Position numbers and translations under genes: made by a program. Source: Brochothrix thermosphacta DSM 20171 = FSL F6-1036 (GTDB taxonomy: Bacteria; Bacillota; Bacilli; Lactobacillales; Listeriaceae). From it: a stretch of 64,000 nt of DNA. This document shows positions 1-64,000 of the stretch, in pieces. Below the pieces are notes generated by a model. It made no database searches. It was not told the DNA's origin and worked only from the letters and a program-made list of their open reading frames with translations. Position 1 is the stretch's first letter. Each line of letters opens with the position of its first letter. The stretch spans positions 1,550,001-1,614,000 of the forward strand of contig NZ_CP145608.1 of the NCBI RefSeq assembly GCF_036884295.1, given 5' to 3'.

Positions 1-470
1 GAACATGCATTTCCCACCAGATACTGAGGAATAGCTTTTGTTGTCATCAAGGCGAGTGTATCCAAAATGAGACGTTGTTTTTCATTACGTTCACGCAATT
101 GTTGTGGGACACGACAGCCATTAAAATAATGATCGACTGATTCATCTAGACTTGCTTCACCCATCGTTGTACCTACATACAAAGCTGCGATTTCATCAAT
201 GTTAGTATTGCTTTGATTAAGACATTGTTGCATAGCATCATATAACAATTGACTCCCACGTCCGATTGTTGCTAAGTTCTCTTCTTGATAATGGTTACTT
301 ATTTGAAAATCTTTGATCTGGCCTCCCATAAAACTATTCGCATATGTAAAGACAGCGTTCTCTACCTGTGAAGTTCCTACTTTACCAGCTAAACAGTTTT
401 CCCAAAACGAATGTGATCGTCCGATTGGTGTCACCAAACCAATACCAGTAATAACAACACGTTTACTCAT
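1..470 (-). CDS. Beta-ketoacyl-ACP synthase, N-terminal part (runs off left edge)
   Basis: Condensing enzyme of the FabF/KAS II type, joining acyl-ACP and malonyl-ACP. The N-terminus MSKRVVITGIGLVTPIG is the classic opening of the family. About 156 residues are visible, ending at YLVGNAC close to where the active-site cysteine is expected, so the catalytic half lies outside the window. The middle part (GTTMGEASLDESVDHYF) diverges from housekeeping FabF, so a specialised fatty-acid or polyketide role is possible. The ATG overlaps the stop of the upstream acp gene by 8 nt (ATGAGTAA), implying translational coupling. Family certain, pathway not. Confidence 0.88.
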   Translation of the reverse strand, partial: MSKRVVITGIGLVTPIGRSHSFWENCLAGKVGTSQVENAVFTYANSFMGGQIKDFQISNHYQEENLATIGRGSQLLYDAMQQCLNQSNTNIDEIAALYVGTTMGEASLDESVDHYFNGCRVPQQLRERNEKQRLILDTLALMTTKAIPQYLVGNAC

Positions 471-699
471 TAGACTTAACCGTGCTTTGTACTGCTGTAA
501 TAATATCTTTTACAGTTATAAAATCCGTCATGTCTTCTGCAGGAATATCGATTTGATATTTTTTTTCAAGCTCTGTTACAACGTCTAATAAATCAAGTGA
601 ATCAATAGCTAAATCGTTTCCAAGTTCAGCATCCTCATGAACCTCTGTCATTGCTACTTTAGATACATCACTAATAATTTGTTTAATTTCATTTTCCAT
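463..699 (-). CDS. Acyl carrier protein
   Basis: A 78-residue acidic protein with the phosphopantetheine attachment motif DSLD (residues about 36-39, within LAIDSLDLLDVV). It carries acyl intermediates as thioesters in the cytoplasm. The start at 699 (MENEIKQ) is chosen because AAGGAG lies 8 nt upstream; a longer reading would place the start before this site. It is directly upstream of, and overlaps, a ketoacyl synthase gene. This ACP/KAS pairing without fabD or fabG in view suggests a dedicated carrier rather than the housekeeping AcpP, but only the left-hand neighbours could settle this. Confidence 0.9.
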   Translation of the reverse strand: MENEIKQIISDVSKVAMTEVHEDAELGNDLAIDSLDLLDVVTELEKKYQIDIPAEDMTDFITVKDIITAVQSTVKSNE

Positions 700-1194
700 T
701 CTATTCGCTCCTTCTTTGTAACATAATGTCACTTTTTGTTTACTAGACCTATGATAAACTGTTTACTAAGGTAATACTTTTTTAAATTTGAGAAATATCA
801 CCGTGTTTTTTTCAAAAAAAAGAGTGATTTTGTTAATAAACAATTTGAGAAACAATTGCTTTGAATTTATAATAGTCCTCCACAAAAAAATTGTGACTAC
901 TCCAAAAAATGATAATTAGAAAAGCCTTCCCCTAAATCCGCTTCTATATGAAGCAAAAGAAACGCAAAAAAACAGTCGCAAATACACGACTGTTTTTAGT
1001 AAACATTTGTTTGTCTTTTATTGAAGCTTTATTTTATGTCATATGACGTACTCATACTTTTCAAATTACGAATTAACTCTTTTACCTTTTTATAAAAACT
1101 TTGCCCAATTACTGTTAACTAATACACCTTGGTAATCAGCATGAAGCAAGCCTAAACATTTACGCGGCTTCAATGATGGTTTATTTTGCCTCAC
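700..1194. other. Intergenic region between the acp operon and the surface protein gene
   Basis: About 500 bases with no convincing ORF. It must hold the promoter of the leftward acp/KAS operon (AT-rich tract about 740-900) and the 3' flank of the surface protein gene. The only clear structure is the hairpin at 968-997, listed separately. A weaker inverted repeat (AAGCC/GGCTT) lies near 1150-1172, just after the surface protein stop. Confidence 0.5.
968..997. terminator. Bidirectional rho-independent terminator
   Basis: Perfect 11-bp inverted repeat, AAAAACAGTCG and CGACTGTTTTT, with an 8-nt loop. The A/T tracts form U-runs in both directions. It can end transcripts leaving the surface protein gene leftwards. 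Confidence 0.85.
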
Positions 1195-3705
1195 TTAAAG
1201 AGGCACACTAAATTTTAATACTAATTGTTGTTTGATTTTTTTTACAGAATCTTTCCTTATTTCACCAAAGTAACTTCCAGTAAACTGTAAATTCATTTGT
1301 TTTTGTTTTTTTATGACTCCCATAGCTGAAACTGGCGTATCTTTATTCAAAGAGGAAATTTGCTGATTATTATCCACAACTAAATTCAAACGAGCGGCTT
1401 CACTATAATTAACAGGGTCACGTTCTGTTGAAGTTAACAGTTTAATACCATCAGTGACTACTTCTTTAAATGCGCTTAATTCTAGCTCGACTGAATGGGT
1501 CTGTGAGTTATTAATAATTTTATAGCGATTAGATTCAATTTTTTTATTTACTGTTTTATCTTCCGTATTGCTAAAAAGCATCTCAATTGGTAGCGTTACG
1601 TTAATTTCTTTATCTAAATTGTTAACAACCACATTTTTAGTCACAGTAATTAATTCACCATTATGGTCTTTTATACCATAAACAACTTGATATGTCCCTG
1701 CGACAGTCGTATCAACCTCAACACCATTTAAACCCCAAGTCATCTTCTTATCAAAAGCAAGCACCTCTCCATCAGCATTTGTTGCCTGAATAAAACCGGC
1801 TTCAGGATCGTATTTATCTCCTCTATTCAACTCAATATCCTTGGCCTCAATACTCGTTTGATCCTCCACCACATTAATAAACTTCATTTCAGATACAATT
1901 CCAGCTTGCACTGCATTCCTAAGTGCAATATTTAATTGATACCGTCCAATTTTGCTTGTATCAATCTGTATTTTTTCAAACTCTGAGATTATATTACCAT
2001 TGATGTAATAATAACCTAAACGCACAATATCTGCTGCATCAAGTCGCTCACCATCTTTATTTCGTACATTTGTTAATGGTGAATTCGGGTCAAATGTATC
2101 CCCCACATATAATTTAACATCTTGCGTTTCCACCGTTGTTTGATCCCTTATTACAACAACATTATAATCGGCAGTTACCGTCTGTTTATCACCATAAGAG
2201 TAGGTGATTGTTTGCTTATATGTCCCTGGCTCTGTCATTTTAACTTCTTCGCCACCAAAACTCAAGTTCGCATCATTTGGCAAAATTAACGCACCCAGTG
2301 CATCTGTCCCGGATACGAAATTATCCTTTGGATTATATGTCTGTGTGTGATACAACCTTGAATTTTTCGCTTTCAATGTCGGTGTTTTATACTTCATATA
2401 TCTGTAAACAATTGTAGCATCTTCATTATATTTTCCTTTAGCATTTGTTGGTAGTTTATCTTCCAAGAGACTATAACCTGGAATTGATTGCTTGTATTCA
2501 GGGGTAGATACGTCATAACTATCACCTTTATAACCTTGCAATTTTTTTGTTTGTGCTCCGGAAATTAATTTGTTATTTTCATCACGGTACTCAACTTTAA
2601 GATCAATTTTTTTACGTTCCCACACATACGTACCAGCATTACGTGAAACATATCCCATGAATTCTGCGGGTGTATATGTCCTCCCTTTCTCATTTTCTGA
2701 AATCCAACTGCCGCTGTAATTATCAGTATCCGTAATAGGTTCTAAGGCTGCATCTACTCTGAATGATGTTCCTGTTGGAATCGTTATTTTTTTCAATTGT
2801 GTCGCTCCAGCAAACATGTTACTGCTAGTAACTGTTCTTGAACTGCGTTTCCAACCACTGAAATCGACCTCCTTCAAGCTTCTAGCCCCTTCAAACATCC
2901 CCGAGAAATTCGTGACATTTGATACATTAAGGTTAGCTAGATTAGCGGAAGTTAAAGCACCAGCAAACCTAAATGCCCAACTAAAGGATGTGTTCTTACT
3001 CGTGTCCCAGCCCCTTAAATCGATTTTTTCCAATGACATATTATTATAAAACATCGTTGCCATTGATGTGACATTTGATACATTAACATTGCTCATTTTT
3101 TCAAAGGACTTTAAGTACAACGCGCCACTCCACATAGCATTCATATTACTAGGCATAACGACCGTACTATTAAAAATGATTTTTTCAGCTTTGAAGTTTT
3201 TCCAAGGAGCAGCATCTACAGAGCCAGCTGATCCACCGCTAATAAATGTCATGGTATTTGTGCTTGTATCACGCGAGTACCTTGTCCCACCCCAATTACC
3301 ATAAGCAATAGCCGTTGGAGACACCACTTTTTGAACTGGTTGTTTTGAAGTCGTCGCTTTTGTCGAACTATTTGATAGTGATTGCTCGCTCACTGTAATT
3401 GCTTGTTCTGACTCTTTTTTTATTTCAGTGTTTTCACTTGATAACGTATTACTTTTTTCTTCATCCTCTTTTTTTATTTCAGTGTTTTCACTTGATGACG
3501 TATTACTTTTTTCTTCATTCTCTTTTTTTATTTCAGTGTTTTCACTTGATGACGTATTACTTTTTTCTTCATTCTCTTTTTTTTCTGTCGAACTTTTTTC
3601 CATTGTGTTGTCTGTCTGACTGACACTTGATGCATTTGTTATGAATGGTACAGATAGATTACTTATTAAAAGCCCCACTATCAGAATAAAGCTTATTTTT
3701 TTCAC
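1195..3705 (-). CDS. Large secreted surface protein with BspA-like and Ig-like repeats
   Basis: 836 residues. GTG start with a strong AAGGAGGAG site 7 nt upstream. A signal peptide (residues 1-25) is followed by a Ser/Thr/Glu/Lys-rich linker with three 18-residue repeats (about 42-95). A BspA/DUF285-type leucine-rich-like region with recurring VSNVT.M..MF and W patterns follows (about 130-320), then a MucBP-like segment (about 375-440, VEYRDENNK to IVYRYM). Several bacterial Ig-like modules come next, and a C-terminal beta-rich domain ending GSYFGEI...LKFSVPL. No LPXTG motif, GW module or SLH domain is visible, so the anchoring mode is unclear. The domain mix suggests adhesion or matrix binding; the ligand is unknown. 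Confidence 0.85.
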   Translation of the reverse strand: MKKISFILIVGLLISNLSVPFITNASSVSQTDNTMEKSSTEKKENEEKSNTSSSENTEIKKENEEKSNTSSSENTEIKKEDEEKSNTLSSENTEIKKESEQAITVSEQSLSNSSTKATTSKQPVQKVVSPTAIAYGNWGGTRYSRDTSTNTMTFISGGSAGSVDAAPWKNFKAEKIIFNSTVVMPSNMNAMWSGALYLKSFEKMSNVNVSNVTSMATMFYNNMSLEKIDLRGWDTSKNTSFSWAFRFAGALTSANLANLNVSNVTNFSGMFEGARSLKEVDFSGWKRSSRTVTSSNMFAGATQLKKITIPTGTSFRVDAALEPITDTDNYSGSWISENEKGRTYTPAEFMGYVSRNAGTYVWERKKIDLKVEYRDENNKLISGAQTKKLQGYKGDSYDVSTPEYKQSIPGYSLLEDKLPTNAKGKYNEDATIVYRYMKYKTPTLKAKNSRLYHTQTYNPKDNFVSGTDALGALILPNDANLSFGGEEVKMTEPGTYKQTITYSYGDKQTVTADYNVVVIRDQTTVETQDVKLYVGDTFDPNSPLTNVRNKDGERLDAADIVRLGYYYINGNIISEFEKIQIDTSKIGRYQLNIALRNAVQAGIVSEMKFINVVEDQTSIEAKDIELNRGDKYDPEAGFIQATNADGEVLAFDKKMTWGLNGVEVDTTVAGTYQVVYGIKDHNGELITVTKNVVVNNLDKEINVTLPIEMLFSNTEDKTVNKKIESNRYKIINNSQTHSVELELSAFKEVVTDGIKLLTSTERDPVNYSEAARLNLVVDNNQQISSLNKDTPVSAMGVIKKQKQMNLQFTGSYFGEIRKDSVKKIKQQLVLKFSVPL
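3421..3582 (-). repeat. In-gene 54-bp tandem repeat (3 units)
   Basis: Three near-identical 54-bp units encode an 18-residue ENEEKSNTSSSENTEIKK-type linker in the surface protein. The period is divisible by three, so copy changes keep frame. Differences are single bases (for example NEEK versus DEEK). Confidence 0.9.
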
Positions 3706-4154
3706 TTTGACTCCTCCTTGATATTACTATGTCGCTTTTCGATCATTTAGTTGCGTTTTATTTGCCATCCCTCCTCAATAAATAAAAAATCGTGGTAACT
3801 TTAAAAACGGTTACTAATCTAATTTTATTGAATGTGTCGTCTAAAATAATAAGAGTGATATGTTTTTTATACCGCTGATTTTAAGTCCCCACTTTTTTTT
3901 ATAAAAATATACTCTTTTGGGTGAATTTAAACTTATCCCTCTCTCGATTTTATCAGAGGTATTTTTAGATAGATAATCTTATTTTGCGTTTACAAACTCT
4001 ATATATCCAAAAAAAAAGAATCTCCAAAAATATTGGAAATTCTTTTTCGTATATTATTTCTAGTACGTTAAACACAGACAACATTTTGTAATGGATTGGC
4101 GAACATAAAAACGTTAATATAAAACTTAATATCTTAACATAAGGAATTGTAATT
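3706..4154. other. Intergenic region upstream of the surface protein
   Basis: AT-rich, no supportable gene. It contains the ribosome binding site and presumably the promoter of the leftward surface protein gene. An inverted repeat near 4009-4048 (AAAAAAAAGAATCTCC...GGAAATTCTTTTT) could act as a terminator. Degenerate copies of the 42-bp repeat begin about 4090. Confidence 0.4.
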
Positions 4155-4410
4155 CTTAAGACATTTACATATGGAATTAACATAAAGAACGCTACTCTTA
4201 AGACATTTACATATGGAATTAACATAAAGAACGCTACTCTTAAGACATTTACATATGGAATTAACATACAGAACGCTACTCTTAAGACATTTACATATGG
4301 AATTAACATACAGAACCGTACTCTTAAGACATTTACATATGGAATTAACATACAGAACCGTACTCTTAAGACATTTACATATGGAATTAACATACAGAAC
4401 CGTACTCTTA
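4155..4410. repeat. 42-bp tandem repeat array (six units, module A)
   Basis: Six units start at 4155, 4197, 4239, 4281, 4323 and 4365 with an exact 42-bp period; a seventh begins at 4407 and breaks off. Each carries CTTAAGACATTTACATATGG then AATTAACATA. The last base groups vary between AAGAACGCTACT and CAGAACCGTACT, in blocks rather than at random, as expected from recent unit duplication. Because 42 is divisible by three, long ORFs appear in several frames on both strands. None has a ribosome binding site or homology I recognise, so I read this as non-coding. Degenerate units extend left to about 4090. Confidence 0.92.
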
Positions 4411-4423
4411 AGACATATGGATT

Positions 4424-4630
4424 GGTACTCGCTTGCGCTCCGTCCCATACTGTTCTCGTAAAGCGGATAAAACCGCTACGATAACAGCACCCATACTACT
4501 CTCGTAAAGCGGATAAAACCGCTACGATAACAGCACCCATACTACTCTCGTAAAGCGGATAAAACCGCTACGATAACAGCACCATACTACTCTCGTAAAG
4601 CGGATGAATCCGCTACGATAGTAGCACCCA
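4424..4630. repeat. Module B plus four 46-bp hairpin units (module C)
   Basis: A core GGTACTCGCTTGCGCTCC followed by GTCCCATACT (4424-4451) leads into four units with a 46-bp period (starting about 4447, 4493, 4539 and 4584; the last has lost one C). Each unit can fold as a hairpin: TCGT/ACGA and AGCGG/CCGCT arms, with outer arms CTGTT/AACAG in unit 1 and CTAC/GTAG in unit 4. The same B and C modules recur at 15.38-15.77 kb. The last unit forms the 3' end of the neighbouring ABC-F gene. Confidence 0.9.
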
Positions 4631-6152
4631 TACTTTCAACGTCCACTACTTTAGTGACGACTCCTTCATAAAAACTTTTCTCATGTGAGACTAAAACAAC
4701 GGTGCCTTGGTAATTTTTCACTGCGGTTGTGAGCGCATTTTTTGTCGCTTTATCTAAATGGTTAGTCGGCTCATCTAAAATAAGAATGTGGCTATTCACA
4801 AGGGTCATCGCACACAATTTAACTTTTGTTTGTTCCCCACCACTTAATTGAATGAGCGGCTTTTCGACGTGTTCTGCATTTAAGCCACTTTTTGATAACT
4901 TGCTGCGCACTTCTTTATTAGTTAGGTTTGGTAATTTCTCTTTGATAAAACTAAACGGTGTATCATTACTATCGTCCCATTCTAACTCTTGAGAAAAGTA
5001 ATTCACTTTTCCACTCGTTGGCATTTGAGCATTCCCGCCTAATGATGAAATTAACCCTAAAATTGTTTTTAACAACGTTGATTTCCCTAGACCATTAAAT
5101 CCTTTAATCAGGACTTTTTCACCTGTCGTAATACTTAAATTGATAGGTGGTAATAATGGTGCTTCATAACCAATTTCAAGTTTTTGGAGACTAATTGTCA
5201 TATCCGAATTCGTATTAACATAAGGGAACACATATTCACCTATCGCATTGGTACTCGGTGGTGTTAAACGTTCAATACGATTCAATTGCTTTTCACGACT
5301 TTTAGCAATTGTCGAACGAGATCCCGCTTTATATTTTTGGATGTATTTTTCCATCTTTTCAATTTTTTCTTGTTGTTGATAATAATTTTTTAAATACACT
5401 TCATTTGCTTCGGCTTTAAGTTTTAAAGCTTTATGGAGATTTCCTGGATACTTTTTGATACGCCCAAATTCAATATCACAAATACAGTTTGTTATGCCAT
5501 CAAGAAAAGCTTCATCATGGGAAATAACAACAAAACTTCCTGTAAAAGGATTTAAGAAATTAGTGAACCATTCAATATGTGTATCATCTAAATAGTTCGT
5601 CGGTTCATCTAATAACAAGACATCTGGTTGTTCAAGTAATAATTTCGCCAACATGACTTTCGATTTTTGTCCCCCACTTAGCTGGTTCAACTGACGGTCT
5701 AATCCCATTACATTAATACCTAAACCACTAGCGATTGTTTCTATTTTACTGTCAATTTGGTAAAACTCACGTTGTTCCAATTCTTCTTGTTTGTCCCCAA
5801 TTTTAGCTAATAAATCAGGTTCATCAGCAACACGCATGTACATCTCACCAATTTCAGCTTCTAATTGATATAAACGAGCAAAGGCTGTTTGAAGATAAGT
5901 AGTAATGGTTTCTTCGTCACTAAATTGCAGATGTTGTTGCAAATAGCCCACTGTTGTTCTTCGTCCCCAGACAATGCGTCCTTCATCTGGCATTATTTCA
6001 CCCATTAAAATTTTAAGCAATGTTGTTTTTCCAGCGCCATTTTTACCAACTAAACCTAAATGATCGCCAGGGTTTAACTGCAAGTCGCCATTTTCATAAA
6101 GCACCTTATCGGGTAATTCATATTTTAAGTTTTCAATCCGTAATAAACTCAT
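4587..6152 (-). CDS. ABC-F family ATPase (tandem ABC domains, no membrane part)
   Basis: 521 residues with two ABC domains on one chain and no transmembrane segment, the hallmark of ABC-F proteins, which act on the ribosome as translation or antibiotic-protection factors. ABC1: Walker A GKNGAGKTT (about 37-45), signature LSGGQKSKV, Walker B VLLLDEPTNYLD. A charged linker follows (about 240-300, EKMEKYIQKYKAGSRST). ABC2: Walker A GFNGLGKST, signature LSGGEQTKV, Walker B ILILDEPTNHLD. The last 14 codons (MGATIVADSSALRE) and the stop lie within a unit of the adjacent hairpin repeat. A structured leader with a leader peptide precedes it, typical of inducible ABC-F genes. Whether it gives resistance cannot be told from sequence alone. 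Confidence 0.9.
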   Translation of the reverse strand: MSLLRIENLKYELPDKVLYENGDLQLNPGDHLGLVGKNGAGKTTLLKILMGEIMPDEGRIVWGRRTTVGYLQQHLQFSDEETITTYLQTAFARLYQLEAEIGEMYMRVADEPDLLAKIGDKQEELEQREFYQIDSKIETIASGLGINVMGLDRQLNQLSGGQKSKVMLAKLLLEQPDVLLLDEPTNYLDDTHIEWFTNFLNPFTGSFVVISHDEAFLDGITNCICDIEFGRIKKYPGNLHKALKLKAEANEVYLKNYYQQQEKIEKMEKYIQKYKAGSRSTIAKSREKQLNRIERLTPPSTNAIGEYVFPYVNTNSDMTISLQKLEIGYEAPLLPPINLSITTGEKVLIKGFNGLGKSTLLKTILGLISSLGGNAQMPTSGKVNYFSQELEWDDSNDTPFSFIKEKLPNLTNKEVRSKLSKSGLNAEHVEKPLIQLSGGEQTKVKLCAMTLVNSHILILDEPTNHLDKATKNALTTAVKNYQGTVVLVSHEKSFYEGVVTKVVDVESMGATIVADSSALRE

Positions 6153-6193
6153 TCTTATTTCCTCTTTTCATCATACTATTAAATCAGACAAAC

Positions 6194-6272
6194 AAAAAAA
6201 AGCAGGATGCCTCTTCATTCAAAAGAGTACCTCTGCTTCGGGATACGGGCAAAGGCTACATTTAAGCAGCCT
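6194..6272 (-). promoter_or_regulatory. Attenuator-like leader of the ABC-F gene (terminator/antiterminator)
   Basis: On the minus strand just before the ABC-F gene, a hairpin (6202-6236, GCAG...CTGC outer and CTCTT/AAGAG inner pairing, with an internal mismatch loop) is followed by eight U residues (6194-6201), a terminator form. Its 5' arm AAGCAG (6233-6238) can instead pair with CTGCTT (6264-6269), an antiterminator. That segment can in turn be held by AGGCT/AGCCT (6253-6257 with 6268-6272). These exclusive pairings plus an upstream leader peptide fit translation-dependent attenuation. Structures were found by eye and not energy-tested. Confidence 0.6.
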
Positions 6273-6420
6273 AAAACCAATATGAACACTGTTTTTCATC
6301 CAGATATTCAATACTGTTCAAAATGTTTATTCACATCTTAAATAACACCGTAAACTGCGGTGACATCGAAGATTAAAAAACATTTAGGCTCCATAGATAC
6401 AGTGATTCATCTACAGAGCA

Positions 6421-6462
6421 TTAGCGTCTAACCAGTTTATCAACAATAATAACTTTCGTCAT
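6421..6462 (-). CDS. Putative leader peptide (13 codons) of the ABC-F gene
   Basis: ATG to TAA encoding MTKVIIVDKLVRR, in the 385-nt leader between an upstream gene and the ABC-F gene. A GGTGG-like site lies a few bases before the ATG. Short leader peptides whose stalling is sensed by a downstream terminator are well known for antibiotic-responsive ABC-F and erm genes. A second short frame (MFFNLRCHRSLRCYLRCE, about 6335-6391) with GGAG 5 nt before its ATG is an alternative or additional leader. Existence as a translated peptide is inferred. Confidence 0.4.
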   Translation of the reverse strand: MTKVIIVDKLVRR

Positions 6463-6537
6463 TCTTGCCACCGTTCCCTTCATCAACTCATTTTTACCAT
6501 TATGTCATGCTTTTACTTTTTTCACAAGTCGTGCTGT

Positions 6538-7071
6538 TTAAAAACGGTAATCAACCTTACCCTCTTTTATTACAATAATGCTCTCACCTTTTGCATTGAT
6601 GAGTACAACTGTAACATTATTATGTTTTTCGCTAATCATGCGCAGCTCTGGCGTGATTTTATCGGTCATAAATGTTTGTTCTTCACCAGGCTTCTTACTT
6701 GCTTGCATTTTTTGCTGCATTTGATCACTGGTTGCACTCACTATCACTTGTGCCCCATTATAATTGGCTGCTAAGTCTCTGTCTGCCAAATAATTAGTGT
6801 TAATTTCATTGATTGCTTGACTATCTAGTGGTGCCTCTTTGATTTTTGCTTTTTCATCTGCTTGAGCTTCTATTTCTGCTGCTTTTTCTGCCTTCATTTT
6901 ATTTAAATCGTTTACTAAATCAGCGACTTCAATTTCTTTATCAGCAATTTCCTTCTCCAAAACATTCGTAGATGTTGAGGCTGTATGGTTATACCAAAAC
7001 AGAGCAGAACTGCCAATACCGATGACTGCAATCAAAGCTAAAATTAATAGTTGTTGTTTGCCATTTAACAT
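6538..7071 (-). CDS. Membrane-anchored protein with coiled coil, unknown function
   Basis: 177 residues. One N-terminal membrane helix (about 7-28, LLILALIAVIGIGSSALFW), then a charged heptad-like region (about 35-80) and a small alpha/beta-looking domain ending VVLINAKGESIIVIKEGKVDYRF. I do not recognise the family. The topology suggests an extracytoplasmic domain held at the membrane. It is followed in the same direction, after 385 nt of leader, by the ABC-F gene, so they are probably separate units. Confidence 0.7.
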   Translation of the reverse strand: MLNGKQQLLILALIAVIGIGSSALFWYNHTASTSTNVLEKEIADKEIEVADLVNDLNKMKAEKAAEIEAQADEKAKIKEAPLDSQAINEINTNYLADRDLAANYNGAQVIVSATSDQMQQKMQASKKPGEEQTFMTDKITPELRMISEKHNNVTVVLINAKGESIIVIKEGKVDYRF

Positions 7072-7295
7072 TCTGTACTCACCTACTTTTAATTTAATAA
7101 AAAAACACTCTATCTATTATATTGTAACGCTTTTCCACCTTAATTTATAGACATACCCTTGTGAAAACAAACTATTTTGTCACATTTAGTTATCACTTTT
7201 TAGTGGTGTGTGTAATGCTGTTGCTTATATAGAAAAAATATGATAAGTTTCAAGATAGAGAATGTTTAAATCCTGATGAATGGATGTGTACGACT

Positions 7296-8054
7296 ATGAA
7301 AACAAAACGTTTAGTGAAAATTGAAGAATACATACACACTAAAGGTTCGGCTACACTAGATGAATTATGTGATTACTTCGGTGTTTCTAAAAATACCATT
7401 CGCCGTGATATTAATATCATTTTACAGGATGGTTCAATTGAAAAAGTTTATGGTGGTGTTAAATCAGTTGTTAACTATGGCTTAACGCCGTTTGAACATC
7501 GTAACATCGTTCATGCAACAGCGAAAGAGCGCATTGCGCAATTGGCAGCTGCACAAATTAAACCGGGCGATTTTATCTTTATTGATTCTGGGACAACTAC
7601 TCGTAGCATCATTGACTATCTACCGAATGACATTAATATCACTGTCTTAACTAATAACTTGGATATTATGAACGCGTGTGCTTTGCATCCTAATATTGCT
7701 TTATTAAGCTTAGGCAGCCACTATAAGAGAGAAACACGTTCTTTTGTCGGCTTACATATGGAAGCTAAATTGAGCCAGTACAATATTTCCAAGGCATTTA
7801 TGGCGGCTACTGCTGTATCTATACATAGTGGTGTTACAAATAGCGACTTGATGGAACATGAAATCAAAAAGAACCTTGTTCAAATTGCAGATGAAATTTT
7901 TTTACTTGTTGATGATTCAAAATTTGAAAAAGCGACGCTATTGACTTATATGCCATTAGCAGATGTTTCTACGGTTGTGACCAATAACCCCATCGACAAC
8001 ACTTATCGTGACTTTTTTGAAGAACAACAGATTAAATTATTAATCGCTGAATAG
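7296..8054 (+). CDS. DeoR-family transcriptional regulator
   Basis: 252 residues from the chosen ATG. An N-terminal winged HTH (residues about 5-55, LDELCDYFGVSKNTIRRDI) is followed by a DeoR sugar-phosphate sensor domain with the typical DFIFIDSGTTT and VLTNNLDI motifs. The start at 7296 matches the family; an in-frame ATG at 7284 adds four residues, and neither has a strong ribosome binding site. The gene stands alone between a divergent and a convergent gene, so its target is not evident. DeoR proteins usually repress sugar-use operons. Confidence 0.85.
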   Translation: MKTKRLVKIEEYIHTKGSATLDELCDYFGVSKNTIRRDINIILQDGSIEKVYGGVKSVVNYGLTPFEHRNIVHATAKERIAQLAAAQIKPGDFIFIDSGTTTRSIIDYLPNDINITVLTNNLDIMNACALHPNIALLSLGSHYKRETRSFVGLHMEAKLSQYNISKAFMAATAVSIHSGVTNSDLMEHEIKKNLVQIADEIFLLVDDSKFEKATLLTYMPLADVSTVVTNNPIDNTYRDFFEEQQIKLLIAE

Positions 8055-8065
8055 CTATCAATCAT

Positions 8066-8110
8066 AAAAAAGCAGCCTCCTGACTATTAGATTTTGTCTG
8101 GGCTGCTTTT
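8066..8110. terminator. Terminator between deoR-type gene and DUF1295 gene
   Basis: AAAGCAGCC and GGCTGCTTT arms with flanking A and T tracts. It can serve both convergent genes. Confidence 0.8.
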
Positions 8111-8138
8111 CTCATGTGTTCTATTTTAAACGGTGGGT

Positions 8139-8915
8139 TTACAAACCTTTTTTACCAATAAACGGTACAAACTTCGCTGTTTTTTGTGCATACACTTGAA
8201 AATCAGGACGATCGCGGTATTTCTTCTCAAGTAATGGTACACCTGAAACGAACAACAATAACAGTGTAATAATAATCGGACCTATTATACCGATGAGCGA
8301 GCCGACTGATGTAATCGTAAGGATAAAGATACCCCACCAGCTCAATGCTTCACCGAAATAATTTGGGTGACGTGTTGTAGACCATAAACCGGTCGTCAAT
8401 AATTTACCTTTATTAGCTGGGTTATTTTTGAATGCTGTTAATTGCCAATCACCAATGACTTCATAAGCGAAACCAATCACCCAAATAATAATCCCAAGGT
8501 AATTCCACCAAGACATTTCAGCTGGTTCAGCTGTTGTTACTTTAAATAAAGGTAATGCTACGATATATAACAATACCCCTTGTAGTACAAAAACATTCAA
8601 ATATGCTTTTAATTTTGCAAAATTTGTTCCCCAACGTTTACGCATGTTCACATAACGGTAATCTTCGGGTTTACCAATGTTTCTTTTTGCCAAATGTGCA
8701 AATAAACGGACACCCCAAATTGTAACAAGTACCAAAACAATCGTCGCAATTTGTGTTTTTTCCGCCATTAAAAGATAACCTGCCCAGATAACAATAACAA
8801 AACCTGGTCCCCAAGCTAAATCAATAATTGAATTATTATGTAGAGCTTGCGCGATGAAAAATAATGCTGTGAAATAAACAAATAGACACAGTGTAACGAC
8901 TAGATAAACTAACAT
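8139..8915 (-). CDS. DUF1295 / steroid 5-alpha-reductase-like membrane protein
   Basis: 258 residues with about six to seven hydrophobic helices and the conserved C-terminal [22 protein letters not shown] motif region (about 173-194). This is typical of DUF1295 proteins, related to steroid 5-alpha-reductase and isoprenylcysteine methyltransferase folds. The bacterial substrate is unknown. Its ATG overlaps the stop of the upstream DhaL-DegV gene by one base (TAATG), so the two are co-translated. Both could concern lipid metabolism, but that is a guess from context. Confidence 0.82.
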
Positions 8916-10726
8916 TAGTTATTCCCCTCCTCTTTCTCTCCTTGAGTTGTTCCAATTGCAACGGCTCCTTCACCTGCGCTCATAGCGACTACTGTTGATA
9001 TTTCCTCAATGAAGGCCGGTTTAAACCCTAGTTGTTGTTCTGCCAATGCTGCCATCCGTTGTGCTCGTACAGCATCATTCCCATGTACAATAGCATAACG
9101 AGTAATAGGCTGCTTACGATGCAGTCGTGCAATTTTTTTCAACAATTGCTTTTCGCTACCTTTGGTACTTAATGCTATACCCTTAATCGTTCCACCTCCG
9201 TCAGCTTTTAAGCCAATCATCGGTTTCAGATTAAGTCGCTTCGCAAGTGGTCCTAATCGTCCAGGTAAACGCCCTGATTGGATCATCCCATCAACTGTAT
9301 CAACACTTACGAAAATTTCAGTGTTCGCAACCAATGGCTCCGCTAACTTTTCAATTTCGCTCAGTGTTTTACCTGCGGCTATCCAATCTGCAATTTGTAA
9401 GACAACTAACCCTTGTCCGACTGCATTTTGTTTCGAGTCAATCATCACAATTTTAAAAGTGGGTGTGCTCATTTCTTCTGCGACTTTTTTGATAACTGAA
9501 AATGTACCACTTAATTTTTCTGCTACTGTCACAACAATTACTTCCTCATAATAACTTTTCAAGTAAGCAAAACGATTCTCAATGAGGCGCAGACTGGGTT
9601 GTGAAGAACTCACACGAGCTGTTAAATCACGCTGATAAAAATAATCCGACGTGATGGTTAATTTGTCCAAATGACTGGTTTCATCAATTAACAAGTTCAT
9701 CGGCAACACTTGAACTTGCTGTTCTAGAATAAATTCTGCTGGTAAATCCGCAATTGAATCTGTGACAAGTGCAATACGGTGTTTGCGTTCTTGTTTCACT
9801 TGATACTGCAATAACATATCATCTACCTTTTGATCAACCACTGTGCCGAATGTTGCGATTTGATGGAAAAAACGTTCAGGTGTATTGGTATGAATATGAA
9901 TCCGTGCACTGTTTTGACTCGTTGCCACAACAAGTGAATCACCTAAATCTGAAATGGCTGCTTTAACTTCTGTGGCACTTAGATTAACATTACTTAAAAG
10001 TGCTTCCGAACAATAACGATAAGTCGGCGCTTCTGCAAAACGATGTGTTTCAACCTCTTGTAAACGCAGCTGTGGCTCTACAGTTAAATTCTCTTCACTC
10101 ATCATGTCTGGATTCGTTAACGCGTTGCTCATGCCTTCAATAAAGGTATAAAAGCCCAACGCACCTGAATCTACCACTGCATTTAACTTTAAGAGTTTGA
10201 GCTGATTCGGCGTATTATTCACACTAACTTCTGCAGCTGCAATGCTTTGAGTGATGATATTTGATAAAGATGACTGCGTTTTTTTTGACATCACAATCGC
10301 ATTGGCAAAATCTCTCATCACGCTGAGCATCGTTCCTTCTGTCGGATTATTAATTGATTGATAGGCACTCTCGACAGCGCCATGCGCACCTTTTATAAAA
10401 TCATCAATTGTAATCGCTAATTTTTCAGGCATATGTTGCGCAAAACCATTTAAGTACTGTGCAAAAATAATACCTGAGTTTCCACGTGAACCTATAAGAG
10501 CCGCTTCACCGATACGATTACAAATGACAGATACGGTTTCACTCTCCGACGCCTGTACGGCCAAAACTTCACGCATTAATGATGCAAGGTTACTGCCAGT
10601 ATCACCATCAGCAACTGGAAATACATTGATTGCGTTAAGTTTTTCCGTTTTTTTAATGACATCACGTGCCCCTACTTTAAATGCTAGTAATAATTGTTGC
10701 CCTTTTATTTCTAATAATTCAGTCAT
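8915..10726 (-). CDS. DhaL(FakA)-DegV(FakB) fusion protein
   Basis: 603 residues combining two proteins that normally act as partners. Residues about 1-205 form a DhaL/Dak2 nucleotide-binding domain ([30 protein letters not shown]). About 225-310 match the FakA C-terminal region ([11 protein letters not shown]). About 315-595 form a DegV fatty-acid-binding domain ([31 protein letters not shown]). In Staphylococcus-type systems FakA phosphorylates fatty acids bound by FakB for phospholipid synthesis; here one chain may do both. It is coupled to a downstream membrane protein gene. Domain identity is firm; activity is inferred. Confidence 0.88.
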
Positions 10727-10760
10727 TTGAATTTGACTCCCCTTTTCATACTGTAACGAT

Positions 10761-11162
10761 TTACCACTGGCGACGTTTTGCTATCCAAAAAACTAAACCA
10801 GCTGTCGCAGCATTAATAAATGTCCCCCAAATTAAATCAAGCACTGTGATTACTACAGGCCAATTTTCAAGTGTTGCTAGATTCGTTAAGTCATATGTGC
10901 CATAACAAATGAGTCCAAAAAAGCCACCGACTAATATAGCATAAGATAGCTTATTTTTATTCAACGCGGGTACAATAACAAAAAACAATAAACCGGTCAT
11001 AAACAACACATAAAAAATCGCTGCAGGAATGATACGCGTTTCTCCCATTAAACCACCTAATTGGTCAACATATAACTGACGACTAATGACTGCTAACCAC
11101 AATAAATCAATAACTAAAAAAATCACTGCGCTTGTTAAAAATAACTTAGCATATCTTTTCAT
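10761..11162 (-). CDS. DUF2177 family membrane protein
   Basis: 133 residues, four predicted membrane helices, opening with a KLFLTSAVIFLVIDLLWLAV pattern and containing YGTYDLTNLATL, typical of DUF2177. Function unknown. It sits 34 nt upstream of the DhaL-DegV gene on the same strand and probably shares its transcript. AGGGGA precedes the ATG. Confidence 0.82.
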   Translation of the reverse strand: MKRYAKLFLTSAVIFLVIDLLWLAVISRQLYVDQLGGLMGETRIIPAAIFYVLFMTGLLFFVIVPALNKNKLSYAILVGGFFGLICYGTYDLTNLATLENWPVVITVLDLIWGTFINAATAGLVFWIAKRRQW

Positions 11163-11251
11163 TATAATTTCCCCTTCCTTATTTCGCTTATCAACTGATA
11201 ACTATTTTATCATGTTCAGCTTTAAAACGGTACTACACAGCTTAAAACAAC

Positions 11252-11281
11252 AAAAAAGGGCACCTCAAAGAGAATGCCCCC
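11252..11281 (-). terminator. Terminator downstream of the LysR gene
   Basis: On the minus strand GGGCA and TGCCC arms, with a small GAG/CTC inner pairing, are followed by six U residues. Confidence 0.75.
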
Positions 11282-11358
11282 ATCGTCAAGTTGTAACACC
11301 CACGTGGATTTGTTTGAATAATGAATCACTGTATTCTTATTATACCTTATTTAGAGCG

Positions 11359-12237
11359 TTAGCGAATAATTTTTTGTACGACTTCAATCATTTCTTTAAC
11401 TCCGGTATGATTTTGTTTGTCTGTTCGATAGATAATACCAATACTGTTCGTCAATTTGAAATTTTCAATATTAAGTTCTTTGATATCCTCTTTTGTACGA
11501 ACGTTGCGCACAATGTCAGCAGCTAAAATTGACACACCTAGGTTTTCGCTCACTGCTTGAACAAGTGAAGGTGAATTAACGCTCGTCCAAACCGCTTCAG
11601 GACTAATATTTCGCATCGCTAAATAGTTATCGAATGTATCACGAACAGCACTCCCTTTTTCACGCAACAATAAACGCTCCTTCAAAACGTCATCAATCGT
11701 AACGCTTGCTTGTTTTGCCAACGGGTTATTAACAGAGCATATAAAACATAAATCATACTCTGATAACGTCATTGTTGATATTTCTTTTTCTGAACTAACG
11801 CCTTCAACCAAGGCTAAATCCAGCTCATTATTAAGTATTTTACGTTCGATATCTGTTGGGTTATCAACCAAAACAGTCACTTTGTTCTCAGGGTAATTAC
11901 GTTCATGCATTTTGATAATTTGCGACATCAATGTACTTGCAATTGTAATTGTGGCACCCATTCGTAAGTTCTTTTGCTGTGCCAGTTTATGAGACAAATC
12001 TCCGATATCATCAATTAACATCAACACTTTTTCGGCTTTTGTTAAGATTATTTTACCTGATTGATTAATGTAGATTTTACCTGATATACGATCAAATAAT
12101 TCTAATCCTAGTTCTTTCTCAAACTCTTTAATTGCTCGCGATACAGCAGGTTGGCTAAGTAGCAAGTTATTTGCTGCCACCGTTACACTGCCATCTTTTG
12201 CTACTTGTTTAAAAATCATTAAATGCCTTAAATTCAT
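11359..12237 (-). CDS. LysR-family transcriptional regulator
   Basis: 292 residues. An N-terminal winged HTH (about 3-62, VTVAANNLLLSQPAVSRAIKEFEKELGLELF) is followed by a LysR substrate-binding domain of the periplasmic-protein fold (about 90-290). GAGGAAA lies upstream of the ATG. It lies downstream of the malY-like gene on the same strand, with a 115-nt gap that probably holds its own promoter. LysR regulators often sense small metabolites such as sulfur amino-acid precursors, which would fit a neighbouring beta C-S lyase, but the target is not shown. Confidence 0.88.
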   Translation of the reverse strand: MNLRHLMIFKQVAKDGSVTVAANNLLLSQPAVSRAIKEFEKELGLELFDRISGKIYINQSGKIILTKAEKVLMLIDDIGDLSHKLAQQKNLRMGATITIASTLMSQIIKMHERNYPENKVTVLVDNPTDIERKILNNELDLALVEGVSSEKEISTMTLSEYDLCFICSVNNPLAKQASVTIDDVLKERLLLREKGSAVRDTFDNYLAMRNISPEAVWTSVNSPSLVQAVSENLGVSILAADIVRNVRTKEDIKELNIENFKLTNSIGIIYRTDKQNHTGVKEMIEVVQKIIR

Positions 12238-12352
12238 TATTTTTTCCTCCTACAAAGAGATACCGAAAACGATATACACGTGCTGAATTGCACAATTTTT
12301 CTATATATAGTATACTCGCTATCTTTTTTCTGTACAAGATATTACAAAAAAA

Positions 12353-13549
12353 TTATTTTGAATTATTTAACGCAGAAACTGCAATCTTCATCCGATTCAA
12401 ACCCTCAATTAATTTTGCTTGTGAGCAGCCAACATTAAAGCGAATAAAATGATCATTACCGGGGTCATAAGTTGCACCTGGCATAATAGCTACTTTCCCG
12501 ATATTAATCAATGCCTCTTGCAGCTGTTCGCCACTATACCCGAGAGCACTGACATCTAGCCACGCTAAGTACGTTGCCTCTGGTTTTTTAAAAGTAACTG
12601 CGGGAAGATGTTCTGCTAAAAAATCAGCAATCACTTGCATATTAACTGCTACCTGCTCATTAAGGGCATCTACCCAATACGCGCAGTCATTATAGCCCAC
12701 GACTGTACTAATCATTCCCAGAATACTAGTTGAGGATAAACCGTTTTTATTTTTCAAAGCGATTAAAAAATCAGCACGTACTTTTTCAGAGGGAATCACA
12801 CAATAAGAGCCAATTAACCCTGGCGTATTGAATGTTTTGCTTGCCGATGTACAAATGGCAATGTTGTCTAAATAACGGTTCAAACGCACTAACGGATAGG
12901 CTTGGTGTTCAGGCGCATTAACATCCATATGTATCTCATCTGAAATGATTTTAACTTGGTGTTTTTCACAGAGTTCGACGATTTTCTCTAACTCTTTATT
13001 TGTCCAAATACGTCCTGTTGGATTATGTGGACTACATAATAACAATATTTTAGTTGTATCGTATGCTAATTTTTCTGCCAAATCTTCAAAGTCGATGGTA
13101 TAAATACCCTCAACATAGTGCAATGGATTTTCCACCAGTTGACGGTCATTGGATTCAATCACTTTGAAAAATGCATCATATGCTGGTGTTTGCACAAGGA
13201 CGCCATCACCTGGATTCGACCACATTTCAATTAGTTTCGCGACTGAAAAAATCACTGCTGGACTGTAAACAATCCAGTCATCAGCAATTTTTGTATCGTA
13301 ACGGCGTTGATACCATGAGACAATCGCTTCTTTAAAATAGTCATGATTCCAACGAGTATAACCAAAAACTTCATGACTTAATCGGTCTTTCAAAGCAGTC
13401 ACTATCTCTGATGGTACGTTTAAGTCCATATCAGAGACAGTAAATGGTAGAAGGTCTTCTTGTCCAAAACGGTCTTTTACATAATCCCATTGCGTACAAA
13501 ATGTTCCCTTACGATCTATAACGTTATTAAAGTCTGGTGTATTATTCAT
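12353..13549 (-). CDS. malY: MalY/PatB-type PLP enzyme (cystathionine beta-lyase-like aminotransferase fold)
   Basis: 398 residues, fold-type I PLP enzyme of the MalY/PatB group. Visible motifs: SPHNPTGRIW (about 173-182), SDEIHMD (about 203-209) and the PLP lysine region TSASKTFNTPGL (about 236-247). These enzymes cleave C-S bonds of cystathionine or cysteine; E. coli MalY also represses the maltose system. The ATG at 13549 overlaps the PTS gene stop by 8 nt (ATGAATAA). The order PTS-EIICB then malY matches the E. coli malX-malY pair. The start at 13549 is preferred over an in-frame GTG at 13558 because of GAAGGTGAT spacing. Confidence 0.85.
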   Translation of the reverse strand: MNNTPDFNNVIDRKGTFCTQWDYVKDRFGQEDLLPFTVSDMDLNVPSEIVTALKDRLSHEVFGYTRWNHDYFKEAIVSWYQRRYDTKIADDWIVYSPAVIFSVAKLIEMWSNPGDGVLVQTPAYDAFFKVIESNDRQLVENPLHYVEGIYTIDFEDLAEKLAYDTTKILLLCSPHNPTGRIWTNKELEKIVELCEKHQVKIISDEIHMDVNAPEHQAYPLVRLNRYLDNIAICTSASKTFNTPGLIGSYCVIPSEKVRADFLIALKNKNGLSSTSILGMISTVVGYNDCAYWVDALNEQVAVNMQVIADFLAEHLPAVTFKKPEATYLAWLDVSALGYSGEQLQEALINIGKVAIMPGATYDPGNDHFIRFNVGCSQAKLIEGLNRMKIAVSALNNSK

Positions 13550-15122
13550 TATGATCACCTTCCATTATCCGTTCAATTTCGTTTTTAACTGTAGCGACTT
13601 GCGAGCCAATTACCACTTGTAAAGTTGTAGCATCCAATTTCATTACACCGAGTGCTCCACAGGCTTTTAATTCGGCATCATTAACAAGGGACATGTCGTT
13701 TACAACAAGACGTAATCGTGTCACACAGTTATCTAAATCTGCAATGTTTTCCTTGCCACCTAATGCTGCTAAGATACGCGCGGCATCATAACGACCTTTT
13801 TTACCGTGTGTCATTTCTTCAGCTGAACGTTCAACATCATCTTCAATAACCTCTTCACGTCCAGGAGTTTTAATGTTGAATTTTTTGATTGCCCAACGGA
13901 AGACAAGGTAATAAATAACAAACCAAATGACCCCGACAATTAGCACAAGATACCATTTTGTATAAGTTCCTTGCATCAATCCGAAAATAAGGAAATCAAG
14001 TACGCCCCCATCTGTATTACCGATGACAACTCCTAATAATGACATCACCATGAATCCCAGTCCTGTCATAATAACGTGGAAAAGATAAAGTAAGGGTGCG
14101 ATGAAGAGGAATAAAAATTCAATTGGTTCAGTTATCCCTGTTACAAATGTTGCAAGAACACCTGAAATCAGCAGGCCTTTTACCTTAGAGCGACGAGATG
14201 GCAATGCGACATGGTACATTGCTAATGCTGCTGCAGGTAAACCAAACATAAATGTTGGCATTTTACCTTGTGATAGGAACGCTGTTGCCGATGGACTAAT
14301 CGGTCCACCACCTTGTAGTTGCGCATAAAAAATATTAAGTGCACCTGAAATAGTATTGCCGTTAACAACTTCTGTACCACCTGCTTCTGTAAAACGAATC
14401 ATTGCAACTAATATATGATGTAAACCAAACGGTAATAATAAACGTTCTCCTGAACCAAACAAGAATGGCCCGAAGATACCTGCTTTTTGAATTAAATCAC
14501 CGATTGCTTGAATTCCCATCGCAAAAAGTGGCCAAATCATTGGAATTAAGATACCGACAATCCCTAAAACTAATGATGTAATTATAGGAATGAAACGCGG
14601 TCCACCAAAGAAGGCAAATGCATCTGGTAACTGAATTGTATAAAAACGCTTATGTAAAAGATAAACAATAATACCGACGATGATACCCCCTAACACACCC
14701 ATTTCAATTGTTTGGATGCCTAGCACCATGCCTTGCCCTGCTTCACGCATATTATCTAATTTTGCTAAAGTATTCGTTTCTGTTAGATAAAAATTAATTG
14801 ATAAGTTCATAATAATATAACCTACTAAACCTGAGAATGCAGCGACACCCTTCTCATAACGCGCAAGACCTAATGGAATTGCCATCGCGAATAATAGTGG
14901 TAAATAGGTGAATGCAAACCCCCCGATTGTTGACATGAAACGGAAAATGACTTGTAAAAAAGTATGATCTAAAAACGGAAATTTATCGATTGTTGATGGG
15001 CTACTAAATGAACTCCCGATTCCGAGCATTAAACCCATGAATGCTAGTAATGCGACAGGTAACATAAATGTTTTACCTAGCCCTTGGAAAAACTCACCGA
15101 AACTAAATTTCTTTTTTTTCAA
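13542..15122 (-). CDS. malX: PTS transporter EIICB, glucose/maltose (MalX-like)
   Basis: 526 residues. An EIIC membrane domain (about 12-410) with GSGERLLLPFGLHHIL and GITEPIEFLFLFIAP is followed by a linker and an EIIB domain (about 445-526) whose phosphorylated cysteine is in IADLDNCVTRLRL. No EIIA domain is present, so it must borrow one, as E. coli MalX does. It imports and phosphorylates a glucose-type sugar at the membrane. It is coupled to malY. Upstream lie a cre-like box and a perfect palindrome that probably binds the neighbouring RpiR regulator. Confidence 0.87.
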   Translation of the reverse strand: MKKKKFSFGEFFQGLGKTFMLPVALLAFMGLMLGIGSSFSSPSTIDKFPFLDHTFLQVIFRFMSTIGGFAFTYLPLLFAMAIPLGLARYEKGVAAFSGLVGYIIMNLSINFYLTETNTLAKLDNMREAGQGMVLGIQTIEMGVLGGIIVGIIVYLLHKRFYTIQLPDAFAFFGGPRFIPIITSLVLGIVGILIPMIWPLFAMGIQAIGDLIQKAGIFGPFLFGSGERLLLPFGLHHILVAMIRFTEAGGTEVVNGNTISGALNIFYAQLQGGGPISPSATAFLSQGKMPTFMFGLPAAALAMYHVALPSRRSKVKGLLISGVLATFVTGITEPIEFLFLFIAPLLYLFHVIMTGLGFMVMSLLGVVIGNTDGGVLDFLIFGLMQGTYTKWYLVLIVGVIWFVIYYLVFRWAIKKFNIKTPGREEVIEDDVERSAEEMTHGKKGRYDAARILAALGGKENIADLDNCVTRLRLVVNDMSLVNDAELKACGALGVMKLDATTLQVVIGSQVATVKNEIERIMEGDHNE

Positions 15123-15184
15123 AGTGATAACCTTCTTTCAACTTGTATTTGATAACTTAAAATTAACAGATATACCCCAATAAA

Positions 15185-15196
15185 GAAAGCGCTTTC
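15185..15196. promoter_or_regulatory. cre-like CcpA site upstream of malX
   Basis: GAAAGCGCTTTC is a perfect palindrome matching the core of the CcpA catabolite-response element. It lies about 65 nt before the malX start, where bound CcpA would block or reduce transcription. Confidence 0.65.
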
Positions 15197-15219
15197 GAAT
15201 TAAAGTAATAACTTACATT

Positions 15220-15239
15220 TGACGAAAAAAATTTCGTCA
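15220..15239. promoter_or_regulatory. Palindromic operator, probable RpiR-family site
   Basis: Arms TGACGAAA and TTTCGTCA separated by AAAA, a perfect 8-bp inverted repeat. RpiR-type regulators commonly bind GAAA...TTTC palindromes, and an RpiR gene lies next upstream. It is about 100 nt before the malX start, just upstream of the cre-like box. Confidence 0.6.
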
Positions 15240-15263
15240 CAATATACTAACAAAGTGACAAAG

Positions 15264-15770
15264 GATTGGTACATCAACATAAGGAGTGGTACTCTAAGTA
15301 ATTAACATAAGGATTGGTGTGGTACATCAACATAAGGACTAGTACATCAACATAAGGACTAGTACATCAACATGAGGAGTGGTACTCGCTGTCGCTCCGT
15401 CCCATACTACTCTCGTAAAACGGATGAATTCGCTACGATATTAGCACCCATACTGTTCTCGTAAAACGGATGAATTCGCTACGATATTGGCAAAAAAAAA
15501 GCAACACAAAGTGTGGCTTAATTTATACAGTTCTTGTGAATAAAAAGGAATTGTACTCTTAAGGTGTTGATAGAAGAAGTGGTACATCAACATATGGAGT
15601 GGTACTCTTAAGGTATTAACAGAAGGAGTCGTACATCAACATATGGAGTGGTACTCGCTCTCGCTCCGTCCCATACTACTCTCGTAAAGCGAATGAATTC
15701 GCTACGATATTAGCAAAGGAGTGGTACATCAACAGAAGGAGTGGTACTCGCTTGCGCTCCGTCCCATACT
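15264..15770. repeat. Second modular repeat locus (modules A, B, C)
   Basis: Short A-type units (ACATCAACATAAGGAGTGGT and variants) alternate with three copies of module B, GGTACTCGCT..CGCTCC then GTCCCATACT, at 15381-15408, 15650-15677 and 15743-15770. Hairpin C units lie at about 15402-15447, 15448-15491 and 15671-15714; the third has AGCGAAT/ATTCGCT arms. Relative polarity is the same as in the 4.1-4.6 kb locus. The region between malX and the RpiR gene has no other gene. A hairpin-like stretch at 15492-15525 (GCAACACAAAGTGTGGC) lies between the blocks. Confidence 0.88.
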
Positions 15771-15807
15771 GTCTTTGTAAGCTCATTTCTTCGCAACAAC
15801 GTCAGTA

Positions 15808-16587
15808 TTATCTTTCAATGCCGGATGCTTTTAAATAATTTAAAATGAGTAGTTCTAACAAAACGTTAAATGGGATTCTTGAGGACATATCAATTTCACC
15901 ATAATAACAATTAGTGACTGCTGCTGTCATTGTTAATGTACTTAGTTTCTCCAAACTGCTGTTTTCACAGCCAATCAATGCCAAAACGGGTACTTTATTA
16001 GCTTTCAATGCTTTTGCATAGGCTAAAACATGGGGTGTTTCTCCTGAATATGAAATGATAATGGCTAAATCTTTTTTTGTAAGGTTGCGTGCAACAATAT
16101 CTAATTCATCCCAATCTCCTCGGGCGGAGCTTGTTTTGCCTGCAAATGTTAATTTACGGCTTGCTTCCATACATGTTGGGAGCGAGGCACCGACTCCAAA
16201 AAATTCGATTGCCTGACTTTTGATAAGGTAATTAGTCGCTTGGTTTAATTTTTCTTCTGATAGACGGGCTAATGTTTTTTCAATTTCTGTCTGTATACGT
16301 TGAACTTGATGTGTCAGTGATTCAGTGCGAACATCCATAATAGTTTCACTTTCGTTATTTTCAAGTGCTTGAGCCACTGCATATTTGAATTGTTGAAACC
16401 CTTCAAAACCTAACTGTTTACAACAACGGCTGATTGTCGCTGTTGAAATAAATAGTCGCTTCGAAATCGAATCAATTGTGCTTTTAACGAACAACTCAGG
16501 AGATGCTATCACATCATTTAAAAAGGTTGTTTCCAATTGACTAAGATGCCCTTTGTGCTGTTCTAATTTTTTCACTAGTATATTCAT
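15808..16587 (-). CDS. RpiR/MurR-family transcriptional regulator
   Basis: 259 residues. An N-terminal HTH_6 domain (about 1-75, ISKRLFISTATISRCCKQLGFEGFQQFK) is followed by a SIS sugar-phosphate-binding domain (about 115-245, FFGVGASLPTCMEASRKL and IIISYSGETPHVLAYAKALK). Start at 16587 chosen because GGGAGAG lies 8 nt before it; an upstream in-frame start adds eight residues. It is transcribed toward malX-malY and probably senses the phosphorylated sugar made by that PTS. The likely operator is the palindrome at 15220-15239. Confidence 0.87.
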   Translation of the reverse strand: MNILVKKLEQHKGHLSQLETTFLNDVIASPELFVKSTIDSISKRLFISTATISRCCKQLGFEGFQQFKYAVAQALENNESETIMDVRTESLTHQVQRIQTEIEKTLARLSEEKLNQATNYLIKSQAIEFFGVGASLPTCMEASRKLTFAGKTSSARGDWDELDIVARNLTKKDLAIIISYSGETPHVLAYAKALKANKVPVLALIGCENSSLEKLSTLTMTAAVTNCYYGEIDMSSRIPFNVLLELLILNYLKASGIER

Positions 16588-16778
16588 TGCACGTCTCTCC
16601 CTACCTATCAAGTATCTGTTACTTATATCATATCATTTTAGACAGTCTATCTTAAATTACTTTTTATCATTCTACAAAAAAATAGTGAAACTATCATCAT
16701 TTGTTTATTAAAAGCTTATTATCTCTACTCACAAATATTTTTTATTTCTGTATAATAAAAGATGGGAGGCGATTAACT

Positions 16779-16952
16779 ATGAATTTAACGATTGTTCCAA
16801 TACTAAGTATCATCGTCTGGTATTTCGCTATTAAAGAATTATCGAAATCAGAGCATAAACAAAACATACGCAGGGTAATAATTTTAACAGCTGCCGGCAC
16901 ACTTCTTACGTCTGTGCTAACTGTATCACTTTTTCAACATTTATTTTTATAA
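16779..16952 (+). CDS. Small membrane protein (57 aa), unknown
   Basis: 57 residues with two hydrophobic helices (about 3-19 and 33-52) joined by a charged loop (KELSKSEHKQNIRR). A GGGAGG site lies 9 nt before the ATG, and a TATAAT box (16751-16756) stands 23 nt further upstream. It ends in a terminator shared with a convergent small gene. The family is not recognised. Confidence 0.65.
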   Translation: MNLTIVPILSIIVWYFAIKELSKSEHKQNIRRVIILTAAGTLLTSVLTVSLFQHLFL

Positions 16953-16961
16953 TTTTAACAG

Positions 16962-16990
16962 AGCTTTTTCAAAACGAAAAGGCTTTTTTC
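16962..16990. terminator. Terminator between two convergent small genes
   Basis: AGC-TTTTC and GAAAA-GCT arms with a T run on the plus side. Confidence 0.7.
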
Positions 16991-16992
16991 AT

Positions 16993-17142
16993 CTACGATC
17001 TAAAAGAAGTAATGGCGAGTCCTATCAGAATAAGCAGAAAGATTATTTTAAAATTTAATTGTGATAGTTTCTTTCCCATCAAAAAATTAACGCCACAATA
17101 AATTATAATTGAAAGATATAATATTTGTAAAAAACAATGCAT
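16993..17142 (-). CDS. Small membrane protein (49 aa), unknown
   Basis: A short ORF preceded by a strong GGAGGAG ribosome binding site 5 nt from the ATG. It encodes two hydrophobic stretches (CFLQILYLSIIIYCGVNFL and IIFLLILIGLAITS) around a basic loop MGKKLSQ. It converges on the 57-residue gene across a shared terminator. No family recognised; the ribosome binding site and topology are the evidence that it is real. Confidence 0.5.
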   Translation of the reverse strand: MHCFLQILYLSIIIYCGVNFLMGKKLSQLNFKIIFLLILIGLAITSFRS

Positions 17143-17301
17143 TTGACTCCTCCTTTGCGCTAACTCCAGTATACCTTAATTAAATCATTATTTTTCTTCC
17201 TTGAGTTAACGTTAAAAATCAAACAGTATCATTAAAGGTCGGCCATTCCTTTTTACAAATCTACTTATGCTCAATAAATAATTAACCTTAAAAAAACTTA
17301 C

Positions 17302-17351
17302 AAAAAAGCTAATTTCCCATCGATCATTATCGATGAAAAATCAGCTTTTTT
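17302..17351. terminator. Terminator downstream of the YeeI-type gene
   Basis: AAAAAAGCT...AGCTTTTTT outer arms with CATCGAT/ATCGATG inner arms: a long stable hairpin with A/T tracts on both sides. Confidence 0.85.
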
Positions 17352-17396
17352 GTTCTTCTCCCACTTTAAACTAAGGAAAAGTGTATTCTATTACGA

Positions 17397-18116
17397 TTAA
17401 TTTTCAAAGCTCACGTTATGATGGACTTTTTGTACATCTTCCAGCTCTTCAAGTGCATCGATTAGTTTTTCAAAAGTAACGATGTCTTCTTCAGATAAAG
17501 ATACTTCATTTTGAGCAATCATCTCAACTTCAGCAACTGTGAATTCAGTAACACCATCGGCTTTTAAAGCTTCTTGAACACTATGGAAATCCTCTGGTTC
17601 TGCATATACAATCACTTGATCTCCTTCCGTCATCACATCGCGGATTTCAAGATCTTGTTCTAATAACATTTCAAAAATCGCATCGGCTTCCTTACCTTCG
17701 AAACCAAATACAGCTGTGTTATCAAACATGTAAGCAACTGCTCCAGAAACACCCATGTTTCCACCATTTTTACCAAAAGCAGAACGAACTTCCGCTGCTG
17801 TACGGTTGACATTGTTTGTTAACGTATCAACAATAACCATAGCGCCGTTTGGTCCAAAACCTTCGTAGCGTAATTCAGAGTATGTTTCATCACTTGAACC
17901 TTTTGCTTTTTCAATTGCGCGGTCCATGACGTGTTTTGGAACGTTATATGTTTTTGCACGTTCCATTACCGATTGTAATTTACGGTTTGTTTTCGGATCA
18001 GGATCACCTTGTTTAGCTGCTACATAAATTTCAACACCAAATTTAGCGAAAACCTTACTGCTTGTTGCTTCTTTTGCTGCTTTTTTATCTTTTATATTTG
18101 CCCATTTACGACCCAT
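17397..18116 (-). CDS. YebC/PmpR-family protein (YeeI type)
   Basis: 239 residues of the YebC/TACO1 family, the YeeI/YeeN branch that begins [17 protein letters not shown]. Conserved blocks include [36 protein letters not shown] and [19 protein letters not shown]. YebC proteins were described as DNA-binding regulators, and more recent work implicates the family in translation of difficult peptide motifs. The gene is monocistronic, with its own terminator. Confidence 0.9.
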
Positions 18117-18182
18117 TATTTCACATCTCTTCCATTGTTTTGTCTATTCAATTATAAGCTAAATAACGTCATTTGTTAAGTT

Positions 18183-18680
18183 TTATTTTAGTCCTTTACT
18201 AGTCGCTACATCCTGTAATTTTTGTCCAGTTAGACGATAAGTAGTCCAATCGTTCATTTGTTCTGCGCCCAGTGCCAAATAAAAATCAATACTTGGCTGA
18301 TTCCAATCCAAACAGCACCATTCCAAACGACCGCAACCACGCTCAACTGTTAATTGTGCTAAATGTTCAATAAAGGCTTTGCCAAAACGCTTACCTCGAT
18401 ACTCTGGTAAAACATAAAGGTCTTCTAAATAAATACCAGCCTTGCCTAAAAATGTCGAAAAATTATGGAAAAATAGCGCAAATCCAACGGCTTCACCCTT
18501 ATATTACCCGATGATGACTTCTGCGGCTTTTTTATCAAATAACCACTCTGTTAACAACGCTTCAGTTGCAACAACTTCGTTGGCCATTTTTTCATACTCC
18601 GCTAAGCCTTTGATAAACGTCAGAACCAAGCCAACATCTTCTCTTTGTGCTGTTCTAAAAATCAGTTCACTGTTACTCAT
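18183..18680 (-). pseudogene. GNAT N-acetyltransferase gene with an in-frame stop
   Basis: From the ATG at 18680 the frame reads as a GNAT enzyme of the diamine/spermidine acetyltransferase type: TAQREDVGLVLTFIKGLAEYE, then VIIG, a TAA stop at 18504-18506, then YKGEAVGFALFFHNFSTF and the acetyl-CoA loop LPEYRGKRFGKAF, to a stop at 18183 (165 codons in total). The TAA stands where a glutamate codon (GAA) is expected, so a single substitution explains it. The rest of the frame is intact, so the event is recent or is a sequencing error. Confidence 0.85.
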
Positions 18681-18838
18681 CTTGTCCTAACCCCTTTTGC
18701 TTTTTATTCTATCATTTATTTCAAAGATAGCTCTCTCAATAGAATAACAGATAGGATTAATTTTGCCCATATTCACCATCAAAAAACAGCCATTTCAACA
18801 ACGATTAACTCGTTACTAAAACAACTGTTTCGCTTAAG

Positions 18839-20191
18839 TTATACTAACGTATTCATCAATTGTTCAGATACACCCTCCTCTAGCGCTACTTCTCTTATCG
18901 TTTTCCCAGAAGAAAGTGCACGTTTTGTAATGCTTGCTGCTTCTGCATAACCGACTGTTTCAGAAAGTGACGTCGATAAATACATACTTTGTTCAAGTAG
19001 TTCCTTACAACGTGCTTCATTGGCAACAATATCCATCAAACAATTATCAACAAAAGTTGTTATGCTCTTTTCAAGTAAATTGAATGACTCTAATAATTTA
19101 TAAAAAATAACAGGTTCAAAGGCATTCAACTCTAATTGTCCACCTTCTGCTGCCATCGTTATAGTGACATTATTGCCTATTACTACAAAAGCGCATTGAT
19201 TCACAATTTCTGGTATCACAGGATTAATCTTCCCTGGCATAATTGATGAGCCATTTTGCTTCACTGGAATAATTAACTCGCCAATCCCAGCTCGGGGGCC
19301 TGATGATAACAACCGTATATCATTCGCAATTTTGGATAAACTGACTGCCGCTACTTTTAATGTATCACTGAGTGCAACATACCCTTCAATATTTTGTGTG
19401 CCATCTATTAAATCTTCAGCAATTGTTAATGACTCACCACTTAGCGCACATAAAATCGGTAATAATTTAGCACTGAATTGTGGATGTGTTGTAATCCCCG
19501 TTCCAATCGCTGTACCACCCATATTAAGTGTACACAATTCTATTTTAACCTGTTTCAAGCGTTTTAGATTACGTTTCATTACCGAGTAATACGCATGAAA
19601 TTCATCGCCTAAAGTTAACGGTACAGCATCACTTAACTGCGTACGACCAATTTTTTTAATTGTTTTAAACTGATCTGCTTTTTGACTAAATACCTCAATT
19701 AAACGTTCAAGGGCTACTTCTAACCCACGCATTTTCTTCAAAAATGTCAGTTTTCCTGCGGTTGGATAAACATCGTTAGTAGACTGACCTTTATTTACAT
19801 CATCAATAGGGTGAACGATAGAATAGTCACCTTTGACTCCTCCCAGCAATTCAATCGCACGATTAGCCAACACTTCATTCATATTCATGTGACTACTTGT
19901 CCCTGCACCACCTTGCAATGGATCTACGATAAAGTGATCATGAAATGCACCCGCGATTACTTCATTGGCTGCATCTACAATTGCTCCAGCAACATTAACT
20001 TCTATCATGCCCAGTTCAGCATTTGCTAATGCGGCTGCTTTCTTTATTTCAGCAAGACTGATGATAAAATCAGTCTCCAATAACTCACCTGTAATATTAA
20101 AATTGTTTTTAGCTCGGGCAGCATTCACACCATAATACGCTGTTTCTGGAATATTTAACACACCAACGCTGTCACTCTCTTGTCTAAACAT
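18839..20191 (-). CDS. aspA: Aspartate ammonia-lyase
   Basis: 450 residues from the chosen start (MFRQESDSVGVLNIPETAYYG). Fumarase/aspartase superfamily, with the signature GSSIMPGKINP (about 311-321), GTSSHMNMNEV and TNDVYPTAGKL. Converts aspartate to fumarate and ammonia in the cytoplasm. The start at 20191 has AGGGGG upstream and aligns with the family; a longer frame to 20296 adds 35 unlikely residues. A perfect cre box lies 48 nt upstream, so it is probably under carbon catabolite control. It is slightly shorter than typical AspA (about 468). Confidence 0.9.
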   Translation of the reverse strand: MFRQESDSVGVLNIPETAYYGVNAARAKNNFNITGELLETDFIISLAEIKKAAALANAELGMIEVNVAGAIVDAANEVIAGAFHDHFIVDPLQGGAGTSSHMNMNEVLANRAIELLGGVKGDYSIVHPIDDVNKGQSTNDVYPTAGKLTFLKKMRGLEVALERLIEVFSQKADQFKTIKKIGRTQLSDAVPLTLGDEFHAYYSVMKRNLKRLKQVKIELCTLNMGGTAIGTGITTHPQFSAKLLPILCALSGESLTIAEDLIDGTQNIEGYVALSDTLKVAAVSLSKIANDIRLLSSGPRAGIGELIIPVKQNGSSIMPGKINPVIPEIVNQCAFVVIGNNVTITMAAEGGQLELNAFEPVIFYKLLESFNLLEKSITTFVDNCLMDIVANEARCKELLEQSMYLSTSLSETVGYAEAASITKRALSSGKTIREVALEEGVSEQLMNTLV

Positions 20192-20238
20192 CGTCTTCCC
20201 CCTCAAACAAAATTGTTTTAACCACTTATCGCACTTAT

Positions 20239-20252
20239 TGTTAGCGCTTACA
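20239..20252. promoter_or_regulatory. cre site (CcpA) upstream of aspA
   Basis: TGTTAGCGCTTACA; the reverse strand TGTAAGCGCTAACA matches the cre consensus TGWAANCGNTNWCA at every defined position. It lies within the aspA promoter region. Confidence 0.75.
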
Positions 20253-20350
20253 TTAGTTGGTAAATTAACAAGTACTTCCACTATTAATTTTAACATAGAG
20301 CTATTAAATTATGTACAAGAAGTGTCCGAAAAACGCAGATAATACATACA

Positions 20351-20386
20351 AAAAAACAGTAATCCTTAAATGGATTGCTGCTTTTT
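20351..20386 (-). terminator. Terminator of the GH114-like gene
   Basis: CAGTAATCC and GGATTGCTG arms (one mismatch) flanked by A and T tracts. Confidence 0.75.
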
Positions 20387-20400
20387 AGTTTTCATGTCAA

Positions 20401-21240
20401 TTACTTATCAAACCATTCGTTATAATATGAACCCTTTGGATTATACATGAATTTAAAATGATGTTTTTTGGCTAACTTTTCACTTTTTTGTTTATCTTTA
20501 AATGAGACAACAAACACTTCAACGTGTTCTTTTTGTCGTATACGTTCTAAACGTTTAATCTGTTGCTGCGCCCAGTCATCTTGTTGTAGTTCAGTATAAT
20601 TAAAATCTTCCCACATGATAAAATCGACATACGGTGCCGTTGCTTTTTCTAGTGTATCGAAGCCCCAATTTTGTCCGATTAATAATTTTGGTTGCTGTTT
20701 TTTCAATGTCTTTAAAACATTAACCATTCCAGCCCGATAAGCTTTTTGCTGTTTTGATGGCACAAAATCATCAATGTTACCAACCGTATCAAAAAAGACA
20801 CCATCTAAACCTTTTTTTATCACTTGCTGTTGGACTTCTTTTATCAACAACTCTTGATAATGTTTCGAGGTCATGTTCACAAGATAAGAGTCCCATTCTT
20901 TAAAATACTTTTTCTTTTTAGCTTTATCATAATAAAAATCTTCTTTTTGCATTTTCTTATAAAACGCTTTATTCCAACGATCTACCTCCATCGCATTCAC
21001 ATAGCCAAATACAAGTGTCCCTTGTTTTTGCATTTTTTTAATGGCTGCTTTATTCATCTCCAAAGGTTCAATTACCATCATATCAATATTTTTGGCCTTC
21101 TTCATCATCTGTGGTGTCTCTTTATCAAGATAATAGCGATAAGACGATACGTTTGCTAACTGTTTAGCTTGCGCTGCCGTAGATCCCACAATGACTAAAC
21201 ACAATACTATTATGACCGTGAAAAAAACTTGTTTTTTCAT
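20401..21240 (-). CDS. Secreted GH114-like (TM1410-type) protein
   Basis: 279 residues. Signal peptide (about 1-26, ending AAQA). The mature part has the TIM-barrel pattern of the endo-alpha-1,4-polygalactosaminidase (GH114) superfamily: VSSYRYYLD, LVFGYVNAMEVDRWN, DGVFFDTVGNID, LLIGQNWGFDTL and FIMWEDFNYTE. A role in hydrolysing an extracellular amino-sugar polymer is plausible but unproven in Firmicutes. Single gene with its own terminator. Confidence 0.78.
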   Translation of the reverse strand: MKKQVFFTVIIVLCLVIVGSTAAQAKQLANVSSYRYYLDKETPQMMKKAKNIDMMVIEPLEMNKAAIKKMQKQGTLVFGYVNAMEVDRWNKAFYKKMQKEDFYYDKAKKKKYFKEWDSYLVNMTSKHYQELLIKEVQQQVIKKGLDGVFFDTVGNIDDFVPSKQQKAYRAGMVNVLKTLKKQQPKLLIGQNWGFDTLEKATAPYVDFIMWEDFNYTELQQDDWAQQQIKRLERIRQKEHVEVFVVSFKDKQKSEKLAKKHHFKFMYNPKGSYYNEWFDK

Positions 21241-21345
21241 TTTATACTCCCCCTTATAACGCTTTAAAAATCAACTTATTCCCTTACTCTATCATACCCT
21301 TTTTCTGTAAGACTTCCTAAATTTAAATGATTTAAGTTGCTTTAT

Positions 21346-21368
21346 TTTAGTTTAGTCGCTAAACTAAA
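21346..21368. promoter_or_regulatory. Perfect palindromic operator before the MarR gene
   Basis: Arms TTTAGTTTAG and CTAAACTAAA around TCG, ending 3 nt before the ATG of the MarR gene. Each 10-bp arm is itself a repeat of TTTAG, so two overlapping dimer sites are possible. The position predicts tight autoregulation, including occlusion of the start site. Confidence 0.72.
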
Positions 21369-21371
21369 CTA

Positions 21372-21824
21372 ATGAAACCAATACAAACGCGTACCCTCGC
21401 ATTAGGGCAAATGATACACCAACTCTGTTTATTAGAAAAACAACCCTTTGATGTTCCTGAAATTGGCTTAGTCACACCCAGCGAGTTTCACTTAATAGAT
21501 GCTTTAAATAACCAACCAAAAACTGGAAAGGAATTATGTCAAAATTTACAAATTACTAAAGGCGCTGTTTCACAACTGACTGAACGCCTCATTTCAAAAG
21601 GGTGGTTAATACAAACACCTTCACCAACTGACAAACGCAGCGTACTGTATTCATTAACCGAAAGTGGTAAAAAAATTGCAGTCGCTCACTTTGCTATTGC
21701 TCAACAGTTTCATCAGCATTTAACGACCCAATTCTCATCAGCTGACATGCAAACAATCGATGCTGGCTTTAAGACTTTGGCAGATTACTTAAAAACTTTA
21801 TTGGAGGAAAATAGCAATGACTAA
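21372..21824 (+). CDS. MarR-family transcriptional regulator
   Basis: 150 residues with a winged HTH (about 45-110, GKELCQNLQITKGAVSQLTERLISKGWL, then the wing PTDKRSVLYSLTESGKK). It stands immediately after a perfect palindromic operator, with no normal ribosome binding site between operator and ATG; translation may be leaderless or use the palindrome. Its stop overlaps the next gene by 8 nt (ATGACTAA), so it almost certainly controls that gene. Confidence 0.88.
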   Translation: MKPIQTRTLALGQMIHQLCLLEKQPFDVPEIGLVTPSEFHLIDALNNQPKTGKELCQNLQITKGAVSQLTERLISKGWLIQTPSPTDKRSVLYSLTESGKKIAVAHFAIAQQFHQHLTTQFSSADMQTIDAGFKTLADYLKTLLEENSND

Positions 21825-22848
21825 AAATAAAATCATGCTCATAGGTGGACACGGTCATGTAGGGCGTATTATTAAAAAAAATTTAGCTCCTCATTTTCCC
21901 GAGCAATTAATCATTGCCGGTCGTAATCGTCGGACAATGGAGCAATTTGTTGCTGACTCACAATTACCGCTTCAAGTAGCTGAATTTGATATTACACAGC
22001 CGATCGATGACACACTTTTCACTGATGTTAAACTTGTTGTGGTATGTATTGATCAGGTGACAACAGACTTTGTATCTTACTGTAATAATGCTGGCATAGA
22101 TTATATTGATGTAACTGCCAATACCGCTTTTTATAAGCAGTTAGCTGTCTTACCTCTTACAGAAAAATCAGCTGTTGTATATAGTGTGGGATTGGCACCT
22201 GGTTTAACTAACTTAATGTTAGCAAAATTGTATGAAAATGCGCCTTCTTTCCAAAGGGCAGATATAAAAGTACAACTTGGCTTAGCTGATGCACATGGAG
22301 ATGCTGCGATTGATTGGACTTTAAATCAGCTCAATGAGACATACACATTACGTGGGGAGAAAAACCCACTCAAAACTTTTTCCAAGCGACGTTTACTTGA
22401 GCTAGGTAAAACAAAGCAACCTGTTTACCTGTTTAATTTTTCAGACCAGCATACCTTACGTGACCAGTTCCCTAATCGTAGGATTACTACTTATCTTGGC
22501 TTTGACTCGAGAGTTGTCACTGGCTTAATGCACCAAATGCAAAAATGGCGCTTATTGCCGCTACTTAATCGACCATTTATTTTTAAGAGTGTCAAAAAAA
22601 TGATGACCGCGAAAGTCATCGGAAGCGATGCTTTTTATGCACAAGTTGCAACCTATGATAAAAATGATCAGTTGTTACAGCAACTGACTGTCACTGGACA
22701 TGATGAAGCGCGTGCTACTGGTTTGATTGCTGCTTTCTTGATAAAAAAAGTTTATGCAACAAAAGACCCTGCTGGCTTTGTCCAAATCGATCATTATTGT
22801 TCATTTGATGACGTTGTAGAAGCTATTCCTGAACTGACCGTGCTTTAA
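21817..22848 (+). CDS. Saccharopine dehydrogenase-like NAD(P)-binding protein
   Basis: 343 residues. N-terminal Rossmann fold with GGHGHVGRII (about 9-18) and AGRNRRTMEQF, then CIDQVTTDFVSYCNNAGIDYIDVTAN and GLAPGLTNLM, typical of the saccharopine dehydrogenase/homospermidine synthase NAD-binding group. The substrate is unknown. A GGAGG site inside the marR end precedes the ATG. With the MarR gene it forms a two-gene unit; such pairs often respond to small toxic metabolites. Confidence 0.82.
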   Translation: MTKNKIMLIGGHGHVGRIIKKNLAPHFPEQLIIAGRNRRTMEQFVADSQLPLQVAEFDITQPIDDTLFTDVKLVVVCIDQVTTDFVSYCNNAGIDYIDVTANTAFYKQLAVLPLTEKSAVVYSVGLAPGLTNLMLAKLYENAPSFQRADIKVQLGLADAHGDAAIDWTLNQLNETYTLRGEKNPLKTFSKRRLLELGKTKQPVYLFNFSDQHTLRDQFPNRRITTYLGFDSRVVTGLMHQMQKWRLLPLLNRPFIFKSVKKMMTAKVIGSDAFYAQVATYDKNDQLLQQLTVTGHDEARATGLIAAFLIKKVYATKDPAGFVQIDHYCSFDDVVEAIPELTVL

Positions 22849-22910
22849 TTTTATTGGTAGAAACAAGACCCCAAGCGTTGTGTGTACTTTTAGTTGTAGC
22901 TAGTAGTAAA

Positions 22911-22948
22911 AAACACCCGTCCTTTTATGAGACGGGTGTTCGTTTTTT
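22911..22948. terminator. Bidirectional terminator
   Basis: ACACCCGTC and GACGGGTGT arms with A and T tracts, between two convergent genes; it overlaps the stop of the hydrolase gene. Confidence 0.88.
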
Positions 22949-24956
22949 ATTCAGTGACTGTGACAACCATTGATTTACTCGTATTACCTTTTACATCGCT
23001 ATTTATTAAATGTAAAATGGGTTGATTCAATGAAACGTTAGTGCTTAGCTTAAAAAATCCGTTATCATCAGAATGTACTTCAATCAATTGCTCTTTTGTT
23101 GGTGTCATTAATCTTACAGTCGTATTTGGTTCTGCTTTCCCTGAAATATTAATCGTATTTCTATGGAATGACGTACTTGTTATTTTTATTTGCGCTGGTG
23201 GTGTCACATCTGTATTAACAACTGAGATGTCATGATAATACATTTGCGTATAAGTTCTACCTAATAGATTATACACCGTCATTTTAGTTCCAAAAAACAC
23301 GCTCAACTCACCTGTTTTTGTTGCTTTTACCGCTAAGGATTGAGCAACTTTTCCAGTTGTTTTTTGCGTCTCTTCTTTCATCGCTGTACCAATACCATAT
23401 CTGTTTTGTGACTCACTCCACTCCAACGGATTGGGGTTAAGCGTATTGAAACTCAATTGATACTCCTCTCCGGAAACTGCTAGAATCTCTTGTTTGAGAT
23501 AAGCACCGATCCCCGCAGATTGTGTATAAAACCGAATTCCTCCGTTATTCATTTTAGAGATAGCACCACGATAAGTGCTGTAGTTTGAAATGTCAGTTGC
23601 GAATTCTATTTCATTATTTTTACTGTTTTTACTTACAGTTGTTGCTTTATAATTCTTGCCATCCCCACTTGTTTGCCAGTTTGAAATACCTGTTTTCGAG
23701 TCATTAATTTTCAAATCAGTATTCAAGAGCAAATTTTCTGTAGGTGCTAGTGTGGCTGGTAACGGTTTTATTAACGCAGCTGTTTTTAAAAAGTGACGCA
23801 CTTTATCTTTATAAGCTTGACCACCTACTGCTAAATTTTGTGCGTGTGCCGCTCCAACTACTTCTAGCTGTTCTTTATAACCAGAAGCTGCTTCATATAA
23901 TTCATCTTTCGCCTTTGGATGTATAAAACCATCACTTGTTCCGTGAATAAATAATTTTGGCAAGGATGAATGTTCGACCGCTTTAAGTGGTGAAATATCG
24001 AATAAATCAACTTTCAAAATAGGTTTCACATGCTTTTCATTCAAATTATCCACCAAACGATCTTCATAGGCATACCAATCAACGAGATTGACGATTGGGA
24101 TATATTGTAAACGTGAGGTTAAAATACGCATAACATCGTGTGCTTGATCAGAAATCGTAGCATAACCACAGTCTTCGATTATGGCTTCAATATCTAACGT
24201 TGGACTAATCACATCCTGAGACATCATCACCGTTGCTGCTCCCATTGATACGCCCATCAACACAAATTTTTGTTGTGGGTTTTTGGCTTGTTCTTGTAAA
24301 AGCCAAGCGTTTAAATCATTTTTTTCATATGCGCCAAATGTAATATATGTGCCTTCACTTGCACCACTAGCACGAGAATCCGGTATTAACACATTATAAC
24401 CTTCGTCACTTAAAAATTGTGCTTCCTTCATAACATTCATTGGATTAGAGCGATAACCATGGTGAACTAGCGCTGTCTTATCTGATTTATTATCGATGTA
24501 GAAGGCATGTAACTTAATATTTGAATGTGTTGTTTCATCATATACTGTTAAGTATCGATCACTTTTATTCGTTAACCCTTCAAACCATTTACTCTGTTGG
24601 ATTTTGCCTAGAAAGCCAAAAAAATCAGCCACTTTAATTGTCGGATTATCACGCTTAGTTGTAATTTCGAATGCGAGTTCCGCAAGAGTATCTGTTAAAT
24701 AATTAATAGCTTTAGTAGTGGGTTTACCACTACGAGTTAACGTTAATTCACCCTCAATCTCATTTTCTAGATAGTCTTCAATGTTATTTATAAGTGCTTG
24801 TTCATTTTTTGGTAATTCTTTTCGTTCTGCTAGTGTTTTAATTTCAAAATTATCAGTCGTTTTCTCACTTGTTGCAGCATTTACATTCGCGGTAAAAACA
24901 ACGGTATTACCCACAATTAATAAGATTGAAAGTGCTACTAATACTAACTTTTTCAT
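22947..24956 (-). CDS. Secreted alpha/beta hydrolase with C-terminal beta-rich domains
   Basis: 669 residues. Signal peptide (about 1-27, ending VNA). The alpha/beta-hydrolase domain (about 120-385) has an oxyanion region VHHGYRSNP, the nucleophile elbow GVSMGAA (serine about 238), IHGTSDGFIHP for the acid, and GAAHAQNL for the histidine. The C-terminal part (about 400-585) resembles a carbohydrate-binding jelly roll, and the last 80 residues form a bacterial Ig-like module (ITSTSFHRNTINISGKAEPN). Probably an extracellular esterase or peptidase-like hydrolase. The substrate cannot be inferred. Confidence 0.82.
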   Translation of the reverse strand: MKKLVLVALSILLIVGNTVVFTANVNAATSEKTTDNFEIKTLAERKELPKNEQALINNIEDYLENEIEGELTLTRSGKPTTKAINYLTDTLAELAFEITTKRDNPTIKVADFFGFLGKIQQSKWFEGLTNKSDRYLTVYDETTHSNIKLHAFYIDNKSDKTALVHHGYRSNPMNVMKEAQFLSDEGYNVLIPDSRASGASEGTYITFGAYEKNDLNAWLLQEQAKNPQQKFVLMGVSMGAATVMMSQDVISPTLDIEAIIEDCGYATISDQAHDVMRILTSRLQYIPIVNLVDWYAYEDRLVDNLNEKHVKPILKVDLFDISPLKAVEHSSLPKLFIHGTSDGFIHPKAKDELYEAASGYKEQLEVVGAAHAQNLAVGGQAYKDKVRHFLKTAALIKPLPATLAPTENLLLNTDLKINDSKTGISNWQTSGDGKNYKATTVSKNSKNNEIEFATDISNYSTYRGAISKMNNGGIRFYTQSAGIGAYLKQEILAVSGEEYQLSFNTLNPNPLEWSESQNRYGIGTAMKEETQKTTGKVAQSLAVKATKTGELSVFFGTKMTVYNLLGRTYTQMYYHDISVVNTDVTPPAQIKITSTSFHRNTINISGKAEPNTTVRLMTPTKEQLIEVHSDDNGFFKLSTNVSLNQPILHLINSDVKGNTSKSMVVTVTE

Positions 24957-25121
24957 TTCTTCATTCCTCTCATTATGTATCAGGCAATTCTTGCCGTCCT
25001 CTTTTTAAATTAACATATGAGAGGGTACTCAACGAGCCACTTTTTTGTTGTTAAAACTGCTCATTTTGCGCTTGTTTTTCAATAAAAATCATGCTGAAAC
25101 GCTTAGGCATCGTATTACTTG

Positions 25122-26543
25122 TCAACTATCACCCGTAACTGCCTTTCTTTTATTGGTTAAGAATACACTGGGAATAAAAATAAGTACCAATACCACTGCT
25201 GAAATGAGGAATCCTGCTTGGTAGCTTTTTAATTCGGCTATTAATGTTGGCTGTAATCCTTGCATCATTGTAGCAATACTTGTCGCAATTAAAGCTGTTC
25301 CAAAACTGGCACCCAAATTCTCAATAATTGTTATCCCAACACCTGCCTCAGGCAACTGCTTACTACTTAGACCCGTGTAAGCATCGCTCATTAGAGGCAA
25401 ATTAATCCCACCAAAACTGGTTCCACGAATAAAGAGCAAGATAACAATCCAAACCATACTCGTGTTAGCTGTAATAAACACCAACGGGATTGACCCAATA
25501 AGTGCAATAGCCAGACTTACCAGCACCACATACTTCGCTCCAATTTTATCAATCAGCTTTCCAATCAACGGGCGTGTCACAAGCATTCCTATCCCTTGTG
25601 GCATTAATGCGAGAGCCGCTTGACTGGGCGTAAACTGATGAATAGTAATAAAAAAGAGTGGCAAAATTAACATGGGTCCCATAATGGCAATGTTAGCAAG
25701 AAACAAACCACTGCTAGCTGCTAAATAAGTTTTATGTTTAAACAAGCTAAGCGGCAACACCGTTTGATTTTTGCGGATTTTATTATAACTAACATACACA
25801 ACGATTAAAATGATACCGATGCTGAGCCATAGTATGGTTTGTTTATTATTAAACGACGCTTCATCTGCGGCTTTCGTAATCCCATAAATGAGCGCTATAC
25901 TCATTAATGCTAGCGTTAAGATGCCAAAAACATCAAGTTTACTTTGCTTGTTGAAAGGCTCAAAAGGCGGAATAAATTTTAACATCAACGGTACTGCGAT
26001 GAGAACAATAAAAATATTAATGAAAAAAATCCAATGCCACGATGCTCCTTGTACGATAAAACCTCCCAAAACAGGTCCTAGTATAGGCCCTAATATCATC
26101 GGTGTACTCACAATTGCCATCACACGACCGAGGTTTTCTTGACCCGCGGTTTTAACTAATAGCGTCATCATCAACGTCGTGATGATACCTGCACTAAACC
26201 CTTGTAGTAACCTCAAAATAATAAAACTGTAAACGTTCCAGCTAAAACCGATTAAAAATGATAGGAGCCCAAATGCTATCACTGCGCCAATAAAGATACG
26301 TTTCCCATTGAATTGGTTCATCAACCAACCAGAAATGGGGACAGCGATTGCCAAAGCTAAAACATACCCCGTTACAGACCATTGTAAAATTGCTAATGTG
26401 GTATTAAAATCCTTTATTAATGTATCCAAAGCGATATTGACCATTGTTGAATCAAGCATCGGTGCAATCGCTCCTAATGCAATTGCCCATGATGCAGCTA
26501 ACATAGCTTTTGGTAAACGCTCAACTTTTCGGTGATCTTTCAT
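25122..26543 (-). CDS. MFS multidrug exporter, DHA2 (EmrB/QacA/LmrB) type
   Basis: 473 residues from the chosen start (MKDHRKVERLPKAML), with 14 predicted helices. DHA2 motifs: LDSTMVNIALDTL in helix 1 and LQWSVTGYVLALAIAVPISGW, followed by a motif A-like loop (LMNQFNGKRIF). AAGGAG lies 8 nt before this ATG, so the longer frame to 26648 is rejected. Proton-coupled drug efflux is the usual function. A MarR gene directly upstream on the same strand is the likely repressor. Confidence 0.87.
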   Translation of the reverse strand: MKDHRKVERLPKAMLAASWAIALGAIAPMLDSTMVNIALDTLIKDFNTTLAILQWSVTGYVLALAIAVPISGWLMNQFNGKRIFIGAVIAFGLLSFLIGFSWNVYSFIILRLLQGFSAGIITTLMMTLLVKTAGQENLGRVMAIVSTPMILGPILGPVLGGFIVQGASWHWIFFINIFIVLIAVPLMLKFIPPFEPFNKQSKLDVFGILTLALMSIALIYGITKAADEASFNNKQTILWLSIGIILIVVYVSYNKIRKNQTVLPLSLFKHKTYLAASSGLFLANIAIMGPMLILPLFFITIHQFTPSQAALALMPQGIGMLVTRPLIGKLIDKIGAKYVVLVSLAIALIGSIPLVFITANTSMVWIVILLFIRGTSFGGINLPLMSDAYTGLSSKQLPEAGVGITIIENLGASFGTALIATSIATMMQGLQPTLIAELKSYQAGFLISAVVLVLIFIPSVFLTNKRKAVTGDS

Positions 26544-26589
26544 AATGTTGTTCTCCTTCTTATCCCTATATTGTTTCTCTGTCAACAAA

Positions 26590-26618
26590 ATAATAACAAC
26601 GTTTTGTTTCCTTGTCAA
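26590..26618 (-). promoter_or_regulatory. Promoter of the exporter gene
   Basis: On the minus strand, TTGACA (26613-26618) and TATTAT (26590-26595) with a 17-bp spacer. TGTCAACA occurs twice in direct orientation around it (about 26580-26587 and 26613-26620), a possible binding site for the neighbouring MarR protein. Confidence 0.6.
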
Positions 26619-26679
26619 CAATAAAAAAGAAAAATTAAAAACAGCCATGCTAATTTGAACATGACTGTCTCCTTTAGAG

Positions 26680-27147
26680 TTAATTAAGCGTTAGGCCTTG
26701 TTTTTTAATTTCGTTATCTAAATGTTCATCATACAAGGCGACAAACTTCAATAATTCATTATAGTTGTCTTCTGTTACCTGTTCGAACACAGCACGATCA
26801 CGTTCTCCAAAATAAGCATGTTGCGCTTCATGTATTTGATAAACGGCTTCCCCTTGTTCAGTTAGTCTAAAGTAGATTTCTTTACGATTCCCATCTTTTT
26901 GATAACTTTCAATCACTTTTTTATCAACTAATTTTTTTGTAAGCCGACTCAGAGCACCACGTGTCATATAAAGTGCTTCTGCTAAAATCGTTACATTTGG
27001 ATCCTGCTTTTTTTTTATTGCTTCGATACAATGCACTTCAGAAGACTTGTACCCCTTCAGCTGTTCTTCCATTCGTGACTTGTTTAACCACGCCATCTTA
27101 TTAAATAAGTCACGTACTTGTTCTGAAACTTGAGCTTCTTTAGACAT
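26680..27147 (-). CDS. MarR-family regulator of the adjacent exporter
   Basis: 155 residues. Winged HTH (about 45-110, VTILAEALYMTRGALSRLTKKLVDKKVIES, then the wing KDGNRKEIYFRLTEQGE). It lies 136 nt upstream of the DHA2 exporter gene on the same strand. The exporter has its own promoter in the gap, so this is a regulator/target pair rather than one simple operon. GAGAGG lies upstream of the ATG. Confidence 0.85.
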   Translation of the reverse strand: MSKEAQVSEQVRDLFNKMAWLNKSRMEEQLKGYKSSEVHCIEAIKKKQDPNVTILAEALYMTRGALSRLTKKLVDKKVIESYQKDGNRKEIYFRLTEQGEAVYQIHEAQHAYFGERDRAVFEQVTEDNYNELLKFVALYDEHLDNEIKKQGLTLN

Positions 27148-27270
27148 GCTGTATCCTCTCCCATTGTATAATTATGTTTATCATAGCATATTGCAATGGC
27201 TTTAGGAAAGCACTTGTTCCCAACGTACTTTGTTACAAAAGAAAACATAATTCTTTTCTCAATTATATTA

Positions 27271-27441
27271 TTAATACCCTTTGTATGTTAAGAATTTAAC
27301 AAATGCATACACACATAAAACCCACGACCATCCAGTAATGCTTCGTGCAGCTCTATCTGACACTGGTAAATAATCAGGAGCAAAAAAGCCTAGTAGAACA
27401 ATAATGCCCGTCACTAACAATAAGACTAAATATTTATTCAT
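27271..27441 (-). CDS. Small membrane protein (56 aa)
   Basis: 56 residues with two hydrophobic segments (YLVLLLVTGIIVLLGFF and WSWVLCVYAFVKFL). The start at 27441 is chosen because GAGGAGAG lies 6 nt upstream; an upstream in-frame start (27477) lacks such a site. No family recognised. Confidence 0.6.
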   Translation of the reverse strand: MNKYLVLLLVTGIIVLLGFFAPDYLPVSDRAARSITGWSWVLCVYAFVKFLTYKGY

Positions 27442-27583
27442 TGTATCTCTCCTCGTTAGATTCATCTGATGCTTCATTCTAACATGTTATCTCCACGCTT
27501 TCCAAACCAATTATTAATTTCTGTATTAAAAATGTTAACTTTAAGCTTTATTGAAAAAAATCGGCTTAATTATCTACTAAATT

Positions 27584-27616
27584 AACCCAGATCAGAAAGT
27601 TTTAGCTGGGTTTTTA
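27584..27616. terminator. Terminator-like hairpin
   Basis: AACCCAG and CTGGGTT arms followed by a T run on the plus strand. A second A-rich hairpin follows, just after the end of the permease gene at 27652. Confidence 0.6.
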
Positions 27617-27651
27617 TCTAAAAAAACAGCCACAAACAACTGCTTTTAATT

Positions 27652-29238
27652 CTATAATCGTTTCTTAAGCAACAGCTTAAACATAATATGTGACGCTCCT
27701 AGCAATAACACTACGATACTGGTCGTATAAATGGCATAGCCGCTATCATTAAGGAACACTGGTACAGATCCTAAAATCACGGCAATTAATAAACTTCCAA
27801 GCATCCCTATTACGGCTGACATACTCTGCTTAACCACCTGTGTTTCTGACTCCCAGTCGTAATTAGCAAATTGATAATTTATAAAAAGTCCCCATGTTGC
27901 AGAAAAGATAGCAAATATGAGCGGAATAACTAACATCATCAGTCCTTGATACAAAGTTGCTTTAATACCAATAATAAAGAGACTTCCACTTATTAGAGCT
28001 ACTGGGACAGTTAAAGTGAGATTAACGAGTATTTTACTAAGATAAATATCACGCAGGCGTAAAGGTAAGCTTTTAAGTATCCAAAGATTTTTACCTTCTA
28101 ATGACAACGATACACTACTTGTGTTGGACATGCCTATCATTGCCGCCAATATAAAAGGAGCTAATTTTGGTAAAAACACGACTAATTCAGGTAAGCCTAC
28201 CATTATCGCTAATCTTTCACTTCCAACAATTACTACTGCGACTGACATAATAACTGACATGACCAATCCAACAACCATATTAGTCACATAAATAGTAGAT
28301 GATAAAAAGCGTTTCAGCTCTTTACTATATAGAGCAGTCAGAACGCTGCCACTATTTAAACGATTAACTTCATAATTACTCTTATTATAGGTTGAAGATA
28401 TTCTGGTGTTAAGCGATTTATATTTAAAAGATAACACTTTTACAAATAATAGGTACCACACTATCGAAATTGCTATAAAGCTTATAAATTGTAACCATTT
28501 CTCCTCTACTATTCCGTTGTGGTACAATTCTGCGATTGGATAAATTTTGAAAGATTCGTTGATAAATATCCTCGATAAGTCATTTAATTGATTAATATCA
28601 AAGCTCTGATTGAATCCACCCGCAAATAAGGAAGCCGCTAAAATACTAATAAGTAGCACTATCATTAACACCGTTGATATAAGTGAGGCATGTTTTGTTC
28701 TTGAAGCAATTGCTGTAATAACTGCTCCGATAATAGTCGCAATTGTTGTAGGTATGAGTGTTACCGTAAACATAGCAATAATCCAAAAACAATAAAACAA
28801 CCTATTAGGATTGCTAAAAACAGCATATATAACGCCCGCTGGCAACATGATTAAAAGCGATAACAGTGTGTTCCAAATATATAAATACATAAAGCGGCTC
28901 GCAATAATAGTCGTTGTTTTTATAGGTAATGACATCAAGGTATCATAATCAAAAAAACCAAATAATTCACCGTTTGCTTTGAAAATAGTAAAAAAAAATG
29001 AGAGCAAACTAGCTATCAAAAATGCATAAAGTGGAATTAATTGTGTCATGTTTAAATAACCCAGACCATAGGCGATTGCCCCACTATAAAAACTTGCCAT
29101 TAATGCGACAATAGCAAGACATATCAAGTATATCAGGCGTTTGCTTTTTTCTTTTTTATGACCTGCCACTTTGAATATATTTAAACGTTGTTGCGAAATA
29201 AAACGAACTCTTAGCAACAACCAAATATTCTTATCCAT
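27652..29238 (-). CDS. ABC-2 type transporter permease
   Basis: 528 residues with about 12 hydrophobic helices and a soluble N-terminal stretch (MDKNIWLLLRVRFISQQRLN). It resembles large ABC-2 permeases that pair with one ATPase. The ATG at 29238 overlaps the ATPase stop by 8 nt (ATGGATAA), showing coupled synthesis. A longer reading would start at TTG 29244. Substrate unknown; bacteriocin or peptide export or immunity is common for such pairs. Confidence 0.82.
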   Translation of the reverse strand: MDKNIWLLLRVRFISQQRLNIFKVAGHKKEKSKRLIYLICLAIVALMASFYSGAIAYGLGYLNMTQLIPLYAFLIASLLSFFFTIFKANGELFGFFDYDTLMSLPIKTTTIIASRFMYLYIWNTLLSLLIMLPAGVIYAVFSNPNRLFYCFWIIAMFTVTLIPTTIATIIGAVITAIASRTKHASLISTVLMIVLLISILAASLFAGGFNQSFDINQLNDLSRIFINESFKIYPIAELYHNGIVEEKWLQFISFIAISIVWYLLFVKVLSFKYKSLNTRISSTYNKSNYEVNRLNSGSVLTALYSKELKRFLSSTIYVTNMVVGLVMSVIMSVAVVIVGSERLAIMVGLPELVVFLPKLAPFILAAMIGMSNTSSVSLSLEGKNLWILKSLPLRLRDIYLSKILVNLTLTVPVALISGSLFIIGIKATLYQGLMMLVIPLIFAIFSATWGLFINYQFANYDWESETQVVKQSMSAVIGMLGSLLIAVILGSVPVFLNDSGYAIYTTSIVVLLLGASHIMFKLLLKKRL

Positions 29239-29950
29239 TTTCAAGCACCTCCATAAAGAGGTCTTCTAAAGATTGTTCTTTTACTAGTTGCTCCATTTCG
29301 CCATTAATTGCGATTTTACCATGATGAATCATCGCAATTTTATTACATAATTTTTGTGCAACATCTAATACATGAGTTGAGAAAAAAACAGCGCTCCCTC
29401 TCGTGCATAGGTCTTTCATAATATTACGTAAAACAATCGCTGCTTTTGGATCTAACCCAACAAAAGGTTCATCAAGAATCAGTAGCTTAGGTTTGTGTAT
29501 CACTGCACCAATTAAAGCGATTTTTTGTTTCATTCCGTGTGAATATGAAGAAATTAAATCACCTAAATTACCCATTATTTCAAAAGCCTCTGCGTATTTT
29601 TTAATTTGTTGTTCCCGCTCACTTGATGATAGACCAAAAACATCTGAAATAAAATTAAGATATTGAATACCCGTTAAATGCTCATATAAATCAGGATTAT
29701 CAGGAATATAGGCGGTTATAGATTTACAGTCAATTGGATTAGTTTTTATAGATAAACCTTCGATATATATTTCGCCTTGCTCAAAATCTAATACCCCTAC
29801 TACTGCCTTAATTGTAGTGCTTTTGCCGGCACCATTGTGACCTATAAATGCAAAAATATCACCCGCAGCTACTTCGATATTAATATTTTCAACTGCTTGT
29901 TTTCCATTATTATACGTTTTACCAAAATTTTTAATTTCTAATATATTCAT
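29231..29950 (-). CDS. ABC transporter ATP-binding protein
   Basis: 239 residues: Walker A GHNGAGKSTT (about 37-46), Q-loop region AYIPDNPDLYEHLTG, signature SYSHGMKQK (about 137-145), Walker B LLILDEPFVGLDP, and switch histidine STHVL. Energises the adjacent 528-residue permease. The downstream permease overlaps by 8 nt. AAAGGGGGAAAG precedes the ATG. Confidence 0.9.
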   Translation of the reverse strand: MNILEIKNFGKTYNNGKQAVENINIEVAAGDIFAFIGHNGAGKSTTIKAVVGVLDFEQGEIYIEGLSIKTNPIDCKSITAYIPDNPDLYEHLTGIQYLNFISDVFGLSSSEREQQIKKYAEAFEIMGNLGDLISSYSHGMKQKIALIGAVIHKPKLLILDEPFVGLDPKAAIVLRNIMKDLCTRGSAVFFSTHVLDVAQKLCNKIAMIHHGKIAINGEMEQLVKEQSLEDLFMEVLENG

Positions 29951-30393
29951 CTGCTTTCCCCCTTTTTGAATGACAAGTTACTATTAAACTATTTAGTTAA
30001 TTATAACCCATTAAGAGAATGATTCCCTGTTATTTACTGTTTTTGTATATATATTAATTACTACTATCAACTTTTAGAAAATACTTACTTTCAAAAAACA
30101 ACCATAGTAGCTGTCTCAAACTGAATACAATTACAAAAGAGTTCGAACTTTTTTAATACTGCTGTATTCGTAAACAATGGTGGCGTAACAACTATGCTTA
30201 TTCATCAATTAATGCTGCATTAGATAACCCCGAGCGTCTGCTATTATTTTAATAAAACTAACAATGTCTCCTAAAAAGCACATATGATGTTGGTGAAGTA
30301 TTTATAGTAACTAGCGTGTTATCAAAAAAAAACTACTCTCATATTAGAGACTAGCTTTTTGAAATGGAATGATTAATTTCTTTTTATACTATT
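29951..30393. other. Intergenic region upstream of the ABC transporter
   Basis: About 440 bases without a supportable gene. It includes the ABC transporter promoter region. On the plus strand about 30166-30255 an open stretch reads WWRNNYAYSSINAALDNPERLLLF with no start or ribosome binding site, possibly a gene remnant. A terminator-like hairpin lies at 30328-30360. Confidence 0.4.
30328..30360 (-). terminator. Terminator of the laminin-G-like gene
   Basis: On the minus strand a CTA-TCTC/GAGA-TAG stem is followed by nine U residues, directly after the gene ending at 30394. Confidence 0.65.
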
Positions 30394-31002
30394 TTAATCC
30401 AATGGTTTAATGATTAAATCTTTAAAGAAAGCCTCCGTCCCAATATCTACAAATAAACCTATGTTACCTCTTGCCCCAGCACCAAGCTTCATTTTATCAA
30501 CAACCAATACAGGTTTCTTCTGATTGTTTAGATAGAAGGTTGCTTTTTCATCAATAACTATTATTTTTAAAGTAATCCACTTATCTAACGCAATATCAGC
30601 TGGGCCTTCAAAATCTACTATTCCACGGTTTCTAAAGTAATCAAAAGTGTAGTTTGGGTATGAAAAATATTGCACCCCGCGGTTTTTTCTTACAGGATCA
30701 GTTGTTTGTCCATTAGTAGGGCGAACATAAAAAGCTTCAAAATTTGTATCCTCTTCATTGATTCTAAACGCAACACCAATAAAACCTCGTGCAAAATCAG
30801 GGGCATCTGGCAAAAGACGACTTAACATCTTCACTTCTATCTCGCCGTTATGAAAAGACGTATTTGAAATTTTCGCATAAGTATTCTCATCAAATGCCAT
30901 TAATTTATCTTTCTTCACTACTCGTAATACGTTTTCACCATCCAACTCTGTATAATCACACTCAGTATGAATTGCTGTATAAGCTATCGAATTAATAGTC
31001 AA
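30394..31002 (-). CDS. Concanavalin/LamG-like beta-sandwich protein, unknown role
   Basis: 202 residues without signal peptide. TTG start with a strong AGGAGG site 8 nt upstream. The pattern NGEIEVKMLSR...FARGFIGVAFRI...FEAFYVRP...WITLKIIVIDEKATFYLNNQKKPVLVV...GNIGLFVDIGTEAFFKDLII is that of laminin-G/DUF1080-type carbohydrate-binding folds. Cytoplasmic location suggests a glycan- or ligand-binding enzyme accessory. No operon partner. Confidence 0.65.
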   Translation of the reverse strand: MTINSIAYTAIHTECDYTELDGENVLRVVKKDKLMAFDENTYAKISNTSFHNGEIEVKMLSRLLPDAPDFARGFIGVAFRINEEDTNFEAFYVRPTNGQTTDPVRKNRGVQYFSYPNYTFDYFRNRGIVDFEGPADIALDKWITLKIIVIDEKATFYLNNQKKPVLVVDKMKLGAGARGNIGLFVDIGTEAFFKDLIIKPLD

Positions 31003-31122
31003 AATAAATTCCTCCTGGTTAATTAATTTTTAGTCTTCTATTATTGTAAAATAAGTATAAATCAACTAAATTTCAAGGTTTTAAAACGAACTTTTGTGTG
31101 AAGTTTAGTCACTAATTTATCC

Positions 31123-31701
31123 TTACCAGAAAAACCAGTTCCATATAAATACGCTGATTAAACAAATAATTGCTGAGGTTAATGTAAATACTAACACTAT
31201 TTTAATTTTATTCACACGGTCTCTTTTTTTATCTCTTTTTTCTCGCGCTGCTTGAATATTTTTTCCTTCAGTAAAAGCAAGGATTTCTGCATAAGTTTGT
31301 ATATTTTCCATTTTTTTCATTTTCTCAATTTTCAGTGCCGCTACCATAGAAATCACCCAAAACACCAACGAAATACCAACCCCATACCAACCCCATAAAT
31401 CCATCAAAGGGACAATAGATATCACCGTCATTATCATAAAAACAAATATTACCCCTGTGTGTTTATTAAATTTTGCAACACCGATTGTTTGTCTCATATT
31501 TTCCACATCACCTTTAATTAATTCATCTAAACTCACTTCAAAGAGCGTGCTTAATGCTATTAAATTATGAATATCTGGATATGTATGGTCATTCTCCCAT
31601 TTAGAGATGGTTTGTCGTGTCACATAGATTTTTTCTGCGAGCTCTTCTTGAGAAAGACCGTCACGTTCACGATAAATTTTTAATTGCTTACTAAAATTCA
31701 T
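31123..31701 (-). CDS. XRE-family regulator with membrane domain
   Basis: 192 residues. An N-terminal HTH_3 (about 5-60, LSQEELAEKIYVTRQTISKWENDHTYPDI) is followed by three hydrophobic helices (about 80-130 and 168-190). Membrane-tethered HTH proteins of this type are common in Firmicutes; targets are unknown. AAAGGAGGTAGTAACTA precedes the ATG. Confidence 0.82.
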   Translation of the reverse strand: MNFSKQLKIYRERDGLSQEELAEKIYVTRQTISKWENDHTYPDIHNLIALSTLFEVSLDELIKGDVENMRQTIGVAKFNKHTGVIFVFMIMTVISIVPLMDLWGWYGVGISLVFWVISMVAALKIEKMKKMENIQTYAEILAFTEGKNIQAAREKRDKKRDRVNKIKIVLVFTLTSAIICLISVFIWNWFFW

Positions 31702-32063
31702 TAGTTACTACCTCCTTTTATATAATGATAATATAAAAACAGTTAGTTTGTCTGTCTATGAGGATATACTTTGCTTATTTCTCCCTGTACACTTTCGTTT
31801 ACATGAGTGAAAACATTGATTTAACAGCTTTCTGGCAATTATCACTATTTAGTGAAAATTAAAGCGAGTGATGTCAACGTAGTTGTAAGTTGCGATGAAT
31901 TTGAACGCAGTAAAAATTAAGATGCAATAAACGACCTTCGAAACCGAAGTGTCGCATTTTATCAACTTCTATGTGTAAATAAAAAAGCTACTATCAAATT
32001 AATAACAGTAGAAATTGTAATTTTTATGGAGTATAAACTAATATTTTTTATTCCCGTCATCTA
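31702..32063. other. Gene-free region upstream of the toxin-like cluster
   Basis: No ORF with a ribosome binding site. A hairpin at about 31921-31960 (CGAC-CTTCG and CGAAG-TGTCG followed by a T run) looks like a relic terminator. A 19-codon frame at 31804-31863 (MSENIDLTAFWQLSLFSEN) has no ribosome binding site and may be a fragment. Confidence 0.4.
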
Positions 32064-32092
32064 TTGACAGACTATTCCGAATTCACTATGAT
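32064..32092 (+). promoter_or_regulatory. Consensus sigma-A promoter
   Basis: TTGACA (32064-32069) and TATGAT (32087-32092) with a 17-bp spacer, about 35 nt upstream of the first toxin-like pseudogene. No terminator is evident before the putative immunity genes at 32596 and 33590, so it could drive both. Confidence 0.65.
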
Positions 32093-32125
32093 GTAGGTAC
32101 ATCTTTAACGAAAGTAAGTTACATT

Positions 32126-32565
32126 ATGTAAAGAAAGAGTCACATTTACTTTATTTTTTTAATAATAGCATTAATATTTAGTAGCATTAACTTTGATACT
32201 GTTAGTGCAAGTAATACTGATACCCTAGCTGCCAGTCATCAAATAAGCACTCGTGACAACAGACCAATGGATGACAGTGGTGGAGCACCGATGGCTCCTA
32301 AAGGCGGAGGACTTGGTGGTAGAGCACCTATTCCTAAACCTAATTCCTTACCAAATGGATACTACACCAGTATAAAAAATCACCAAATTATCCAAAGGAT
32401 TTTAAAGCTTCTAACCTTAAAAAAAATACGGTTAAAAATGGACAGCGTTTAGATAGTTTAAGAAAAGTGAAAAGTGGCGAATGGAAAAAAGTTTATTATG
32501 ATGGTTATTCTAAAAATAAAAAAGTATCTATCCATTATTTTCAGCATACTAAAAGTCAAAAATAA
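32126..32565 (+). pseudogene. Secreted toxin-like protein 1, broken
   Basis: Reads as signal peptide (SHIYFIFLIIALIFSSINF..VSAS), then a linker RPMDDSGGAPMAPKGGG..GGRAPIPK shared with copy 2, then a distinct C-terminal domain in another frame (QRLDSLRKVKSGEWKKVYY, then KKVSIHYFQHTK). Two lesions: the second codon after the ATG is TAA (32129-32131, where an AAA lysine codon would restore MKRK), and a frameshift lies between about 32355 and 32385. A conserved N-terminus with a swapped C-terminal domain is the architecture of polymorphic secreted toxins. The toxic activity is inferred. Confidence 0.6.
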
Positions 32566-32595
32566 TATGCATAGTAACATTAAAAGATAAAGGAA

Positions 32596-32985
32596 GTGAG
32601 CCCTATTTTAAAGATAAACAGTACGAATTACTATTATAATTCTCGAGCATATTTAATGCTTATGATTGGTGCACTAGAGTCTTATAAAAAAGGGGACATT
32701 TCAACTGATCAGCTGCATGCCTATGTTTTCACACCTGCAACTGAGACAACGATGGCTGAAATACCCTGTCATAAAACCATCCCTGAACTTATCTCAGAAA
32801 ACTTATACTACGAAGATGACTATAATCCAGATACAAGGATTCGGATGGCTGATGTCGCAATTGCAAAAGCACATTATCTTCTTGCAACACTTAAAGAATT
32901 AGAACTTGAAGATCCTGACAATGAATATGATGGGATTTATTCAAATTGGTGGATTCCAATTGATGAAAATGAACAATCTATATGA
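32596..32985 (+). CDS. Putative immunity protein for toxin-like protein 1
   Basis: 129 residues, acidic, no signal peptide, starting at GTG 30 nt after the broken toxin. Mostly helical-looking (RAYLMLMIGALESYKKGDIS, RIRMADVAIAKAHYLLATLKELE) with a C-terminal DGIYSNWWIPIDENEQ. Family not recognised. Position immediately downstream of a secreted toxin-like gene is the reason for the immunity call. The frame is intact although the toxin is dead. The GTG is only 2 nt from an AAAGGA motif, so an ATG further in (32656) remains possible. Confidence 0.5.
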   Translation: MSPILKINSTNYYYNSRAYLMLMIGALESYKKGDISTDQLHAYVFTPATETTMAEIPCHKTIPELISENLYYEDDYNPDTRIRMADVAIAKAHYLLATLKELELEDPDNEYDGIYSNWWIPIDENEQSI

Positions 32986-33032
32986 ATTAAGAATACTTGA
33001 AATAGACGAAATAGTATTTACTACAAGTCAGA

Positions 33033-33575
33033 TACTTTATTTTTCAATACAGCTGGGATTTACTTGTTAGCTGTATTAACATTGAAACAGTAAGTGCGAG
33101 CAGTACGTATCCCCTAACTGAAAGTCATCAAATAAGCACTCGTGCCAATAGACCAATGGATGGCAGTGGTGGCGCACCGATGGCTCCTAAAGGCGGAGGA
33201 ATTGGTGGTAGAGCACCTATTCCAAAAACTAAGCCTAAGCCTAAACCGAAGCCAAAACCAAAACCGAAAAAAGAACATCAAGTTGTATCCAGCTATAACA
33301 ATGCTTTGAAAAAGGGACAGAAAACTAACAGCCATAAAGTAACACATGCCACCAAATTTAAGAATAATATTTCTACAAGTGGAAAATCATATTCTTCAGC
33401 AGATTTATACAGAAACAATAAACTAGAGATAAGAAGATAATATGGTAAAAGTGGGAAAGTACAGACTGATATCCATTATTCAAATCATGGATATCCAAAA
33501 ACACATCCTAAAGTACCACATCGTCATAATTGGAAGTGGATTAACGGAAATTGGGCTCCGGGAAAAGAATATTAA
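33033..33575 (+). pseudogene. Secreted toxin-like protein 2, broken
   Basis: Shares with copy 1 the end of a signal peptide (INIETVSAS) and the linker SHQISTRANRPMDGSGGAP through GGRAPIPK. It then has a (KP)n stretch and a different C-terminus: RNNKLEIRR, a TAA stop at 33438-33440, then YGKSGKVQTDIHYSNHGYPK and THPKVPHRHNWKWINGNW, to a stop at 33575. No start codon is left upstream (the frame opens after TAG at 33012). The TAA stands where a Tyr (TAT) is expected. The His-rich end resembles nuclease-like toxin domains, tentatively. Confidence 0.6.
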
Positions 33576-33589
33576 GAGGTGAAATATAA

Positions 33590-33832
33590 ATGGACAAAAA
33601 AGAATGGGAAGATTACAGAAACGACATTGTTGATGAACACCAAGAGCTACCATTTTATTTGGATGGTAAAGAATGGTGGATTTCACGTTTATATGGTGAA
33701 GAAAAAAGTTATTTGTTGACAGCTCCAAATTCGGACACGCAGTTTTTCGCAACAGCTGAGGAACTCTTTGAAAAAGGTATCGTCAATGGGAAACCTTTTA
33801 TGGAACAGGTGCCTTATTTTTCCTTGATTTAA
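33590..33832 (+). CDS. Putative immunity protein for toxin-like protein 2
   Basis: 80 residues beginning MDKKEWEDYRNDIVDEHQEL, acidic and without signal peptide, with an aromatic core (EWWISRLYGEEKSYLL, DTQFFATAEELFEKGI). AGAGGTG lies 8 nt before the ATG and the gene starts 14 nt after the toxin-like frame ends. Family not recognised; the immunity role rests on position. A terminator follows directly. Confidence 0.55.
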   Translation: MDKKEWEDYRNDIVDEHQELPFYLDGKEWWISRLYGEEKSYLLTAPNSDTQFFATAEELFEKGIVNGKPFMEQVPYFSLI

Positions 33833-33851
33833 TAATTTACACATTAACCAC

Positions 33852-33897
33852 AAAAAAGAGCTAAACGTTGATACAACAGTGATTAGCTCTTTTTTTC
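33852..33897 (+). terminator. Terminator after the second immunity-like gene
   Basis: AGAGCTAA and TTAGCTCT arms followed by a T7 run; A tract on the left allows bidirectional use. Confidence 0.85.
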
Positions 33898-33924
33898 GGT
33901 GTATTTATACCAAAACCAGCATTT

Positions 33925-34310
33925 TTATTTATATTCTTCTGTTAAAAATTCAATTTGTTTTTCAGTTAATTCAATCATTCCGTTTCCAATCCACGGCGTT
34001 CCAATTAGCTTAACTTCAACTGGAGTACTGTACACTCTACTTTGAGCGTTAGAAACGCTTAAGTTAAGCAATTGAGCATACTCCACTGTTCCTTTTTTTG
34101 TCATAAAGATAAACTGTTTTTTTACATGATTCATAGTAGGCGTGTTGTTTTCTTCTAAAAAGTTAAAAAAACTCTGATTCTAGCTAAGTGAATGTTCACA
34201 GTGATAGCATTTTCAAATGTTTTAGTAAGATATAGTTTAAAATTTCGTAGCTGTTTAAAATCAATCTGCTCAAAAGTTAGTTGAGATAGTTCTAAATACA
34301 ACAAAAGACA
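33925..34310 (-). pseudogene. Frameshifted gene with integrase core-binding-like N-terminal part
   Basis: Two frames on the minus strand join if one base is added to a run of seven T (A7 at 34165-34171 on the plus strand). The first gives YLELSQLTFEQIDFKQLRNF and TVNIHLARIRVF, which looks like a tyrosine-recombinase core-binding (SAM-like) segment. The continuation reads NFLEENNTPTMNHVKKQ and ends LTEKQIEFLTEEYK at 33925. No catalytic domain is present. It sits just outside the left end of the guaA-site element, so it may be the scar of an earlier integration. A hairpin at about 34303-34353 limits it on the 5' side. Confidence 0.4.
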
Positions 34311-34471
34311 CTTCCTTCTAATCTCAAATGAGACAAGTAAGAAAGTGCCTTTATTAAATTGGCATATTACCAAAATTGTTACAAGTAGCAAGTTTTTATG
34401 GGATACCAATTATTTGTGAAAAATATTGAATAAGTAGTTGCAGCTATTTTAGTAAGTGTACCTATTTACTC

Positions 34472-34482
34472 TATTCCCACTC
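34472..34482. repeat. Left attachment site (attL/attR core)
   Basis: TATTCCCACTC, identical to 39845-39855 at the end of guaA; flanking bases differ (CTC before, CGTC after), so only the core is duplicated. Confidence 0.8.
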
Positions 34483-34664
34483 CGTCATAGCTAAGTCTAT
34501 TTTGAATGAATTTGAATAGTTTAAAGCTTTTTACTTAGAATTAAATAGTGAGTAGTTATTAGAATTTTGTGCGGTTGTTTGCAAAATGTTTGCAAAAATA
34601 AAAATTATATGATATTATGTATTTGTAATCGAAACAAAAAAACAATCGGAAGGAGGCTAATATT

Positions 34665-35144
34665 ATGGCTAGAGATTATATGAGTATAAGGCTTTCATAT
34701 GAAGCTAAATTTTGGTTGGAAAAATTACAAAGTCATGTGCAACAAGTTCTAGATAAATCTATTGATGAAAAAGAAGTAGATGATATGGAAATGATTTTGA
34801 AAGAATATCTTGAAAAAATTTCAGATCCACTTGGTGGTGTCTCAATAACAAATATACTTAAAGTATCAGCTTCAAGTATAATAGAGAAAGCATATTATTA
34901 TACAGAAAACTATTCGCTAGAAAAATGGTTGGAAATTGATGAATTAGTACAAAATAGTAAAATTAATTCAAATTTAGAAGTAGGAACACTTACCCCACGT
35001 TTGTATTTAGATAAAGAAGTGATTAACGGTTTAGAACAGTACCGATATGATTTTAAAAAAGAAAATATGGTACGTGTTGTAAAAATGAGTTATGTGATAA
35101 AAAATGTATTGTATGCATATCATTTAGAAATATTAGGAAAGTAA
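34665..35144 (+). CDS. Element protein with ribbon-helix-helix-like N-terminus, unknown
   Basis: 159 residues. GGAAGGAGG lies 8 nt before the ATG, the strongest ribosome binding site of the element. The N-terminus MARDYMSIRLSYEAKFWLEKL resembles a beta strand followed by a helix, as in RHH DNA-binding proteins; the rest is helical and charged. Promoter elements are likely in the AT-rich region about 34575-34640, where GTTTGCAAAATGTTTGCAAA repeats occur. First gene of the element, so possibly its regulator. Family not recognised. Confidence 0.6.
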   Translation: MARDYMSIRLSYEAKFWLEKLQSHVQQVLDKSIDEKEVDDMEMILKEYLEKISDPLGGVSITNILKVSASSIIEKAYYYTENYSLEKWLEIDELVQNSKINSNLEVGTLTPRLYLDKEVINGLEQYRYDFKKENMVRVVKMSYVIKNVLYAYHLEILGK

Positions 35145-35233
35145 AATGATTGAAGATTCTTTTAGAGTCTTCAAATAATTTTCGAACTGAATGTCTCGAT
35201 TAGCGAGACTAATAAACTTGAAGAGGTGGGAAA

Positions 35234-35413
35234 ATGTCTTATGAAACGCCAGAAGGAAAAGAAATAAAAACTATTGTAATCAGCGTATCACATTTACAAA
35301 AAACGTTTGATGATTATGCTAAAGATTTTCCATTTGAATGTCTGTCAGTGTTAGACTTTCTTGAATATGAAATTGTAAATGGTGCTCAAATTGTTGAATT
35401 AGAGGAGGAATAA
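35234..35413 (+). CDS. Small element protein (59 aa), unknown
   Basis: 59 residues starting MSYETPEGKEIKTIVISVSH and ending QIVELEEE, preceded by AGAGGTGGG. Acidic, no signal or membrane helix. Its end carries a GAGGAGG site directed at a further 21-codon frame (MRQRVRGSPPLLLKNVTMLL, 35415-35480), which may be a peptide or only a translational bridge to the next gene. Family not recognised. Confidence 0.5.
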   Translation: MSYETPEGKEIKTIVISVSHLQKTFDDYAKDFPFECLSVLDFLEYEIVNGAQIVELEEE

Positions 35414-35503
35414 CATGAGACAACGAGTACGGGGCTCCCCTCCCCTACTACTAAAAAATGTAACTATGTTGCTGAATTAAAAAATGAGAGGAATGAACTA
35501 ATC

Positions 35504-36073
35504 ATGAAAAAAAATATCAACGAATTATTATTACTAGAAGGAATTACTTTATCAAGTTTATCAGATGGAGTTCTTAGAAAGTTACAAACTTTGAGATTAG
35601 GCAAATCAGAAAGTTTTAATTTAACGCAAGATAATGTATCAGAAATGACTGTAAGCTACACCCTTCCAACTGCAGAGAATGTAATGGATAATATCCTGTC
35701 TTCTTGTCGTTTGTTTACAAATAAAGGAACTAGACTTATAGACTTAATTATTTCCAAAGATGGAGATTATCGGTTCTACCCTAACAGTTTTTTTTACTAC
35801 ACCGATAGTGAACTAAATAATAATGTTGCTTTAGAGCCAATAAAAAATGCCTTAGAAGAATTTCAAATTAATACTTCAATTAATCATAGATACTTTGCTC
35901 GCATTGCTGATGAATCAAGCATAGAAGAGATTCAAAAATTAATGCCTAAAGAATCTTATTTATGTCACAAACTTAAGAAAGAATTTGCTAAATCTACCGA
36001 GTGTAATGTTCGATATTCTTACCTTATAAAAGTCATTGCAGGATTAAATTTAATTGATAATGAGGTGAAATAA
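35504..36073 (+). CDS. Element protein (189 aa), unknown
   Basis: 189 residues, soluble, with a GAGAGGAATG region upstream of the ATG. An N-terminal helical part (MKKNINELLLLEGITLSSLS) is followed by mixed alpha/beta sequence (LIDLIISKDGDYRFYPNSFF) and a C-terminal helix. I recognise no domain. It lies directly upstream of the integrase gene on the same strand and ends 43 nt before it, so co-expression with the integrase is likely. Confidence 0.6.
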   Translation: MKKNINELLLLEGITLSSLSDGVLRKLQTLRLGKSESFNLTQDNVSEMTVSYTLPTAENVMDNILSSCRLFTNKGTRLIDLIISKDGDYRFYPNSFFYYTDSELNNNVALEPIKNALEEFQINTSINHRYFARIADESSIEEIQKLMPKESYLCHKLKKEFAKSTECNVRYSYLIKVIAGLNLIDNEVK

Positions 36074-36116
36074 GAGGAAATTTTAGGAATAAATCTTGAA
36101 ATTGAAGAAAAAATAC

Positions 36117-37304
36117 ATGCCTAAAATCGCAAATGTTTATCAAGATAAAAAAAATGGAAAATGGTACTTTGTAGCAAGTTTAGGTTTTGATGAAAAAGGC
36201 AAACGAGTCCAACATTGGGAACGTGGTTTCCCAACCCAAAAGGAAGCAAAATCTGCCTACGATGATTACATGAATGATTATTCTAAAACCGCTATTAAGA
36301 AGAATAGTTCAATGAGTTATCAAGAATTCTATACAACTTATTTTGAAACAGACTATAAACGTTCTGTTAAAAAGCGAACCTATGATAACCGAGTTTCTTC
36401 TATGAGAATCCATTTCGCCTATTTTTACAAAATAAAATTAAATGAAATCAGTCCACCTATGATAAAAAAGTGGCAAAATGAATTATCTGAAAAATATTCT
36501 AGTGCTTATATTAGAAATATTTATGGATTGTTTCAAATGAGTTTAGATTTAGCTGTGAAGTTAGGTTTGTTACAAAAAAACGTTGCAAAACAGGTAGGAA
36601 ATGTAAAGAAAAATAAAAAGAAAGTTGATTTTTGGACTCAATCTGAATTTGAAAAAGTGATAGCTACCTTTGATACTTCTGATTACTACCAAAACTATTC
36701 ATTCATGCTTATCTGGCTACTATTTATGACCGGGTTGCGTTTTGGTGAAGCTCAAGCATTAGAATGGGATAATGACATTGATTTTGAAAATAAAACCTTG
36801 CGTGTCAATAAATCTATGTACTATAAAAATGCTGAAGAGTATTACATTACTGAACCTAAAACAACTGCTAGTAATAGGGTAATTGCAATAGATAGTGATA
36901 CGATAAGATATTTAAAGAATTGGAAAATGGCACAAGAAAATTGTGGTGGTTCAAAATGGATTCTTTCTTACAATGGATTGCCCACAAATAAGAGTGCACC
37001 CTATCACATTATTCAAAGGCACTCGGAGCTTGCAGGTGTTCATAGGATAAAAACACATGCTCTTCGTCATAGCCACGCTTCACTATTAATATCATTGGGA
37101 GAAAATGCTATTGTAATACGTGACAGGCTAGGTCATGAGGATATTAAAACAACTTTAGGAACATACGGACACCTCTATCCAAATACTAATATAGAAGTTG
37201 CTAATAGGCTTGTAAGCCTTATAAATGTCGAGACAAATGAAAAGGCAATAAAAGAAACAAAAAAATTTAGTGGAAACCAATATATCAAGAAAGAAGGAAA
37301 ATAA
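36117..37304 (+). CDS. int: Tyrosine integrase of the guaA-site element
   Basis: 395 residues. An arm-binding AP2-like N-domain (about 1-60, DKKNGKWYFVASLGFDEKGKR), a SAM-like core-binding domain (about 65-165) and a catalytic domain (about 180-380) are visible. The catalytic set is complete: Arg in MTGLRFGEAQALEW, Lys in EPKTTASNRV, HALRHSHASLL, His in RLGHEDIKTTLGTY, and Tyr in TYGHLYPN. It should recombine the 11-bp core at the guaA 3' end. Start at ATG 36117; an in-frame TTG at 36096 is also open. Unusually it is not at the edge of the element but in the middle. Confidence 0.93.
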   Translation: MPKIANVYQDKKNGKWYFVASLGFDEKGKRVQHWERGFPTQKEAKSAYDDYMNDYSKTAIKKNSSMSYQEFYTTYFETDYKRSVKKRTYDNRVSSMRIHFAYFYKIKLNEISPPMIKKWQNELSEKYSSAYIRNIYGLFQMSLDLAVKLGLLQKNVAKQVGNVKKNKKKVDFWTQSEFEKVIATFDTSDYYQNYSFMLIWLLFMTGLRFGEAQALEWDNDIDFENKTLRVNKSMYYKNAEEYYITEPKTTASNRVIAIDSDTIRYLKNWKMAQENCGGSKWILSYNGLPTNKSAPYHIIQRHSELAGVHRIKTHALRHSHASLLISLGENAIVIRDRLGHEDIKTTLGTYGHLYPNTNIEVANRLVSLINVETNEKAIKETKKFSGNQYIKKEGK

Positions 37305-37306
37305 AA

Positions 37307-37678
37307 ATGGCAAAATTATTAAGCGTTAGAGATTGGGATTTTAATACGATTGGGACTTTGTTTGAGTTGGATGAGGTAACTCCTGTTTTCGAACAAGAGC
37401 ATAGAGCAGATGAAAACGGTGAAATTATCAAAGATAGAGAAGGAAAACCAAGAAATTTTGCAACTGATAAAGTCATTGGAATGAACTATTCGGTAACGAT
37501 ATTAGACGGGAAGTTCAAGAAGAAGTCTACTCAAATAAAAATACTTGATCCTAAGCCTTTCATGACTAATGATGATATTATGAAAAAAGACTCTGTTAAA
37601 ATTAAATTTGTTAACTTAGAATGTAGTATGCAAGGCAATCCTATGTATTATCGTGCTGAAAAAATTGAGCTTGCATAA
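37307..37678 (+). CDS. Element protein (123 aa), unknown
   Basis: 123 residues starting MAKLLSVRDWDFNTIGTLFE, 2 nt after the integrase stop with AAGGAAA upstream. Beta-rich looking, with ATDKVIGMNYSVTILDGKFK and KIKFVNLECSMQGNPMYYRA, compatible with an OB-fold-like or DNA-associated protein, but I recognise no family. The stop overlaps the next gene by one base (TAATG), so it belongs to the integrase operon. Confidence 0.6.
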   Translation: MAKLLSVRDWDFNTIGTLFELDEVTPVFEQEHRADENGEIIKDREGKPRNFATDKVIGMNYSVTILDGKFKKKSTQIKILDPKPFMTNDDIMKKDSVKIKFVNLECSMQGNPMYYRAEKIELA

Positions 37679-38043
37679 TGAATTCTGACATTATAGCATT
37701 TTTAAATGAGCCTTCAATTGGTGTTCTGTATTTAAATGGTTTAAAACCAACTTTTGCACGAGAAAAATTTAATAAAAAAAGTTTTGTATACTCAAGGATA
37801 GAGGAAATGAAAGAAACTGGTTTCAATTATGCGTATATGAATGATATTTTGGTTATAGAAGATACAGCAAAGAAACGGCCTATCTATGAATGTATGGTAG
37901 AAGATTTACCATTAAGTACACAGGGCGATTTTATAGCATTCTTTCATGCTGAAATAAAAAATCATAAATGGCTAGCAAGCAGTTTGACTTTACCTAATAT
38001 GGTATACTTGAAACGACATTTAATAACAATCGTATGTAAATAG
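37678..38043 (+). CDS. Element protein (121 aa), unknown
   Basis: 121 residues, coupled to the upstream gene by a TAATG overlap. Starts MNSDIIAFLNEPSIGVLYLN; the middle reads MNDILVIEDTAKKRPIYECM. No membrane helix. Family not recognised. A compact gene string int - this pair - next ORF suggests a small replication, excision or interference module. Confidence 0.58.
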   Translation: MNSDIIAFLNEPSIGVLYLNGLKPTFAREKFNKKSFVYSRIEEMKETGFNYAYMNDILVIEDTAKKRPIYECMVEDLPLSTQGDFIAFFHAEIKNHKWLASSLTLPNMVYLKRHLITIVCK

Positions 38044-38057
38044 GAAGTTATTTAAGT

Positions 38058-38345
38058 ATGAGGAAAAACCAAGTAACTATAAAAATCGAAAGATTCGGCG
38101 AAGATATACCAGATGAATTTAAAGAAATGAACATGCAAGTTATGTCTGTTTATGCTGATGGAAATGATTTACACGAGACGTTATGTGGAGCTTTCCAACT
38201 AGCCTTAAATGAAGTTGCTAAATATAAACATGATAATTTTACTCGTAGGGAAAGTTTTGATTCATTGGAACTTACACAAAGAAAAGTTAAGAGCCTTTGC
38301 TTAGATAGACAAAGAAAAGAAGAGAATTTAAAGTCAGATAACTAA
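38058..38345 (+). CDS. Element protein (95 aa), unknown
   Basis: 95 residues, charged, from MRKNQVTIKIERFGEDIPDE, with a coiled-coil-like basic C-terminus (SLCLDRQRKEENLKSDN). AGGAAG lies upstream of the ATG. It is the last gene of the integrase operon; a terminator follows at 38380. Confidence 0.55.
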   Translation: MRKNQVTIKIERFGEDIPDEFKEMNMQVMSVYADGNDLHETLCGAFQLALNEVAKYKHDNFTRRESFDSLELTQRKVKSLCLDRQRKEENLKSDN

Positions 38346-38379
38346 TGGAATAAAGTTGTTGTTTGCAACATATAAAAAT

Positions 38380-38427
38380 AAGAACCTAGAACCTTATAAA
38401 TAAAGGTCTATAGGTTCTTATTTTTTA
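38380..38427 (+). terminator. Terminator of the integrase operon
   Basis: AGAACCTA-ACCTT and AAGGT-TAGGTTCT arms followed by a T6 run. It closely resembles the hairpin at 39802-39842, so the two probably share an origin. Confidence 0.85.
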
Positions 38428-38542
38428 CCCTCGTTCATTTGTTTTAAGTGATTATGAGTAATGGTTTTAATCTAGTATACTTCTCACAGTAAGAAGCGCA
38501 ATAATTAATATCCAATTTTTTTCGACACTATAAATAAGATGT

Positions 38543-39680
38543 TTATTGTAGTTTGTATTTAAATAAATCTAATTTAAATGAACTCATCATACTTTGGTAT
38601 CTCAATTCTTCATTTGGACTGGCAGCCCCGAAAAAAGCTGTTGCAATTAGTTCCTTTTCATTTAAAGCTAACATATTTTCAATTAATACAGGAGAAAAAT
38701 AGACATTTTCACTATACTCTGCTATACAATAAGTTAAGAAAGAAAAAAGTAATCGATCATCTTTACAAAAATTTAAAGATTTGATGAAATTATCATAACA
38801 TTCATCTTCCTTAAATCTGGAAACTATAATAATAGTTTCAGATTCTTTTGGAATTACAGATAAATAAATAGATGGGATATATGGATTCACTATAATTATA
38901 AATATCTGCGGCAGGATTCCCCTCTATATCAACACATATGGCAACAGCAGTTGTTAAAGTAAAAGCAGTTTTAAAAGGTAAAACTTTAACAAAACTTTCT
39001 AATTTATCATATTCACGAGTTTCATAAATATTTTTAAATCGATTATAGTCAACTTCCATATCTATTATACTTAATTCGTTTCCTCTATAATTATTTGATA
39101 ATTGCTTATTTTTTGTGGCTTCAGGTGATTTCTTAAACAAAGACGAATAACTTTTTTTAAGTCTGTATTTTCTATGAGCTTCAAAACAATGTGCTCTAAA
39201 AGCGAACCAATAATTTTGTTCATCAGTTCCCTCAAAGGGAACATCCTCTATTATTTTGAAGTATTCTTCGTCATGATACTTACAAAAACCGTCGAAGGTG
39301 CTTGCTTGATTTTTTCCAATCTTTCTAAACTCTAGTATAGGAACTAAAGAATGTTCTCGATAATTTATATCTAACATATAAACATGTCCTTCATCGGCAA
39401 TTAGATTTAAGACACCATTATTTTGTAAAGAATGAGAACTTATATAACCATGATCACAATTATTATCAAATCCAAAGCACGTTTTGAAATCGGTATCTCT
39501 AAAATGCTTATGAGATTCTGAATATAGTCTTTTGGCATTATACTCTTTTTTACTATTAGAGCTATTGTTACTTTTAACGTAACAACAAAATTTGTATTTT
39601 TCCCCACTTTCACATGGGCAGGGTTCGTAGGGACCAAATACATAAGGTGTAGTTGTATACGGGTTCATAATTATCCTCAT
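38543..39680 (-). pseudogene. SEC-C motif protein, frameshifted near its C-terminus
   Basis: An N-terminal SEC-C zinc motif (GPYEPCPCESGEKYKFCC, about 12-29) is followed by a second Cys/His-rich region (FGFDNNCDHGYISSHSLQNN and ASTFDGFCKYHDEEYF). The first frame ends at 38838 in an unlikely tail. A second frame from about 38890 continues PYIPSIYLSVIPKESETIII to 38543. Removing one base near 38893-38897 joins them into a protein of about 378 residues, so I read one gene with a frameshift. The second frame has only a GTG and no ribosome binding site. Cargo next to the att site often has a defence role; that is inference only. Confidence 0.65.
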
Positions 39681-39801
39681 TTCATATCAATAATATTTAA
39701 TTATATTTTACATTGAAGATCTTTTTTTAGCAAATGTAGTATTGAGAATTCATAGAATAAATTCTATTGTTTGCAAATTGTTAGCAGAATATCAAAAAAA
39801 T

Positions 39802-39842
39802 AGCCTAGAATCCTTATAAATAAGGTTTCTAAGCTCTTTTCT
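39802..39842 (-). terminator. Terminator for guaA supplied by the element
   Basis: On the minus strand AGCTTAGAAACCTTA and TAAGGATTCTAGGCT arms around TTTA are followed by a U7 tract. It lies within 45 nt of the guaA stop and inside the element boundary. Confidence 0.8.
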
Positions 39843-39843
39843 G

Positions 39844-41379
39844 TTATTCCCACTCAATTGTTGCTGGTGGTTTAGATGTAATATCATAGGCTACACGGTT
39901 AACGTGAGCCACTTCGTTTACGATACGTTGAGAGATAACTTCCAACACTTCGTAAGGAATACGTGCCCAGTCACCTGTCATACCGTCGATAGATGTTACT
40001 GCACGAACCACAATCGTATGATCGTAAGTACGTTCGTCGCCCATTACACCAACGCTTAATACGTTTGGTAGAGCTGTAAAGTATTGCCAAATTTCACGGT
40101 CAAGACCGGCTTTTGCAATTTCTTCACGTAAAATCGCATCTGATTCACGTACGATTTCAAGTTTATCTTCAGTTACTTCACCAAGAACACGAATACCTAA
40201 ACCAGGTCCTGGGAATGGTTGACGCCATACTAATTTTTCAGGCATACCCAATTCAATTCCTAAAGCACGCACTTCATCTTTGAACAACGTGTTTAACGGT
40301 TCAATCAATTCAAATTGCATATCTTCTGGTAACCCACCAACGTTATGGTGTGATTTAATTGTTTGAGCTGTTGCTGTTCCAGATTCAATAACGTCAGTGT
40401 ATAACGTTCCTTGTGCTAAGAACTCAACACCATTTAATTTAGTTGCTTCATCATCAAACACGTAGATAAATTCGTTACCGATAATCTTACGTTTTTGTTC
40501 AGGATCAGAAACACCTTTTAATTTACTTAAGAAACGCTCTTGCGCATCAACTTTAATAATGTTCATATGGAAGTCGCCGTATAATGTTTCCATTACTTGC
40601 GTTCCTTCATCTTTACGTAACAAACCATGGTCAACAAAGATACATGTTAATTGATCGCCAATTGCACGGTGAATTAATACACCAACAACTGATGAATCAA
40701 CACCACCACTTAAAGCAAGTAAAACTTTTTTGTCGCCTACTTTTTCGCGGATACTTGCAATTTGTGAATCAACAAAGTTTTCCATTGTCCAGTCGCCTTT
40801 ACAGCCACAGATATCAACTGCAAATTGACGTAACAATTCATTTCCGTGTACAGAATGACGTACCTCTGGATGGAATTGAACTGCGTAAATACGACGAGAT
40901 TCATCAGCAATTGCAGTGATTGGGCATGATGGGCTTGTTGCTGTAATTTCAAAACCAGCTGGTGCTTCAACAACTTTATCCCCATGACTCATCCAGACAA
41001 CTTGCTCAGATGGTAATCCTTTGAAAAGCGGTGCATTATCAATCACATTGATTGATGCTTTACCGTATTCACGGTTTGTTGCGCCTTCAACACGGCCACC
41101 AAAGTGCGTGCTTAATAATTGCATTCCATAACAAATACCTAAAACAGGGATCCCCATATCGAATATACGCTCATCACAACGGAAAGCATCTTCGTCATAC
41201 ACACTGTTAGGTCCACCAGATAAAATAATACCTGTAGGATTTAAAGCTTTCATCTCTTCTAACGTGATTGTGTGTTCATGTAATTCACTGTAAACGCCAA
41301 AATCACGAATACGACGTGTGATTAGTTGATTGTATTGACTACCAAAGTCTAATACGATGATTTTTTCTACGTCTTGCAT
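39844..41379 (-). CDS. guaA: GMP synthase (glutamine-hydrolysing)
   Basis: 511 residues from the chosen start ([19 protein letters not shown]). Class I glutamine amidotransferase domain (about 5-195: catalytic Cys in GICYGMQLL, His/Glu in VQFHPEVRH), ATP-pyrophosphatase domain with [15 protein letters not shown] (about 220-234), and C-terminal dimerisation domain ending [11 protein letters not shown]. Converts XMP to GMP. An in-frame GTG at 41406 would add nine residues without a better ribosome binding site. The 3' end is the insertion site of the adjacent element and is kept intact by it. Confidence 0.95.
39845..39855. repeat. Right attachment site within the guaA 3' end
   Basis: TATTCCCACTC; complements the final codons of guaA (Glu-Trp-Glu-stop). 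Matches the left copy at 34472-34482. Confidence 0.82.
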
Positions 41380-41451
41380 TGGTTTTATACTTCCCAAAAA
41401 TGTCACCCCACTCAGATATTTAGCTTAAAAGCTATACTTACTCATCATAAA

Positions 41452-41516
41452 CAAAAACGAGCGGTCGGTCAAGATGATAACATCAAAAATGACCGATTCC
41501 GCTCTTATTTTTTCCA
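41452..41516 (-). terminator. Terminator of nadE
   Basis: GAGCGG-TCGGTCA and TGACCGA-TCCGCTC arms, overlapping the nadE stop, with T and A tracts on the two sides. It separates nadE from guaA. Confidence 0.85.
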
Positions 41517-42329
41517 AAAGTCATCAAATACTGTAATTGGTAAGTGACGTTTATGTTCGGATTTCAAATACCAGCTTTCAATCTTAGTTTCTGCTTCTGC
41601 AGACACTGTTTTTCCTTCGAGGTAATCATCGATTTCATCGTAAGTAACACCTAAGGCTACTTCATCAGATAAAGCCGGACGATCTTCCTCTAAGTCAGCT
41701 GTTGGTATTTTAGTATACAGATGTTCTGGTGCACCTAAAGCTTCCAATAATTGGCGACCTTGGCGTTTATTTAAACGGAACAACGGATTAATATCCGTAC
41801 CACCATCACCATATTTTGTATAAAAACCTGTAATCGCTTCTGCTGCATGATCCGTTCCAATCACGGCACCTGCTCGTGCACCGGCGATACCATATTGTGT
41901 CACCATTCGTTCTCTGGCCTTAATATTGCCTTTCACAAAGTCAGTCAGAACAACACCTGCTTCTGCTAATGCTGCTTGAGTCGCATCAACACTAGCTTTA
42001 ATGTTGACGGTAAACAGTTCATCTGCGCCAATAAAGGCTAAAGCATCTTGGGCATCCGCTTCATCTAATTGCACACCATACGGTAAACGCACGGCAAGTA
42101 GATGAACATCGGCTTGGGTTTCTTCACGTAATTCTGAAACAGCTATTTGAGCGATACGTCCTGCTAATGTTGAATCTTGTCCACCACTAACAGCGATAAC
42201 CAATGTTTTAAGAAATGAATGTTTCACTAGATAGGCTTTTAGAAAATCAACGCTCACACGAATTTCTTCCTCAGCATTAATCGTTGGTTTGACACCCATT
42301 TCAGCAATAATTTTCGTTTGTAAACTCAT
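41505..42329 (-). CDS. nadE: NAD synthetase, ammonia-dependent
   Basis: 274 residues. N-type ATP pyrophosphatase loop [16 protein letters not shown]-like ([16 protein letters not shown], about 45-60), [20 protein letters not shown] and [16 protein letters not shown]. Adenylates nicotinate adenine dinucleotide and amidates it to NAD. Length matches the family (about 274), with no glutaminase domain. Start at 42329 has AAGGAG 8 nt upstream; a GTG at 42338 overlaps that site and is rejected. It follows pncB in the same operon (15-nt gap). Confidence 0.95.
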
Positions 42330-42344
42330 TATGCTCACTCCTTC

Positions 42345-43838
42345 TTATAAACTTGGACGATCAAAGTGAACGCTTGTTGTTTCTTTTACATGATCACGCA
42401 CACTCTTGATGTTTTCATTACGATTTTCCCAGCATTTATCGCTTAAATCAACCGGGTATTCTTCTGGATTCGAAATACGACGGTATTCGTCCCATAATAC
42501 TTTTTTATTTTCTTTTGCGAATTCTTTAATTTCGTGTACTGTCGGTAATTGATACACTAACTCACCGTCAATAAAAATATCCTGTAACAATTCTTGCGCT
42601 GTAAAGTTAGATACATCTTTTTGGATATATGAATGAACCGGGTGGAACATTGTTAATGTTTCAATGCCCTCCATTGATTCCTCAGCAAGAGTGATATAAT
42701 CCCCTTCAGAACGTTTGCTTTGATTATCAATGATACGGAAGACATTTTTACGACCTGGTGTTGTCACTTTCGAGCTGTTGCTTGAAAGCTTGATTGTATC
42801 CATATACTGACCGTTTTCATCTTCAATTGCGACCATTTTATACACGCCACCTAAAGAGGGTTGATCATAAGCAGTAATCAATTTCGTGCCCACGCCCCAT
42901 ACATCTATACAGGCATTTTGTGCCATTAAATGCATAATCATGTTCTCATCTAAATCGTTAGATGCAACAATTTTAGCATTTGGATAACCGGCATCGTCTA
43001 ACATTTCGCGTGCTTTTTTAGATAAGAAACTTAAATCACCACTATCAATACGAATGCCCACAAAATTAATTTTATCACCAAATTCATTGGCTACTTTAAT
43101 TGCATTTGGAATACCTGAATGTAGCGTATCGTATGTATCAACTAAAAACACACAGTCTTTATGGCTTGTCGCATATTTAGTAAACGCGACATATTCATCT
43201 TTGTAGGCTTGGATCATTGCATGTGCATGTGTTCCTGAAACAGGAATATCAAACAATTTACCTGCTCGGACATTACTGGTTGAATCAAAACCACCAATAT
43301 ACGCAGAACGAGTCCCCCAAAGTGCTGCATCAAACTCTTGGGCACGTCGTGTACCAAATTCCATCACTGATGCGTTTGGTCCTGCAACATAACGAATACG
43401 CGATGCTTTTGTAGCAATTAATGTTTGATAATTCAAAGCGTTTAGCACTGCTGTTTCAATCAGCTGACACTCTGCTAACCCTGCTTCGACTTGAAAAAGA
43501 GGTTCATTATTAAAGACAATTTCACCTTCACGCATGCTGCGAATTTTACCTTTAAATTTAAATTCACTAAGATACGTTAAAAAATCCTCAGGATAATCTG
43601 TCGTCTCGCGTAAATAAGCGATATCTGATTCCGTGAATTTTAAATTTTGGATATATGTGATTACCCGTTCAAGACCTGCAAAAACTGCAAAGCCCGCGTT
43701 AAAAGGCATACTTCTAAAATATGCTTCAAAAACCGCCTTTTTTTCTGCTATTCCATCGTCCCAATAAACTTTCATCATGTTAATTTGATAAAAATCCGTA
43801 TGAAGTGAATAGCTATCATCGGGATAATTAGTTGTCAT
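42345..43838 (-). CDS. pncB: Nicotinate phosphoribosyltransferase
   Basis: 497 residues. NAPRTase family with YSLHTDFYQINMM (about 10-22), MEFGTRRAQEFDAALWG, GTHAHAMIQAYKDE and IRIDSGDLSFLSKKAR. Makes nicotinate mononucleotide from nicotinate and PRPP, the first step of NAD salvage. Co-transcribed with nadE, which performs the last step. GAGGAAG precedes the ATG. The 274-nt region before it has no further gene; I saw no clear regulator site. Confidence 0.94.
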   Translation of the reverse strand: MTTNYPDDSYSLHTDFYQINMMKVYWDDGIAEKKAVFEAYFRSMPFNAGFAVFAGLERVITYIQNLKFTESDIAYLRETTDYPEDFLTYLSEFKFKGKIRSMREGEIVFNNEPLFQVEAGLAECQLIETAVLNALNYQTLIATKASRIRYVAGPNASVMEFGTRRAQEFDAALWGTRSAYIGGFDSTSNVRAGKLFDIPVSGTHAHAMIQAYKDEYVAFTKYATSHKDCVFLVDTYDTLHSGIPNAIKVANEFGDKINFVGIRIDSGDLSFLSKKAREMLDDAGYPNAKIVASNDLDENMIMHLMAQNACIDVWGVGTKLITAYDQPSLGGVYKMVAIEDENGQYMDTIKLSSNSSKVTTPGRKNVFRIIDNQSKRSEGDYITLAEESMEGIETLTMFHPVHSYIQKDVSNFTAQELLQDIFIDGELVYQLPTVHEIKEFAKENKKVLWDEYRRISNPEEYPVDLSDKCWENRNENIKSVRDHVKETTSVHFDRPSL

Positions 43839-44112
43839 AATTAAACTTCCTCTCGCTTCAATGCTATTTTTTGTACCCCTTTATTATACACATCTTTGCA
43901 TATGACGTGAACAAACTTTACTTAATACTTCCACAAAAAGCCTTTTATCATTAAAAATAGTCAGATTCACTTTCATTCTCCCCTTTAATTTACGCGTATG
44001 ACTATATTTTTTTACGCTTTTTTGCTTAATTTTCGAAAAAAAATTTGATTTAATCATTATTATATCCGATAATTAAAATTGTAAGGAATATTACTAAAGG
44101 AGGTATATACAT

Positions 44113-44493
44113 ATGTGGAAAGAATTTAAAGAATTTGCGCTTAAAGGCAACGTATTAGATTTAGCAGTCGGTGTTGTTATTGGGGGCGCTTTTGGTCTCA
44201 TCGTCACATCATTAGTTAACGATATCATCATGCCATTAGTTGGAATTATTAGCGGAGGCGTTGATGTCTCTAAACTTTCAATCATGGTCGGAAACGCAAA
44301 TCTAGCTTATGGTGCGTTTTTGCAATCTATTATTAACTTTTTAATTATCGCCTTCTCAATCTTTATGTTCCTAAAAGTTGCGAATAAATTGATGCGCAAA
44401 CGTGAAGTGGAAGAAGAAGTTGTGGAAGAAGAAACAAAAACTGAGCTCTACTTAAAAGAAATTGCAGCATTATTAGCAGAAAAAAAAGCTTAA
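44113..44493 (+). CDS. mscL: Large-conductance mechanosensitive channel
   Basis: 126 residues: [24 protein letters not shown] (TM1 and pore hinge, split here as [17 protein letters not shown]), [11 protein letters not shown], then TM2 ([20 protein letters not shown]) and a charged C-terminal helix bundle. Opens under osmotic downshock to release solutes. AAAGGAGG lies 9 nt before the ATG. Single gene with a terminator at 44535. Confidence 0.95.
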
Positions 44494-44534
44494 ACTAGCA
44501 CTTTTATTTGTAATTAATGGATTATTTAATCTCA

Positions 44535-44567
44535 AAGCAGACTTTTTTACTAAAGTTTGCTTTTTTT
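44535..44567 (+). terminator. mscL terminator
   Basis: AAGCAGACTTT and AAAGTTTGCTT arms followed by a T run. Confidence 0.85.
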
Positions 44568-44747
44568 GCACTTATATACGTACTTTTTGGATAACATTTC
44601 ATTAAAAATTTTTGCTATAATAGTAAATAAGTATATCTAGGTACAATTTTTTTAGTTAAGATTACTAAACCACTAATTGGGTATATTAAATTATGCTATC
44701 GCGTGAACATTTTGATATAGAATAACTTTAGGGAGTGTTGATAAATA

Positions 44748-46085
44748 ATGAAAAAAGTAACATTAGCAACAGGATTAAGTGTACTTGCGCTTTCAGCAGT
44801 GATTACACCACAAGCAACAGAAGCAAGTGAAGCAAACACTAACTCTTACACAGTAAAAAAAGGCGATAATTTATACAGAATCGCACAAAAACTTGGTATT
44901 TCTGTTGATTCATTGAAGAAAATAAATAATATAGAAGAAAACCTCATTTTTGTTGGTCAAGTTCTTAAAACAACAGCAACTAATCAAGCGCCACAAACTC
45001 AAGCACCGCAAACATTTAAACCTACTACTACAATCCCTTCAGGACATACTGCTGATTTTGCTAAAGCAATGGCTGTCGCTGCTCAAAAAGCACCGAGTAA
45101 AGGACAACTCTTTACCAGTGTATTAATTGCACAAGCAATTTTAGAGTCGGGATCAGGTTCTTCTGGTTTATCGGCAAATTATAATAACTATTTTGGTATT
45201 AAAGGCTCATATCAAGGTCAAACAGTTGTACTTCAAACACAAGAATATGTGGGTTCTAAATTAATTACTATCAATGATGGTTTTAAAGTTTATCCAAGTC
45301 CTACTGAATCAATTGAAGATTATTATGGATTGTTTACTAAATCTGCTTGGTCGCAAAATCATTATTCAGCTTTTATCAACGCTAAAAATTACAAAGATGC
45401 AGCGAATGCTTTAACTGGTAAATACGCCACTGATATTAATTATGGTGCAAAACTAATCAATCTGATTGAAGTGTATAACTTACAACAATATGATACCGAT
45501 GTTGCCCTCTCTTCTGATACTAAAATGGTCACTTATACAGTTAAGGCTGGTGATACACTAAAAGGTATTGCAACAAAATACAAAACGTCATATGAAAAAA
45601 TTGCAGAAAACAATCATCTTAAAACGCCATTTATTATATATCCTAATAATAAGTTGAAAATTGAAGTTGAAAAAACAGCTGCTGAAAAGGCTGCTGATCA
45701 GAAAGTAACGGATAATGTTCCAAATAATACAACAAATACACCTGCTGCTAGCAATGCAACTGCTAACTACAAAGTGAAACAAGGTGATACATTAAGCAGC
45801 ATTGCCTATGCAAATGGAACAACATACGATAAAATTGCGACGCTTAATAAAATAGCTGCTCCTTATACAATATTCGCTGGACAAACAGTTAAGTTGCCGT
45901 CTTCAAAAGTAGTTACTCCTGTTAAAAAACCTGCGACAAATGCTAAAAGTTATACTGTGAAATCAGGCGATACGTTGACTAAAATTGCTGCACAACACGG
46001 CACAACGTGGTCCGAATTACAAGTGATCAATAAGCTCGCATCACCGAACAAACTATCTATTGGACAAAAAATCACTTTAAAATAG
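44748..46085 (+). CDS. Secreted N-acetylglucosaminidase with four LysM domains
   Basis: 445 residues. Signal peptide (about 1-26, ending TEA), LysM1 (about 33-77, YTVKKGDNLYRIAQKLGI), glucosaminidase domain (about 100-245; catalytic Glu in IAQAILESGSGSSGLS, then NNYFGIKGSY). LysM2 (about 262-306), LysM3 (about 341-385) and LysM4 (about 398-445, YTVKSGDTLTKIAAQHGTTW) follow, separated by Ala/Thr/Lys linkers. Cleaves peptidoglycan glycan strands at the wall, probably for cell separation. GGGAGTG precedes the ATG; a TATAAT box at 44616-44621 leaves a long leader. Placing one LysM before the catalytic domain is a less usual order. Confidence 0.92.
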   Translation: MKKVTLATGLSVLALSAVITPQATEASEANTNSYTVKKGDNLYRIAQKLGISVDSLKKINNIEENLIFVGQVLKTTATNQAPQTQAPQTFKPTTTIPSGHTADFAKAMAVAAQKAPSKGQLFTSVLIAQAILESGSGSSGLSANYNNYFGIKGSYQGQTVVLQTQEYVGSKLITINDGFKVYPSPTESIEDYYGLFTKSAWSQNHYSAFINAKNYKDAANALTGKYATDINYGAKLINLIEVYNLQQYDTDVALSSDTKMVTYTVKAGDTLKGIATKYKTSYEKIAENNHLKTPFIIYPNNKLKIEVEKTAAEKAADQKVTDNVPNNTTNTPAASNATANYKVKQGDTLSSIAYANGTTYDKIATLNKIAAPYTIFAGQTVKLPSSKVVTPVKKPATNAKSYTVKSGDTLTKIAAQHGTTWSELQVINKLASPNKLSIGQKITLK

Positions 46086-46194
46086 TCATAATCTAAGCAG
46101 CTATACTCTTTTGTGTAGTTGTTTTTTTATTTATCCTAAAAAAAGCAAAACAGCTATTCTAAATTTTTTTCATAATATCCGAAATAAGATCAAT

Positions 46195-46233
46195 AAAAAA
46201 AGTAGCAGTTCCCTAATGGGACTGCTACTTTTT
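46195..46233. terminator. Bidirectional terminator
   Basis: AAAAAGTAGCAGT-CC and GG-ACTGCTACTTTTT arms between the convergent glucosaminidase and rapZ genes. Confidence 0.88.
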
Positions 46234-46270
46234 ATGTTTTTTACAAGCTTAAATCTATAACTTATTGATA

Positions 46271-47146
46271 TTATCCTCTTACATGCTTTTCAACATCACG
46301 GTGTGTCAATGATGTCTGATAATCATCACGTAGTTGTTCATCAATGTAACGCGCTAATGACACTGAACGATGTTGACCACCTGTACAACCAATTGCAATC
46401 AATAACTGCGTTTTACCTTCTCGTTTATAGCTCGGAAGAACGAAACGCAATAAATCTAAGAGCTTAATTAAAAACTCTTCAGTATCTGGCCATTTCATAA
46501 CATAATCATACACTTCCTGATCTAGACCTGTTAATTCACGCATCGTTTCATCGTAAAATGGATTGGGTAAAAATCGCACATCAAACACTAAATCAGCATC
46601 AATCGGTATTCCATACTTAAAGCCAAATGATGTCACATTGACATGAAAAACATCTTCAGGGTTTGTCAAAAAACGTTGCATCAATTGTTCACGCAATTGC
46701 TTTGGTTTAAAATTAGTTGTATCGATAACAACTTGTGAGATGCTTTTAAGATACTGTAACAGCTCACGTTCGCGCTTTATACCTGAATAGGTGGATTCAC
46801 CTGCAGAAAGCGGATGAGAGCGTCTTGTCTCTTTATAACGGGTTACAAGTACTTCATCGTCTGCATCAAGGAACAACACTGTCAAATCTAAACCTGCTTG
46901 TTTAATTAACTTTGTGATATAAACATCAATCGATCCAAAAAAATCTTGTGAGCGTAAATCCATTACGACAGCGATTTTTTCTTTACCCGATTCATGCATC
47001 AATTCCCAAAATTTTGGTAACAATAATGGTGGTAAATTATCTACACAAAAATACCCGATATCTTCCAAAGACTGAACTGCAACAGATTTCCCTGCTCCAG
47101 ACATACCTGTAACAATTACAAGCTCTACTTTGTTTGTTTCATTCAT
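46271..47146 (-). CDS. rapZ: RapZ/YvcJ nucleotide-binding protein
   Basis: 291 residues. Walker [14 protein letters not shown] (about 10-22), [11 protein letters not shown], and the C-terminal signature [15 protein letters not shown]. In Bacillus the YvcJ protein binds nucleotides and influences competence and, with partners, central metabolism and UDP-GlcNAc sensing; in enterobacteria RapZ controls glmS. Here it is 23 nt downstream of pgcA, and the usual partners yvcK and whiA are absent. Start at 47146 is preferred; ATG 47152 is too close to the ribosome binding site. Confidence 0.93.
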
Positions 47147-47169
47147 TGGCATTCATCCTTATTGTTGAG

Positions 47170-48900
47170 TTATTTTGCAAGACTAGAAACTGCTTCTTTA
47201 ATCATTTCTAATTTCTGTTGTGATGCTTCTGCTGTTTTATCCGTGATACAGTAATAAAATTTAATCTTTGGTTCAGTCCCAGAAGGTCTTACACAGAACC
47301 ATGAACCATCTTCAAAATGAAACTTCAAAACATTTGCACTCGGTAAGTCGATGTCAGTTTCTGTATTTGTGCTGTTATTATAACGCTTTTGCACGGAAAA
47401 ATCTTCTAATTTACTAATTGTTAGTCCTGCAATGCTTTTTGGCGGTGTTTCACGTAATGATGACATAATACGTGCACTTTCAGCTAATCCTTCTCGACCT
47501 GATAATGTAAGCGACACCACTTCATCTGTGTAATAGCCAAACTGGTCGTATAAACCATTCAACACTTGTAATACAGACAAACCTTGCTTCTTATAAGCTA
47601 GTGTTAACTCAGCGAATGCAAGTCCAGCCTGTAATGCATCTTTATCACGTGTAAATGGTTTTAACATATAGCCATTACTTTCTTCATAACCGAATTGATA
47701 AACGTATGATTTATCTGATTGCCATTGTGCAATTTTTTCACCGATATATTTGAATCCAGTTAAAACATCAAACATTTTAACGTCAAAATGCTCTGCTATT
47801 TTACCACCTAAATCGCTTGTTACAATAGATTTAATAACAGCACCATTGTCAGGAAGTAAACCAGATTTTTTTCTCTCAGATAGCGTATAATATAAAATCA
47901 ATGCGCCGATTTGGTTTCCTGACAGCACTTGGAACGCACCCGTTTCATCCGGTACAGCAACACCTAAACGGTCAGCATCTGGATCAGTAGCAAGCAGAAC
48001 ATCTGCTTCATTATCTTCCCCTAAACGAGCTGCAAACTTAAACGCATCCGCATTTTCAGGATTGGGTGATTTTACTGTAGAGAATTCTGGATCGGGTTTC
48101 ATTTGCTTAGATACGTAATCAACATTAGTAAAACCAGCAATTTCAAATACTGTTGGCATTAAAACGCCACCAGTTCCATGAAGTGGTGTATATACAATCG
48201 AAACATCGCCACCATTTTTACGAATAAGCGAATCGTTAACTACAACCGATTCTAAATCACAAAGATATGGTTTATCAACAATAGTACTAATCACTTCAAT
48301 CTTGCCTTTTTCAATTGCATCTTCAGTATCTATTTTTTTAATTTCTAATTCATGTGATTCTAATTTCACTAACTCTTCAACAATTGTTGCAACTGCCTCG
48401 GGAGTCATTTGGGCACCATCCTCACCATAGACCTTGAAGCCATTATAATCTGATGGGTTATGACTGGCAGTAATCATGATACCATTAAACGTTTTCAAAT
48501 AACGAATCGCATATGATAGCTCTGGTGTTGGGCGTAAACTCTCAAATACGTAAGCTTTAATATCATGCATTGCAAGAACACTTGCTGCTACATAAGCAAA
48601 CTCTTGTGATAAATAACGGGGGTCATAAGCAATAACAACGCCACGTTTAGAAGCAGCTTTTCCTTGAGTAGCAATATAGCGTGCTAACCCTTCAGTCACC
48701 CATCTCACTGTATACTCATTTAAGCGATTTGTTCCCACACCCAATAAGCCACGCATCCCTGCTGTTCCAAATTCGATATATTTATAAAAACGATCTTCAA
48801 GTGCTTCCTTATCTGCTTTTATAGCATCTAATTCAGCGCGATTAGTTTCATCTAATTCTTGAAATTCATCCCAATTATGGTATTGTTTTTTCCAACTCAT
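47170..48900 (-). CDS. pgcA: Alpha-phosphoglucomutase / phosphomannomutase family
   Basis: 576 residues of the alpha-D-phosphohexomutase superfamily: active serine in MITASHNPSDYNGFKVYG (about 140-157), metal loop ATDPDADRLGV, sugar loop GYEESNGYML, and phosphate loop RPSGTEPKIKFYY near the C-terminus. Interconverts glucose-6-phosphate and glucose-1-phosphate for UDP-glucose and hence wall polymer glycosylation. TTAGGAGG precedes the ATG. It lies between a GT2 gene and rapZ, all leftward. Confidence 0.93.
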   Translation of the reverse strand: MSWKKQYHNWDEFQELDETNRAELDAIKADKEALEDRFYKYIEFGTAGMRGLLGVGTNRLNEYTVRWVTEGLARYIATQGKAASKRGVVIAYDPRYLSQEFAYVAASVLAMHDIKAYVFESLRPTPELSYAIRYLKTFNGIMITASHNPSDYNGFKVYGEDGAQMTPEAVATIVEELVKLESHELEIKKIDTEDAIEKGKIEVISTIVDKPYLCDLESVVVNDSLIRKNGGDVSIVYTPLHGTGGVLMPTVFEIAGFTNVDYVSKQMKPDPEFSTVKSPNPENADAFKFAARLGEDNEADVLLATDPDADRLGVAVPDETGAFQVLSGNQIGALILYYTLSERKKSGLLPDNGAVIKSIVTSDLGGKIAEHFDVKMFDVLTGFKYIGEKIAQWQSDKSYVYQFGYEESNGYMLKPFTRDKDALQAGLAFAELTLAYKKQGLSVLQVLNGLYDQFGYYTDEVVSLTLSGREGLAESARIMSSLRETPPKSIAGLTISKLEDFSVQKRYNNSTNTETDIDLPSANVLKFHFEDGSWFCVRPSGTEPKIKFYYCITDKTAEASQQKLEMIKEAVSSLAK

Positions 48901-48929
48901 GTATGGTGCCTCCTAATTTATAATTACTA

Positions 48930-49895
48930 TTAGATTTTAGTGTTTCCATCACTAATATTATACACTTTTTCCTCATTATAAGTATCTATAAAATATAATG
49001 GGCGTTTTTTTGTTTCGTTAAATATACGACCCAAATATTCACCTATAACTCCGAGGCTAATTAATTGGATACCACCAAGGAATAAAATAACCATCATCAA
49101 TGAAGGATACCCTGAAACATCAGGTCCAAACATCAATGTTCTGATTAAAATAATTATCATATAAATAAACGCTATAAAAGATACAAAAAAACCGGCAATT
49201 GTCGAAATGCGTAATGGCACAATCGTAAATGATGTAAAACCTTCGATTGCTAAATTAATTAAATTGAAATAATTCCATTTTGTTTTTCCTGCTATTCGTG
49301 GTTGACGATCAAATAAAATTTCTTTTTTCTTAAAACCAATCCAACTAAAAAGACCTTTCGTATAACGCTGTGTTTCTCTAATTGTTTGTAGAGCATCAAT
49401 ACAGCGACGGTCTAATAGACGAAAATCACCTGTATCACGTTGCAAAGGAATACGCGTTGTTTTTTGAAGCATTGCATAGTAGCGTTTTGAAGTTATGCGT
49501 TTCATCCATGATTCGCCCTTACGTGTACGACGTTTTGCATAAACATCATCGTAACCTTCTTCCCACCATTTTAACATTTCAATGATTAACTCCGGTGGGT
49601 CTTGCAAATCTGCGTCCAAAATAACAAGTGCATCACCTTCAGCATAATCAATACCAGCCATCATGGCCGTTTCTTTGCCATAATTACGTGAAAGTGCCAG
49701 TGTTTTAATGCGCTGATCTTTTTGACGCATCTGTTCTAAAATGAATAACGTTGCATCTGAACTCCCATCATCAACAAACAAAAAATCAAATAGATAGTCT
49801 CCACATAACGCTGATACACGATCGAGCTCTGCGTATAAAGCGGGAATTGCTTCTTCCTCGTTATAGGCTGGAATTAAAATTGTTACTTTCTTCAT
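48930..49895 (-). CDS. GT2 glycosyltransferase, GtrB/CsbB type, membrane-bound
   Basis: 321 residues. An N-terminal GT-A domain (ILIPAYNEEEAIPALY, FVDDGSSDATL, DADLQDPPELI as the DxD region, and QRYTKGLFSWIGF) is followed by two C-terminal membrane helices (about 230-290). The family transfers sugars from nucleotide donors to polyprenyl phosphate for flipping and decoration of teichoic acid or other wall polymers. It is 29 nt upstream of pgcA and downstream of tag genes on the same strand, supporting a wall-glycosylation role. Confidence 0.88.
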   Translation of the reverse strand: MKKVTILIPAYNEEEAIPALYAELDRVSALCGDYLFDFLFVDDGSSDATLFILEQMRQKDQRIKTLALSRNYGKETAMMAGIDYAEGDALVILDADLQDPPELIIEMLKWWEEGYDDVYAKRRTRKGESWMKRITSKRYYAMLQKTTRIPLQRDTGDFRLLDRRCIDALQTIRETQRYTKGLFSWIGFKKKEILFDRQPRIAGKTKWNYFNLINLAIEGFTSFTIVPLRISTIAGFFVSFIAFIYMIIILIRTLMFGPDVSGYPSLMMVILFLGGIQLISLGVIGEYLGRIFNETKKRPLYFIDTYNEEKVYNISDGNTKI

Positions 49896-49979
49896 TGATT
49901 CACCTCAGTTTTGATAGTTATTATCTTTTTCATTGTAACAGTTTCAACTAAAAACACAATCGAATACAGCTATTTTACA

Positions 49980-51113
49980 CTACTGTAGATAGTCCGCCAA
50001 CTGTTTAACAGCATTGCCGGTGGTATAGGTGTTCCATGTTTTGTTGTAGCCTTCATAATCAGCTTTGTAAGGCACATTTTTTAGTTCTTCACTCAGTAAT
50101 TGAGAGGTTGCTATAATCGGGCCTGGTAGCATTGTTCGCCAGTTCTGTTGTAACCCTTGCTGCAGTTCATACTCTTTCTCATCATAACAAAAGAATAACA
50201 TTTTTTTAACCGTAGGTAATAATGATATCTCAAACGGAATAGAAGAAAAATCACTAATCAATACATCAATCGCAGGATAAAAATCCGTCAAAGCTGTTGT
50301 ATTTGGTACTATTTTAATAAAATCATCATCTGTCAATAAATCTGAATCGTTCAATCGTGGGTGCCTTTTAATTAGCAACACACTATCTTCTGAATGTTCA
50401 CGTCGCAATAACTCAACATCTAATTGCAATTCATTGCTAAGTTCACCTGAACGGTAGGTAGGAGCATATACTATCACTTTTTTAGACTCACTAACATCAA
50501 ATTTTCGGCGAATTTCTAAACGTTTTTGAGTCATTAATTTATTATCAAAAAAAACATCGGTTCGTGCAATCCCAAATGGTAAAAATTTCTTTCCTCTCGC
50601 TTCAAACGATTGTTCAAAGATAGCCTGCATTTTTTTTGAGCCCACAACATAACTATCAGTAAAATCATACACTTTTTTAAAGCGTTTTTTATCTGCCAGA
50701 GGTCTTATCCTATTTGATGCATCTTCGTATCCAAATTGTTTAATTGCACCATTAGCATGCCACACTTGAATCGTCTCAGATTTCTTATTTTTAGGTAATG
50801 CCCCCAGAACTGCAAAGTAATTATCAATCACTAACTTACGAGCTGACACTAAGGTTGGGATACAACTAAACATCGCTACACCATCACATTTTTTTTGTAC
50901 AATTCGTGGGTCTAAATTTAAAAGCGATTGGCCCGCAGATCGTTCATACAAAAAGACAATCGAAGCAGTTGGATTACGCTGAATTAATTCGTTCGCAACA
51001 GGTACATTATTATCACCAAAAGAGGACAAGAAAACTATTTTATCACGTTTAGAGAAAACCGCAAGTCCTCTTGAAAATAAAAGCATTAGCAACATGTATA
51101 TTTTTTTCATCAT
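49980..51113 (-). CDS. tagB: CDP-glycerol glycerophosphotransferase, TagB-like
   Basis: 377 residues, close to the length of TagB (about 380). N-terminal hydrophobic stretch, then the Glyphos_transf motifs: WHANGAIKQFGYED (about 118-131), YAPTYRSGEL, LLIKRHPRL and SDFSSIPFEISLL. Primes wall teichoic acid by adding glycerol phosphate to the lipid-linked disaccharide on the inner membrane face. Directly downstream of tagG and tagH. TagB versus TagF-type polymerase is judged from length, so the priming role is likely but not certain. TAGGAGG precedes the ATG. Confidence 0.82.
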   Translation of the reverse strand: MMKKIYMLLMLLFSRGLAVFSKRDKIVFLSSFGDNNVPVANELIQRNPTASIVFLYERSAGQSLLNLDPRIVQKKCDGVAMFSCIPTLVSARKLVIDNYFAVLGALPKNKKSETIQVWHANGAIKQFGYEDASNRIRPLADKKRFKKVYDFTDSYVVGSKKMQAIFEQSFEARGKKFLPFGIARTDVFFDNKLMTQKRLEIRRKFDVSESKKVIVYAPTYRSGELSNELQLDVELLRREHSEDSVLLIKRHPRLNDSDLLTDDDFIKIVPNTTALTDFYPAIDVLISDFSSIPFEISLLPTVKKMLFFCYDEKEYELQQGLQQNWRTMLPGPIIATSQLLSEELKNVPYKADYEGYNKTWNTYTTGNAVKQLADYLQ

Positions 51114-51170
51114 GATTTACACCTCCTATATCAAAACTTAAAGACGACCTCGAGAGATCGCCTTTAGTTA

Positions 51171-52775
51171 TTATTTTGGATGAATAGTAACTGTTTTTTT
51201 AGTCACGTAATATTGATAATCATTTCCTTCGAAGAAAAATGACTGTTCCTTTTCGTCATAAAGCGTTTGGCTTTTAGAAATATTTAAATCTTTCACAGTA
51301 ATGGGTTGTGTACTTGCCATTTCCATTGAATTGATTTGACCTGAGTCATCATAATGATATTTCAAAGAACCTTCGTATAATGACACATATTTCTTTTTGG
51401 GGTGATCTAATGAGTTCATAGCATCCAAGACCTTGCTCTTATTCGAACCAAGATAAGCAGTAAAATATTCAAAGGAATCTGCTATACGGTTGTCTATTAA
51501 CGGGATTAATTTTGATGTATCGACACTATCTTGCACTATACTATCAGATCTGTATTGATAGTTACCTTTTGTGGTGTAGAACTTGTCCTTAGCGATTGCT
51601 ATTTCTACTGTCGATCCACTTTGGCGCAATACTTTAAGGTCTTCACCGAGTGCAACTTTAGCATCCACTTTTTTCGTCAGTTTTTCATCAGAATAAAGCG
51701 GAACATTACTCTTGTTGAAACGAGCCTTTTCATCAACGTTCTCCCAAACCATTTTCTTTTCAGCCTGATTTTCCTGAGTTTCATTTTTTAATGATGGAAT
51801 AATCAATGCTGCAACACTTTGATTTGTTGCAATTGAAAAACCAGTGACTAACATCACAATCATCAACCCAATAAGTATAAACGGCGTTAAAACACTGCCT
51901 TTTTTATCTATTTTGGCATACTTAGACTGATTTCGTACGCTACGCGAATCTGTATCACCACTTTTAATTACTTCTAACGGTAAATAAGGTTGTTTTTGTT
52001 TATTTTTACAATCTTGTTGATATTTTTTCTTTTCAGCTGCAGTTAAGCCATTAAACCACTTAACATACTCGTCATATGCTTTGGCTACTTCAGCTGAAGG
52101 ACCATCCATTTTTAATTCACCATAGTGCATCCAAATAATACGGTCACATAGTTTTTTTACTTGGGCTAAAGAATGCGACACAAAGAAAATTGTTTTACCT
52201 TGTGCTTTAAATTCCATAATCTTATCCACACATTTTTGATAAAATGTTTTATCACCAACACTCAACGCCTCATCTATTACCAGTACATCCGGATCGATAT
52301 GAACTGCAATAGCAAAACCCAAACGAGATTTCATACCACTTGAATAGCTTTTAACTGGCTGATGGATAAAATCGCCTAAATCAGAAAACTCAATGATTTC
52401 TGGCATAAGTTCATTAATTTTTTTCATGCTATAACCAAGCATTAAACATTTCATACGAATATTTTCAAGTCCTGTCAAAGGACCTTTAAGACCTGCACCG
52501 ATTGCAATCATCGACACTTCACCATTGACTTTTAATTCACCTTTAGTGAGTGGCGCTATACCTGCAATAATACTTGACACTGTAGACTTACCAGAGCCAT
52601 TTACCCCGATTAAACCCACTGTTTCGCCTTCATGAACATCAAAAGAAACATGACGCAATGCCCAAAACTCTTGTGGTTTTTTATTTTTATTAAAGATTGC
52701 CTTAATACGATCTGATTTATTTTTGTACAAATCATACTGTTTTGATACATCTTTGACTGAAACTTTAACTGTCAT
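51171..52775 (-). CDS. tagH: Teichoic acid export ATPase with C-terminal extracellular domain
   Basis: 534 residues. ABC domain (about 1-250): Walker A GVNGSGKSTVS, signature YSSGMKSRLGFA, Walker B VLVIDEALSVGD, H-loop VSHSLAQ. One membrane helix (about 295-318) and an extracytoplasmic SH3-like and alpha/beta part (VPLYSDEKLTKKVDAKVALG) complete it, the layout of Bacillus and Listeria TagH. Drives export of wall teichoic acid with TagG, 18 nt upstream. GAGAGGATT precedes the ATG. Confidence 0.95.
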   Translation of the reverse strand: MTVKVSVKDVSKQYDLYKNKSDRIKAIFNKNKKPQEFWALRHVSFDVHEGETVGLIGVNGSGKSTVSSIIAGIAPLTKGELKVNGEVSMIAIGAGLKGPLTGLENIRMKCLMLGYSMKKINELMPEIIEFSDLGDFIHQPVKSYSSGMKSRLGFAIAVHIDPDVLVIDEALSVGDKTFYQKCVDKIMEFKAQGKTIFFVSHSLAQVKKLCDRIIWMHYGELKMDGPSAEVAKAYDEYVKWFNGLTAAEKKKYQQDCKNKQKQPYLPLEVIKSGDTDSRSVRNQSKYAKIDKKGSVLTPFILIGLMIVMLVTGFSIATNQSVAALIIPSLKNETQENQAEKKMVWENVDEKARFNKSNVPLYSDEKLTKKVDAKVALGEDLKVLRQSGSTVEIAIAKDKFYTTKGNYQYRSDSIVQDSVDTSKLIPLIDNRIADSFEYFTAYLGSNKSKVLDAMNSLDHPKKKYVSLYEGSLKYHYDDSGQINSMEMASTQPITVKDLNISKSQTLYDEKEQSFFFEGNDYQYYVTKKTVTIHPK

Positions 52776-52793
52776 AATGAATAATCCTCTCTC

Positions 52794-53600
52794 TTAAACA
52801 TAGTCAACAAAGCTCTCTTTAAACTTGTTGTGAAGTACACTACCTGCAACCAAGAAAAAGAGCGTGAACGCCCAAAAATATATTGTCAATGCTGGGCTTT
52901 CCCAGAACCACGCACGTGAAAGAAAAGCATCACGGAATCCTTCAACTATGTATAGAATTGGATTCAAACTGAAATAATGACGAATTGATTCTGGCATCTC
53001 AGCTATATTCCAAATAGTTCCTGAGACATAAAATAAGAGTCGCATGACTGATTGAATAACAAACTGCATATCTCTAAATAAGACTGTTATTGTCGAAGTA
53101 AATAACGTTACAGCATATAAGAAAACAATCATACAAATAAAATAATAAATATATTGTGCCCACATCAATGTTGGCGTCACACCTTGTGATGCTAATAAGA
53201 TTAATGAGACAACTAACATTACTAAATACACCGAAAAGCCTGAAGCAATATTGATTGATGGTAAAATATTAAGTGGAAATTTCATCTTGCTTACAAGATT
53301 TACTTTATTTACGATTGCTTTGCTGCCTCGTGTGATTGATTGATTAATAAACATCCATGTTGTCATACCAACAACCATCCATACAAAGAATGGCACACCG
53401 TCTGTAGCTGTGCGAGTTCCTCGTAAACCTACACCAAAGATTAGATAATACGTACCTATTTGAATTAATGGATTTAGAATTTGCCATAACAAACCTAAAT
53501 AATGACTTTGATAGTCTGCTCGTTCTTCATAACGTGCAATTCGCAGAATCATACTCAAATGTTTTAATTGATCTTTTACAATACTAACTGCATCTTTCAA
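52794..53600 (-). CDS. tagG: Teichoic acid export permease
   Basis: 268 residues, ABC-2 type permease with six hydrophobic helices: SHYLGLLWQILNPLIQIGTY (about 32-51), GVPFFVWMVVGMTTWMFINQS, and the C-terminal LNPILYIVEGFRDAFL. Starts at TTG 53600 behind AGAAAGAAGTG, an uncommon start codon for an essential gene. First gene of the tagG-tagH-tagB group. Confidence 0.93.
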   Translation of the reverse strand: MKDAVSIVKDQLKHLSMILRIARYEERADYQSHYLGLLWQILNPLIQIGTYYLIFGVGLRGTRTATDGVPFFVWMVVGMTTWMFINQSITRGSKAIVNKVNLVSKMKFPLNILPSINIASGFSVYLVMLVVSLILLASQGVTPTLMWAQYIYYFICMIVFLYAVTLFTSTITVLFRDMQFVIQSVMRLLFYVSGTIWNIAEMPESIRHYFSLNPILYIVEGFRDAFLSRAWFWESPALTIYFWAFTLFFLVAGSVLHNKFKESFVDYV

Positions 53601-53738
53601 ACAAATACACTTCTTTCTCTCGTTTTAATAATTCAAGTGATAACACTCAAATTTTACACTTATGTATCTTACCACAGTTACTTTTAATTTGGGAACTATA
53701 TCCTATTAAATTTGTGGTGAATAAGTCAAAAACGTTTT

Positions 53739-54260
53739 TTATTTTGCTATAACTTTGATGAATTCTCTCATATAATCAGGTAAATCTGGCGGTCTACGGC
53801 TTGACACAATATGACCATCTACTACTACTGCTTCGTCGTGCCAAATTGCTCCTGCATTCGTCATATCATCTTTAATCCCCGGCGTGCTTGTAACATTCAC
53901 ACCTTTGAGAATATCTGCTGAAATTAGTACCCATCCTGCATGGCAAATTTGCCCGATTGGTTTTTTAGCATCATTAAATTCACGCGTAATACGTAACACA
54001 TCATCAAAACGACGTAATTTATCAGGTGACCAACCGCCTGGAACTAATAATGCATCGTAATCTTCCGTATTAATTTCAGAAAAAGTCGCATCGGAAACAG
54101 CAGGAACACCGTATTTACCAATATATTCATGTGACTTTTCTTCAGCTATTAAATGAACAATCGCACCTTCTTCTCTTAGACGAAGTATCGGGTACCATAA
54201 TTCTAAATCTTCAAAATCAGTACTGACAAATGATAGTATTTTTTTCCCTTTAAGTAACAC
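53739..54260 (-). CDS. DJ-1/PfpI family protein
   Basis: 173 residues, PfpI-type with the nucleophile elbow GQICHAGWVL (Cys about 104), LVPGGWSPDKLRRFDDV and GNSRRP-like SSRRPPDLPDYMREF. Homologues are general-stress proteins (for example B. subtilis YraA/YfkM type) with glyoxalase- or deglycase-like activity proposed. GTG start with an AAGGGG site. Monocistronic. Confidence 0.88.
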   Translation of the reverse strand: MLLKGKKILSFVSTDFEDLELWYPILRLREEGAIVHLIAEEKSHEYIGKYGVPAVSDATFSEINTEDYDALLVPGGWSPDKLRRFDDVLRITREFNDAKKPIGQICHAGWVLISADILKGVNVTSTPGIKDDMTNAGAIWHDEAVVVDGHIVSSRRPPDLPDYMREFIKVIAK

Positions 54261-54333
54261 TTTCTATCAACCCCTTATAATTTTATCTCTCTTGAATTAT
54301 ATCATATTCTTAGTTTAATAGCCCCTAACAACA

Positions 54334-54363
54334 TAAAAGGAACCACCTATGTACGGCAGTTCC
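54334..54363 (-). terminator. serA terminator
   Basis: GGAAC-CC/GG-GTTCC stem, then TTTTA on the minus strand, 27 nt after the serA stop. Confidence 0.65.
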
Positions 54364-54390
54364 AAACTGAAAATTACTTTTTTCGTATAA

Positions 54391-55578
54391 TTAATAATCA
54401 CCTTTAATAATACGAACTCGAATGATTCCTTCTATTTGCTCTAACGCTTGTTTTAGCTTCTCATGATTGATGGTACTTGTCACATTATCTAAATCAATCA
54501 GTGTGTATGCAATTTTATTACGGCTACGATTAATCATATCACCAATATTCAGTTGATTTTCTGCAATTTTAGTAGTAAATTGCCCAACCATATTTGGCAC
54601 ATTGTGATGAGCAATCGCGATTCTCGTTAAACCACGGTAAGGAAGTTCTACACGTGGGAAGTTAACAGAATTACGAACGTTACCTGTCTCTAGAAAATGG
54701 GCTAATTCTTTTGCTGCCATCACAGCACAGTTTTCTTCCGCTTCTATTGTTGAAGCGCCTAAATGTGGTAAAATCCGCACGCCTTCTTGACCAAATAGTT
54801 TTTCGTCTGCAAAATCAGCAACATAGTTTTTTAATTTTCCGCTATTCAATGCATCAACAATTGCTTCTGTGTCAACAAGTTCGCCACGGGCAAAATTTAA
54901 TAACACAGCCCCTTCTTTGATATCTTGTAGGCTTACTTTATTTATCATTGCTTTTGTTGATTCTAATAATGGCACATGAATCGTAATATAATCACTAATT
55001 TCAAGCAATTGTTTTAATTCATCCACACGCTCAACTTCACGCGAAACTTGCCAAGCCGCTTCAACAGATACATAGGGATCATAGATAACAACATCCATCC
55101 CTAATGCTACAGCATCGTTAGCGATAATACGGCCAATGTGCCCTAAACCAACGATACCTAATGTTTTCCCGTGAATTTCAGTGCCTACAAATTTCTTTTT
55201 ACCTTTTTCAACATTCTCTGCTAGGTTTGTCTTAGGCAACTGTTTCACCCAATTTGCACCTTCAATCATCGGTCGAGCAATTGTGAGCAAATTCGCAATC
55301 ACGAGCTCTTTCACAGCGTTTGCGTTGGCTCCAGGCGTATTCATCACAACGACGCCTGCATCACTACAAGCTTCAACAGGAATGTTATTCACACCTGCGC
55401 CCGCTCTCGCTATTGCTAATAACGACTCTGGTAAATCTTGCTGATTCATGTCGTAACTACGCAATAAAACCGCATCAACATTACCGCTACCATTGAGGTA
55501 ATACTTCTCAGGATCAAGTTTTTTTAGGCCTTTAACAGCTATCTCATTGTATGTCTTAACGTTATAAGTATTAGGCAT
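54391..55578 (-). CDS. serA: D-3-phosphoglycerate dehydrogenase
   Basis: 395 residues. N-terminal D-2-hydroxyacid dehydrogenase domain with NAD loop [14 protein letters not shown] (about 150-163), catalytic Arg in [13 protein letters not shown] and His in [14 protein letters not shown], plus a C-terminal ACT domain (about 325-395, [17 protein letters not shown]). First step of serine synthesis; the ACT domain suggests serine feedback. The ATG overlaps the serC stop by 8 nt (ATGCCTAA). Confidence 0.95.
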
Positions 55579-56674
55579 TATTTACATCCCCCGTCACCGT
55601 ATTGGCTACTGCAAATTTATTCATAAAGGCTATCAGTGCTTCAACACCTTCAATCGGCATTGCATTATAAACACTTGCTCGCATTCCACCTACTACACGG
55701 TGCCCTTCAAGATTTGTTAAACCCGATGCTTCCGCAGCAATGACGAATTCTTCATCCATTGTAGGCGAAGGTGTGAGGAATGGAATGTTCGTTAATGAAC
55801 GATGTCCCGCTTCAACTGGCGACGTATAAAAATCACTATGATCTAAAAAGTCATATAATAATTGCGCTTTTTTACGGTTTGCTTTTTCAATTACCGCAAC
55901 ACCGCCTTGTTCTTCAATCCATTCTAACTCAAGTTTTGCCATATAAATCGAAAACGTTGGCGGCGTATTGTACATTGAATTAGCATTTGCATAGGTTTCA
56001 TAGCTTAGCAGGGTTGGTAATTCAGGTAGTGACTGAATGAAATCCTCACGCACAATAACGATTGTTACACCTGCTGGCCCAATATTTTTCTGTGCACCTG
56101 CATATATTAATGCAAAATCTTCGACATTATATTCGCTTGATAGGATATTAGATGACATATCAGCTACTAATGGTAAACCATTAAATTTGTCGAGTGGTAT
56201 ATCTAAATAAGCCGTTCCTTCTATTGTACTATTTGTCGTAAGATGTACATAAGCATAGTCTTCTGTTACGGGTTCAATCACCGGTAACGTATGATAACTA
56301 TTTTTAGCTGAAGAGGCAATTGTTACAACCTCTGCTGTTTTTTTGGCTTCTTCAATTGCTTTTTTAGACCATGAACCTGAGTCAATATAGGCAACTTTTT
56401 TCCCATTCGCTAAATTTAGCGGTACCATCGAAAACTGTAAACTTGCGCCACCTTGTATAAATAACACTTTATAATTAGCGGGAATGTCCATTAAACGACG
56501 CAACAGTGATTCGGTATCACTTAAAATTGTTTCGAACAATTCTGAGCGGTGGCTCAGTTCCATCACAGACATACCTGATTGCTGATAAGATAAAAATTCA
56601 TTTTGTGCTTTTTTTAAGACAGCCTTTGGCATTACGGCTGGACCTGCTGAAAAATTATAAACGCGTTGTTCCAT
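55571..56674 (-). CDS. serC: Phosphoserine aminotransferase
   Basis: 367 residues, fold-type I PLP enzyme: [15 protein letters not shown] at the start, PLP lysine in [12 protein letters not shown] (about 195), and [19 protein letters not shown] at the end. Second step of serine synthesis from 3-phosphohydroxypyruvate. GGGGAGAG precedes the ATG. Operon with serA. No T-box or riboswitch-like leader seen in the 409-nt upstream region. Confidence 0.95.
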
Positions 56675-57083
56675 GTAAACATCTCTCCCCTTTGTTTTTG
56701 TAATATAGAATAAGTATATATTTAAATAATTAACATTTCAATGTTCGTATTTAGGTTAAACTGTTTTTTATTAGGTTTTAGAAACTTAAACTTTATTTTA
56801 ATCGGATAGTTCTTCGATGACCTTTTATTCAATATACTATCAACAGATAACTTTTGAAAATAAATTACAACTTTTTTTAATTTTCTGTTAGTAACCGCTT
56901 ACTTTAGCGTTTTTCAAAAAAATATTGTCATTCCAATTATTAAAATATAAAACACAACTGTAACCTAAAAAAGAGAACAACAGACTGACACAAAGGTCAA
57001 ACTGTTATTCTCGTGAAATTATTTATTTTTATACGTTGTACAATCTATGTTTTAAAACTAGCTGTCGTTCTGTTAAGTTTATC
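56675..57083. other. Intergenic region between serC and malL
   Basis: About 410 bases, AT-rich. It contains the serC promoter and, at the malL side, a terminator. No additional gene or conserved leader seen. Confidence 0.5.
56966..57012 (-). terminator. Terminator of the malL-malP operon
   Basis: GAGAA-AACAG and CTGTT-TTCTC arms with TGAC/GTCA inner pairing; on the minus strand followed by a U6 tract. Confidence 0.8.
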
Positions 57084-58766
<1,683 letters not shown>

Positions 58767-58774
58767 TCACTCCT

Positions 58775-59800
58775 TTAGTTTTGTTTGATTGTATCGAATC
58801 TGTAACTGCTGCGATAACTTTTGTGTCTACCTGCTGGCAATACAATATCACCAAAGTGGTCATGATGTATCGCATCTGGTAACTGTTGCGGCTCCAAGGC
58901 TATACCTAGTTCAGATACCATCGGACGGGTACCATTAACTAAATACGGTTCGTTCATTCCTGTTGTCGAGAAAACAACGATGGCATTGGCATCTGTTTCT
59001 ATTACCATTCTGCGTCCGCTGACGTTATCAGTCAGACGTACTGCAAAATCAGAACCTTCATTCAGCGGAAAAGGTGTATCTAATCCTTGAGGCTCTTTTT
59101 TTGTGAACGCTTTCAAAGTTTGGCCCGCTTGAAAATCGAAAGCTGTATTGGCTACAGGTGCCAACACACCGGTCGGACATTTACTGTCATCCATTAACGC
59201 GACTTGCGATGCTCCGATTTCAAGCTGATGTTCGCTGATTGTTTCTTTTAAATCACCACTTAAATTGAAATAGCTATGATTCGTGGGATTAAATAATGTT
59301 GCTTCATCTGTTATCCCTGTAGTTATTATCTCAAAATGATTGTCCGCATACAATTGATACGTCACAGTCATTTCCAAATTACCAGGGTAACCGTTATCTC
59401 CCGCTGGACTTACAATTCCTAAAGTGACTGATAAATTTTCGACATCACTTTTAAGAACCTCCCATACACGGTGACTAACAGCGTTAACGCCACCATGTAT
59501 GTGTTGTTCTCCTTCGTTTTGCGTCAATTGCGTGTTTAACCATTTCCCTTGGCGAATACGGCCGCCGACGCGACCGATTGTTGCACCAAAATAAGGGGAA
59601 TGTGCGCTGTATTCTGCTAATGTCGCACATCCTAATACGACGTTCTCAAATCGTCCTGTTTTATCTGGCACAACAACTTCCAATAATGTTGCACCATAAG
59701 TCATTACACTGATAGACATGCCTTGATCATTTTCGAGCTGAAAGCGTTCCACCGTAGTATTTTTAATCGTACCAAAAATGGAACGTTCAATCTTAGGCAT
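58775..59800 (-). CDS. galM: Aldose 1-epimerase (mutarotase)
   Basis: 341 residues. Beta-sandwich epimerase with QHIHGGVNAVSHRVWEV (about 90-107, catalytic His), NPTNHSYFNLSGD (second His) and a catalytic Glu in SELGIALEPQQLPDA. Equilibrates alpha- and beta-glucose, needed because maltose phosphorylase releases glucose alongside beta-glucose-1-phosphate. The ATG overlaps the pgmB stop by 8 nt (ATGCCTAA); a longer frame to 59836 is rejected. Confidence 0.92.
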   Translation of the reverse strand: MPKIERSIFGTIKNTTVERFQLENDQGMSISVMTYGATLLEVVVPDKTGRFENVVLGCATLAEYSAHSPYFGATIGRVGGRIRQGKWLNTQLTQNEGEQHIHGGVNAVSHRVWEVLKSDVENLSVTLGIVSPAGDNGYPGNLEMTVTYQLYADNHFEIITTGITDEATLFNPTNHSYFNLSGDLKETISEHQLEIGASQVALMDDSKCPTGVLAPVANTAFDFQAGQTLKAFTKKEPQGLDTPFPLNEGSDFAVRLTDNVSGRRMVIETDANAIVVFSTTGMNEPYLVNGTRPMVSELGIALEPQQLPDAIHHDHFGDIVLPAGRHKSYRSSYRFDTIKQN

Positions 59801-60461
59801 GATGTGCCGCTTCCCAAACACCTTGAATTGTTTCAAGATCTAGCAAAGCTGTGCTACTAAAGATGTGATCTGCTTCAGCTAATTCCTGAGCATCTCCCAC
59901 AGCGATTGATACCATATTTGCTGCATTAATTGCTTGTACACCTGCCAACGCATCTTCCACACCAACACAGTCACCAGCCTTCAAGCCTAATTGTGCTGCA
60001 GCTGCTAAATAAATATCTGGTGCTGGTTTTCCCGCTTTAAGGTCTGCTGGATCAACGATTGTTTCAAAACGATCACTCAAACCTAACTTATCAAGGATAA
60101 AAGGCCCATTACGACTTGCAGATGCAAGTGCGATACGGATTTCAGCTGTTGCTAGTTCGTCTAAAAAGGCTGTAATACCTGGTAAAATATCTTTTTCAGA
60201 TAATGAAGAAATGAGCTCAAGGTAAACTTCATTTTTTTTGTTAGCAAAAACAGCAAGTTCACCTTCGCTATATCGATCACTTTGGTTACCATGAATGAGA
60301 ATGCGCTCGAGTGATTCCGAGCGACTGATCCCTTTCAATTCTTCATTAAACGCTTCATCAATAACAATGCCTAAATCGGCTGCTAATTGTTGCCAAGCGA
60401 TAAAATGAAAACGTGCAGTATCTGCAATAACGCCATCTAAATCAAAAATTACTGCCTTCAT
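59793..60461 (-). CDS. pgmB: Beta-phosphoglucomutase
   Basis: 222 residues, HAD superfamily: [17 protein letters not shown] (about 3-19, both catalytic Asp), [12 protein letters not shown] cap motif, [24 protein letters not shown] and [13 protein letters not shown]. Converts beta-glucose-1-phosphate from MalP to glucose-6-phosphate. It overlaps malP by 4 nt (ATGA). Confidence 0.95.
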
Positions 60462-62731
60462 TTTGCTGCCTCCTCTACCTTTAATACGCGTGGTTTTTCA
60501 TCAACTGTGATAGTTAATGGCTCACCTTTAATTAATTTCACATCTGTTCCAGCTGTTGTGACTGTGATTAACAATAATCTACCGCGGAAGTTAATGTGGA
60601 AACGGTAATTTTCCCATTTTTCTGGTAAAAACGGTTTAAACGATAATTCGTGATCTGATACGCGCATTCCAGCAAATCCTTGTACAATTGCAAGCCAGCT
60701 ACCTGTCATTGATGTAATATGTAAACCATCTTCTGTATCATTATTATAATTATCTAAGTCCAGACGTGCTGTTCGTTCATACATTTCAACTGCTTTTTCT
60801 TCGTAACGAATCTCCGCAGCTAAAATAGCGTGTACACTTGGTGATAAGCTTGATTCATGCACTGTTAAAGGCTCATAAAAATCAAAGTTGCGTTTTTTCT
60901 CTTCAAGTGTAAAGTTTTCAGGGAAATAATACACCCCTTGTAACACATCCGCTTGTTTGATGTAAGGCGAACGTAAAATGTGATCCCATGACCAGTTTTG
61001 GTTCAATGGTAAAGATGCTGGGTCTAATTCTGCTACAGGCGTTAAATCTTTATCCATGAATGTATCATGTTGTAAGAAAACATCTTCTTGTTCATCATGT
61101 GGCAGGTACATTTTTTCAACAATATCTGACCATTTCGCCGTTTCTTCAGCAGTAATTTGTAATGATTCACGTTTTTCAGCTGATAGTTTAGGCAACGTTT
61201 CAAGCGCATAACGCAACGTCCATTGTGCCATATAGTTGGTGTACCAGTTATTATTCACGTTGTTTTCATACTCATTAGGTCCTGTTACACCGTGCATCAT
61301 GTATTGTCCTTGTCGTTTTGAGAAGTGAACACGGTCTGCCCAGAAACGTGAAATTTCAGTGATGACATCAATTCCTTTTGTTAACAAGTAACTTTCATCC
61401 CCCGTATAGTTTGCATGGTTGTATATCGCATACACCATCGATCCGTTACGGTGAATCTCTTCAAATGTAATTTCCCATTCGTTGTGACATTCGACACCTG
61501 TAAAAGTTACCATTGGGTATAAAGCACCTGCTAAACCTTGTTGTCTCGCGTTATGTTGTGCTTGTGGCAATTGTTGATGACGATAATCTAATAAGTTTTC
61601 TGTCACTTCTGGTGCTGCTAATGACAGATAAAACGGAATAGCAAAAGCTTCTGTATCCCAATATGTCGCACCACCGTATTTCTCACCTGTAAATCCTTTA
61701 GGTCCAATGTTAAGACGTGCGTCTTCACCGTAATAAGTTGAGAATAATTGGAAGATATTGAAACGAATACCTTGTTGTGCCGAAACGTCCCCACCAATTT
61801 CAACATCTGCTAGGTCCCAACGACGGTGCCATAATGTTTGGTGTGCTGTTTTTATTTCATCATAAGTTGATGAAGCAAGCGTTTGCGTTAAACTATTAAG
61901 CTGCTCTTTAATGCTTTCAACTGTTTCAAAATCACGTGACGTTACAACTAAAATGCGTTTTTCTAAAACTACTTTTTCACCTGTTTCAATTGTTGCCTCA
62001 TAGTTGGTCACAATTTCTTGCTCTGTTTCCACTGCTGCTTGGACCGCGAAGCCAGTTTGTTCATGCGTCATTTTAAAACCAACTGTAAATTGTGGGATAT
62101 CAAAGTTATTTTCAATTGTACGCGCAACCAACAAACCATCTGTTGCTACTACCTCTTTTTCAACAACTTGCCAGAATTTTTCATCGTAGTTCGCATCTTC
62201 ATTGGTAACATTTGCATCAATTGCTGATGCGACTTTAATCGTTGCTGCTGCACCTAAGTTCTCAAATTGTACTGAAATGGCACATAATTCTTTTGTTGCA
62301 AGGCTTACAAAGCGTTGCACTGTAAATTTCACGCGTTTTGTTCCTTTAGTAATAATGAAAGAACGCGTTAATAAACCATTATACATATCTAATTCATGAG
62401 TGAAATCAGAGATAGTATCCGTGTAAAGATCCACTTCTGCACCATCAATATAGAAAGCAAGTTTCATGAAATTAACTGTGTTGATTACTTTACCAAAATA
62501 TTCTGGGTAACCATTTTTCCACCAACCCACACGCGTTTTATCTGGGTACCACACACCTGCCAAGTATATGCCTTCATGTTTATCACCCGAATACGATTCT
62601 TCAAACATACCTCGCATTCCCATGTAACCATTCCCAATACTTGTTAGACTTTCTTGGAAACGTTTGTTCTCTTTATCCAATTCATGAGTTGTTAATTTCC
62701 AACCATCTAATTCAAATTTATTATTTTGCAT
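60458..62731 (-). CDS. malP: Maltose phosphorylase, GH65
   Basis: 757 residues, usual family length. N-terminal beta-sandwich ([20 protein letters not shown], about 29-48), (alpha/alpha)6 barrel with [12 protein letters not shown] and catalytic Glu in [17 protein letters not shown], and a C-terminal beta part ([20 protein letters not shown]). Splits maltose with phosphate to glucose and beta-glucose-1-phosphate. AAGGAGG precedes the ATG. First gene of the operon, divergent from the maltose PTS. Confidence 0.95.
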
Positions 62732-62896
62732 TTTTATTTCCTCCTTATAAAATGATTTATTGCAATCTTTTCAAGCTGATAGTGCTACACTTATCGTAGT
62801 GAAAAACGTCTGTTTCTTGCTGTTTTATAAATAGTAAGACTGGAACGACAGATATTATGTAGCAACACATTTTCTACAACTTCGAACGTTACAAAT

Positions 62897-62951
62897 AAAC
62901 CGTTTTCATTTGCTCAATTACATGATACTACGCAACCGTTTGCATTGTCAA
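62897..62951 (-). promoter_or_regulatory. malP promoter with operator in the spacer
   Basis: On the minus strand TTGACA (62946-62951) and TATCAT (62922-62927) with an 18-bp spacer that holds GCAAACGGTTGC (62932-62943). A second related site, TGAAAACGGTTT (62897-62908), follows downstream. Such sites suit a LacI-family MalR-type repressor or CcpA. A bound protein would block polymerase. Confidence 0.7.
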
Positions 62952-63009
62952 TACCTAGACGTTATATTCATCAAATCATCTCTGTTTCAAACACTATTTT
63001 AAAAATCGC

Positions 63010-63057
63010 TTGACAGTTGCAAGCGATTCCATCTATACTTTAGGCAAGCGTTTGCAT
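63010..63057 (+). promoter_or_regulatory. malT promoter with operator at the transcription start
   Basis: TTGACA (63010-63015) and TATACT (63034-63039) with an 18-bp spacer. GCAAGCGTTTGC (63044-63055) lies where transcription should start, and the half-site TTGCAAGCG lies in the spacer (63017-63025). It mirrors the malP site on the other side of the divergent region. Confidence 0.7.
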
Positions 63058-63086
63058 AAAAACGAAATTTAGGAGGAAATACAAAA

Positions 63087-64000
63087 ATGAAACAACTATT
63101 ATCATTTGAATTCTGGCAAAAATTTGGTAAAACATTACTTGTAGTTGTGGCTGTTATGCCTGCTGCTGGTTTAATGATCAGTATCGGGAAAATATTCGCC
63201 ATGTTTGATATTGCATTCTTTACACGTGTCGGTGGTGTCACCGAACAAATCGGTTGGGGAATTATTACTAACCTCGCTATTCTCTTCGCGGTTGCCATCG
63301 GGGGCTCATGGGCCAAAGAAAAAGCTGGTGGTGCTTTTGCTGCATTAATCGCTTTTATTCTTATTAATACAATTACCGGTGCCATCTTCGGTGTTAATAC
63401 CGAAATGTTAACAACTGAAGGTGCTACAACAATTACTTTATTCGGCACTAAAATATTGGTTGAAGGTTACTTCACTTCAATATTAGGTGCACCTGCACTA
63501 AATATGGGTGTATTCGTCGGTATTATTGCTGGTTTCCTTGGTGGAAATCTCTACAATAAATATTACAACTATCGTAAGTTACCTGACGCGCTTGCTTTCT
63601 TTAACGGGAAACGTTTTGTTCCTTTCGTAGTTATCTTGTGGTCAATCATTATTGCACTTTTAATGGCGCTTGTATGGCCTGTCATCCAAACCGGAATCAA
63701 TAAATTCGGAATCTGGATTGCAACCTCTTCTGCCTCTGCTCCTTTTGTCGCACCGTTCATCTACGGGACGCTTGAACGACTCTTGTTACCATTTGGTTTA
63801 CATCATATGTTGACGATTCCGATTAACTATACACCGTTGGGTGGTACTTATACGATTATGTCGGGGGCTAATGCCGGACAACAAGTCTTCGGGCAAGACC
63901 CATTGTGGTTAGCTTGGGCGAGTGACTTATCTCACTTCAGCAGCATTGGTGACAGTGCCTCATATAACAACCTTGTTGATACCATTACACCCGCTCGTTT
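63087..64000 (+). CDS. malT: Maltose PTS permease EIIC part (MalT-like), cut by right edge
   Basis: 304 residues visible, frame open at the window end. AGGAGGAAAT lies upstream of the ATG. PTS glucose/maltose EIIC features: FWQKFGKTLLVVVAVMPAAG, WAKEKAGGAFAALIAF, LPDALAFFNGKRFVPFVV and GTLERLLLPFGLHHML. The divergent arrangement with malP-pgmB-galM matches the enterococcal malT locus, where MalT imports maltose as maltose-6'-phosphate. EIIB and perhaps EIIA domains should follow outside the window. Confidence 0.88.
   Translation, partial: MKQLLSFEFWQKFGKTLLVVVAVMPAAGLMISIGKIFAMFDIAFFTRVGGVTEQIGWGIITNLAILFAVAIGGSWAKEKAGGAFAALIAFILINTITGAIFGVNTEMLTTEGATTITLFGTKILVEGYFTSILGAPALNMGVFVGIIAGFLGGNLYNKYYNYRKLPDALAFFNGKRFVPFVVILWSIIIALLMALVWPVIQTGINKFGIWIATSSASAPFVAPFIYGTLERLLLPFGLHHMLTIPINYTPLGGTYTIMSGANAGQQVFGQDPLWLAWASDLSHFSSIGDSASYNNLVDTITPAR

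Follow-up and report, generated by a model that had tools for sequence, protein, structure and literature searches.

REP and BIME repeats are dispersed palindromic units with a conserved mismatch that lie behind genes and go with RAYT (Y1) transposases. Mobilization by an IS transposase has been proposed for BOX and RUP. BOX elements (boxA-boxB(n)-boxC) are modular, with variable tandem units and tight secondary structure, occur in many copies and are enriched at gene 3′ ends, and the SPRITE repeats of pneumococcus are hairpins also enriched at gene 3′ ends (PMC3049150). The gene rpsI is a known target of tyrosine integrases, where tandem accretion takes place (PMC5357655; PMC5090054). The rpsI ICEs and IMEs, such as IMESag-rpsI (PMC5090054) and streptococcal IMEs (PMC5357655), have an att core at the rpsI 3′ end, a tyrosine integrase and tandem accretion, traits shared by the rpsI-type homologues described below. 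No mention of a terminal hairpin pair was found in the accessible text of these two papers (PMC5090054, PMC5357655).

Here we analyzed modular hairpin repeats that occupy two sites in a window of 64,000 nucleotides (the whole stretch of DNA analyzed) from Brochothrix thermosphacta DSM 20171. No description of the element was found in the openly searchable papers on Brochothrix. The layout had been likened to BOX; the modular plan is similar, but here it is the A and C modules that are multiplied, B mostly being present once. Host, module sizes and ends also differ from BOX, and the element lacks a target duplication and has an origin that appears traceable to an island end. The element is not known to resemble BOX in sequence. 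SPRITE resembles a terminator and has a long U-rich tract; the C hairpin lacks such a tract and sits behind real terminators. Like REP/BIME, the copies are dispersed palindromic units with a conserved mismatch behind genes, but sequence and host group differ, and a REP/RAYT assignment was rejected because the genome contains no Y1 transposase (PF01797, 0 matches, with positive controls). Unlike the rpsI ICEs and IMEs, the dispersed Brochothrix copies carry no genes and no att core and lie away from rpsI.

The origin of BOX-like modular repeats can rarely be traced, and in this case a likely parent can be named, the structured end of rpsI islands. We found no earlier description of this end structure, whose conservation, with compensated changes, extends over Lactobacillales to further families of the class. 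Two questions become testable: what role the hairpin pair has for the island, and how small repeats are placed precisely after stop codons and terminators. In a meat-spoilage species, the variable arrays may also serve as markers for strain typing.

Organization of the two arrays

Re-reading of the sequence reproduced the modules, coordinates and polarity that the earlier note had given for both sites (Table 1). From left to right, each block opens with A units, continues with a B core (GGTACTC..CTCCGTCCCATACT) and closes with C hairpins of 46 nt, and nearly every module starts with TACT. The window holds four B cores, starting at 4424, 15381, 15650 and 15743, and eight C units as recognized by the C covariance model.

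Table 1. Modules of the two arrays and adjoining genes, in window positions
Feature	Position	Strand	Remarks
Array 1 A units	4112..4423	+	42-nt and shorter repeats ending ..TTAACATA..GGA..
Tandem array, 42 bp, 6.3 copies	4154-4416	+	most of array 1 A region
Array 1 B core, short type	4424..4443	+	GGTACTCGCTTGCGCTCCGT, then CCCATACT
Array 1 C hairpins, four	4444..4626	+	4444-4489, 4490-4535, 4536-4581, 4582-4626; gene-sense is - strand
Residual CCCATACT, start of truncated fifth C unit	4627..4634	+	fused to ABC-F gene
ABC-F-like ATPase gene	4587..6152	-	last codons are element sequence
Array 2 block 1 A units	15263..15380	+	
Array 2 block 1 B core	15381..15400	+	
Array 2 block 1 C hairpins, two	15401..15492	+	15401-15446, 15447-15492
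Array 2 block 2 A units	15547..15649	+	
Array 2 block 2 B core and C hairpin	15650..15715	+	B core 15650-15669; C hairpin 15670-15715
Array 2 block 3 A unit	15716..15742	+	
Array 2 block 3 B core and C hairpin	15743..15807	+	B core 15743-15762; C hairpin 15763-15807; C end abuts next gene's stop codon
RpiR/SIS-type regulator gene	15808..16611	-	stop codon TAA, 0 nt to array 2

The ABC-F-like protein shows an 86% match to Brochothrix campestris. Its end has been replaced by array 1, so that VES is followed by MGATIVADSSALRE and a stop codon, compared to LQLNKM and a stop codon in B. campestris. Two minus-strand ORFs of 142 and 104 aa (window 3965-4448) owe their reading frames to the A-unit array alone and are unlikely to be genes. 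A separate 54-bp tandem repeat of 3.2 copies (window 3412-3583) lies within a large minus-strand ORF at 1195-3705, and is probably the repeat region of a secreted or surface protein.

Dispersal across the genome

The arrays had been presented as a feature of two sites. A whole-genome search with a hairpin covariance model, as the earlier note had proposed, found copies far beyond these. In the 2.56-Mb genome, a single contig, the C model (R1) gave 132 rows, which after removal of opposite-strand duplicates correspond to about 129 C hairpins in some 54 clusters, each with a single orientation. The B/C junction, allowing up to two mismatches, occurs 51 times in the genome and 0 times in the reversed control. 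Genome-wide, B comes in two types, either short (CGCTnnCGCTCC) or as a long hairpin such as AATTTCnnnnGAAATT. The family has MITE-like traits: many copies, short length, no coding and strong secondary structure.

The comparison covered one genome per species, with a single B. thermosphacta strain. The C model had no match in a sister-species draft (85% complete) or in 23 other genomes of the same family, and an exact 26-mer scan of GTDB contigs returned nothing. In Rfam, the window had no match at gathering score and the element none at E<=1 above gathering score. Plasmids gave no match for the element, nor did phage records for the window element. A match in IMG/VR (L139) lies inside a coding gene and was taken as chance. 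One provirus contig from another isolate (L140, 3195-3410) carries an A-B-C array that shares its rpsD-terminator flank with locus L081; the modules and the left flank of the two differ.

Some loci share more than the element. Long flanks are common to L082, L083 and L088 (ATTTATTTGTAGCTGAACG.. and the terminator TTGAC..GTCAA), which suggests a further intergenic repeat family containing some elements. In L072, L073, L091, L094, L096, L105 and L111, ..TATGAAAT or ..TGAAAT immediately precedes the C end, in most cases following a similar terminator, and these seven loci are probably copies of a larger duplicated unit.

Conserved base pairing

The earlier note had described compensated hairpin arms. 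These pairs are present (AGCGGAT/ATCCGCT at 4582, AGCGAAT/ATTCGCT at 15670, CTGTT/AACAG at 4444 and CTACT/AGTAG at 4582), but some window copies break one arm, combining AGCGGAT with AACCGCT or CTAC with AACAG. The proposed selection for base pairing held over the whole genome. Among 47 distinct C units, both sides have changed with the pair kept at 9 of 15 pairs, and 70 compensated cells were counted compared to 24 in shuffles, with none of 500 shuffles as high; kinship among the sequences can inflate this test, although independent genera agree. The signal was lost when the partner was slid along the C alignment. Covariation, whose absence the earlier note would have taken to speak against a structural element, is therefore present by this shuffle test.

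The island-type sequences of other genera gave the same picture. For B+C (n=25), 17 compensated cells were found compared to 4.1 in shuffles, again with 0 of 500 as high. In 36 distinct island-type C hairpins, positions 7-31 (TA/CG), 8-30 (CG/TA), 14-23 (GC/AT) and 1-37 (CG/TA) covary, and a purine-purine mismatch at 6-32, mostly G.A, is kept. The C arms covary across families. Many copies of the B hairpin have GNNA loops; these loops and the G.A mismatch kept by C are both on the gene-sense strand. There are 70 G.U pairs on the gene-sense strand and 50 on the element strand, a weak lean towards the gene-sense strand.

Position and junctions

Both window arrays had been placed at the 3′ end of a gene with the same polarity, and this extends to the family: in 45 of 53 clusters, transcription of the C-side gene runs toward the element (p=2e-7; genes were taken as the longest ORFs, and duplicated flanks at some loci make the independent events fewer than the loci). 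Genes on the A side are oriented 28 versus 26. In the gene sense, the C end lies 0-16 nt past the stop codon at nine loci and overlaps the gene end at three more, and at about ten loci it stands directly behind a terminator T tract. The C junction prefers (A/T)(A)T followed by TRCT.

A number of single B+C copies lie within ISL3 transposase genes and interrupt them beside NNKIK, a motif of the catalytic region of the ISL3 transposase, and the paralogues are intact. These insertions have their C-side junction at the same base and a variable A side, and they have lost bases of the target. A test of 49 loci gave no sign of target duplication (p=0.31). Together with the replaced ABC-F end, the interrupted ISL3 genes, the orientation bias and the stop-codon and T-tract junctions count in favor of the origin proposed below.

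The dispersed copies have no att-core repeat, and rather than the rpsI attachment core, other genes, terminators or IS fragments precede them. The only exception is a relic at 834.15-834.24 kb, beside an rpsI 3′ fragment. Since the rpsI att core precedes this relic alone, the dispersed copies are derivatives and not islands. No close homologue of the tyrosine integrase was found in this genome, the closest being 28% identical.

Homologues behind rpsI

The sequence had initially appeared to be without known relatives. This does not hold, as B+C is homologous to a hairpin pair that, in many other Bacilli, stands directly behind rpsI where integrative islands end. Matches to R1 were found in at least 47 other Lactobacillales genomes of the 398 sampled, in 20 other genera and usually one per genome (top candidates were scored, so genome counts are lower bounds), and two more families of the class also have matches. 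Of the 19 loci read first, 18 have the match behind the rpsI end or a short duplicate of it (TTAACGTTTTGAGAA, reverse sense); the exception, L155, has TTAA only and no clear att core. The layout is rpsI stop, hairpin C, GTATGGGACGGAG, hairpin B, GAGTACC and terminator, and the homology with the Brochothrix B+C includes the linker GTATGGGACGGAG. Conversely, a model built from other genera only (R2) yielded 91 rows in Brochothrix loci and also recovered the relic beside the rpsI 3′ fragment.

At several rpsI loci a convergent fragment of a tyrosine integrase lies past the terminator, on the B side. One genome has five copies, 4-18 kb apart, in the same orientation and ending at rpsI, two of them adjoining integrase genes; these are tandem islands. 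The sequence after rpsI differs among the 22 genomes of one genus: some have B+C, others retain C alone or show a near-complete deletion, and the rest have unrelated sequence or other integrases without B+C. Several Lactobacillales also have the hairpin after an intact rpsI with no integrase, and in several genomes of one other family it lies between rpsI and a sir2-like gene, again with no integrase. Among phage records, the rpsI-type query matched one putative Enterococcus faecalis contig, in which the att core is present with no rpsI nearby.

Origin of the repeats

Homology, orientation, the fixed C-side junctions, dispersal and structure are established. On this basis we interpret the family as non-autonomous interspersed repeats whose B+C core descends from the integrase-proximal end of rpsI 3′-end islands, with a probability of roughly 0.55. 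This origin is supported because copies in other genomes adjoin integrase fragments, end tandem islands and are patchy within one genus, and because R2 finds the Brochothrix copies and a relic persists beside an rpsI 3′ fragment. Against it count the lack of a cognate integrase in the genome, the fact that dispersed copies show neither an att-core repeat nor a target duplication, and the rpsI-hairpin-sir2-like order without integrase, which is how native sequence would stand. An rpsI-type island may have entered the Brochothrix ancestor, and copies of its end may then have been placed after stop codons and the T tracts of terminators, in the same geometry as at rpsI, TAA then TTRCT. The mover would be integrase-like or a hairpin-reading recombinase. 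We tentatively suggest that such an enzyme places an island-derived mini-mobile element in a fixed orientation and precisely after stop codons and terminators; a repeat class arising from an island end, and not from an IS, is part of this tentative proposal. In the parent island, pairing may be kept for folded-strand recombination or as a 3′ UTR supplied to rpsI. The dispersed copies probably have their main effect on the transcript ends of the upstream gene.

A function of the elements as RNA is one alternative. If hairpin C, linker and hairpin B, transcribed in that order from the upstream gene, were 3′-UTR elements that stabilize or end its transcripts, then selection and not a preference in insertion would explain position, orientation and pairing, in keeping with the strong orientation toward the 3′ end of the upstream gene, the way the elements begin at a stop codon or terminator, the compensated pairing both in Brochothrix and in other genera, and the gene-sense GNNA loops of B and G.A mismatch of C. 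We nevertheless consider this unlikely as the explanation: the gene-sense excess of G.U pairs is slight, many copies follow a complete terminator, past which little transcript is expected, copies within transposase genes serve no 3′ UTR, and none were found in the sister-species draft. The hairpin pair might instead be the native rpsI 3′ UTR of Bacilli, captured in the att site of islands, with the chromosomal version amplified in Brochothrix. The sir2-like order and the hairpins behind intact rpsI, both without integrase, fit such a history. However, many intact rpsI genes lack the hairpin, even in one genus, and some precede unrelated sequence, and copies adjoin integrases and end tandem islands, making it quite improbable; a native 3′ UTR common to all Bacilli is in particular weakened by the patchy presence within one genus.

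Mobilization as a MITE by a host IS transposase would suit the ISL3 copies and fragments that are common in the genome, with several elements inside or beside ISL3 and some having ISL3 flanks. A MITE with target duplication was not supported over the 49 loci, the element ends (TRCT.. and ..GAGTACCANTCCTT) are unlike those of ISL3 in this genome (GGCTCT..), the transposase itself is interrupted by elements, and the homology points to rpsI islands. We therefore regard this origin as very unlikely.

The A unit and further variants

Two reduced forms follow rpsI in other genomes: TTATTGGAAGATACCATTC, which retains almost nothing of C and B, and TTACGAGTACC, which has lost B entirely and C by half. 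The TTACGAGTACC form also occurs in Brochothrix (L077, L088 and L110). Because these forms exist behind rpsI, and one of them in Brochothrix too, the A unit probably arose from the same island end by deletion. The A(n) and C(n) arrays may have grown by unequal crossing-over or by repeated insertion at the TACT that opens the modules.

In another family of the class (L171-L186), the B hairpin after rpsI is replaced by a longer, unrelated-looking CGCAAATTGC-GTCA-GCAATTTGTG and the C fold is kept. Two tandem islands encode related tyrosine integrases (L159, 16723-17474; L160, 15633-16804), both split at the same point (..NSYRFRTTQ, stop, then a second frame), and this split is a shared frameshift or decay.
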